37,168 nucleotides of DNA from Caldisericia bacterium (GTDB taxonomy: Bacteria; Caldisericota; Caldisericia; UBA6126). The stretch lies in assembly GCA_023146045.1 (NCBI GenBank), contig JAGLCW010000142.1:1-37168 (forward strand), written 5' to 3'. The translations under genes were made by a program, and so were the position numbers. Shown piece by piece: positions 1 to 37,168 of the stretch. The number at the start of each line of letters is the position of its first letter. The first letter of the stretch is position 1. The notes below the pieces were generated by a model. It saw only the letters and a list, made by a program, of their open reading frames with translations. It was not told the DNA's origin and did not search any database.

Positions 1-51
1 TCGCTAAACTCAATAAGCAAAAACATTGATTGGATTTGTAACAAACAATAA
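1..51 (+). CDS. 3' end of an upstream ORF (partial, 16 residues)
   Basis: Frame 1 is open from the first base and ends in TAA at 49-51, giving a tail that reads ...IDWICNKQ. The next codon is the ATG of the SNF2 helicase (TAAATG junction), and that ATG has no Shine-Dalgarno, so translational coupling to an upstream gene would explain how it starts. In many bacteria the gene before this type of SNF2 helicase encodes a SWIM zinc-finger protein, but 16 residues cannot show that. It could also be a chance open stretch. Confidence 0.35.
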   Translation, partial: SLNSISKNIDWICNKQ

Positions 52-3000
52 ATGATAGCGCTTCATATAACATTTATTGACAATACTCCTTATTTGTGGA
101 GTGAAACATACCAAATTGGTTGTTATAAAGACTTAAAAAAAGCAATCAAGTCTATTGGTGTGCCATTTTCTTTAAATAAAAACAATACTGTTACTATAAT
201 TGTTCGATTACCAGCAAAAGAAGAGATTGTAATTCCATCATCTCCACTAATTGGTCCAGAAGTTATATCAACGCAAGCAGTAAAACTCAAAGTATGCAAA
301 GCTATTGCAAAACCTCTTTCTGTTGATGAATACCTTTCGTTGATAGCAACTATTGGAGAAAACAATATTCCTGGCACAGGAATAATACAAAGCACTTCAA
401 TAAAATGGAATAGTTCAATAGTAAAAGTTCTATTGTCGTTGTTTTCCACTGATAAATTTTTCCCAATGATTATCGCAGATGAAAATAATTACCAAGAACA
501 GATAAATGAATTAGCTACTAGTGAGCTTAAACTAAAGATAACGAAACTTTTAAAGCTTCTTCCAGCTGTTTGTAGGTGCGGTAGCGTGAAAAAAAAAATA
601 TCTCCATCAACTAGTACCATAGACGTTTTTAATTCTATTGCAGCAACTTGCAAACTGAAAATTCAAAAAGATCTTGATATTGAGATAACCAATGAAGATG
701 GTTTATTGAAAAGTAAAAATAAATGGTTAAAGTCTCTTACCGGCGACAAAACAGAGCAAAGCAAAAGACCACCATCGCATAGATATAATGCTGGAATCAA
801 TAAATCAATAAAAGCCATCGAAAGTACTGACTTTAAATATGGTTTCAAATTAATTGAACCAGAAAATTCAAAGAATCCAGAACAATGGACACTGCAATCG
901 ATACTAGTTCCAAAAAATGATACTACACTATACATTGAAATTGAGTCAATATTCGACAAAACTAGTAATGGGTACGCGTATATGAAAAAATATGACAGCA
1001 TACCATACGAAGACATTGAAATAGCAATGGATCAAGCAATGTCCATGAGTAATATATTAAGTAGAAACTTAAATACATTTACGTATAAATCTCTTAAACT
1101 TAGCACTGAAGATGCATTGCTGTTCCTTGAAGAAGACTCTCCGTCGCTTCAAGCGGCTGGCTTTTTTATCGCACTACCATCTTGGTGGATAAAGAATTCA
1201 TCTGAAGAGCTCTTAACGATTCAAGCAAAAGTTTTCAGTTCAACTATGCATGGAACTGGGAAGGGTATTCCTTTAAATGAGATTGTTTCATTTGACGTAA
1301 AAGCTTGTTTTAATGGAGAACAAATTGATGAAAAGGAAATGGAACAACTTGCATTGCTGAAAGCTCCTTTAGTAAAAATTAAAGGTCAGTGGTTAAGAAT
1401 AAATCCATCTCAAATTCAGTCTGCCGTGAAGTTTATTAAGAAAAGAAAAAGTAACACTATTACTGCGAAAGAAGTTTTGGAGCTTTCCATTGGGAAGAAA
1501 AAAGAATGGAACGGAATACCTGTTGGCGAAGTTACAACGGATGGCTGGTTAAGAGAAGTCTTAGATAGCGTAATGAAAAAAAAGATGACTTGTTTATTGC
1601 CGCAACCAGATGGCTTTAAGGGGAACTTAAGAGAGTATCAAAAAAATGGCTTTACTTGGCTTGAATTTATGTACAAATGGAAACTTGGAGCCTGCCTAGC
1701 AGATGACATGGGTTTGGGAAAAACAATACAAACATTGGCTTTTTTACAACGTAGATTTCTACTGAAAGAAACTAAACCAACGCTTCTTGTATGTCCAACC
1801 TCTGTAATAAACAATTGGAGAAAAGAGATTCAGAAATTTACACCAGACTTATCTGTATTGGTCCATCATGGAATGAACCGAAAAAAGGAAAAAGAGTTTG
1901 CTAAAGCTCTTGAAAATAACTTTATTATAATTACGAGTTATCAACTTTTACAACGTGACATTTCCTTCATCCATACAATCCCTTGGGCTGGAATAATAAT
2001 TGATGAAGCTCAAAATATTAAAAATCCTGATACAATTCAATCTAAAGCTGTTAGATCTTTAAAAGGTGGGTATAAAATTGCCCTTACTGGAACTCCGATT
2101 GAAAATCATGTTGGAGATTTATGGTCGATTATGGAGTTCCTTAATCCTGGACTTCTAGGTACACAATATGGTTTTAAAGAAGAATTTTACAAACCAATTC
2201 AAATATATCAATCTTCAGAAAAAGCAAATAGGCTAAAGAACATAACTGGCCCGTTTATTATGAGAAGAGTTAAAACTGACAAGTCAATCATTGCTGACTT
2301 ACCAGATAAAATTGAAACAAAAGAATATTGCTCGCTTACAAAAGAACAAATATCGTTGTATAAAGCTTTAACAAATGAGTTAAAAATTCAACTACAAACC
2401 AAAAGAGGCTTCGCCAGAAAAGGGTTAGTTCTGACTATGCTAACGAAATTAAAACAGGTTTGTAATCATCCAGCTCATTTTACCAAGGAAAAAGGTAATT
2501 TTGAAAATAGATCTGGGAAGCTATTAAGGCTTTGTGAATTAATTGAACAAATACGTGAAACTGAAGAGAGAGTATTAATTTTTACTCAATATGCTGAAAT
2601 GGGTTCAATTTTACAGTACTATTTACAAGAACGTTTTTCAGAACCGGTTTATTATTTAAATGGTAGCGTACCAAAAGCAAAGCGCGATGAAATGATAGAA
2701 TCTTTTCAAAATAGCATTAATGCACCAAAGATTTTCATTCTTTCTTTAAAAGCTGGAGGAACAGGTATAACCCTAACAAAAGCAAATCATGTCATACATT
2801 ACGATAGATGGTGGAACCCAGCAGTTGAAAACCAAGCTACAGATAGAGCTTTCCGTATTGGTCAGACAAAAAACGTTCAGGTACACAAACTAATTGTTTC
2901 TGGAACTCTAGAAGAACGAATAGACGAATTGATCGATCGGAAAGTAAATATTTCAGGTCAAGTAATTAATACAGGAGAGCAGTGGTTGTCAGAATTATCA

Positions 3001-3054
3001 AATTCTGAAATCAATTCTATCATTGAATTAAGCGAAGAACTTTCCAATAATTAG
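52..3054 (+). CDS. SNF2-family DEAD/DEAH-box helicase
   Basis: A 1000-aa Swi2/Snf2-type superfamily 2 ATPase, expected to translocate on double-stranded DNA and remodel DNA-protein complexes; the bacterial role is poorly defined. The N-terminal half (about 1-500) fits the SNF2-associated domain of bacterial homologues. The motor starts near residue 540: Walker A DDMGLGKTIQT (about 551), motif II IIDEAQ (about 651), motif III ALTGTPIEN (about 679), motif V SLKAGGTGITLT and motif VI ENQATDRAFRIGQ (about 925). All ATPase motifs are intact and the length is typical. The ATG directly follows an in-frame TAA and is the first start available; no ribosome binding site is visible, so coupling to the preceding ORF is likely. 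The 3' end overlaps the convergent FeoB-associated gene by 3 nt. Confidence 0.93.
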   Translation: MIALHITFIDNTPYLWSETYQIGCYKDLKKAIKSIGVPFSLNKNNTVTIIVRLPAKEEIVIPSSPLIGPEVISTQAVKLKVCKAIAKPLSVDEYLSLIATIGENNIPGTGIIQSTSIKWNSSIVKVLLSLFSTDKFFPMIIADENNYQEQINELATSELKLKITKLLKLLPAVCRCGSVKKKISPSTSTIDVFNSIAATCKLKIQKDLDIEITNEDGLLKSKNKWLKSLTGDKTEQSKRPPSHRYNAGINKSIKAIESTDFKYGFKLIEPENSKNPEQWTLQSILVPKNDTTLYIEIESIFDKTSNGYAYMKKYDSIPYEDIEIAMDQAMSMSNILSRNLNTFTYKSLKLSTEDALLFLEEDSPSLQAAGFFIALPSWWIKNSSEELLTIQAKVFSSTMHGTGKGIPLNEIVSFDVKACFNGEQIDEKEMEQLALLKAPLVKIKGQWLRINPSQIQSAVKFIKKRKSNTITAKEVLELSIGKKKEWNGIPVGEVTTDGWLREVLDSVMKKKMTCLLPQPDGFKGNLREYQKNGFTWLEFMYKWKLGACLADDMGLGKTIQTLAFLQRRFLLKETKPTLLVCPTSVINNWRKEIQKFTPDLSVLVHHGMNRKKEKEFAKALENNFIIITSYQLLQRDISFIHTIPWAGIIIDEAQNIKNPDTIQSKAVRSLKGGYKIALTGTPIENHVGDLWSIMEFLNPGLLGTQYGFKEEFYKPIQIYQSSEKANRLKNITGPFIMRRVKTDKSIIADLPDKIETKEYCSLTKEQISLYKALTNELKIQLQTKRGFARKGLVLTMLTKLKQVCNHPAHFTKEKGNFENRSGKLLRLCELIEQIRETEERVLIFTQYAEMGSILQYYLQERFSEPVYYLNGSVPKAKRDEMIESFQNSINAPKIFILSLKAGGTGITLTKANHVIHYDRWWNPAVENQATDRAFRIGQTKNVQVHKLIVSGTLEERIDELIDRKVNISGQVINTGEQWLSELSNSEINSIIELSEELSNN

Positions 3055-3221
3055 CCATTACTCTTTTCGTTTTTTTCATCAGTACAAATTGAATTACACT
3101 TTGAGCAACAACTTGAACAATGCTTTGTTGGATCTTTATCTTTTATAGCTTTTACTAACGACATAACAATATATACAAAAGCACTTAAAACTACAGTACC
3201 AATAATTATTCTTTCAATCAT
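3051..3221 (-). CDS. FeoB-associated Cys-rich membrane protein (56 aa, not in ORF track)
   Basis: Translation of the minus strand from ATG 3221 gives 56 residues. An N-terminal membrane helix (MIERIIIGTVVLSAFVYIVM) is followed by a lysine/aspartate stretch and a cysteine cluster HCSSCCSKCNSIC. This layout of one helix then a short Cys-rich cytosolic tail matches the small FeoB-associated Cys-rich proteins found beside feoB in many anaerobes; they are thought to help Fe2+ handling, but their mechanism is not established. It lies 18 nt downstream of feoB on the same strand and is probably the last gene of the iron operon. No clear Shine-Dalgarno is seen. Its stop shares bases with the stop of the convergent helicase gene. 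Too short for the supplied track. Confidence 0.8.
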   Translation of the reverse strand: MIERIIIGTVVLSAFVYIVMSLVKAIKDKDPTKHCSSCCSKCNSICTDEKNEKSNG

Positions 3222-3239
3222 TGTTGTTTAGCACAATTT

Positions 3240-5168
3240 TCATAAAACACTTCCCACCTGATAAACAATAAATGTAATTAAATAAGCTATAACGGTAAGC
3301 CCAAAAAATTGTACAGACGCAAAAACCCAAGAATTGCTCTCTCTTTTAGTAACTGCAAATGTTGCAACACATGGAGAACTTATTAAGCAAAAAAGCATTA
3401 TACAAAACGCTACTAGCCCTGAATATTGTTCTTTTAGTTTATCTCTTAAAGGTATAGAATTTTCATCTGCTTCGCCAACAGAGTTTACAATGCCAAGCTG
3501 AGCAACAAACATTTCTTTTGCTGTTAGTGCACCAATTAATGCAGTTCCTATTTTCCAGTCAAAACCAAGAGGCTTAATTGCAGGCTCTATCCACTTTCCC
3601 ATACGTCCAGCATAGGTATTTGATAAAATTTCTTCTTGTTTTTGTTTATTTAAATCCTGTATCTGAACGCTTTTAATACTTTGCTCTAATGTTGAACTTT
3701 GAATTGTTTGAATTTTATTTGAATAATTTTGAGAATAATTTTGTATTTTTGGGAAAGAAATTAACACCCATAGAATAATTGAAATAGCTAAAATCAGAGT
3801 TCCTGCTTTTTTAAGATACTCTTTCCCTTGATTCCACATTTCAATAAAAAGGCTTTTTATCGTTGGCACCCTGTAATCTGGTAATTCAATAATAAATGGT
3901 ACAGAATCACCTTTAAATATAGTTTTTCTAAGAATTTTTGCTGCAACCACGGCTACCAGTATTCCAATGACATACATGATTAACAACATTGGACCCTGCA
4001 AATTAGTAGGGAAAAATGCAGGAATAATTAGTGCGTATATTGTAAGCCTTGCACCACAACTCATTAATGGGACCACCATCATTGTTGTAAGTCTTTCTTG
4101 CTTAGATTCCAAAGTTCTAGTTGCCATAATTGCCGGGACAGAACATCCAAATCCCAAAAGCATTGGGACAATACTCTTCCCATGAAGATTAATTTTATTC
4201 ATAAATCTATCCATAACATATGCAACTCTAGACATGTACCCAGTACCTTCTAAAAAAGCTATAGCTAGAAATAATAAAAGAATATTAGGAAGAAATACTA
4301 TTACTCCTCCAACTCCTCCAATCACTCCGTCGATGATTAACGATTTAAGTAAAGGAGAAAAAGAAACTGGCCAAACACTCAATATAACACCAGACAACCA
4401 TGCAAAAAAGTATTCAATCCAGTTCATAAATGGAGCACCAAAAACAAAAACTAATGTAAAAACAATATACATTAAACCTAGGAAAATTATTACTCCCCAG
4501 AAAGAATGTGTTAGAACGCTGTCTAACTTTTCAGAAAAACTTATTTTCTCTGTTTTTTCAAAAACCACAGATTGAGATATCCACTCTTTTATAATCGCGT
4601 ATCTTTTTGCTGGACTAATATCTTTTTGTTCCTTTTTGGCAATATTTAATTCATCTAATCCTTTGTTGTGCTTTTCGCATATTGAAAAAATTGTACTTTT
4701 AAGAGTATCAACACCTTTACATTTATGCCCTATGGTTTTAACTATCGACACGTTCATTGCTTTTGATAAATTCTCTGGCTTTATAGATATCCCTTTTTTT
4801 TCAGCAGCATCCGTCATATTTAGAACAACTAATATTGGAACACCCAATTCCATTAATTGCGATGTTAAAAAAAGATTTCTCTCTATACTTGATGAATCAA
4901 CAATGCTTACAATGAGATCTGGACTAGAATTCTCTAAGACTTCTCTGGCTACTTCTTCTTCTGGAGAATGTGCCTTTAGGTCATACATTCCTGGTAAATC
5001 AATAATTTTTATTTTGTTCTTATTTATTGAGAGTATTCCCTCTTTTTTTTCTACAGTAACTCCAGGATAATTCCCAACATGCTGATTTGAACCAGTTAAG
5101 GCATTAAACAATGTAGTTTTCCCACAATTTGGGTTTCCAGCCAAAGCTATTGTATAAGATGCTTTCAT
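3240..5168 (-). CDS. feoB: Ferrous iron transport protein B (GTPase-coupled Fe2+ permease)
   Basis: A 642-aa FeoB that imports Fe2+ across the cytoplasmic membrane, driven or gated by its N-terminal G domain. G1 is GNPNCGKTT (11-19), G3 DLPG (57-60) and G4 NMTD (117-120). The polytopic core begins near residue 215 and carries the conserved segment GFGCSVPAIMATRTLES; the C-terminal Gate region includes LISSPCVATFAVTKRES. Length and order are normal for the family. The start ATG at 5168 lies 11 nt after feoA, and the gene is part of dtxR-feoA-feoB-FeoB-associated peptide. Regulation is expected through the DtxR-type operator upstream of the operon. Confidence 0.97.
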   Translation of the reverse strand: MKASYTIALAGNPNCGKTTLFNALTGSNQHVGNYPGVTVEKKEGILSINKNKIKIIDLPGMYDLKAHSPEEEVAREVLENSSPDLIVSIVDSSSIERNLFLTSQLMELGVPILVVLNMTDAAEKKGISIKPENLSKAMNVSIVKTIGHKCKGVDTLKSTIFSICEKHNKGLDELNIAKKEQKDISPAKRYAIIKEWISQSVVFEKTEKISFSEKLDSVLTHSFWGVIIFLGLMYIVFTLVFVFGAPFMNWIEYFFAWLSGVILSVWPVSFSPLLKSLIIDGVIGGVGGVIVFLPNILLLFLAIAFLEGTGYMSRVAYVMDRFMNKINLHGKSIVPMLLGFGCSVPAIMATRTLESKQERLTTMMVVPLMSCGARLTIYALIIPAFFPTNLQGPMLLIMYVIGILVAVVAAKILRKTIFKGDSVPFIIELPDYRVPTIKSLFIEMWNQGKEYLKKAGTLILAISIILWVLISFPKIQNYSQNYSNKIQTIQSSTLEQSIKSVQIQDLNKQKQEEILSNTYAGRMGKWIEPAIKPLGFDWKIGTALIGALTAKEMFVAQLGIVNSVGEADENSIPLRDKLKEQYSGLVAFCIMLFCLISSPCVATFAVTKRESNSWVFASVQFFGLTVIAYLITFIVYQVGSVL

Positions 5169-5179
5169 GAGTACCTCAA

Positions 5180-5479
5180 CTATTTTTCTGAATCATTGTC
5201 AGCAGTTTCTTCTTCAACTTCAATGTTTTCACAAAGATTATAATCAATTGCAAATTTACTACCGTTTGACTCAATTATTACTGCTTCCTTTTCTCCGCTT
5301 TTTCTAATAACTGAAATATCTTGACCTTTAATTATTCCCATACAAAACAATCTTCTCACGTAGTTTTCATTTCCGTCTACGCTGCAAACTCTCATATTTT
5401 TTTTGCAAGGTGCATCAGAAAGGCTTAAACATCTCTTATGCCCCCTACATCTGCAATGAGTCCTTTTACTATGCCTCAT
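5180..5479 (-). CDS. feoA: FeoA-domain protein with Cys/His-rich N-terminal head
   Basis: A 99-aa cytosolic SH3-like FeoA protein, expected to partner FeoB. The FeoA core is recognisable: LSDAPCKKNMRVCSVDGN, then YVRRLFCMGIIKGQDISVIRKSG and a final strand ending LCENIEV. Ahead of it is a basic head (MRHSKRTHCRCRGHKRC) with CxCxxHxxxC spacing, and further cysteines fall inside the core. I chose ATG 5479 because AAAGGTGA lies just upstream; the track's GTG start at 5488 would place this ribosome binding site inside the gene. The start overlaps the end of the dtxR-like gene by 11 nt. The acidic tail (EEETADNDSEK) is short. The head could bind metal; that is inference. Confidence 0.88.
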   Translation of the reverse strand: MRHSKRTHCRCRGHKRCLSLSDAPCKKNMRVCSVDGNENYVRRLFCMGIIKGQDISVIRKSGEKEAVIIESNGSKFAIDYNLCENIEVEEETADNDSEK

Positions 5480-5864
5480 TTTGTTCACCTTTGTAGTCTC
5501 TTACAAACTCAACTAGTTTATCTGTTATTTCTTTTCCTATTGCGTGTTCAATCTTACATGCCGCTTCGTCAGCTTTAGCATCACCAATTCCTAAAACATT
5601 GACAAAAAACTCTCTAATGGTTACATGCTTCTTTAGAATCTCAACTGCAATCTGTTTACCTGTTTGTGTTAGTTTTATTGGCTTATATGGGGTATAGTTT
5701 ATTAGATTCATCTTGTATAAATGTCGCAATGCATTAGTAACTGAAGATTTTTTTACTTTTAGATGTACCCCAATATTAGAGCATCTTACTAGTTCATTCT
5801 CTTGAGAAAGAATCGCGATTGCTTCTAAATAATCTTCAAGACTAGCGGATAATTCTGTATTCAA
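5469..5864 (-). CDS. DtxR/MntR-family metal-dependent transcriptional regulator
   Basis: A 131-aa iron- or manganese-dependent repressor. The N-terminal winged helix reads LEDYLEAIAILSQ...VRCSNIGVHLKVKKSSVTNALRHLYKMNLI, the family's DNA-binding layout, followed by the metal-binding and dimerisation helices with DEAACKIEHAI. There is no C-terminal SH3 domain, as in the short MntR-like branch. The start codon is TTG, supported by GGAG five nt upstream, and the sequence from there begins like family members (SASLEDYLEAI). It is first gene of the feo operon, so it most likely represses itself and feoAB when metal is abundant. Whether it senses Fe or Mn cannot be read from sequence; the feo context favours iron. 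Confidence 0.92.
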   Translation of the reverse strand: MNTELSASLEDYLEAIAILSQENELVRCSNIGVHLKVKKSSVTNALRHLYKMNLINYTPYKPIKLTQTGKQIAVEILKKHVTIREFFVNVLGIGDAKADEAACKIEHAIGKEITDKLVEFVRDYKGEQNEA

Positions 5865-5889
5865 AAAAACTCCTTGACAACATGATATT

Positions 5890-5922
5890 CCTATATGTTA
5901 GTCAAGTCTAACTTTTTGTCAA
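5890..5922 (-). promoter_or_regulatory. Promoter of the dtxR-feoAB operon with embedded palindromic operator
   Basis: On the minus strand a perfect -35 TTGACA (5922-5917) is followed by the inverted repeat GTTAGacttgaCTAAC (5912-5897) and -10-like sequences around AACATATA. The TTG start and its GGAG lie about 25-30 nt further on. The GTTAG/CTAAC arms resemble DtxR-family boxes (TTAGG...CCTAA type), and the position between -35 and -10 is ideal for repression. Binding by the neighbouring regulator is inferred. Confidence 0.65.
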
Positions 5923-5929
5923 TAGAAAT

Positions 5930-6685
5930 TTACCCGTACCTTCCATTAATATAGTCTGATGTTTCAGTGTTAATTGGTTTTTCAAACATTTCTTTCGTTG
6001 TTCCATGCTCAACAAGCTCCCCAAGAAGCATAAATGCAGTTTGATCAGAAATACGTGCAGCTTGTTGAATGTTATGGGTAACAATAACTATTGTATAGTC
6101 TTTTTTTAGATCTAGCATTGTTTGTTCAATTTTTGCTGTAGCAATAGGATCTAGTGCAGAACATGGTTCATCCATAAGTATTATTTCTGGTTCAATAGCT
6201 AGTGTTCTTGCAAGACATATCCTTTGTTGTTGTCCACCAGAAAGTGCTAATGCTGACTTTTTCAATTCATCTTTTACTTCATTCCATATGGCAGCTTTTC
6301 TAAGACTTTTTTCAACAATATCATTAAGAGTTTTTTTCTTTTTTATACCTGCAATTTTTGGTCCATAAGCAACATTTTCATAAATGCTTTTTGGTAATGG
6401 ATTTGGTTGTTGAAACACCATTCCAATTTTTTTTCTAATTTCTACTGGATCAGCATCTTTACCATTAATATCAATTCCGTTATATACTACTTCTCCTTCT
6501 ATGTTAACTGTAGCTATCAAATCATTCATTCTGTTAAAGCATCTAAGATAAGTAGATTTTCCACATCCAGATGGTCCAATAAAAGCAGTAATGCTTTTAT
6601 CTTTAAAAGAGAAATCTACATTTTTTAGTGCTTGTTTTTTTCCATACCACAGACTTAGATCTTTTGAATAAAGTTTATCTTTCAT
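5930..6685 (-). CDS. pstB: Phosphate ABC transporter ATP-binding protein PstB
   Basis: ATPase of the high-affinity phosphate importer PstSCAB. Walker A is GPSGCGKST, the signature LSGGQQQR, Walker [14 protein letters not shown] and the H-loop VIVTHN. The ORF track begins at 6736, but ATG 6685 is preferred. GGAAGG lies five nt upstream of it, the product is then 251 aa, which is normal for PstB, and the extra 17 residues would otherwise be translated across the end of pstA. The pstA stop is two nt before this ATG. No phoU follows; the next gene on the strand is the dtxR-like regulator with its own promoter. Confidence 0.97.
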
Positions 6686-6687
6686 TT

Positions 6688-7545
6688 CTACCTTCCAATT
6701 TTGTACTGTTCGTTTGAATATTTTTTCCCGATCCATCTGACAGACATATTCATGAGGATAATGATTATGAATAATATTATAGCAACACCCATAGCTTGTG
6801 TAATCAAATCTTGCCTGGTTATTCCACCCGTTGATGGAGCTTCTGTCGCTAAATAAAACAACTCAAGTGCCAATGTCCTTGCTCCATCAAGCGGAGATAC
6901 GGGATTAAAGGGACTAAATCCAACAGTTGCTAGCAATGGTGCAGTTTCTGCAACTACTCTTCCTGCACAAAGTATAACACCGGTCATAATCCCTGGTAAT
7001 GCTGCAGGAATAACAATTTTCCAAGTTGTTTCCCACTTGGTTGCTCCAAGAGCGTAAGATGCCTCTCGCCAAGTTTTTGGTACGCCTATTAGAGCTTCTT
7101 CCGCAGAGGTAACCATGTATGGCAATGACAAACAAGCCATAGTTAGTGCACCAGCAAGAATACAAGTGTGTCCAATGAAAACTACAAAAAAGGCAACTCC
7201 AAACAAACCATAAATTATTGATGGTATACCTGCTAAACTTTTTAATGCAAACTTAGTAAACTTTGTGAATTTATTTTCTGGAGCATACTCTGACAAATAT
7301 ATAGCCGTGCCAACTCCTAGCGGGAAAATAAACAGTAAAGTAAGCAATATTAAATATAGCGTTCCAAGAATTGGAGCCATTAATCCACCAGTAATTGTGC
7401 TACCAAATACAAAATGCATATTTAATGATCTCCACCCATGTAATACAGTGTACACAATGATAAACAACATTGACGAAACAACCAATAGGGTGATAGTCCA
7501 CAACAATACTGATGATATTTTTTGTGCTATTTGTGGTTTAATCAT
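6688..7545 (-). CDS. pstA: Phosphate ABC transporter permease PstA
   Basis: A 285-aa inner-membrane permease with about six hydrophobic segments. The cytoplasmic loop that docks on PstB reads [29 protein letters not shown], the EAA motif of ABC permeases, and is followed by the PstA-typical [22 protein letters not shown] is upstream of ATG 7545, and the pstC stop is only 3 nt away, so the genes are co-transcribed. Length and order (S-C-A-B) are standard. Confidence 0.95.
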
Positions 7546-7548
7546 ATA

Positions 7549-8403
7549 TTAGACCACCTTACGCATTTTAAAACTAATACCGTTGAATAAGAATACAAAA
7601 ATTAGCAAAATTATCCCGCATGCAAACAGCGCATGCATATGTTGACTATTTAATGCTGCTTCTTCGATTTGTCCTACAATATTGCTTGTTAAAGTTCTTG
7701 ATGGGTCAAACAAGCTATTTGGTATTTTGAAAGCATTCCCAATAACCATGTATACTGCCATAGCTTCCCCTATCGCCCTTCCCATACCTAGAATTACTGC
7801 CCCAATGATCCCAGATTTTGCAGCTGGCAGTGTTACATTCCACACAGTTTGCCACTTGGTTGCCCCAAGAGCGTAAGATGCTTCCTTGTACTGTCTTGGG
7901 ACAGACCTTAATGAATCTTCACTTAATGTAATTATTGTCGGCATGGTCATAACTATAAGAACTATGATTGCTGCAATTAAACTATAACCTGGAGGAGAAA
8001 AATTTTCTCTAATTAGCGGTACAAGAAAAATCATTCCTACCAATCCAAAAACAATTGATGGTATCCCAGCCATTAATTCAATACATGGACCAATAATTTT
8101 TTTGATATCTGATGTAGCAATATCTGTCATAAATATTGCTACCGAAATACCTATTGGTGCAGAAACAATAATGCTCCCGGTGGTAACGAAAAGAGAACCT
8201 AAGATAAGCGGATAAACTCCGTAAACATTTTTGCTTATGTTCCACGTTTTACCAAAAATAAAATTCCCTAATCCATTTTCAATGAATGCAGAGAATCCAT
8301 TTTTAAACAAAAAGTACCCAATTCCTACCAATATCATTAGCGAAATAATAGAACACAAGAACAATAAACATCTTACTGTTATTTCAATATTCTTTTTTGA
8401 CAT
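7549..8403 (-). CDS. pstC: Phosphate ABC transporter permease PstC
   Basis: A 284-aa permease, partner of PstA. The docking loop is [26 protein letters not shown], followed by MGRAIGEAMAVYMVIGN, which is typical of PstC. The start ATG overlaps the pstS stop in a TAATG junction and has no strong ribosome binding site, so translation is probably coupled to pstS. Six membrane segments are visible, with a periplasmic insertion after the first (NGFSAFIENGLGNFIFGKTW). Confidence 0.95.
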   Translation of the reverse strand: MSKKNIEITVRCLLFLCSIISLMILVGIGYFLFKNGFSAFIENGLGNFIFGKTWNISKNVYGVYPLILGSLFVTTGSIIVSAPIGISVAIFMTDIATSDIKKIIGPCIELMAGIPSIVFGLVGMIFLVPLIRENFSPPGYSLIAAIIVLIVMTMPTIITLSEDSLRSVPRQYKEASYALGATKWQTVWNVTLPAAKSGIIGAVILGMGRAIGEAMAVYMVIGNAFKIPNSLFDPSRTLTSNIVGQIEEAALNSQHMHALFACGIILLIFVFLFNGISFKMRKVV

Positions 8404-9275
8404 TATTTCACTAAAGGTACATACCCATTGTTTTCGGCAATTTCTTGTCCTTCACTACTTCTGCAAAAATCGATAAAAGCTTTCATTAAAGTATTTGGAG
8501 CTTCTTTTGTAATGAAATATAAACGTCTAACCAAGGGGTAAGTTCCATCCATACATGAGCCCACACTACATTGCTTTCCATTTATTGAAAGTGCTTTTAG
8601 CCCACTAATATATCCTAGTGATACGTATCCTATTCCGCTGGCATCTTCTTGAATTCCAATTTGCATTTCTCCGTTTGATTTTTTCATTAAAGAAGTATCA
8701 GAATTTTCTAAATTTTGTGGTTTTAAAACTTTTGAATCAAAACAGTCTCTCGTTCCAGACCCTTCTTCTCTGCTGTAAATTGTAATTTCTTGATCATTCC
8801 CACCCAATTCATTCCAATTTGTAATATTGCCAGCGTATATATTTGCTACATCTTTAATTGTTAAATCTGTAATTGGGTTTTTAGAATTAACTACAATTGC
8901 AACTCCGTCTCTTGCGATTGGGTAAGACAGCATATCTTTTTCTGTAATTTTTATTTCTCTAGATGCGGCACCAATGTCAATCGTACCAATAGCACATTGT
9001 TCCACACCAGCACTAGACCCACCACCAGAATAAGCTACTTCAACATCTCTGTTTTGACTCATGAAAGCCAATGCAAATTTTTCAGCTAATGGCAAAACAC
9101 TTGTTGAGCCTGCTTCTCTAATAACTCCAGATAAATTCTTCTGAAGATCGTGGTTTCCTTCATCTATTATTTCTTTATTGTTTACACATCCGATTAAACT
9201 AAGTCCTAAAACACCTAAAACGACAAAAGCAACTACCAACTCTTTAATCTGTTGTTTTTTAAATACTTTTTTCAC
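8403..9275 (-). CDS. pstS: Phosphate-binding lipoprotein PstS
   Basis: A 290-aa extracytoplasmic phosphate-binding protein. The lipobox LSLIGC puts the lipidated cysteine at residue 30. Phosphate-contact segments are visible: REAGSTSVLPLAEKF, SGGGSSAGVEQ and SREEGSGTRDCF. The start is GTG at 9275, supported by GGAGG five nt upstream; an overlapping ATG is out of frame. It is the first gene of pstSCAB. Upstream lie three 11-bp direct repeats that look like a Pho box, so induction under phosphate limitation is likely. Confidence 0.95.
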   Translation of the reverse strand: MKKVFKKQQIKELVVAFVVLGVLGLSLIGCVNNKEIIDEGNHDLQKNLSGVIREAGSTSVLPLAEKFALAFMSQNRDVEVAYSGGGSSAGVEQCAIGTIDIGAASREIKITEKDMLSYPIARDGVAIVVNSKNPITDLTIKDVANIYAGNITNWNELGGNDQEITIYSREEGSGTRDCFDSKVLKPQNLENSDTSLMKKSNGEMQIGIQEDASGIGYVSLGYISGLKALSINGKQCSVGSCMDGTYPLVRRLYFITKEAPNTLMKAFIDFCRSSEGQEIAENNGYVPLVK

Positions 9276-9321
9276 ATAAACCTCCGTAATTAAATTTTGA
9301 ATTACAGAATGTTTAACATGA

Positions 9322-9354
9322 AATAATTAAGGAATTGTTAAGGATTCATTAAGG
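9322..9354 (-). promoter_or_regulatory. Candidate Pho box: three 11-bp direct repeats upstream of pstS
   Basis: On the minus strand the sequence reads CCTTAATGAAT, CCTTAACAATT, CCTTAATTATT, three head-to-tail units of exactly 11 bp sharing CCTTAA. PhoB/PhoP-type response regulators bind direct repeats with this helical spacing, and the gene downstream is pstS. The repeats end about 46 nt before the GTG start. Promoter hexamers are not clear. No phoB/phoR genes lie in the window. Confidence 0.6.
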
Positions 9355-9360
9355 TTTTGT

Positions 9361-9396
9361 AAAAAAAAGGAGAGATGCTCAAACATCTCTCCTTTT
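9361..9396 (-). terminator. Rho-independent terminator after the PQQ-propeller gene
   Basis: GGAGAGATG (9369-9377), a 6-nt loop and CATCTCTCC (9384-9392) form a perfect 9-bp stem, extended by A/T pairs. On the minus strand it ends in a run of eight T. It lies just past the 9411 stop and separates the secreted-protein genes from the pst promoter. The plus-strand T-run is only four bases, so it works best on the minus strand. Confidence 0.9.
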
Positions 9397-9410
9397 GTCA
9401 TGCTGTGTTT

Positions 9411-11720
9411 TTATTCAGTATAGATTAACTTTATTTTTACTTGAGTAGTATTCTCAGCTTCATCTTTTGCTCTAATTCTAACTATTTCTTCTTCTTTTTT
9501 CATTGTATATTCATACGTGAAAGACCCGTCTTCTCTAAATGTAACTTCTTTTGTACCAATTTTTAAAGTAGCTCCTAGTTCAATTTTTCCTGTTATCACA
9601 ACAGTTTTTGAATCTGTTTCTAAAACTCTAGGCAAATCAACAATTAATTGTGGGGGGATAGTGTCTTTTGTAATCATCCCTTGGAAGTCTATTTCTCTAC
9701 CGTCTTTTGCTGTTACGAGTATATTTACAGGATTTTCTCCTTCTACTAAGCGTATTCTGTCGTAGAAGTATCCGCTTTGATATGCATAGACAATGTAACC
9801 ATTAATAAGCACTTTCGCAAAAGGATCAGTTTCTCCTTCTAATACAAACTCTGCATCGTTCGTGATTACTCCCTCATCTGGAATATTAACATATAATGTT
9901 AATGGTTCTGTAACTAATATCGTAATTTCAAGTTCAATTGTTTTATTGCCTTTATTTGTTTCAACTAAAATTTTAGCTGTATTTTTCCCTTTTGGTAATC
10001 CCCCAGTGTCAATTGTAACAAAACAGCTTTGTATATTTTGTGTAATTGTTTTTGGAGTAATTTTTACCCATGATTCTGTTCCAAAAACATTTCCATTCAT
10101 TTTGTCTGTACCAGTCCAAACAACTCTAAAACTTCTTTGAACAATTTCTCCTTGATTTACATCTTGGATATAAATTGTTGAGGGCTCAGTATACAAAATT
10201 GGTTCAGCATTCTCTGAAAAACAATATAAGGCATTTCCAGAAACATATACTTCTTCTCCTGTAACAACAGGCATTCTACCATAATTACCAGTAGCATATC
10301 TATAATCAATTTTTCCATCTGCTTTACTCAAACAAATGAAATCGCCTTCGTATAGTATTGTGTATAGGTAATTCTTCGAAGCTAAAAGTTCTGTAAAGTA
10401 TGAAAATCTATCGTACTTTTCGTGCCACCACAATCTTTCTAAATCGTAGTTTATGCAATAAATACGCCCAGTGAAAGATGCTAAATAAATTGCATCTTTT
10501 GCTAAAGAGGGAGCAAAATTACCAAAATTTTCATCTTTAAAAACCATGCTTTGCTCAAGTTTCCCAGTTTCAATATTTACCTTTTGCAACCAACTTTCCT
10601 TTGGTGTTCCTCCTCCCCTTCTTCCCATTCTCATAGGATTTTCTGTAACATAAATATAACCATCTTTTATGCTTGGAGTACCAAGAAATCCATACTCTTC
10701 AAGCGGTTTTAAATACCAAACTTGTCTATCTTTTATTGTGTTAAAAGCGTAAAGTTGCGGAGGAATAAATGTTCTTGAGGCTCTGTCATATTTATATGCA
10801 GCTGCCATGATTACATCACCACTTTTTGTAATATATCCACCATAAAAAGAAAACTCTTCAATTTCAAATGTTTGTATCACATCGCCTTTAGTATCAAAAC
10901 AAGATATTTTACCGCCAGCAGTTTTTGTGAATGTGCTATTCATTCTACCTGATGCAACGTACACCAAATCACCATCTACAAGAGGTGGGCTTACCATAAG
11001 CTCTTGTTCAATTCTCTTGTGCCAAACTTCTTTTCCAGTTTTAAGGTCAACAGCGTAGATTAGTGACGAATCGTCTTCTATTCCTCTTCTAGAAAAAATT
11101 GGACCAAATGTTATGTACATTCTTTCTAAACTTATATCAATTCCAGCTACATATCTTTTCTCTTCAAGCGGATACTTCCAATTTGTAGATGCATCTTTAG
11201 CATTTATTGAATGAACATACCCACTATGGTCTGCAAAAAATATCTGATCTCCGTATACTTGGATATTTGTTATATAATCTCCATAAAAAAAATATCGCCA
11301 TAGCATAGATATCTTGTTGCTTGTTTCTAAATCTACATATCCAGAATGTTGATTATTCCCTTTAAACCCATGGAAGAAAAACGTATTCTCTTCTTCTTCG
11401 GGATCTTTATCGTCTTCTTCAGCAATCGTTGCATTTACAGCTTCTGGATTTAAAACATCAAAATTAATTGTTTCAGCAATTTCGACTGTTTTTTGATACT
11501 CACTAATAGAATATCCCGGAATAAACACTTCTGGGAGCATTACGTTGGAAAAATTTGGATGACCCATGGTAATAGATCTATAGCTTAATGTTTCAAACAC
11601 GGCTGGTCTATTGTTTTCGCTACATAAATCGTTACTTGCAAAAGCACTAATACCAACAAGCAAGCTACTAGACATTAGCAGTATAACAATAGTTGAAGCA
11701 ATAATTTTTAAAATTTTCAT
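9411..11720 (-). CDS. Exported PQQ-like beta-propeller protein with C-terminal Ig-like domains
   Basis: A 769-aa secreted protein. Signal peptide about 1-28 (hydrophobic core IIASTIVILLMSSSLLVG, cleavage near AFA|SN). An acidic linker EEDDKDPEEEEN lies near 100-112. From about 115 to 500 there are repeated blades of the PQQ-like/BamB-like propeller type, such as FFADHSGYVHSINAKDASTNWKY and YAVDLKTGKEVWHKR. The last 250 residues look like Ig-type or glucodextranase-B-like modules: VLEGETDPFAKVLINGYIV...ENPVNILVTAKDG and ITGKIELGATLKIG. No sortase motif, SLH domain or C-terminal helix is seen. Its ATG overlaps the stop of the 2207-aa gene (ATGA), so the two are co-expressed. True PQQ cofactor binding is not implied. 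Function is unknown; a structural or binding surface role is inferred. Confidence 0.85.
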   Translation of the reverse strand: MKILKIIASTIVILLMSSSLLVGISAFASNDLCSENNRPAVFETLSYRSITMGHPNFSNVMLPEVFIPGYSISEYQKTVEIAETINFDVLNPEAVNATIAEEDDKDPEEEENTFFFHGFKGNNQHSGYVDLETSNKISMLWRYFFYGDYITNIQVYGDQIFFADHSGYVHSINAKDASTNWKYPLEEKRYVAGIDISLERMYITFGPIFSRRGIEDDSSLIYAVDLKTGKEVWHKRIEQELMVSPPLVDGDLVYVASGRMNSTFTKTAGGKISCFDTKGDVIQTFEIEEFSFYGGYITKSGDVIMAAAYKYDRASRTFIPPQLYAFNTIKDRQVWYLKPLEEYGFLGTPSIKDGYIYVTENPMRMGRRGGGTPKESWLQKVNIETGKLEQSMVFKDENFGNFAPSLAKDAIYLASFTGRIYCINYDLERLWWHEKYDRFSYFTELLASKNYLYTILYEGDFICLSKADGKIDYRYATGNYGRMPVVTGEEVYVSGNALYCFSENAEPILYTEPSTIYIQDVNQGEIVQRSFRVVWTGTDKMNGNVFGTESWVKITPKTITQNIQSCFVTIDTGGLPKGKNTAKILVETNKGNKTIELEITILVTEPLTLYVNIPDEGVITNDAEFVLEGETDPFAKVLINGYIVYAYQSGYFYDRIRLVEGENPVNILVTAKDGREIDFQGMITKDTIPPQLIVDLPRVLETDSKTVVITGKIELGATLKIGTKEVTFREDGSFTYEYTMKKEEEIVRIRAKDEAENTTQVKIKLIYTE

Positions 11721-14700
11721 GGTTTTACCACCGGAATAAATGTTTCTGCTTCAAAATACTTTTCTTTTAAAGCATAGATCCTTACTTCTCTTTTTTGCTC
11801 AGGTGGTTTAACGTGGAAAACAATCTCGCCTTTTTCATTTGAGACCTTAGTCATAGAAAATCCTTCACCAGACATGGAGACAGTAACTCCTTCAATTGGA
11901 GCTTTTGTTCCTTTTTCAAGAAGTATTATTTTTATATCGTTATCATGATCCTGAATTAGATAATTTTCAACAGGTAATTTAATTTCAATAGCTTTAAGTA
12001 CATCAAAATGTGTTTTCAAATCAACAACATATTTTATTGGAAAATTAAATGTTTCTGGATAGTTTTTCACTAAATAATTATCTGATGAATAAAGCAAAGA
12101 AGCAGTATCTTCGCCAATACCAGTAGGAGTAAAAGAAATTGAGGCTCTTCTGTTGAATCGATCAACAGATTCCACGCCACCATAAATTGAGGACTCATGT
12201 TGATTGCCTTGTAGATGTACCCACCCACCTTCTATTGCCATATCTCGGCTATCTGCAGGAGTAATATATATATAAAATGCATTTGTCATGCCATATACCA
12301 AATCGTAATTCCCTGGGCAAAGCAAATCACGTCTTAGCGGCAATTGCGTTTCGGAATCTCTAATAGCAACTTTTGGAGGCCCTATGGCAATATTTCTGTC
12401 TGGTAGTGCATCCCAATCAAGTTTAAAAATTCCGTCTGCAAGAGAATAACCATTCGCTGAATCCCATGTTTTCCTAAATCTACCCAAGATTGACGTTGGG
12501 TCATCAGAAAAAGTAGGAGGTTTTCCAACTACATCATTAAAAATTAGAGAGTCAGAATAATCATTGCAATTCACCAACACTCCAATATCACATACATCTT
12601 CCGCATAAACAAAGAAATACACTTCACCATTTTTATCAATGTCAAATGAGTCTTCTTTGGTTAACATCCCGTCTTTATCAAAATCTGTAAACATATAAAC
12701 CCCATCATGAGCATAGTTGTAAATACAACCATAACCCCAACCATCATTTTCTATCATTGTTGGATTTGGAAGAATTCTACCGGATTTTGAAAATAACCCA
12801 CTATCGTACATTGTGTTTGTAGTATTATAGAATACTTCTTCAGCATCTACATCATATTCGTTGTGGAAGCCAGCCATTTGAAAAGTATTTGATGGGTTAA
12901 TTTCTATTTTTCCTAAATCATCCATTATGCTCATATGCAAAAAATACCCATCTGGAACATAATCAAAATTTTCTGATAAATCAAAACTTGCAGGCTTTGT
13001 TGTGTAAGGAGTCATTCTTCCTGAATGAACAAGGGTTTCTCCAGCATCTTCTGATCTGAATGGATTTCCTCTGTTTACGCCTTTAATTAATTTTCCTTGT
13101 GCATTAAAGGCTTGAACCCCAAGCAAATAAATCTTGTTTGTTCCAGCAGTCATAAGAAAATCAGGATCGCCAATCTCAATAGCTCCTCGAACCTGACCTT
13201 TTCTATCCATAAATAATGGCATAATGTTATACTCAATGGATGGAGAAGCTACTTTAACAAAAGTTCTTCCCATATGTAGATGGTCTGGGCTATAAACAAC
13301 TACTTCAAAGGCTCCTTCATCATTTGCTAAAAAGTTTTTAAACTTGTATTTTCCAACTCTACTTTCATCAAAATCAATTCCAATTGGAGAAAACCGATTG
13401 TTTGGTTTTGAGTACATCTTTACATTACAATCATCTTTTAAATCCATATTGTGTAAGTCAGTACGAGTCCAATAGTACTGAGGTAATGGTTCTTTGGGGG
13501 TATCAACAAACAAGTGCTGCCATACATCATTTTCATCAACGTTTGATCTTCCGTTTGGATCCATTACGCCAAAAGTGAAATCTAAGTACATTCCAGTAGA
13601 ATCCTGGACAACAAATGATAACGGGTTTCCTGGATCCACTAATTCTGATATACAGCCAGCAGTTAATGGAGACGGATAAGTCCCAACAATTAAATCTTCA
13701 TGAGCTTTAATCTTTATATTTTTTTCACCAGCTAGATAAACTTCATGAGATCGCCAATGGTATTTTGGTGTAAAAGCTCTATCTCCATTATCATCGTAAA
13801 ATTTGTATGCGCTCAAATATATTGGGGTTACTTCTTCGGTTGAAATTACATGATCCATTCTTCTAGAAAATCTATCTCCCACTCTACTGCAAAAGTCTGT
13901 ACCATACTGTGTTATCTGAGTCCCAGTAGCCTCTGTTAATTCTAGAGGATACACACCATTATTAACATTATATGTTCTTCCATCAAATACTCCACCAGAC
14001 CACGTGTTTGTATCTAAATAATAAGTACCAATAATCTCTGTTTCCCAATCTGCAAACGAAACTTTTTCATCTTCATTTAAATCTAACCAAGCGTTTCCAC
14101 CGAAATTGATTCGACCATCTCCTGCACCAATTTCGTATGGATCTAACGCCATTGAAGTATAATATCTGATTCCACGATCTTGCCACAGTATAACATAAGC
14201 ATTATTGCAATATTTTGATTCTTGATAAGGTTCATCTTCATAAAGTGTTGGTTTCAAAACATGATCCGAGAAAACCTCTAAACTATCTGGAACATTTTCA
14301 AAATCAAGTCCATGAACCGGTATTCCAACGACAGGTTTTTCGCTACAACAATCACCAAGTTCAATTTCTGTGCCATCTGCTAATATAATTTTTACATGTA
14401 GATTCCCACTTCTAAGAAGAGTAAGCTCTGGTATGTTTATAACAGCTGGTATTCCTCTATAATCTAGTATCCCAGTTCTTACTAATAGTGGATTCCAATC
14501 TTCTTCTTCAAAAACTATTTCATTGGCACCAAACCCTATTGAACCAGACCAATTTTTACCACTAGATTGATACCACTTTGCTATAGATCTATCTATCACC
14601 AATTTTCCAGTTTCATTAAATAATAATGGAATACGACTACTTGGGATTACGCTCCCGTCATCTCTATCAAGAACTTGAGGGCATTTAAATGGTCCTTCTA

Positions 14701-17700
14701 CAATAATTTTATCAATCCTTCTATTCGAAGGCATGTCTTCACCAAAAGCGATAAATTCTCCAGCTTTATTTTGTAACGTGAAAATAATATCATAATCGGT
14801 CATTGGATATTGCTCTGTCCCCAATTTTCGAAATGGACTATCTTCGTAAATAGCTTTTGATATTGTTGGGGTTGAACTAAAGCCAAATGCTCCTGATCCT
14901 CTCCTGTATTTTCTCATGTATCTGGTTCTACCAATATGTGTTTGTCCAGCTGGATATGCAATAAAATCAAGGTTCCAGTTTTGAACCAAAGGATTATAAG
15001 GAGAAACAATAACCGGATCATCCATCGGATACAAAGGATGATCACCAGCAGTGTAGTCTACACTTGAATATTGCAAACCATGATCAACAATTGCTAGATT
15101 CGTAAAGTTCACATCCTCCACTACAGGCGACTTAAGAGTTTTCCACCCAAGATATTGAATCTGTCCAGATTCAATTTGCTTAAACACAGGTGGATGGTCC
15201 AAAGAATTGTTATAATCATACAAAGCATTTTTTGCGTATGTCCTAAGTTTAAATTCATCTCCACCAAATATTGGCAAAAGAGCTATTGGATAGTCTCCAC
15301 CTGGATCTCCTTGATTCAAATCCCCATAGGTTTCAAACAATATGTCAACACCAAATTTCTCCACTCTAGCATTTTTAATAATGAACTGTACTCCATTTAT
15401 TTCCAGCTCATGCATTCCTCCATCGAAGATACCAATTTCATCGTTAAAAGTTATTCTGTTAAAATCAATATCATCTGATGGATATAAGTTAAATCCTTCA
15501 GAACAATCTGCATTAAAGAAAGATGGCTCTTCATATATAAACATCGGAGTTGGAGACAATTTATCTGCAAAATTCAAAATTCCTTTTGGCTCCACGTCTT
15601 GCCAAAACCAAAAACAATAACTTCTGTCTCTATTTACCTGTACAATGTATCTATCAATTCTAGTATTTGAAGTAGCATAAGCTGTAAAAAAATAATCTAT
15701 TCCAGCGCCTGTAGCGTTGTAATTTCCAATAATTTGCTCATTATTCCTAGATGAAATAATTGGATATGGATCGTTAACGTCTAGTGGATTGTCAGCATCG
15801 TTCAAATGAGCCCAAAGATTTGGAAATCTTAAATCAAATGTAGACACACATTTTTTTGACGGCACAATACTTGCATCTTCTGGGAAAACATTAAATGATA
15901 ATTGTGTATAATAGTCTGTAGAAAAATTGTCTGGCAAAAGACTTTCGAACCTTTTTTGGCGATTATCTATTTTGGACTCATAAAAGTATGAGTTATAAAC
16001 ATGATCAATGAAATCAAACCTTTTATAGTCAACACCTTGAGAGTCTACAAAAACAAGTAAGGAAAGCGGATATTCCCACCCTTTTTTTGTAAAACTACTT
16101 GTATATGGAGTAATTGTGTAAGCCTCTTTGATAGTTTTTTGATCTTTGTTAATTCTTTGCTTAATCATTGGCATTGGATATCTAGAAGAAATCAAAGAAG
16201 GTTCTTCAATAAATACATAAGTTGTTCGTTTTTCTTTTCCTGGTAAAAGATCTACTTTTATTTCTGTAGTTTGCTCTACTTTTAGTGTATTTGACAATTC
16301 AGTGCGGATATCTTGTTTGCCTGGTTGTACTGGCAAATCTAAGTACCTGAAATTTCCATTTCTCCACATTGATAGTCCATAAAAATGAGAAAATCTGTAA
16401 AAGTACGATGTTGTTTCAACGATTGTACCTTCTAGATAAATTTTCCCAAAAATACTTACTGGAGTGATTCTTGTGTCTTGAGCCTGCACAAAAAACATTC
16501 TTTGCACAATGGATTGTTTCTTATATATAGGTTCTCCAACATCTATGGTCCCATTTAAGTTGTTGCTTTCATCATTGCTAAAACGATCTGTCCAAAGATA
16601 GTCGCTGCCAATTGAATCAAGAATAAATCCATAGTCAGCGTCGCCTGTTGTAACAATCGAGCCAGCAATGTATTCTATTTCATTCAAACCATTAAGAACT
16701 TTTACATCAATTATTCTTTCGTCTCCCTGAGAAACTATGTCGTTTTCATCAGTATCTCTATATATTGGATCTCCAACTCCAAATCCATTTCCACTAGTAT
16801 CATGAAACAGTATTGTGTTCTCAATCGGGAATAATGAAGTTTTGAAATCTATGTCAGATGTTCTATCTGACATTCCAAGAATTTCCTCAGAAAATCCATT
16901 TTCTTTGAAATTATCAAACAAATCGTAGGCTTTAATTTTAGAATTTTCAAGAGCGAGCTTATTATTTATACCATTGTCATAGAACCATTCAATTCCAAGA
17001 TACCCAGCGTATTCTGGTTTAACTTGATTAACAAATTGCGAAAATATATATGAATCACCACTTACAAGAACACCCTGAGATAGTGAAACAAATGAATTTG
17101 GAACATCTGAATTTGGTGAAACCAACCGTATAGAAAAATAATCTTTGGTAGAAGTAATAATATTTGTTTCAAACCCAATATCGTTTCTCTCTCCGGTAGA
17201 AGGGATTTCAAATAAACAGAATGCATCGTTTGTGTGTATGCCCCAATTGATGAGAGAATAATCATTTTTGTCAATTTTAATATCTACCGGTAAAAGTCTG
17301 ACACTATTTTCTAAAACTTTCTCTTTTGAAGAATCTGATACATCGTAAATAAATTCTTTAAAAAGTTCATATTCATATTTTTTGCCAACAGAATACTTTC
17401 CATCAACTATGACTTGATCTGAATGCATTTCATTAATCGTAAATGGAATTAAATCTTTACCAACATCAAGGTCTCCAAATTGTACAATTGATAAAACCTC
17501 ATACTGAATTTTTTGATCTTGGAAAAAAACAGGGGATAGCCTCGTATCTCCAAATTGAACTTCATTAGCTAATGGATTAACTATTCTATATATTGTTTCA
17601 AATGGGTTGTACTTGCTGTCTATTTCAACATTTTCTGTGTGCTTTTCATTTTGGTTAAACCGAATTAAGCTTAATTCAAAATCCCAGTCTTTTTTTAAAA

Positions 17701-18340
17701 CCAAGGAACCAATTTGGTAGTCGATCCTATCTAGTAGAGAAACAAGAAATTCTCTTTCTTCAATTTGAATGATATTGTTTTCGCTATTTATGATATTTGC
17801 TATTGGATATGGTCCTAAAGTATTATTCCCGGCGTCTGTATCCACAGAATATCTAATTCTTCCATCTAGAATATTAGCATTATTGCAACTTCCTTCAACA
17901 AATGAAGGGTTGTTAGGATCATTTTGTGGGTTGTATATGCAGTTTTGAAATTTACCATCTGGATCCAACCAGATGTTATTGTGATCATCTAAAACAACGT
18001 AATATTTTCCACTACCTATGGTTTTGCCACTTTCTGGATATAGATTTAAATAAAATTCTGTATACATTACAGGCTTTGTTGTTTCTCCAGAAAGAGTATC
18101 CGTCATTTGGAATATGTCGTTGCCCCACGGAATGGATTTGTATTTTTGCCACGGAAAAATTCTATTCTCGTCTAACTTTTTTTCTTCATAATCATATCCA
18201 ACACTATACCAATGCTGCATACTCTGGATCCAAGAAGATACAACTTGATTAGTATTTGCATCAGCATTTTGCAATCTTCCAAAAGTAGATAAAACCAGCA
18301 CAAAGGATACAATCCATACAATAATGTGTTTCTTATGCAT
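11717..18340 (-). CDS. Giant secreted protein of unknown function (2207 aa)
   Basis: I do not recognise a named family over most of the length. Signal peptide: MHKKHIIVWIVSFVLVLSTF, cleavage probably near ADA|NT. The body is rich in Tyr, Asp, Asn and Pro with beta-strand-like segments. Asp/Asn-rich loops resemble calcium-binding dockerin or EF-hand-like turns: DTSGNGFGVGDPIYRDTDEND (about 515-535), NNLNGTIDVGEPIY (about 590-600), DGRINFGGNAWLDLNEDEKVSFADWE and DFDKDGMLTKEDSFDIDKNGE. The end (IEGVTVSMSGEGFSMTKVSNEKGEIVFHV) looks like a carboxypeptidase-regulatory or Ig-like fold. Some 15-20 cysteines are scattered along it. No catalytic motif or wall anchor is seen. AGAGG lies eight nt before ATG 18340. 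It is co-translated with the downstream propeller gene. Likely a surface or matrix protein; that is inference. Confidence 0.8.
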   Translation of the reverse strand: MHKKHIIVWIVSFVLVLSTFGRLQNADANTNQVVSSWIQSMQHWYSVGYDYEEKKLDENRIFPWQKYKSIPWGNDIFQMTDTLSGETTKPVMYTEFYLNLYPESGKTIGSGKYYVVLDDHNNIWLDPDGKFQNCIYNPQNDPNNPSFVEGSCNNANILDGRIRYSVDTDAGNNTLGPYPIANIINSENNIIQIEEREFLVSLLDRIDYQIGSLVLKKDWDFELSLIRFNQNEKHTENVEIDSKYNPFETIYRIVNPLANEVQFGDTRLSPVFFQDQKIQYEVLSIVQFGDLDVGKDLIPFTINEMHSDQVIVDGKYSVGKKYEYELFKEFIYDVSDSSKEKVLENSVRLLPVDIKIDKNDYSLINWGIHTNDAFCLFEIPSTGERNDIGFETNIITSTKDYFSIRLVSPNSDVPNSFVSLSQGVLVSGDSYIFSQFVNQVKPEYAGYLGIEWFYDNGINNKLALENSKIKAYDLFDNFKENGFSEEILGMSDRTSDIDFKTSLFPIENTILFHDTSGNGFGVGDPIYRDTDENDIVSQGDERIIDVKVLNGLNEIEYIAGSIVTTGDADYGFILDSIGSDYLWTDRFSNDESNNLNGTIDVGEPIYKKQSIVQRMFFVQAQDTRITPVSIFGKIYLEGTIVETTSYFYRFSHFYGLSMWRNGNFRYLDLPVQPGKQDIRTELSNTLKVEQTTEIKVDLLPGKEKRTTYVFIEEPSLISSRYPMPMIKQRINKDQKTIKEAYTITPYTSSFTKKGWEYPLSLLVFVDSQGVDYKRFDFIDHVYNSYFYESKIDNRQKRFESLLPDNFSTDYYTQLSFNVFPEDASIVPSKKCVSTFDLRFPNLWAHLNDADNPLDVNDPYPIISSRNNEQIIGNYNATGAGIDYFFTAYATSNTRIDRYIVQVNRDRSYCFWFWQDVEPKGILNFADKLSPTPMFIYEEPSFFNADCSEGFNLYPSDDIDFNRITFNDEIGIFDGGMHELEINGVQFIIKNARVEKFGVDILFETYGDLNQGDPGGDYPIALLPIFGGDEFKLRTYAKNALYDYNNSLDHPPVFKQIESGQIQYLGWKTLKSPVVEDVNFTNLAIVDHGLQYSSVDYTAGDHPLYPMDDPVIVSPYNPLVQNWNLDFIAYPAGQTHIGRTRYMRKYRRGSGAFGFSSTPTISKAIYEDSPFRKLGTEQYPMTDYDIIFTLQNKAGEFIAFGEDMPSNRRIDKIIVEGPFKCPQVLDRDDGSVIPSSRIPLLFNETGKLVIDRSIAKWYQSSGKNWSGSIGFGANEIVFEEEDWNPLLVRTGILDYRGIPAVINIPELTLLRSGNLHVKIILADGTEIELGDCCSEKPVVGIPVHGLDFENVPDSLEVFSDHVLKPTLYEDEPYQESKYCNNAYVILWQDRGIRYYTSMALDPYEIGAGDGRINFGGNAWLDLNEDEKVSFADWETEIIGTYYLDTNTWSGGVFDGRTYNVNNGVYPLELTEATGTQITQYGTDFCSRVGDRFSRRMDHVISTEEVTPIYLSAYKFYDDNGDRAFTPKYHWRSHEVYLAGEKNIKIKAHEDLIVGTYPSPLTAGCISELVDPGNPLSFVVQDSTGMYLDFTFGVMDPNGRSNVDENDVWQHLFVDTPKEPLPQYYWTRTDLHNMDLKDDCNVKMYSKPNNRFSPIGIDFDESRVGKYKFKNFLANDEGAFEVVVYSPDHLHMGRTFVKVASPSIEYNIMPLFMDRKGQVRGAIEIGDPDFLMTAGTNKIYLLGVQAFNAQGKLIKGVNRGNPFRSEDAGETLVHSGRMTPYTTKPASFDLSENFDYVPDGYFLHMSIMDDLGKIEINPSNTFQMAGFHNEYDVDAEEVFYNTTNTMYDSGLFSKSGRILPNPTMIENDGWGYGCIYNYAHDGVYMFTDFDKDGMLTKEDSFDIDKNGEVYFFVYAEDVCDIGVLVNCNDYSDSLIFNDVVGKPPTFSDDPTSILGRFRKTWDSANGYSLADGIFKLDWDALPDRNIAIGPPKVAIRDSETQLPLRRDLLCPGNYDLVYGMTNAFYIYITPADSRDMAIEGGWVHLQGNQHESSIYGGVESVDRFNRRASISFTPTGIGEDTASLLYSSDNYLVKNYPETFNFPIKYVVDLKTHFDVLKAIEIKLPVENYLIQDHDNDIKIILLEKGTKAPIEGVTVSMSGEGFSMTKVSNEKGEIVFHVKPPEQKREVRIYALKEKYFEAETFIPVVKP

Positions 18341-18420
18341 ATACCAAACCTCTTTTGTCTTTTCTAGTGATTATTGTACATGGAAAAGGAAAAAGAAGTT
18401 ACAAAATGTATTAAATTGCG

Positions 18421-19854
18421 TTAATCTACAGGTAGTAGATATTTCATAAAAAATCCATCCCATGACCCATAAGAATCATTAGTTATGAGATGCTCAATCG
18501 GGTTTACTGAAATTGAGGAAGACATAGTTCTACCAGAAATATATAAATTTCTTTCTTTAGAATTCCAATAAATATCATCTACAGAATCTCTATCATTCCC
18601 ACCAACAAAGCTTGAGTAGTCAAGTTTACAATTTTCTATATTTAATTTTAATATGAACCCGTCAGACCAGCCACCTTGAAAATCCTTATTTATAGCATTT
18701 TCAGTTGTTGGAAATCCAGCATTTGAAAAAGTTCTTCCAACAATTATTGGTTTATCGTCAATACATATTATCTGTTCGGGGAACTCAGTTTTTTCACCAC
18801 CGAAAAAACTAGAATATTCAAAAGTTTTTTTGTTACAATCAAATACAACTATAAACCCGTCTGTAAGCCCTTTTAATGACAATTGAAATGCATTTGGAGT
18901 TATAGGAAAATTACTCGAATAAGTTCTCCCTGTTAGATACAATCTTCCATTTTTTGAATATGCCATAGCTTTCGCAAAATCGTTTCGGCTGCCACCAAAA
19001 TATGAAGAGTACTCAGGAAGACCATCTTTGTTGAGTACGACAATAAACAAATCCCACTTACCACCGTTAAAAGATTTATTATAAGCATTCTCAGTAACTG
19101 GTAAATCGTAGGAAGATGTTCTCCCATAAAAAATAGCTCTATCGCCAACAATGCATAAATCTCCAGAAAATTCTTCTTTAGAACCACCGATGTATGTTGA
19201 ATAATCTAGCCTGTTTTCATTCATATTGTATTGAAAACAAAAAGCATCAGTAATTCCATATAATCTTTTTTGAAAAGCATTTTCAGTAACTGGTAGATCG
19301 TTAGACCAAGTTGTCCCTGCTATATTGATTATTCCTTTTTCCGTTGGACTTATTGAAGTACACATGTCCATGAGAGCTCCACCAAATAAAGAACTATAAA
19401 GTATTTCACCTTCTAGGTTTAATATCAAAAAAAACCCGTCATCTAGACCGCTCAATGTAGAAAACAAAGAATCCTTTGTAGTTGGAAAATCTGGAGATCT
19501 TGTACTTCCACAAATGAATATTTTCCCATTTAAAATTGTAGAATCAATAAGATATTCATTGCCTGATCCACCTATATTTTTTTGGAAAATCTCTTTAGAA
19601 AAATCCTTGGAATACTTCGCAATATAAATTTCACTATTAGGTTTATTTTCTAAGGGACTCTCTACAACAATTGTGCATATAGAATAATTATTGCCCTGTG
19701 AATCAGTAAAAATTTTCACTGACGAATCCTTTTCAAGATGATATATCATATTAACATTTGAAAAAGGTAAAACCACAAATCCTTGTAATGATAAAATGAC
19801 AGACATAAGAACAAACACTAAGAAACTCGATAATAGTTTTTTAAAAACAAGCAT
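18421..19854 (-). CDS. Exported SBBP-repeat beta-propeller protein
   Basis: A 477-aa secreted protein with a hydrophobic signal (LLSSFLVFVLMSVILSL). The mature part has about six repeats of 55-60 residues, each with the core YSSxxGG, then GRTxSxxFPxTENAFxxxxxG and WDGF, for example YSSYFGG, YSSFFGG and YSSFVGG. This is the SBBP (seven-bladed-beta-propeller-associated) repeat layout. No enzymatic motif or anchor is seen. AAGGAGG sits six nt before ATG 19854 and a strong TTGTAA-17-TATAAT promoter lies upstream, so expression is probably high. The gap of 80 nt before the 2207-aa gene holds no clear terminator, so the three secreted-protein genes may be one transcript. Confidence 0.87.
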   Translation of the reverse strand: MLVFKKLLSSFLVFVLMSVILSLQGFVVLPFSNVNMIYHLEKDSSVKIFTDSQGNNYSICTIVVESPLENKPNSEIYIAKYSKDFSKEIFQKNIGGSGNEYLIDSTILNGKIFICGSTRSPDFPTTKDSLFSTLSGLDDGFFLILNLEGEILYSSLFGGALMDMCTSISPTEKGIINIAGTTWSNDLPVTENAFQKRLYGITDAFCFQYNMNENRLDYSTYIGGSKEEFSGDLCIVGDRAIFYGRTSSYDLPVTENAYNKSFNGGKWDLFIVVLNKDGLPEYSSYFGGSRNDFAKAMAYSKNGRLYLTGRTYSSNFPITPNAFQLSLKGLTDGFIVVFDCNKKTFEYSSFFGGEKTEFPEQIICIDDKPIIVGRTFSNAGFPTTENAINKDFQGGWSDGFILKLNIENCKLDYSSFVGGNDRDSVDDIYWNSKERNLYISGRTMSSSISVNPIEHLITNDSYGSWDGFFMKYLLPVD

Positions 19855-19877
19855 TTTGTCCTCCTTGCCATATCATT

Positions 19878-19906
19878 ATTATACTTCTTGAGGATATTTG
19901 TTACAA
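19878..19906 (-). promoter_or_regulatory. Promoter of the secreted-protein cluster
   Basis: On the minus strand TTGTAA (19906-19901), a 17-nt spacer and TATAAT (19883-19878) form a near-consensus housekeeping promoter. The expected transcript start lies a few nt before the AAGGAGG of the SBBP gene. Confidence 0.8.
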
Positions 19907-19935
19907 GTTTTACTGTAATTCTTCAAGATTTCAAG

Positions 19936-19947
19936 TAAAATTTATGC
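19936..19947 (+). promoter_or_regulatory. -10 element placed for a leaderless dGTPase-like mRNA
   Basis: TAAAAT (19936-19941) is followed by six nt and then ATG 19948. A start site six to seven nt after the -10 would fall on the ATG itself. No Shine-Dalgarno is present. The -35 (CTGTAA, 17-nt spacer) is weak. Confidence 0.4.
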
Positions 19948-21171
19948 ATGGAAAAACAATTCAGCATTGTTGCAATGAATGAAGAAAATCAGTATTGGAG
20001 TAATTCTATATCTAGAATACACCCTTTATATGTGCAGAAAAATGACATAAGGTCTCCATTTTATAGAGATTATACAAGAATTATTCATTGCAGAGGATAT
20101 AGAAGACTAAAAAATAAAACACAGGTGTTTTATGCCACAGACAACGACCATATATGCACGAGAATTGAACATGTTCAACATGTTGAAGCAATAAGTAATA
20201 TAATATGTAAGCATATCGGACTAAATACAGAACTTGCAAGGGCAATCTCTCTTGGGCACGATATTGGCCACTCACCATTTGGGCACGCAGGAGAAGAAAT
20301 TCTAAAAGATTTGTCTTCGAAGAATTGTAACCATTTTACTTTTTGGCATGAGAAAAATGGCCTCAGATTTGTTGATTTTTTTGAAACACTTTCTGACCCA
20401 AAGGGGCAAAAAACTACTCTAGATCTCACATATGCTGTTCGAGATGGAATAATATGCCATTGTGGTGAAGTAAATGATAAATGTCTTGTACCAAGGAAAG
20501 AATTCATTGAGTTACAAAATATAGAAACACCAGGAAAAACAATTCCTTATACCTGGGAAGGTTGTGTTGTAAGAATATCTGACAAAATCTCCTACATTGG
20601 TAGAGATATTGAAGATGCAATTGCTTTAGGAATATTAAGCTCTTCTCAGATCAATTCACTGCAAGAAATTTACGAAGAAGCAACGATTAAAGCAAAATCT
20701 AGAAATAGAATAAGCAACACTGTCTTAATTCACGAACTTATTATGGACTTATGCTCTAATAGTTCGCCAGAAAAAGGGTTGGGGTTTTCACGTCCTTACT
20801 TTCAACTATTAAAGAATCTAAGGTCTTTCAGTAAAACAACAATATATGAGCATCCTCGCTTAAAAGTTTTTAAAAATTATGCTAGATTAATGATTACATC
20901 CATTTTTGAATATCTATTAAGTAGTAAAGAAGAGATTGTTTCAAATCTTCCACAGTGGAAAAAATCATCTTCCTCCCCTATTCTAGCAGAATACTTTAGT
21001 GGGTGGCTAACTCAATACTCAGATATTTCATACTCTAGTATGGACTTGAATTCCGTGTCCAAATGTATCTACAAATTAGATACCGACTATTCAGTAGCAA
21101 TTATTGAGTTCATATCAGGCATGACAGATCATTTTATTATGAAAGTGTTTGAAGAAATGACTCGTTTTTAA
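19948..21171 (+). CDS. Deoxyguanosinetriphosphate triphosphohydrolase-like HD-domain protein
   Basis: A 407-aa HD-superfamily hydrolase of the dGTPase family, which splits dNTPs to nucleoside and triphosphate. The N-terminal RSPFYRDYTRIIHCRGYRRLKNKTQVF is the family's typical opening. Metal ligands are visible: H75 in RIEH, H104-D105 in LGHDIGHSPFGHAGE, and a later Asp in VVRISDKISYIGRDIEDA. ATG 19948 gives a family-like start but has no Shine-Dalgarno; a -10 hexamer six nt upstream suggests a leaderless message. It is followed after 10 nt by a lipoprotein gene and then a PD-(D/E)XK nuclease. Substrate cannot be fixed from sequence. Confidence 0.92.
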   Translation: MEKQFSIVAMNEENQYWSNSISRIHPLYVQKNDIRSPFYRDYTRIIHCRGYRRLKNKTQVFYATDNDHICTRIEHVQHVEAISNIICKHIGLNTELARAISLGHDIGHSPFGHAGEEILKDLSSKNCNHFTFWHEKNGLRFVDFFETLSDPKGQKTTLDLTYAVRDGIICHCGEVNDKCLVPRKEFIELQNIETPGKTIPYTWEGCVVRISDKISYIGRDIEDAIALGILSSSQINSLQEIYEEATIKAKSRNRISNTVLIHELIMDLCSNSSPEKGLGFSRPYFQLLKNLRSFSKTTIYEHPRLKVFKNYARLMITSIFEYLLSSKEEIVSNLPQWKKSSSSPILAEYFSGWLTQYSDISYSSMDLNSVSKCIYKLDTDYSVAIIEFISGMTDHFIMKVFEEMTRF

Positions 21172-21181
21172 GGAGTTTCTA

Positions 21182-21994
21182 ATGAAAAAGCTTTGCATTT
21201 TAATTGTTCTTTTAGTAGCATCAACTTCTTTAATGTCATGTTCTTTTTCTGAAATGTTTTTCCAGAAGAAAATAGAGCAAGACCCTCCACAAAAGATAGA
21301 AGAAACCTCAAGTATAAAGGATGTTTCTTTTTCTTTTAAAGTAGACTCTCCAATAATCTACATAAACGATGTACCAGTTGAACTAGAGGTGCCAGTACAA
21401 GAAATTGATGGTAGAACAATGCTTCCGCTGTCATTTTTTAAAGATTTTTGCAATATGAAAAACGTAGCATATGATCCAAAGAATGAGATTATTACATTTT
21501 CCATGCCGATCGACCAATCTCTTATCCCAACAGAAAATATTGGTTTCTCTGAAATTCTTCCTGGCGTTAAGAATGAATGGTATACAACAGAATACAATGA
21601 TCCGTTTATTGGAAATGTTAGCATTTCCATTGTGGTTATGGATTCTTTTTCTGGCTTAAAAGCCAATGAGCTTGTAGCACTTGATGATCCACTAAATCAA
21701 ATACCTGGAGAAACTCAACAATATACAATAGCTAAAGTAAAAGTAAAACTAATTTCTCTAGAATCAACAGACAACTACCCCATAGACACCTCCGCTATAT
21801 CATTTTTACTACCAGACGATAACGAACTGCACAAGGAAAACATTATTAAAGATTTAAACTCCACTATGGAAACTGTTATGAGAGAAGGCCAAGTTATTGA
21901 ATTCGATGTTGCAGTTCTCGCAGAAAATGATTTAGCTCCAATACTAGTGTTTTTAAATAATTCCCAATCTCCAATATATATAAGTTTGAAGTAA
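21182..21994 (+). CDS. Lipoprotein with copper-amine-oxidase-like stalk domain
   Basis: A 270-aa lipoprotein; lipobox LMSC with Cys20. Residues about 55-105 (SPIIYINDVPVELEVPVQEIDGRTMLPLSFFKDF...VAYDPKNEIITFSM) match the copper amine oxidase N-terminal 'stalk' fold, common in exported Firmicutes and Thermotogae proteins and not an oxidase by itself. The C-terminal half (TIAKVKVKLISLESTDNYPIDTSAISFLLPDDNE...REGQVIEFDVAVL) looks like a DUF4352-type Ig-like domain. GGAG lies seven nt before the ATG. It sits between the dGTPase-like gene and the nuclease gene, with 10-nt and 2-nt gaps. Function unknown. Confidence 0.85.
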   Translation: MKKLCILIVLLVASTSLMSCSFSEMFFQKKIEQDPPQKIEETSSIKDVSFSFKVDSPIIYINDVPVELEVPVQEIDGRTMLPLSFFKDFCNMKNVAYDPKNEIITFSMPIDQSLIPTENIGFSEILPGVKNEWYTTEYNDPFIGNVSISIVVMDSFSGLKANELVALDDPLNQIPGETQQYTIAKVKVKLISLESTDNYPIDTSAISFLLPDDNELHKENIIKDLNSTMETVMREGQVIEFDVAVLAENDLAPILVFLNNSQSPIYISLK

Positions 21995-21996
21995 AA

Positions 21997-22650
21997 ATGA
22001 GACATACTTACCTAAACGGAATAAAAGAATCTTTACCATCTGTAACAACTGTAATATCTCAATTAGATAAACCATACTTAGTTGGATGGGCAAATGCTCT
22101 AGGATTAAAAGGCTATCATTTTGAAACTGTAAGGAATAATGCAGCAGAAACTGGTACTCTAGCTCATAAAATGGTTGAAAACTATATAAATAACAAAGAA
22201 GAAGATTTTTCCTATCATCCATTGTACGTTCCTGCAAAAAGATCATTTGATGCATTTCAAGAATGGCTTTGTGAAAAAGACATAGAGTTTTTAGGCACAG
22301 AAGTTTCTCTCGTAGATGGACTCCTTGGATTTGGCGGAACCATTGATATAGTTGCTAAAGTAGACAACAAACTTTGTGTGATTGACATAAAAACATCAAA
22401 CCGTTTTTCTGTTGACTACCATTATCAAGTTGCTGCATATTCATTCCTTCTTGAACATGGTAAACTTAATGATGATGGGAATGAGAGAGTTTTTCCTTTG
22501 TATTCTCCAGATTATTCATTGTTGTTAAGGCTTGACAAAAAGAATAGTAATTTCGAAGAAAAATGGTTTTCAAAAGAAGAAATGGAAACACCAAAAGAAA
22601 TATTTCTTTCTCTGTTAAAACTTTATCAATTACGAATAGATTATAAGTAG
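21997..22650 (+). CDS. Small PD-(D/E)XK-family (RecB/Cas4-like) nuclease
   Basis: A 217-aa predicted nuclease. Motifs in order: GTLAHKMVE (His57), GFGGTIDIV (Asp117), VIDIKTS (Asp130, Lys132) and the RecB-family QVAAYSF (Gln144, Tyr148). No Cas4-type cysteine cluster and no helicase domain is present, so it acts alone or with an unlinked partner. It starts two nt after the lipoprotein stop without a good ribosome binding site, which suggests coupled translation. The gene ends one nt from the convergent TPR-protein gene. Catalytic residues look intact; substrate and role (repair or defence) are unknown. Confidence 0.85.
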   Translation: MRHTYLNGIKESLPSVTTVISQLDKPYLVGWANALGLKGYHFETVRNNAAETGTLAHKMVENYINNKEEDFSYHPLYVPAKRSFDAFQEWLCEKDIEFLGTEVSLVDGLLGFGGTIDIVAKVDNKLCVIDIKTSNRFSVDYHYQVAAYSFLLEHGKLNDDGNERVFPLYSPDYSLLLRLDKKNSNFEEKWFSKEEMETPKEIFLSLLKLYQLRIDYK

Positions 22651-22651
22651 C

Positions 22652-23539
22652 CTATCTTAGAGAAAACTCAACCTTCTTTTTGAAAACAATGAGTTGGTCT
22701 TCAAATTTTTCTTTTACTTTTAAGTCATTCACAACTAGTGTTTTAAAGAAGAGACTAGTTATGGAAGCAATATCTTGAAATCCTACAGAAAAACTAGATG
22801 ATACAGACTTTAACCTATTTTTGTAGTGCTCTTTAGATTCGTTATCATCAGAAAGCATAACAACATACTCGTAGGCTTTCTCGTAATTCCCAGACCTAAG
22901 ACTATTATCGATCCTTTTTTCTATTGCTTCTTCTCTGCAATCGTCCATCTCTTTGCTTTTAGGATTATACTGGACTGCAACGCTGTAATAAGTAATTGCA
23001 GAACTTAAATTTCCTTCATTTTCCTGTTGAATGGCTTTTTGAAAATATTCTTCTGCTTTTTTGGGATTTTCTTCGACGCAGTAAACTGAAGACTTAGTCA
23101 AAAAAAACGGTTTAGCAATAAATTTAAATCCAGCCATAAGAATACCTACAAAAAGAAAAACAATTAGTATGCCATAGAAAACATTGGTTTTTTTCTTTAT
23201 AGGTATCTTCTTCTTTTTAGGTTCAATTGTAGATCTATACTTTGCATCAATCATTCCCAGATAGCTTAGTATCCACAATCTCGCTTGTTTTGCTACTTCT
23301 TTTGGTAAAATAACTTCAAATCCTGCTTCATAATTATACACTAATTGAACAATTGCCATGGAATCATCTGTAGAGTCACGACAAACGGTAATATCTTGCA
23401 ATATTCTCACTGGGACCTTAAATTTTTGATCTTTATTGTCGTTGGCATATATTAACAATCCCTCATTAATAATAAAATATCCGTATTGTCCATCACCAAG
23501 CTGAAAAACCCTTGGTCTCTCACTGGCCATATCAATCAT
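22652..23539 (-). CDS. TPR-containing single-pass membrane protein
   Basis: A 295-aa protein with no named family. Residues 1-100 form a soluble beta-rich domain (VFQLGDGQYGYFIINEGLLIYAND, FEVILPKEVAKQARLWILSYLG). A basic stretch KKKKIPIKKK precedes one membrane helix (about 119-142). The C-terminal part has a TPR-like unit, AEEYFQKAIQQENEGNLSSAITYYSVAVQYNPKS, and a helical tail. By the positive-inside rule the first domain is cytosolic and the TPR part outside. The start overlaps the previous stop (ATGA). It is the last gene of the serine dehydratase operon. Confidence 0.75.
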   Translation of the reverse strand: MIDMASERPRVFQLGDGQYGYFIINEGLLIYANDNKDQKFKVPVRILQDITVCRDSTDDSMAIVQLVYNYEAGFEVILPKEVAKQARLWILSYLGMIDAKYRSTIEPKKKKIPIKKKTNVFYGILIVFLFVGILMAGFKFIAKPFFLTKSSVYCVEENPKKAEEYFQKAIQQENEGNLSSAITYYSVAVQYNPKSKEMDDCREEAIEKRIDNSLRSGNYEKAYEYVVMLSDDNESKEHYKNRLKSVSSSFSVGFQDIASITSLFFKTLVVNDLKVKEKFEDQLIVFKKKVEFSLR

Positions 23540-24090
23540 GGTTCTACCCAGGTTAACGTAACAAATTCATGGTTTGGAGACCATTCTACTTTTGTTTTTA
23601 AAAGCTTGGAAATAAAAATCACGGTTACATATGCTCTCTCATTAATAATTACTGGAGTAATCTCATGTTTCTCTTCATCAATCCATATGTTTTTCTCATT
23701 CATTTCTGCTTTTGGATTGCCAATTTGAAGTACTGCAGAAGTGTTTGTTGATCCTTTTGTGATTAATATTTTTTTCCATTCAGCATTCCATTTAATTTTT
23801 ACTCCCATATTTTTTACTACACCACTAATAGGAATAAATACTCTGTCCCATTTATCAATAAATATTGGAGTTGCTTTTTTTTCAACATCTATAAGCATTG
23901 TTACTCCATCTACAGTCATGTATGGATTTTTCAACTGAAGGTAAACGTAGTGTTCTTCTTTAGTTTGAAATGGACTAGCAAACACTAAACTTGGGATAAA
24001 AATAATGCAACAGAGTAATAAAGAAACATAAAACTTAGTAAATCTTTGCAAACTATTTCTTTTTTTATGCGGGATCTCTTGGGTCTCCAT
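23536..24090 (-). CDS. Exported copper-amine-oxidase-like stalk-domain protein
   Basis: A 184-aa exported protein. After a basic N-terminus (HKKRNSLQRF) comes a hydrophobic signal (VSLLLCCIIFIPSLVFA) with cleavage likely at FA|SP. The rest resembles stalk-domain repeats: KNPYMTVDGVTMLIDVEKKATPIFIDKWDRVFIPISGVVKNMGVKIKWNAEWKKILI, then KNIWIDEEKHEITPVIINERAYVTVIFISKLLKTKVEW. AAGGA lies eight nt before ATG 24090, inside the end of sdaAA (26-nt overlap). The gene overlaps the TPR-protein gene by four nt. Role unknown; probably cell-envelope. Confidence 0.78.
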   Translation of the reverse strand: METQEIPHKKRNSLQRFTKFYVSLLLCCIIFIPSLVFASPFQTKEEHYVYLQLKNPYMTVDGVTMLIDVEKKATPIFIDKWDRVFIPISGVVKNMGVKIKWNAEWKKILITKGSTNTSAVLQIGNPKAEMNEKNIWIDEEKHEITPVIINERAYVTVIFISKLLKTKVEWSPNHEFVTLTWVEP

Positions 24091-24991
24091 CTGTCATTTC
24101 CTTACTGATCTTTTTACCTGTTGCAGTTATCGCTAAACCTCCTCTTGAAGTTTCTTTCAAACTAGCAGGAAGATCGTCTCCAATTTGTTTCATAGCACCT
24201 ACAACTTCATCAAATGGAATTGGGCATTTAATACCAGCCAATGCCATTTGAGCACAAGCTACTGCATTTATACTACCAGTAACATTCCTGTTTACACAAG
24301 GAAATTCAACTAATCCAGCAACAGGATCACAAACTAACCCCAAAAGATTAGAAAGAGCCATTGCTGCAGCATTTTCAATTTTATCAAGAGAGAGTTCGAA
24401 CAAGCTAACAATGGTGGCTGCAGTTATAGCGCTTGCAGAACCTATTTCTGCCTGACACCCGTGCTGAGCACCAGAAAGAGATGCATTAATCCGAATCAAC
24501 TCGCCAATACCTCCACCAACAAATAGGGCATTAACCTGGCATTCTTCTGAAATATTAAATTTTTCTGATATTGTTAAAAAGGCTCCTGGTAAAACTCCAG
24601 AAGCTCCAGCAGTTGGTGTTGCAACAATCCTACCCATACAAGCATTAAGTTCTCCGACTGCAAGGCTGTTTACAATGACGTTGTCAAAATCTTTACCAAG
24701 AAGATCTGGATGCTCTTTCTCTGTATATTGCTTAACTCTTTTGCTACCACCATCTATCAATCCGCTTGGTGTTCTATTTTTATGTTCTTTACCTTTTAAA
24801 ACTGATTCTTTCATTACTTGAAGTGCTTTGTCCATTCTTTTAACAACATCTTCTTTTTCCATTATTCTGTTTTTGGCCTCATACTCAATAAAAAAATCTA
24901 CCAGATCTTTGAATGGATATGTATGTAAATAGTGTCTAATATCTCTTGTACTACGTATTCTTATGCGTGAAGGAATAATGTTAGTACTCAT
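24065..24991 (-). CDS. sdaAA: L-serine dehydratase, iron-sulfur-dependent, alpha subunit
   Basis: A 308-aa catalytic subunit that deaminates L-serine to pyruvate and ammonia using a [4Fe-4S] cluster. Recognisable segments are TPTAGASGVLPGAF, HGCQAEIGSASA and LVCDPVAGLVEFPCVNRN; the cysteines in the latter two are the expected cluster ligands. Near the end is TSRGGLAITATGKKI. Its ATG overlaps the end of sdaAB by 11 nt, and AAGGAAG lies upstream. The split two-gene form is typical of Firmicutes-like anaerobes. The enzyme is oxygen-labile, which fits an anaerobic host. Confidence 0.96.
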   Translation of the reverse strand: MSTNIIPSRIRIRSTRDIRHYLHTYPFKDLVDFFIEYEAKNRIMEKEDVVKRMDKALQVMKESVLKGKEHKNRTPSGLIDGGSKRVKQYTEKEHPDLLGKDFDNVIVNSLAVGELNACMGRIVATPTAGASGVLPGAFLTISEKFNISEECQVNALFVGGGIGELIRINASLSGAQHGCQAEIGSASAITAATIVSLFELSLDKIENAAAMALSNLLGLVCDPVAGLVEFPCVNRNVTGSINAVACAQMALAGIKCPIPFDEVVGAMKQIGDDLPASLKETSRGGLAITATGKKISKEMTDGDPRDPA

Positions 24992-25652
24992 TATTAAGCT
25001 TCCTTATTGATATCACCTGATGCATATCTGGATTATTTTTTAAATCTTCCACAGCCGTGGATGGGCACAGTTCATCTAACTTCAATATAGCCATGGCACT
25101 CATTTGTAAAGCATTCCTTGCGCTTTGCATATAGGCAACATTTATCTTATATTTCCCTAGGATGTCTCCTATAAACCCTATCATTCCAGGAACATCTCCA
25201 TAATTCAAAAGTAACACAGCGTGATCTCCGCCAAATTCAACCCTGTCTTCTTGTACTTGAGTAATTTGAGCTTTTCCTGCTCCAATAGAAATCCCTCTTA
25301 CAAGAAAAGAGTCTTCAGTTCCTCTGTTAAAAACAAATCTAACTTCATTAGGGTGATGATCAGGCTTATAGCTTTTTCTAAAGTAATATTTTAAATTTTT
25401 CTGCTTTGCTATTTCAAACGCATATGGAATTCTTTCATCATCCATCTTCATTCCAAGAAGCCCAGCAACAATAGCCCTGTCTGTTCCATGCCCCCTACCA
25501 GTACTTGCAAATGAATTGTAAAGCTTTATCTCAACAGAATCAAAGTGTTTTCCATAAACCAAAGAAGCCATGTATCCAATTTTACTTGCTCCAGCAGTAT
25601 GCGAACTAGATGGTCCTATCATTATGGGACCAATAACATCAAAAATCGCCAT
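24981..25652 (-). CDS. sdaAB: L-serine dehydratase, iron-sulfur-dependent, beta subunit
   Basis: A 223-aa subunit. The N-terminal IGPIMIGPSSSHTAGASKIGYMA is the family hallmark, and the C-terminal ACT-like domain reads LLLNYGDVPGMIGFIGDILGKYKINVAYMQSAR. The ATG at 25652 lies within the end of the upstream coiled-coil gene (14-nt overlap) with only a weak ribosome binding site, so translation is probably coupled. Works as a complex with SdaAA. Confidence 0.96.
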   Translation of the reverse strand: MAIFDVIGPIMIGPSSSHTAGASKIGYMASLVYGKHFDSVEIKLYNSFASTGRGHGTDRAIVAGLLGMKMDDERIPYAFEIAKQKNLKYYFRKSYKPDHHPNEVRFVFNRGTEDSFLVRGISIGAGKAQITQVQEDRVEFGGDHAVLLLNYGDVPGMIGFIGDILGKYKINVAYMQSARNALQMSAMAILKLDELCPSTAVEDLKNNPDMHQVISIRKLNNEY

Positions 25653-26184
25653 TGACTATTTTTTCTCTTTCTACAGTAAGTTTTTTAATTTCATTGTTAA
25701 TGTATTTAAGTTCTTTTAAAAATTCTTCGTTATTTGGAGTTTGTTCTAGTTTCTTCTCTATTTCAGACTTCACTTCATTTAAATTTCTAATAGCGTCATC
25801 AATGTCTCCAATTTTTAAGAGTTTATAATGGCTAGGAAACTCGTTGCTAACTTCTCCAGATGAAGCAGGCAAATCAATAACAATTTCCTTTTCTGGTGTT
25901 ACGTGTCTACCACTTTCTTTAGCTTTTTTTTGTTGGTTCTCTTTTGGAATAGGGTTGTAGTTTTTCTTTTCGATTAAAATATTCTCTTCGTTTTCGTCTG
26001 TATTCAATGGAATATTGACATCAGTTTCATTTTTTCCTTGAGTTTGACTTAGTGAATTGTCAATTCTTGGTTTTTCTTGTCTACTCGAGTCGGTAAAGTT
26101 CCATAAAATTACACCTACAATCAAAAAAGCAATCGCGACCCAAAAATATTTGTTTTTAATAATACTCTGTTTTGAATTCTTCAT
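25639..26184 (-). CDS. Membrane-anchored coiled-coil protein of unknown function
   Basis: A 181-aa protein with one N-terminal helix (YFWVAIAFLIVGVILWNF, about 13-30) after a basic start, so probably anchored with the rest outside. The middle (about 35-110) is polar and likely disordered; the end (SEIEKKLEQTPNNEEFLKELKYINNEIKKLTVEREKI) is a coiled coil or TPR-like helical hairpin. No family recognised. It is the first gene of a five-gene overlapped unit with sdaAB. It has no Shine-Dalgarno; TATAAT lies exactly six nt before its ATG, suggesting a leaderless mRNA. Confidence 0.7.
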   Translation of the reverse strand: MKNSKQSIIKNKYFWVAIAFLIVGVILWNFTDSSRQEKPRIDNSLSQTQGKNETDVNIPLNTDENEENILIEKKNYNPIPKENQQKKAKESGRHVTPEKEIVIDLPASSGEVSNEFPSHYKLLKIGDIDDAIRNLNEVKSEIEKKLEQTPNNEEFLKELKYINNEIKKLTVEREKIVNGDF

Positions 26185-26190
26185 GCTTTA

Positions 26191-26196
26191 ATTATA
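26191..26196 (-). promoter_or_regulatory. -10 TATAAT of the serine dehydratase operon, leaderless spacing
   Basis: On the minus strand a consensus TATAAT is followed by TAAAGC and then ATG 26184. This spacing puts transcript start at the start codon. The -35 is not clear. mscS diverges from the same 51-nt gap. Confidence 0.55.
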
Positions 26197-26235
26197 GTAA
26201 ATGTAGAGTAATAATAAACGCTTACGGAGGAAGTA

Positions 26236-27306
26236 ATGAATTTTTTTAACATTCCTTTTTTTGACAATACTGTTCTTGGGAATACACTGGCGAATTATTT
26301 ATGGTTTTTTGTTGTTTTAATTTTTGGGTTTTTTGTATCGAAATTACTTATTCAAAAAATTATATTAAAGCGTATTTCAAATCATGTGAAAAAAACCAGC
26401 ATTAAATGGGACGATACAGCATTTGAAATAATTAACAAAGCATTGCAGCCAATGTTGAATCTGTTGGTGTTGTATATCTCACTGCAATTTATAAATTTTC
26501 CTACTTCTTTTGAAATATGGATAAATAGGATATTCTTCGCAACCACAGTTATTTTTATAACAAAATCTATCTGTTCAATTGTTGAAGTAAGCATTACAAA
26601 ATCTTTAATATCAAAGTATTCAGAACAAAAATCATCCGAAAATTTTAATGGTCTTATACAAATTGTGGAAGCATTCATATGGACACTGTCTTTTCTTGTA
26701 GTTTTAAATTATTTTGGAGTTAACGTAAGTGCCCTTATTGCATCTATTGGAATTGTAGGCTTGGCCGTAGCAATGGCTGCAAAAGGAATAGTGGAAGACA
26801 TCATATGCTATTTCACAATTATTATAGATAAACCATTTGAAGTAGGAGATTATATGTCTGTTTGTGAAGAAAATGGGACATTGATTTCAATTGGACTAGC
26901 TAGTTCTAGAATGAAAAGTTTAAGTGGAGAGGAAATTGTCATATCAAACTCAAAACTTATCAATAATATTGTACAAAACTATAAAAAAATGGTTGAGAGA
27001 AGAGTCTCTTTCCAGGTAGGCATAATTTACGAAACGCCTGTAAGTGTAGTGGAAAAGATTCCACAGCTAGTTAAAGATACTTTTACAAACAAGAAAAACA
27101 CAAGATTTGGCAGATGTCATTTTAACAGCTTTGGAGATTTTAGTCTAAATTTTTCAATAGTTTACTTCATACAGTCTGGAGATTATGATGAATACATGGA
27201 TATCCAGCAATCTATCAATATTGATATAATGAAGGCTTTTGAAGATAATGGTATAGGTTTTGCATATCCAACGCAATTAGTTTACACACAGAAAACGCAA
27301 AATTAG
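26236..27306 (+). CDS. MscS-family mechanosensitive ion channel
   Basis: A 356-aa small-conductance mechanosensitive channel. Several hydrophobic helices lie in the first 175 residues. The pore-lining helix reads VSALIASIGIVGLAVAMAAKGIVEDIICYF, with the Gly/Ala pattern of MscS TM3, then the beta domain IIIDKPFEVGDYM and the C-terminal cytosolic vestibule (FTNKKNTRFGRCHFNSFGDFSLNFSIVYFI). Such channels release solutes on hypo-osmotic shock. GGAGG lies six nt before ATG 26236. The stop TAG overlaps the ispG stop on the other strand. Confidence 0.95.
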   Translation: MNFFNIPFFDNTVLGNTLANYLWFFVVLIFGFFVSKLLIQKIILKRISNHVKKTSIKWDDTAFEIINKALQPMLNLLVLYISLQFINFPTSFEIWINRIFFATTVIFITKSICSIVEVSITKSLISKYSEQKSSENFNGLIQIVEAFIWTLSFLVVLNYFGVNVSALIASIGIVGLAVAMAAKGIVEDIICYFTIIIDKPFEVGDYMSVCEENGTLISIGLASSRMKSLSGEEIVISNSKLINNIVQNYKKMVERRVSFQVGIIYETPVSVVEKIPQLVKDTFTNKKNTRFGRCHFNSFGDFSLNFSIVYFIQSGDYDEYMDIQQSINIDIMKAFEDNGIGFAYPTQLVYTQKTQN

Positions 27307-28334
27307 ATTTTTTTTATTTCTTCCATTAATAGCTCAAAAATTTCTTCTGTTGACCCGGTCCTTTTTATGTCCCCTTTACAGAAAAGAACTGCTTTTCCCC
27401 CAGATCCTGCCATGCCAATGTCAGCCTCGGATGCTTCCCCTGGACCGTTAACCTCGCACCCCATCATTGCGATTGTGCATGAAGAACGAATAGATGCAGT
27501 TTCTTTTTCAACTATGCTAACATACTTTTTTACATCCCACTTGCATCTTCCGCATGTTGGGCAGCTTGTTATTACAACACCGTTCATTTTATCTGAAGCT
27601 TGAAGCAGATATCTTGCAGCATTAACTTCATTTGCTAATTCTCCAGTTAGTGAAACTCTTATTGTATTCCCTATACCATCGTCTAGCAAAGGTTTTAGTG
27701 CAATTGCGGTTTTAATAGATCCTGGAAGCAATGAGCCAGCCTCGGTCAAACCGATATGAATTGGATAGTTATAATTACTGTCAATCCATCTATTAATTCT
27801 TTCATTAAGTTTTGGTTTAGAGCATTTTGCCGACAATACAATTTTAGTGAAATCCTCTTGTTCTAAAATATCAATTTCACTTTTGAGCAATTGTTTCATT
27901 TTCTCCAAAGCATCTTCTTCTGACTGAATATTTTTGATAGATCCTAAGTTTACTCCCACTCTAATAGGTATAGAATATTGTTTAGCTAATTTTGTAACCA
28001 TCCCTATTGCATCCTTATCTTTAATGTTTGAAGGATTCATTCTTAATTTATGAACTCCGCTTTTTATGCTAGCTAATGCTAGCTTTGCATTAAAATGTAT
28101 ATCAGCAACAACAGGCATATTTGTTGATTTCAAAACATAAGGTATAGATTCGACAGCTTCATTGTCTGGAACAGCGATTCTTACAATATCACACCCAACT
28201 TCTTCTAATTCTCGAAGTTGTTTAGATACGATCTGTTTTTGAGCAGGATGACAACTAAGCATGCTTTGAATTGAAATAGGATTTCCTCCACCAACTATAA
28301 CATTTCCAATACTTGTTTCTTTTTTTATTTTCAT
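27303..28334 (-). CDS. ispG: 4-hydroxy-3-methylbut-2-en-1-yl diphosphate synthase
   Basis: A 343-aa IspG (GcpE) of the MEP isoprenoid pathway, which reduces MEcPP to HMBPP with a [4Fe-4S] cluster. The cluster region SCPTCGRCKWD and the following MGCEVNGPGEASEADIGMAG are intact, as is the N-terminal GGGNPISIQSMLS and VADIHFNAKLALAS of the TIM barrel. Length matches the short bacterial form. There is no Shine-Dalgarno before ATG 28334; TAGAAT lies six nt upstream, again a leaderless-type layout. No other MEP gene is in the window. Confidence 0.97.
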   Translation of the reverse strand: MKIKKETSIGNVIVGGGNPISIQSMLSCHPAQKQIVSKQLRELEEVGCDIVRIAVPDNEAVESIPYVLKSTNMPVVADIHFNAKLALASIKSGVHKLRMNPSNIKDKDAIGMVTKLAKQYSIPIRVGVNLGSIKNIQSEEDALEKMKQLLKSEIDILEQEDFTKIVLSAKCSKPKLNERINRWIDSNYNYPIHIGLTEAGSLLPGSIKTAIALKPLLDDGIGNTIRVSLTGELANEVNAARYLLQASDKMNGVVITSCPTCGRCKWDVKKYVSIVEKETASIRSSCTIAMMGCEVNGPGEASEADIGMAGSGGKAVLFCKGDIKRTGSTEEIFELLMEEIKKI

Positions 28335-28340
28335 GGTTTC

Positions 28341-28346
28341 ATTCTA
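28341..28346 (-). promoter_or_regulatory. -10-like TAGAAT of ispG, leaderless spacing
   Basis: On the minus strand TAGAAT is followed by GAAACC and ATG 28334. With a 17-nt spacer the -35 would be TTTTTA, which is weak. The lack of a ribosome binding site supports initiation at the start codon itself. Confidence 0.4.
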
Positions 28347-28353
28347 TGTAAGA

Positions 28354-28381
28354 TTGAAAGAAATAAAAACGTCTCTATGCT
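28354..28381 (+). promoter_or_regulatory. Candidate promoter of the small-multidrug-export gene
   Basis: TTGAAA (28354-28359), a 16-nt spacer and TATGCT (28376-28381). The predicted transcript start would be at or next to ATG 28389. If this is right the annotated ATG 28377 lies inside the promoter and ATG 28389 is the true start. Confidence 0.4.
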
Positions 28382-28841
28382 TTTATATATGAAATTAATT
28401 AATGTATTAATGTTAGCGATGACTCCAGTTGGCGAGTTGAGACTTTCCATCCCTACTGGGGTTGGTGCGGGCTTACCGTGGTTTAGTGTATTTTTAATCT
28501 CAATATTAGGTAATATGATACCTGCAATTCTTCTGGTGTTTCTATTCCCATATCTAGAGCCTTTGAGATACAAAAGGGGGTTTTTCCTTTGGATATGGTT
28601 TGATAAATTACTCACGAAAATTGAATCTAGGAAAAGTGTTGTAGAAAAATATGGTTGGCTTGGGTTAATTCTTCTTGTTGCCATACCATTTCCCGGCACA
28701 GGTGCGTATACTGGCTCTTTTGTTTCATACTTAATGAGAATGAATAAAGCAAAATCCCTTTTCTTCATTTTTGTTGGCGTATGCATTGCTGGAATAATAG
28801 TTACTATCTTTAGTTTAGGTTTTTTCACTTTATTTTTTTAG
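28377..28841 (+). CDS. Small multi-drug export family membrane protein
   Basis: A 154-aa polytopic protein. The opening MLAMTPVGELRLSIPTGVGAGLPWFSVFLISILGNMIPAI and the segment VEKYGWLGLILLVAIPFPGTGAYTGSFVSYLMRM match the 'small multi-drug export protein' family (PF06695). Three to four hydrophobic segments are visible. The family's transport role is weakly supported, so the name should not be read as function. ATG 28377 is the longest start; neither it nor ATG 28389 has a Shine-Dalgarno, and promoter spacing favours 28389 (150 aa). The bactofilin-like gene starts 10 nt later with its own strong ribosome binding site. Confidence 0.82.
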   Translation: MLLYMKLINVLMLAMTPVGELRLSIPTGVGAGLPWFSVFLISILGNMIPAILLVFLFPYLEPLRYKRGFFLWIWFDKLLTKIESRKSVVEKYGWLGLILLVAIPFPGTGAYTGSFVSYLMRMNKAKSLFFIFVGVCIAGIIVTIFSLGFFTLFF

Positions 28842-28851
28842 GAGGATACAT

Positions 28852-29976
28852 ATGAAACGGTTTTTTATGTGGCTGGTTGTTTTGTCATTAGTAATATCTG
28901 CCCCCATATCTGTTTTTGCATCCAAAACTACAACACCAGAAAAAAAATCTTCGCTTGCAATAAACCAAGATCATTTTTACAGCGGCACAATGGTTGATCT
29001 AGAAAATATTACTGTTGGAAGAAATATGTTTGTCATTGCGCAAACATTTATCAACCAGTCTGATATATTAATGGATGCTTTCGTATGTGCAAACAGCTAT
29101 AAAGACTCTGGTTTAATAGCGGGCAATGCCTTTGTTTTCACAGGAGCTTCAAACATTAATAGTTCTATTAATGGCGATTTATTTATCTGTTCTGGAGAAA
29201 TAAAACTTTCAGAACAAGCACATATCATGGGGAATGTATATGCAATTGGAAGTACTTTAACGATAGACGGGAAAGTAGATGGTAAAGTTTCATTTTTGGG
29301 TCAAAATTTTGTACTAAATGGTCAAGTGAAAAGTGCAGATATTTCTGCTGAAACCGTTAAAATTGGTTCTACAGCAATTGTAAATGAAACTTTTGAATAC
29401 AACTCTGATGCAAACTACTCAAAAATTGCTGGAGCAAAAATTGAAAAAGAAAATATCTTGGATAGTACAAAATTTACAGAACCAATACCAAAAAAAGAAT
29501 CTACTAGCGAAAAAATCAGTTCTTTGATTTTGAAACTACTATCTTCGCTAATTCTGGCATTTGTTTTGTTTTATATTTTTAAAAAATTCTCAATGGACGC
29601 AGTCAATAATTCTTTAAAAAATGTTTGGGTTTCCCTAGGCATCGGGGCAGTTACATTAGTTGCCCTGCCTATAGGGCTAATTATTCTTTTTTTAACACCA
29701 TTTGGATATAAAGTAGCATTTACAATGCTTTTTGGGGTTGGAACATTTTTCTTCTTTACACAAGCATTGGCTGGAATAACACTTGGAGTTTTGATTTACC
29801 AAATATTTACAAAAACTATTAGGATTGACTGGCTTACAATTCTAATCGGGGTAGCAACTCTTTGGTTGATTAACTATATCCCATATGTTGGCACAATTGT
29901 TCTAGTCGTGGCATATATCATAGCTACAGGTTCAATTTTACAAGTTTTATGGACAACCAATAATCCAAAAATTTAG
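28852..29976 (+). CDS. Exported bactofilin-like protein with C-terminal membrane helices
   Basis: A 374-aa protein. Signal peptide about 1-24 (FFMWLVVLSLVISAPISVFA|SK). Residues about 40-180 show a short beta-helix repeat typical of polymer-forming bactofilin-like domains: ENITVGRNMFVIAQTF, SGLIAGNAFVFTGASNINSSINGDLFICSG, HIMGNVYAIGSTLTIDGKVDGKVSFLGQNFVLNGQVKSADIS. About 225-370 holds four membrane helices. The signal places the beta-helix outside the membrane, unlike classical cytosolic bactofilins. AGGAGG precedes ATG 28852. It is followed by a strong terminator. A structural or scaffold role is inferred. Confidence 0.8.
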   Translation: MKRFFMWLVVLSLVISAPISVFASKTTTPEKKSSLAINQDHFYSGTMVDLENITVGRNMFVIAQTFINQSDILMDAFVCANSYKDSGLIAGNAFVFTGASNINSSINGDLFICSGEIKLSEQAHIMGNVYAIGSTLTIDGKVDGKVSFLGQNFVLNGQVKSADISAETVKIGSTAIVNETFEYNSDANYSKIAGAKIEKENILDSTKFTEPIPKKESTSEKISSLILKLLSSLILAFVLFYIFKKFSMDAVNNSLKNVWVSLGIGAVTLVALPIGLIILFLTPFGYKVAFTMLFGVGTFFFFTQALAGITLGVLIYQIFTKTIRIDWLTILIGVATLWLINYIPYVGTIVLVVAYIIATGSILQVLWTTNNPKI

Positions 29977-30013
29977 AATCTAGATACAATAGAATAAAAA
30001 TTGTTTTCGCCAT

Positions 30014-30046
30014 AAAAAAAGCTCCCTTAACTAAGGGAGCTTTTTT
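30014..30046. terminator. Bidirectional rho-independent terminator
   Basis: GCTCCCTT (30021-30028), loop AACT and AAGGGAGC (30033-30040) are flanked by seven A on the left and six T on the right. It can end the plus-strand bactofilin transcript and the minus-strand tRNA-Leu transcript. Confidence 0.93.
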
Positions 30047-30061
30047 ATTTTATATTTCAAT

Positions 30062-30147
30062 TGCCGAAGGGGGGACTCGAACCCTCACGGAGAATGAACT
30101 CCTGCAGATTTTGAGTCTGCCGCGTCTACCAGTTTCGCCACTTCGGC
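30062..30147 (-). tRNA. tRNA-Leu (anticodon CAA)
   Basis: An 86-nt cloverleaf on the minus strand. Acceptor GCCGAAG/CTTCGGC with discriminator A; anticodon stem GCAGA/TCTGC around loop CTCAAAA gives anticodon CAA, which reads UUG; a long variable arm (GGAGTTCATTCTCC) marks it as class II Leu; the T loop is TTCGAGT. The 3' CCA is not encoded. The T stem GAGGG/CCCCC has one A-C mismatch, which is unusual but tolerated in some tRNAs. Confidence 0.95.
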
Positions 30148-30164
30148 GTTAAGGAATCAAGGCT

Positions 30165-30170
30165 ATTGTA
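30165..30170 (-). promoter_or_regulatory. -10 TACAAT of tRNA-Leu
   Basis: TACAAT on the minus strand lies 17 nt before the tRNA 5' end, which leaves a short leader. The -35 falls in a T-rich stretch and is not consensus. Confidence 0.45.
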
Positions 30171-30186
30171 CTAAAAAAACCAAGAA

Positions 30187-30248
30187 AAAAAAGCGTTTTT
30201 CTCTTCAGAAAAGCTTTTTAGGGTGAGCTATGACATTACTCACCCTAA
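30187..30248 (-). terminator. Tandem hairpins after the P5C dehydrogenase gene
   Basis: First, a perfect 10-bp stem TTAGGGTGAG/CTCACCCTAA (30218-30227 with 30239-30248) with an 11-nt loop but no T-run. Next on the minus strand, an imperfect AGCTTTTCT-gaag-AGAAAAACGCT hairpin followed by eight T (down to about 30187). The second looks like the actual terminator; the first may stabilise the 3' end. Confidence 0.7.
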
Positions 30249-30277
30249 CCATTAACATATTAAATATCTATCAACAA

Positions 30278-31906
30278 TTATTCTTCATCCATGAATGGAT
30301 ATACAAAGTCCTTTGCAGGGAGGAAGCATTCTTTTGTTGTTCTTATGCTTGTCCATCTAAGCAAATTAAATACTGACCCTGCCTTGTCATTTGTGCCAGA
30401 AACTCTTGCTCCGCCAAATGGTTGATGCCCTACAACTGCTCCAGTAGTCTTGTCATTAATATAAAAATTACCTGCAGCATTGCGAAGAACATGTTCAGCC
30501 TGAATAACAGCTTCTCTTTCTGTTGCAAATATACCACCAGTTAAAGCATACTGGGATGTACTATTGCAGAGTTCTAGCACTTCTGAATATTTATCATCTT
30601 CATATAGGTAGAAGGTGATTACAGGACCAAAAATTTCTTCTTCCATGGTTTTAAAATGAGGATCTGTTGTTAGAATAATTGTTGGCTCAACAAAGTATCC
30701 TTTGCTGTCATCACACTTACCACCCCATACGATATCTGCATCTTTACTGTTTTTCGCGTATTCAATATAGTTTGAAATTTTATCAAATGAAACTTTATCT
30801 ATGACTGCATTGATAAAGTTTGTGAAATCCATAACATCGCCCATTTTCACTCTGCTCATCTCTTCTTGAATTTCTTTCCAAATTTCATTCCATTTGCCTC
30901 TTGGTAAATATGCTCTTGAGTTTGCAGAACATTTTTGTCCTTGATATTCAAATGCCCCTCTAACTATTGCTGTTGCGACTTCTCTTGGATTTGCAGACTT
31001 ATGAACAACTAAAAAGTCTTTCCCGCCAGTTTCTCCAACAATTCTTGGGTAAGATTTGTATTTTGGCATATTTTCTGCAGATCTTTTCCAAAGCATGTTA
31101 AATACTTCGGTAGAGCCAGTAAAATGAATACCAGCAAAATTAGGGTTCTCTAAAACAATATCACTAATTTTTGAAGATGGTCCGGGTATAAAATTGACAA
31201 CCCCTTTTGGTAACCCAGCTTCATGTAGTATTTTCATAAAGACATAGTTTGAATAAACAGCGGTTCTTGATGGCTTCCAAAGCGAGACATTACCCATAAT
31301 AGCTGGGGCTGTAGGTAAATTACCACCTATTGAAGTAAAATTAAAAGGTGTTATTGCGTAAACAAAGCCTTCAAGAGGTCTGTATTCTAGACGATTCCAA
31401 ACTCCATCAGAATTGTTTGGTTGATTTTGGTATATTTCCTGCATGAAATATACGTTGTACCTTAGAAAGTCAACCAATTCAGCAACACTGTCAATCTCTG
31501 ATTGATAGACGTTCTTGCTTTGACAAAGCATAGTTGCTGCATTCATTTCAGCCCTATATGGTCCAGCAAGAAGTTCAGCTGCTCTCAAAAAGATAGCTGC
31601 CCGTTCTTCCCATGGCATGATTGACCACATCATCCAAGCTTTTTGTGAAGCTTCAATGGCATCTTTAATCTCTTTTTCTCCAGCTTGATGGAACTCTGCT
31701 AGAACGTGTTTATGATCATGTGGACAAATTGATTTACCCATATTCCCAGTTCGCACTTCTTCTCCATTAATAATTAGAGGAATTTCAATTTTTTTGTTGT
31801 ACATTTCTTCTAATTTGTTTTTTAGTTCAATCTTTTCAGGTGAGCCAGGGGCATACGTTTTAATTGGTTCGTTTTTTGGAACCGGAATTTTATAATTCGA
31901 ATTCAT
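30278..31906 (-). CDS. pruA: L-glutamate gamma-semialdehyde (1-pyrroline-5-carboxylate) dehydrogenase
   Basis: A 542-aa aldehyde dehydrogenase of the P5C dehydrogenase (ALDH4) type: NAD-dependent oxidation of glutamate semialdehyde to glutamate. Features are TPFNFTSIGGNLPTAPAIMGN, the nucleotide-site FTGSTEVF, catalytic Glu in VGETGGKDF (about 290), catalytic Cys in GQKCSANSR (about 325) and NDKTTGAVVGHQPFGGARVSGTNDKAG near the end. The long form with an N-terminal extension is like ALDH4 and Bacteroidetes-type enzymes, not the PutA fusion. GGAGG lies five nt before ATG 31906. No proline dehydrogenase is nearby, so it may serve arginine, ornithine or proline breakdown through unlinked genes. 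Confidence 0.93.
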   Translation of the reverse strand: MNSNYKIPVPKNEPIKTYAPGSPEKIELKNKLEEMYNKKIEIPLIINGEEVRTGNMGKSICPHDHKHVLAEFHQAGEKEIKDAIEASQKAWMMWSIMPWEERAAIFLRAAELLAGPYRAEMNAATMLCQSKNVYQSEIDSVAELVDFLRYNVYFMQEIYQNQPNNSDGVWNRLEYRPLEGFVYAITPFNFTSIGGNLPTAPAIMGNVSLWKPSRTAVYSNYVFMKILHEAGLPKGVVNFIPGPSSKISDIVLENPNFAGIHFTGSTEVFNMLWKRSAENMPKYKSYPRIVGETGGKDFLVVHKSANPREVATAIVRGAFEYQGQKCSANSRAYLPRGKWNEIWKEIQEEMSRVKMGDVMDFTNFINAVIDKVSFDKISNYIEYAKNSKDADIVWGGKCDDSKGYFVEPTIILTTDPHFKTMEEEIFGPVITFYLYEDDKYSEVLELCNSTSQYALTGGIFATEREAVIQAEHVLRNAAGNFYINDKTTGAVVGHQPFGGARVSGTNDKAGSVFNLLRWTSIRTTKECFLPAKDFVYPFMDEE

Positions 31907-31939
31907 TTAAACCTCCAAATTTAATAGTTTTCAAAACTA

Positions 31940-31945
31940 ATTATA
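31940..31945 (-). promoter_or_regulatory. -10 TATAAT of the P5C dehydrogenase gene
   Basis: TATAAT on the minus strand, about 34 nt before ATG 31906. The leader contains the small A/T hairpin AGTTTTgAAAACT. No good -35 is visible. Confidence 0.5.
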
Positions 31946-31967
31946 GCCAAATAAAAACAGAAAATAA

Positions 31968-32882
31968 TTACAATTTATCCAATATCTGTTTTTCCTTTTT
32001 TATATTAACCATAAACAAACTTAATACTACTATTGCTACTCCAATAAACTGTGTGCTAGTCATAGTTTCATTCAACAACATTGTTCCACCAATTACTCCT
32101 ACAACTGGAACCACATTCACATATGTAGATACTACAGTAACTCCAATTTTTTTTAATGCAGAATTATAAATCAAATATGCCAAAATTGAGCAAAAAACTG
32201 CTAAATATATGAAATGGATCCACAAATTCGGTTTAATCGCTACCCAGGACAATTTTTCAGAAAAGGCAAAAGGTATTAACAGCAATGTTCCGTATATACT
32301 CTGCCAAGAAGTAGTTCTAACCGGATCAACTCTTTTTTGTACAATTTTTCCAATTAATGTAAAACTCACCCAACATATTACGGCACCTATCATTAATAAG
32401 TTACCTTTTAATGTTGATGAGACATTTTTAAAATTTACATTGTAGAAAACAATGAAATACACTCCAACGAACGACAATAGAATACCAATATTTTGCCACG
32501 CAGTAGTTCTATTTTTAAGCCATAACACATCAACTATATGTGTAACAATAGGTACTAAAGCAATTATTATTGCAGCATTTGAAGCAGTTGTAAAAACTAT
32601 TGCTCGAGCTTCAAACCAAAAATATAAAGTAATCCCAAAAAACCCACTAGCTAATAACAGAAGGTGATCCTTAACTGTAAGTTGTTTTTCTTGTTTCTTT
32701 GCAAGCAAAAGTACAGCCACAAAGACAACTGCGACAATTCCATATCTTATTGTACACATTGTCATTGGGGGAATTCCAGCAGATAGAATCACTTTCATGC
32801 TTACAAATGATAATCCCCACGAAACAACAGCGATCATCAATAAAATATTAGCAATCAGAGCTATTTTATTTTCAGAATTCAT
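31968..32882 (-). CDS. EamA/DMT-family transporter
   Basis: A 304-aa membrane protein with ten hydrophobic segments in two homologous EamA halves (about 10-140 and 150-290). The first opens with IAVVSWGLSFVSMKVILSAGIPPMTMCTIRYG, the second with LLMIGAVICWVSFTLIGKIVQKRVDPVRTTSWQSIYGTLLLIPF and a conserved PVVGVIGGTMLLNETMTSTQFIGVAIVVLSLFMV end. These drug/metabolite transporters export amino acids or other metabolites; the substrate is not predictable. The start is 29 nt after the ECF-type gene, without a strong ribosome binding site. Confidence 0.92.
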   Translation of the reverse strand: MNSENKIALIANILLMIAVVSWGLSFVSMKVILSAGIPPMTMCTIRYGIVAVVFVAVLLLAKKQEKQLTVKDHLLLLASGFFGITLYFWFEARAIVFTTASNAAIIIALVPIVTHIVDVLWLKNRTTAWQNIGILLSFVGVYFIVFYNVNFKNVSSTLKGNLLMIGAVICWVSFTLIGKIVQKRVDPVRTTSWQSIYGTLLLIPFAFSEKLSWVAIKPNLWIHFIYLAVFCSILAYLIYNSALKKIGVTVVSTYVNVVPVVGVIGGTMLLNETMTSTQFIGVAIVVLSLFMVNIKKEKQILDKL

Positions 32883-32911
32883 TCAGTAAAGCTCTTATAT
32901 AGTTCAGTTAA

Positions 32912-33430
32912 TTAGTGATTAAGTAGATTGGTATGTTTCAAAGCTTTCTCAACAAGCAATGCCAATACTCCACCAGCTAACGCTGTTAAAAGCTGTGGGA
33001 ATCCAAACATTTTTGCAAGGGGTGGTGGTAACTGCACTACGTAAGCAATTGCAAGCGCAAAAACTCCAAATTTAAGGAATGAACCAACGATTATTCCGAT
33101 AAAACTAAATAAAAACGTTTTTCCTTTTATTCTCAATAGGTAAAAAGCGAGTGAGTACATGGCGTTCCCTATCACTATCACAGGGATTAACTCTGGTCTA
33201 CCCAATATGCCAGCCAACAAAGCAATAACAGGAGTTAATATGCCCAAAGCAACTCCACCCCACGCTCCAAGTAGCATTACCGATACTAAAAGCATAAAAT
33301 TAACAATTGGCCCCGTTATATACTGAGGTAAATGCAACATTTGCACTGCTATTGTTAAAGCTATCAAAACTGCAAGCCTTGCTATCCATTGAATCTGCTT
33401 ATTTGACTTAACTTTTTTTTCATTACTCAT
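32912..33430 (-). CDS. ECF-transporter-type substrate-specific (S) component
   Basis: A 172-aa membrane protein with five to six helices and the S-component pattern: ARLAVLIALTIAVQMLHLPQYITGPIVNFMLLVSVMLLGAWGGVALGILTPVIALLAGIL, then NAMYSLAFYLLRIKGK. Such proteins bind vitamins or metal precursors and pair with a shared EcfA/EcfT module, which is not in this window. The substrate is unknown and no recognisable riboswitch precedes it. GAGGTG lies four nt before ATG 33430. Probably co-transcribed with the EamA gene. Confidence 0.78.
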   Translation of the reverse strand: MSNEKKVKSNKQIQWIARLAVLIALTIAVQMLHLPQYITGPIVNFMLLVSVMLLGAWGGVALGILTPVIALLAGILGRPELIPVIVIGNAMYSLAFYLLRIKGKTFLFSFIGIIVGSFLKFGVFALAIAYVVQLPPPLAKMFGFPQLLTALAGGVLALLVEKALKHTNLLNH

Positions 33431-33463
33431 ATTTCACCTCATTGAAATCTTTTTCTATCTGTC

Positions 33464-33482
33464 CTTACTAATTATACGTAAG
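33464..33482 (-). promoter_or_regulatory. -10 TATAAT of the ECF-type gene inside an inverted repeat
   Basis: On the minus strand CTTACgTATAATtaGTAAG: five-base inverted arms flank a consensus -10 (33476-33471). The position would suit a repressor site. The -35 is not clear. Confidence 0.4.
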
Positions 33483-33520
33483 TTTGCTTCATTAGATTTA
33501 TTTTTTCTACATTTTTTATA

Positions 33521-33529
33521 TGTTATACT
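33521..33529 (+). promoter_or_regulatory. Extended -10 promoter of the nuclease/ATPase pair
   Basis: TGTTATACT is an extended -10 (TGn TATACT) on the plus strand, 24 nt before ATG 33554, with GGAG in between. Confidence 0.55.
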
Positions 33530-33553
33530 CGTAATAGAAATTCAGGAGAAAAA

Positions 33554-34810
33554 ATGAACACAAATTTCAAGTTTATACATTGTGCAGATTTGCATTTAGA
33601 CGCACCATTTAATGGCATCAATATAAGTAACCAGAAATTCCTGCAAATTCTTCGAAAATCAACCTTCTTAGCCTTTGATAAAATAATCAAAACAGCAATT
33701 TCTCAAAAAGTAGATTTTATGCTAATTTCAGGAGATATCTTCAATTCATCTGAAAAAAGTCTCTACGCACAATTATCTTTCTTAAAACAAATGGTAGTAC
33801 TCAAAAAAAATAATATTCCTTGCTTTTTAATTCATGGGAATCATGATCCTCTTAATGGGTGGGAGATTGAAACAAATTTTCCACAAAATGTTCACCGTTT
33901 TTCTTCAAATGTTTCTTGTGAAACAATAATAAAAAATGGAGAAGCACTAGTAAATATTATCGGGTATAGTTATCCAAAAAGGGAAGTTACAAAAAACATT
34001 TCATTGGATATTTCAAAAATTGCAAGAATGCAAAACAATGAAGCTTTCACAATTGGATTGTTACACTGCAATGTAGGAAAAAACACAACGACAGAGAATT
34101 ATGCTCCTTGTAGTTTAGCAGATTTAAATGATTCTACGGTAGACTATTGGGCACTAGGACACGTACACACAATGAATATTCTACAGCATGAAACTCCTGC
34201 TATAGTCTATCCTGGAAACCCACAAGGGCTACATATTAATGACAATACAAAAAAAGGATTCTACATTGTAAATGTACACAACAACAAACCAGAATTTGAT
34301 TTTATCAAAACCGCTCAATTTAGATGGTTTAATGTCACAATGATAATAGATGATAGTTCAATTCAAGATTTAATTGAAACTTTAAAACTAAAAATGTATT
34401 CAGAAAGTTTCGATATTCCTGGTATTTTCAGATTCCACATAGAAGGGCAAACAAATCTACACAATGAACTTCGCAAAAATGTTAAAGAAATTGAGAAAAT
34501 TCTTAGAGAAGAAACTGATGAAGAACAGTGCTTTCTTGAATCTATATTGATCAATACAAAACCACTTATCTCAATGGAAGAGCTTTCAGACAGACATGAT
34601 TTTATTGGTATTTTTTTAAAAAAGATGAATGAACTGTCTTATGAAAAAGAATCTGTCACATTTGTTTCAGACCTTCTTTCCGATTTCTCAGCGATAAATC
34701 TGCTAAATATTTTACCGAAACGTGGGGAAAAACTTAACTGGGAATCTGTAATTGAAGAAGCAAAAATGTTTGGTCTTGATTACCTAATGGAGAATGAACA
34801 TGAAACTTAA
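33554..34810 (+). CDS. YhaO/SbcD-like DNA repair exonuclease (metallophosphoesterase)
   Basis: A 418-aa calcineurin-like phosphoesterase of the Mre11/SbcD/YhaO group. Metal-binding motifs are in order: HCADLHLDAPF (Asp12, His14), ISGDIFNS (about 60), LIHGNHDP (about 96), LLHCNVG (about 170) and GHVHT (about 203). GGAG lies seven nt before the ATG. It overlaps the next gene, an SMC-like ATPase, by 11 nt; this nuclease-ATPase pairing is the Mre11-Rad50/SbcCD arrangement, here of the shorter YhaO-YhaN type. Expected to process DNA ends. Confidence 0.92.
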   Translation: MNTNFKFIHCADLHLDAPFNGINISNQKFLQILRKSTFLAFDKIIKTAISQKVDFMLISGDIFNSSEKSLYAQLSFLKQMVVLKKNNIPCFLIHGNHDPLNGWEIETNFPQNVHRFSSNVSCETIIKNGEALVNIIGYSYPKREVTKNISLDISKIARMQNNEAFTIGLLHCNVGKNTTTENYAPCSLADLNDSTVDYWALGHVHTMNILQHETPAIVYPGNPQGLHINDNTKKGFYIVNVHNNKPEFDFIKTAQFRWFNVTMIIDDSSIQDLIETLKLKMYSESFDIPGIFRFHIEGQTNLHNELRKNVKEIEKILREETDEEQCFLESILINTKPLISMEELSDRHDFIGIFLKKMNELSYEKESVTFVSDLLSDFSAINLLNILPKRGEKLNWESVIEEAKMFGLDYLMENEHET

Positions 34811-37168
34811 TTCATTTTGTATTGATAGATTTGGAGGTTACTCAAATGTGAGTATTAACAAAATTAATCCAGGCTTCACGCTTTTTTATGGAGAAAATGA
34901 AAGCGGAAAAACTACTTTAAAGAATTTCTTCCAACAGATGTTGTTTGGATTTGCAAAAAAAAATTCTAAATTTGATAAACAGTACATACCATTTGATGGA
35001 ACAGTACCTTCTGGTAATTTATCATTTGTTCTTTCTAATGAGAATCAATATCTTTTATCCAGGCTAGGGAATAAAACTAATTTAGTTTTGCCAGACACCT
35101 CAATTCTAAACAGCGAACCAATGACGCTTCTCTGGAATAGCATTACAAAAGAAACTTTTAGGCAAGTTTTTTGTATGGATATTCAAGATTGGAATGGTCT
35201 TTCACTTATGGACAAGGAAGAAATGCAGAATCGCTTTCTTTCTTCAAGCCTTGGATTAAATTCACTAATCAAATCTACAAAACAGTTAAAAACCAACATG
35301 GATGGCCTATGGAAAAAACAAGGTAGATCACAAGTTATACACGAAATTGATAAAAAGATTAAAGCAATTGATAAAGAGATTAAAAGTCAGGAAAAACTAA
35401 TTTCAGAATACAAACAGTGGGGGCAAGATTTATTTGAGCTAGAAGACACATTAAATTCCCTTAAAAATCAAAAAGGAGAAATTAACTCTCTATATAATGA
35501 AAAACTGTTATTAAATGAAATGAAACCAGATTGGGTCGAATGCAATATAATCAATCACAAGATGAAATTACTACAATATAACTTTAACAACAAACCATTT
35601 TCTGTAACATCGATTGAAAAAGCTAGAAAATTAGAAGATGAGATAAGAGCTTTAGAAGAAAGAAATGAGCTTGAAGCAACCAATTGCAGAAAATTTGTTT
35701 CTGAAAACAACAGTATTGCCATAGAAGAAGAGCTAATTCTTAAGCAAAATGAGATAAATTCTCTTGTAGAAAAAAAGAATCAATTCATCAAGGCAATTCA
35801 AGATGAACCAAAATTGTCTGGTGAAATTGAGCTTGAAAAAATTGATTTTATTGAAACTTTAAACCAAATTGATCCCAAATGGAGTACAGAAATATTGCAG
35901 CAGATTTGCATACCAATAGACCAAAAATCCTTGGTCAAATCATGGAAAACAGTTGATAGTGACAAAAGTTCCGAGATTAAAGCTATAAGTATTGAGATTC
36001 AGAAAATCAAAGAAGGAATTGATTCGAAAACACTAAGGATTACAAATCTCGTTAATAGAACAAAAGATACCGAAACTCTTACAAATGATGAATTTTATTT
36101 AACAACAAATACAATCAAAACTCTTAAAGAATATGAATCACACAGAGAAATAGTTGCAGGAACACAGTGGAAAACTAAAAATACGTATACAAAAAACATC
36201 AAGTTGCCCTTTGGAGTGCTAATATTTGGCATTGTCTTGTTTATGCTAGGAATCATTGGAGCCAACATTAGCACTATGTCAGCTCAAATTAAAAAAAGTT
36301 TAATCTTTCTTGATGTGATTGGTTTTTTTTCTATAGTGCTATTTTTCTTTTTAAAGCAATATTCATTTAAGTCTTTTCAGGAGACTTCTTTAAAAGATTT
36401 AAATGAAGAAATTAGAAATTACCGCAAAGACAACCCACTTATTAAAAATTACTACAAAGACTTACAGTTAACTGATTTAATTCTTTTTTTACAAAAGAAA
36501 CTGGATTCACATTCAGAAAAATATGACGTTTTAAAGCAGACTAAAATAGCAATTTCTAACCTAGATTCAGATATTAAGGTTCTGAATAATTCACTGTCTG
36601 TGAATAAAGAAAAACTTTCAACGCTTTTAGAAAAGAGAGAAGTTCTTCAAAAAAAATGGACGCTGTGGAAAGCCAACCATTTCATTCAGAATAACTTTTC
36701 ACTATTAGATTACGCTATTCTTTTTTCATTAATTGATCAGGCACAATCTAAACTGAAAAATCTGTTAAAAAGTGAATACAGATTGAAGGATTTAAGCGAC
36801 TTTATAGTACTAACAAAAACACATATTGAAGCACTATCGACACTTTTTAATACTACTGAAAGCGTAGTCAGTTTAAATCCTGAAGCAATAAGCACTCTTC
36901 AAACTAAACTATCTGAAACTTTAAGCGATAAAAGAAAAAAACTTTCGCTTAAAGAAAAAATTCAAACTTTCACAAAACAGATTGAAGAAACTAGATTTAG
37001 TATAGGAATAAAGCAAAAACAGCTTAAAAAAATATTCCTTGAAACAGAAACAATTACAATTTTAGAGCTAGAAAGCAAAACAGAGGCTTGGATTTCACAT
37101 AAAAGTCTAAACGAATCGTACAATCTGCATATGAACCGTCTTTATGGAAAAATCAGTAATGACAATGT
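34800..37168 (+). CDS. YhaN-like AAA/SMC-type ATPase, 3' end beyond window
   Basis: The frame from ATG 34800 stays open to the last base (789 codons and two bases), which is why it is absent from the ORF track. The N-terminus has a Rad50/SMC-like Walker A, FYGENESGKTTLKNFF (about 30-45), then long coiled-coil stretches (KKIKAIDKEIKSQEKLISEY, LEDEIRALEERNELE). Two membrane-like helices near 470-520 (PFGVLIFGIVLFMLGIIGA, SLIFLDVIGFFSIVLFFFL) interrupt the coil, as in YhaN-type proteins. The C-terminal Walker B half lies outside. GGAG seven nt upstream supports the start. Partner of the preceding nuclease. Confidence 0.9.
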   Translation, partial: MKLNSFCIDRFGGYSNVSINKINPGFTLFYGENESGKTTLKNFFQQMLFGFAKKNSKFDKQYIPFDGTVPSGNLSFVLSNENQYLLSRLGNKTNLVLPDTSILNSEPMTLLWNSITKETFRQVFCMDIQDWNGLSLMDKEEMQNRFLSSSLGLNSLIKSTKQLKTNMDGLWKKQGRSQVIHEIDKKIKAIDKEIKSQEKLISEYKQWGQDLFELEDTLNSLKNQKGEINSLYNEKLLLNEMKPDWVECNIINHKMKLLQYNFNNKPFSVTSIEKARKLEDEIRALEERNELEATNCRKFVSENNSIAIEEELILKQNEINSLVEKKNQFIKAIQDEPKLSGEIELEKIDFIETLNQIDPKWSTEILQQICIPIDQKSLVKSWKTVDSDKSSEIKAISIEIQKIKEGIDSKTLRITNLVNRTKDTETLTNDEFYLTTNTIKTLKEYESHREIVAGTQWKTKNTYTKNIKLPFGVLIFGIVLFMLGIIGANISTMSAQIKKSLIFLDVIGFFSIVLFFFLKQYSFKSFQETSLKDLNEEIRNYRKDNPLIKNYYKDLQLTDLILFLQKKLDSHSEKYDVLKQTKIAISNLDSDIKVLNNSLSVNKEKLSTLLEKREVLQKKWTLWKANHFIQNNFSLLDYAILFSLIDQAQSKLKNLLKSEYRLKDLSDFIVLTKTHIEALSTLFNTTESVVSLNPEAISTLQTKLSETLSDKRKKLSLKEKIQTFTKQIEETRFSIGIKQKQLKKIFLETETITILELESKTEAWISHKSLNESYNLHMNRLYGKISNDN

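Follow-up and report, generated by a model that had tools for sequence, protein, structure and literature searches.

A giant secreted protein of an unnamed family restricted to the Caldisericota, encoded in overlap with a secreted beta-propeller protein

The window analysed here, that is the whole stretch of 37,168 bases (contig 49 of a draft genome of 1.95 Mb in 253 contigs), carries on its minus strand three consecutive genes for an SBBP propeller, a 2207-aa giant and a PQQ-type propeller. This locus raises two questions: whether the three products belong together, and what the giant is. A preliminary description, made from the letters alone, had read the block as an exported trio filling about 30% of the window and encoding a co-expressed extracellular assembly. 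The open reading frames lie where it placed them and take up 10,444 bases (28%) (Table 1). The giant gene is conserved at 46-67% identity in related genomes, so the genes can be taken as real. Hydrophobic N-terminal signal sequences were recognized in the giant (c-region ADA) and in the 769-aa propeller (c-region AFA), and a plausible one in the SBBP protein, while reading of the three N-termini by eye revealed no lipobox.

Table 1. Features of the locus, in window coordinates.
Feature	Position	Strand	Remarks
SBBP beta-propeller, secreted, 477 aa	18421..19854	-	Pfam; at the locus in the same genus only
Giant secreted protein, 2207 aa	11717..18340	-	signal sequence, N-terminal region, unnamed core, CarboxypepD_reg-like last domain; without Ig pair and CAO domain (family-specific HMM, Pfam)
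EF-hand-like loop DTDENDIVSQGD, residues 529-540	16721..16756	-	resembles one GExIYxDxDxNxxVxxGDxR unit
Family core of the giant, residues 1077-1990	12371..15112	-	938-position profile A2
EF-hand-like loop DLNEDEKVSFAD, residues 1420-1431	14048..14083	-	DxNxDGxISFxD in nearly all members
Second EF-hand-like loop DFDKDGMLTKED, residues 1886-1897	12650..12685	-	kept in close relatives
Last domain of the giant, residues ~2135-2207	11720..11938	-	aligns with the CarboxypepD_reg-like domain of paralogues
PQQ/BamB-type propeller, secreted, 769 aa, two C-terminal Glucodextran_B-type Ig domains, without CAO	9411..11720	-	
PQQ_2 match in the propeller, residues 219-471	10308..11066	-	Pfam
Ig pair of the propeller protein, residues 609-769	9414..9896	-	Pfam, Ig-pair comparison
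Promoter-like TTGTAA-N17-TATAAT	19878..19906	-	consensus match, weak evidence
Intrinsic terminator hairpin, then T run	9365..9396	-	folding energy vs shuffles

A profile search of each protein assigned the two smaller ones to known families and left the giant without one. The SBBP match (8.7e-8, 32.4 bits against a Pfam cut-off of 20.5) is found in the 477-aa protein alone among the three, and the 769-aa protein combines a PQQ_2/BamB propeller (1.1e-13) with Glucodextran_B Ig domains (2.4e-14). Between these parts, residues ~503-600 look BACON-like by eye and gave in Pfam a weak DUF5717_N match alone (E 0.013). At the back of the block the strong terminator described earlier is present as a hairpin of -19.9 kcal/mol (z -7.2 vs shuffles), which was detected by folding energy against shuffles and was not reported by a consensus terminator scan. 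The near-consensus promoter at the front does exist and is well placed upstream of the SBBP gene, but such matches are no commoner in the window than in shuffled DNA (43 found, 54 expected), and a functional role for the site is suggestive only. Elsewhere in the window, positions 28852-29976 encode a protein with a weak bactofilin match slightly under the Pfam cut-off, and positions 33554-37168 an Mre11/SbcD-like nuclease and, after it, an AAA_27 ATPase truncated where the window stops, likely an SbcCD-type pair.

Comparison with relatives gave a divided answer on synteny: homologues of the SBBP gene are scattered, whereas the giant and the 769-aa propeller stay together. The loci compared were those of the window, of G001 (same genus), of G003 and G004 (one other genus) and of G002 (another genus). 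Besides the window, only G001, another species, has all three genes together; its neighbourhood is spread over two contig ends with the same flanking genes, and identities to the window are 48% (SBBP), 54-67% (giant) and 57-59% (propeller). In G003 the place of SBBP upstream of the giant is taken by a histidine kinase gene, and the block as a unit outside the genus was consequently rejected; the contigs of G002 and G004 end upstream of the giant, so that the presence of SBBP is readable only at the other loci. Gene order as read in these genomes thus makes the SBBP propeller an optional, genus-specific neighbour, and a three-protein assembly is not supported. The idea that the SBBP protein is the only one to have lost an anchor was also rejected, its homologues being mixed, some with and many without the C-terminal CAO domain (PF07833).

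The part of the earlier proposal that stands concerns the other two genes. They overlap by ATGA, four bases, out of frame, and an out-of-frame overlap of 4-28 bases recurs at each of the six loci seen, which represent five species and three genera: four bases in the window, G001, G003 and one G004 locus (G004:C159), 22 in G002 and 28 in the other G004 locus (G004:C162). G004 apparently holds two giant-propeller pairs, in one of which the giant (L004, G004:C159, ~2455) is interrupted by a single in-frame TAA, which is either genuine or due to misassembly. Recurrence of the overlap across three genera supports co-expression, and a co-translated pair is well supported by these gene arrangements. 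The overlap itself is evidence of coupled expression at most and none of a complex, and the arrangement suggests that the two proteins may work together outside the cell. They could instead be mere neighbours within a broad set of surface proteins, overlapping because the genome is compact and acting separately. Such secreted proteins are indeed abundant (82 stretches matching PF07833 in this 1.95-Mb genome) and SBBP was not retained at the locus; the overlap, however, persists at six loci in three genera though the flanking genes differ, and it survived the apparent duplication of the pair in G004. We regard this separate action of the two proteins as unlikely, though it is the strongest competitor of a joint role.

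As to the giant itself, no match was found in Pfam, NCBIfam or PHROGs, its three segments scanned separately at E<=10 gave no match either, and comparison with PDB sequences returned chance-level matches only. It had been described as a protein with no recognised family, which holds for these libraries, but it is not an orphan, being one of about 12 paralogues. Homologues of the giant retrieved in a search of 101 genomes are mostly 2200-3100 residues long and occur several per genome. Alignment of the core of 15 members showed ~80 invariant residues common to all; the core has no internal repeats. The window giant matches profile A2 over its full length (positions 1-938 of 938), the profile having been built from 15 core sequences with this giant among them; a single-sequence search also recovers the family. 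With the core profile, 12 of the phylum's 54 genomes were found to have the family, against 0 of the 332 outside it; within the window's own class, the profile search found no core in families f3 and f5. The window's own genome carries about 12 core genes, of which 11 have the core entire or for the most part and one is a short form of ~970 aa; its 12 core-bearing ORFs, several of them truncated at contig ends, make up at least 3.7% of the genome, and in these draft genomes many family genes are cut in this way. The short form consists of the second half of the core, an Ig pair and CAO (L083:2818-5715, L085, L087, L041, L054), and is the only family form found in G005. Relatives of the giant were absent from a plasmid collection and from a viral contig collection, and a match in a Paraglaciecola genome contig (39 residues at 44%) was judged to be due to chance. 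On these searches, the giant is a member of an as yet unnamed family of very large secreted proteins, probably surface-exposed, that is restricted to one little-known phylum, the Caldisericota; no description of such giant proteins for this phylum was found in the open-access literature. A hitherto undescribed family thus fills 3.7% or more of this small genome and yet matches nothing in the reference libraries.

What the core does can be approached through its sequence, single-sequence structure predictions having proved unusable (mean pLDDT 30.7 for the C-terminal 708 residues of the giant and 34.3 for the propeller). Its length, the many invariant polar and aromatic residues (WQDRG, GxGDG, SHEVYLAG) and the lack of internal repeats, unlike a typical stalk, would suit an extracellular enzyme or substrate-binder involved in the degradation of polymers or peptides, with the propellers as binding modules. 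Amino-acid catabolism genes in the window, and a C25 peptidase gene adjoining the orthologues in another family, f6, point the same way; on the other side, neither Pfam, NCBIfam nor PDB yielded a match to an enzyme family, nor is a catalytic motif recognisable, and we consider a degradative role rather improbable, slightly more so than independent neighbours. Equally doubtful is a bolder proposal, in which the core would be a new fold or non-repetitive arrangement building the surface coat in part of the phylum, and the pair a secreted two-protein machine that has lost its surface tail. If true, a coat-building core would exist in about 12 versions within one small genome.

Another feature of the giant is a set of calcium-type loops. 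It contains four EF-hand-like loops where 0.37 are expected, none of 300 shuffles having more than 3, and two of them sit in alignment columns conserved among relatives. The GExIYxDxDxNxxVxxGDxR unit forms tandem repeats in other giants, and a regular expression for this loop repeat found no match in the window giant. A search of PDB sequences with the core gave no relative beyond a chance-level match to an S100 EF-hand (E 0.6), which covers the conserved loop (DxNxDGxISFxDxE). From the loops, we infer that the giant may be stabilised by calcium. In family f4, giants without the core (L057:6453-15770, L059:3-7928) carry 12 EF-hand-like loops each against ~0.4 in shuffles, many of them in tandem GExIYxDxDxNxxVxxGDxRLT repeats.

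The C-terminal end sets the window giant apart from its family. Typical members are ordered as signal sequence, N-terminal region (often with the loop repeat), core, CarboxypepD_reg-like domain, Ig pair of Glucodextran_B type and C-terminal CAO. The Pfam match to CarboxypepD_reg occurs in paralogues only and was assigned to the window giant by alignment; paralogues run on past this domain into Ig pair and CAO, and the window giant stops there. Ig-pair matches were obtained in 35 core-bearing ORFs, and among core ORFs with an intact C-terminal end the pair is missing from the window clade alone; one more ORF, G013:C11, breaks off close to a stretch of unknown bases, the Ig tail lying in the ORF that follows. 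In 47 of the 50 CAO-bearing ORFs examined, no more than 20 residues separate CAO from the C-terminus, and some core members (G001:C29, G009:C26a, G013:C33a, G000:C178) have the Ig pair without CAO according to our own HMM. Because it lacks an Ig pair in the same ORF, the window giant represents a divergent subgroup of the core family and not a typical member.

In the core tree (47 sequences) the window clade forms one branch (100/100) whose stem is long, at 1.01 changes per site, and which is sister (99/96) to the 2707-aa f6 orthologues. These carry the Ig pair within the giant ORF, with no propeller gene adjacent; one of them still gives a weak CAO match with Pfam. Beside the orthologous giant in f6 genomes lies, divergently oriented, a gene for a secreted C25 (gingipain-type) peptidase (L036:14861-17047; Pfam in one genome). 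The giant ends just before the position of its relatives' Ig pair and the next ORF ends in such a pair, an arrangement that would also arise if one giant gene had been split, its Ig pair passing to the downstream ORF upon insertion of a propeller module. The Ig-pair tree, however, groups the window-type propellers with propeller-Ig-CAO proteins elsewhere in the class (90/80, a moderate support), apart from the Ig pair that the orthologous giants carry. A derivation of the propeller's Ig pair from the giant is therefore disfavoured at that level of support, and with it the splitting of one gene as the origin of the pair, by far the least probable course considered here. The grouping points rather to two tailed surface proteins that became neighbours and lost their tails.

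That none of the three proteins has a visible anchor, as had been remarked, was borne out: neither Pfam nor the family-specific HMM found PF07833 in the trio, Pfam found no SLH domain, and the three C-termini when read showed no sorting motif (LPXTG type) with hydrophobic tail. This is unusual, as the giant's relatives and the propeller's distant relatives end in Ig pair and CAO, the propeller too being devoid of the CAO domain of those relatives. Every one of the phylum's 54 genomes has PF07833 itself, some 2-Mb genomes with at least 80 matches, and two further PF07833 proteins are encoded in the window (21182-21994, where the N-terminus is lipobox-like, and 23536-24090). In family f7, which lies outside the window's class, genomes have only 8-14 PF07833 matches and as many as 45-62 for SLH, whereas those of the window's class have 1-18 for SLH, as if the main surface domain had been exchanged. 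The domain occurs in OlpC, a cell-surface protein of Clostridium thermocellum (PMC3413522). In the surfaceome of Desulfotomaculum reducens it is associated with cell-wall hydrolases (PMC4137172), and in a Paenibacillus SOD it drives dimerisation (PMC10432803). Since its role is unsettled across these published cases, a missing CAO need not mean a missing anchor.

We tentatively favour, at somewhat under an even chance, a giant that, as an unanchored and divergent offshoot of a surface family confined to the phylum, acts in an extracellular complex with the propeller. Translated in a coupled manner from overlapping genes, both proteins would be exported by Sec and would associate outside the cell, calcium holding the giant stable and the propeller serving as binding partner. 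The complex may then be released, or held non-covalently on a surface coat made by the CAO-bearing paralogues. At the level of sequence, the adhesive layer, sheath or binding complex suggested earlier would all look alike.

Several known systems resemble parts of this pair. The propeller matches PQQ_2 and BamB structures by sequence; it scores 50.8 bits, though, against the curated NCBIfam cut-off of 285.2 for BamB, has no lipobox and carries two Ig domains. Caldisericum has been described as possessing an outer membrane. Omp85 was not found in the window's own genome and is missing from 53 of the 54 genomes of the phylum (PF01103 in one), control genomes with outer membranes having given matches. 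The lack of a lipobox, the Ig domains and the missing Omp85 make a BamB role unlikely. The 12-residue loops of DxNxDGxISFxD type recall dockerin and EF-hand loops, but they are single, stand in an unrelated context and have no Pfam dockerin or EF-hand match. Giant surface proteins built from SLH domains or repeats, and adhesins, are likewise very large, exported and lineage-specific, and share with this family the Ig-like C-terminal domains of the paralogues and the calcium-type loops; they differ in that the giant's core is non-repetitive and without a family, and signatures of SLH, LPXTG or outer-membrane secretion were not seen. Finally, the window giant and propeller lack PF07833, and the core is unrelated to the modules listed for PF07833 surface proteins such as OlpC and those of the D. 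reducens surfaceome; like these, however, the family is secreted and combines PF07833 with unrelated modules, most of the giant's relatives having it at the C-terminus. For this very common yet poorly understood domain, a tail-bearing orthologue set against a tail-less clade with a coupled partner offers a natural comparison of its role in surface proteins.
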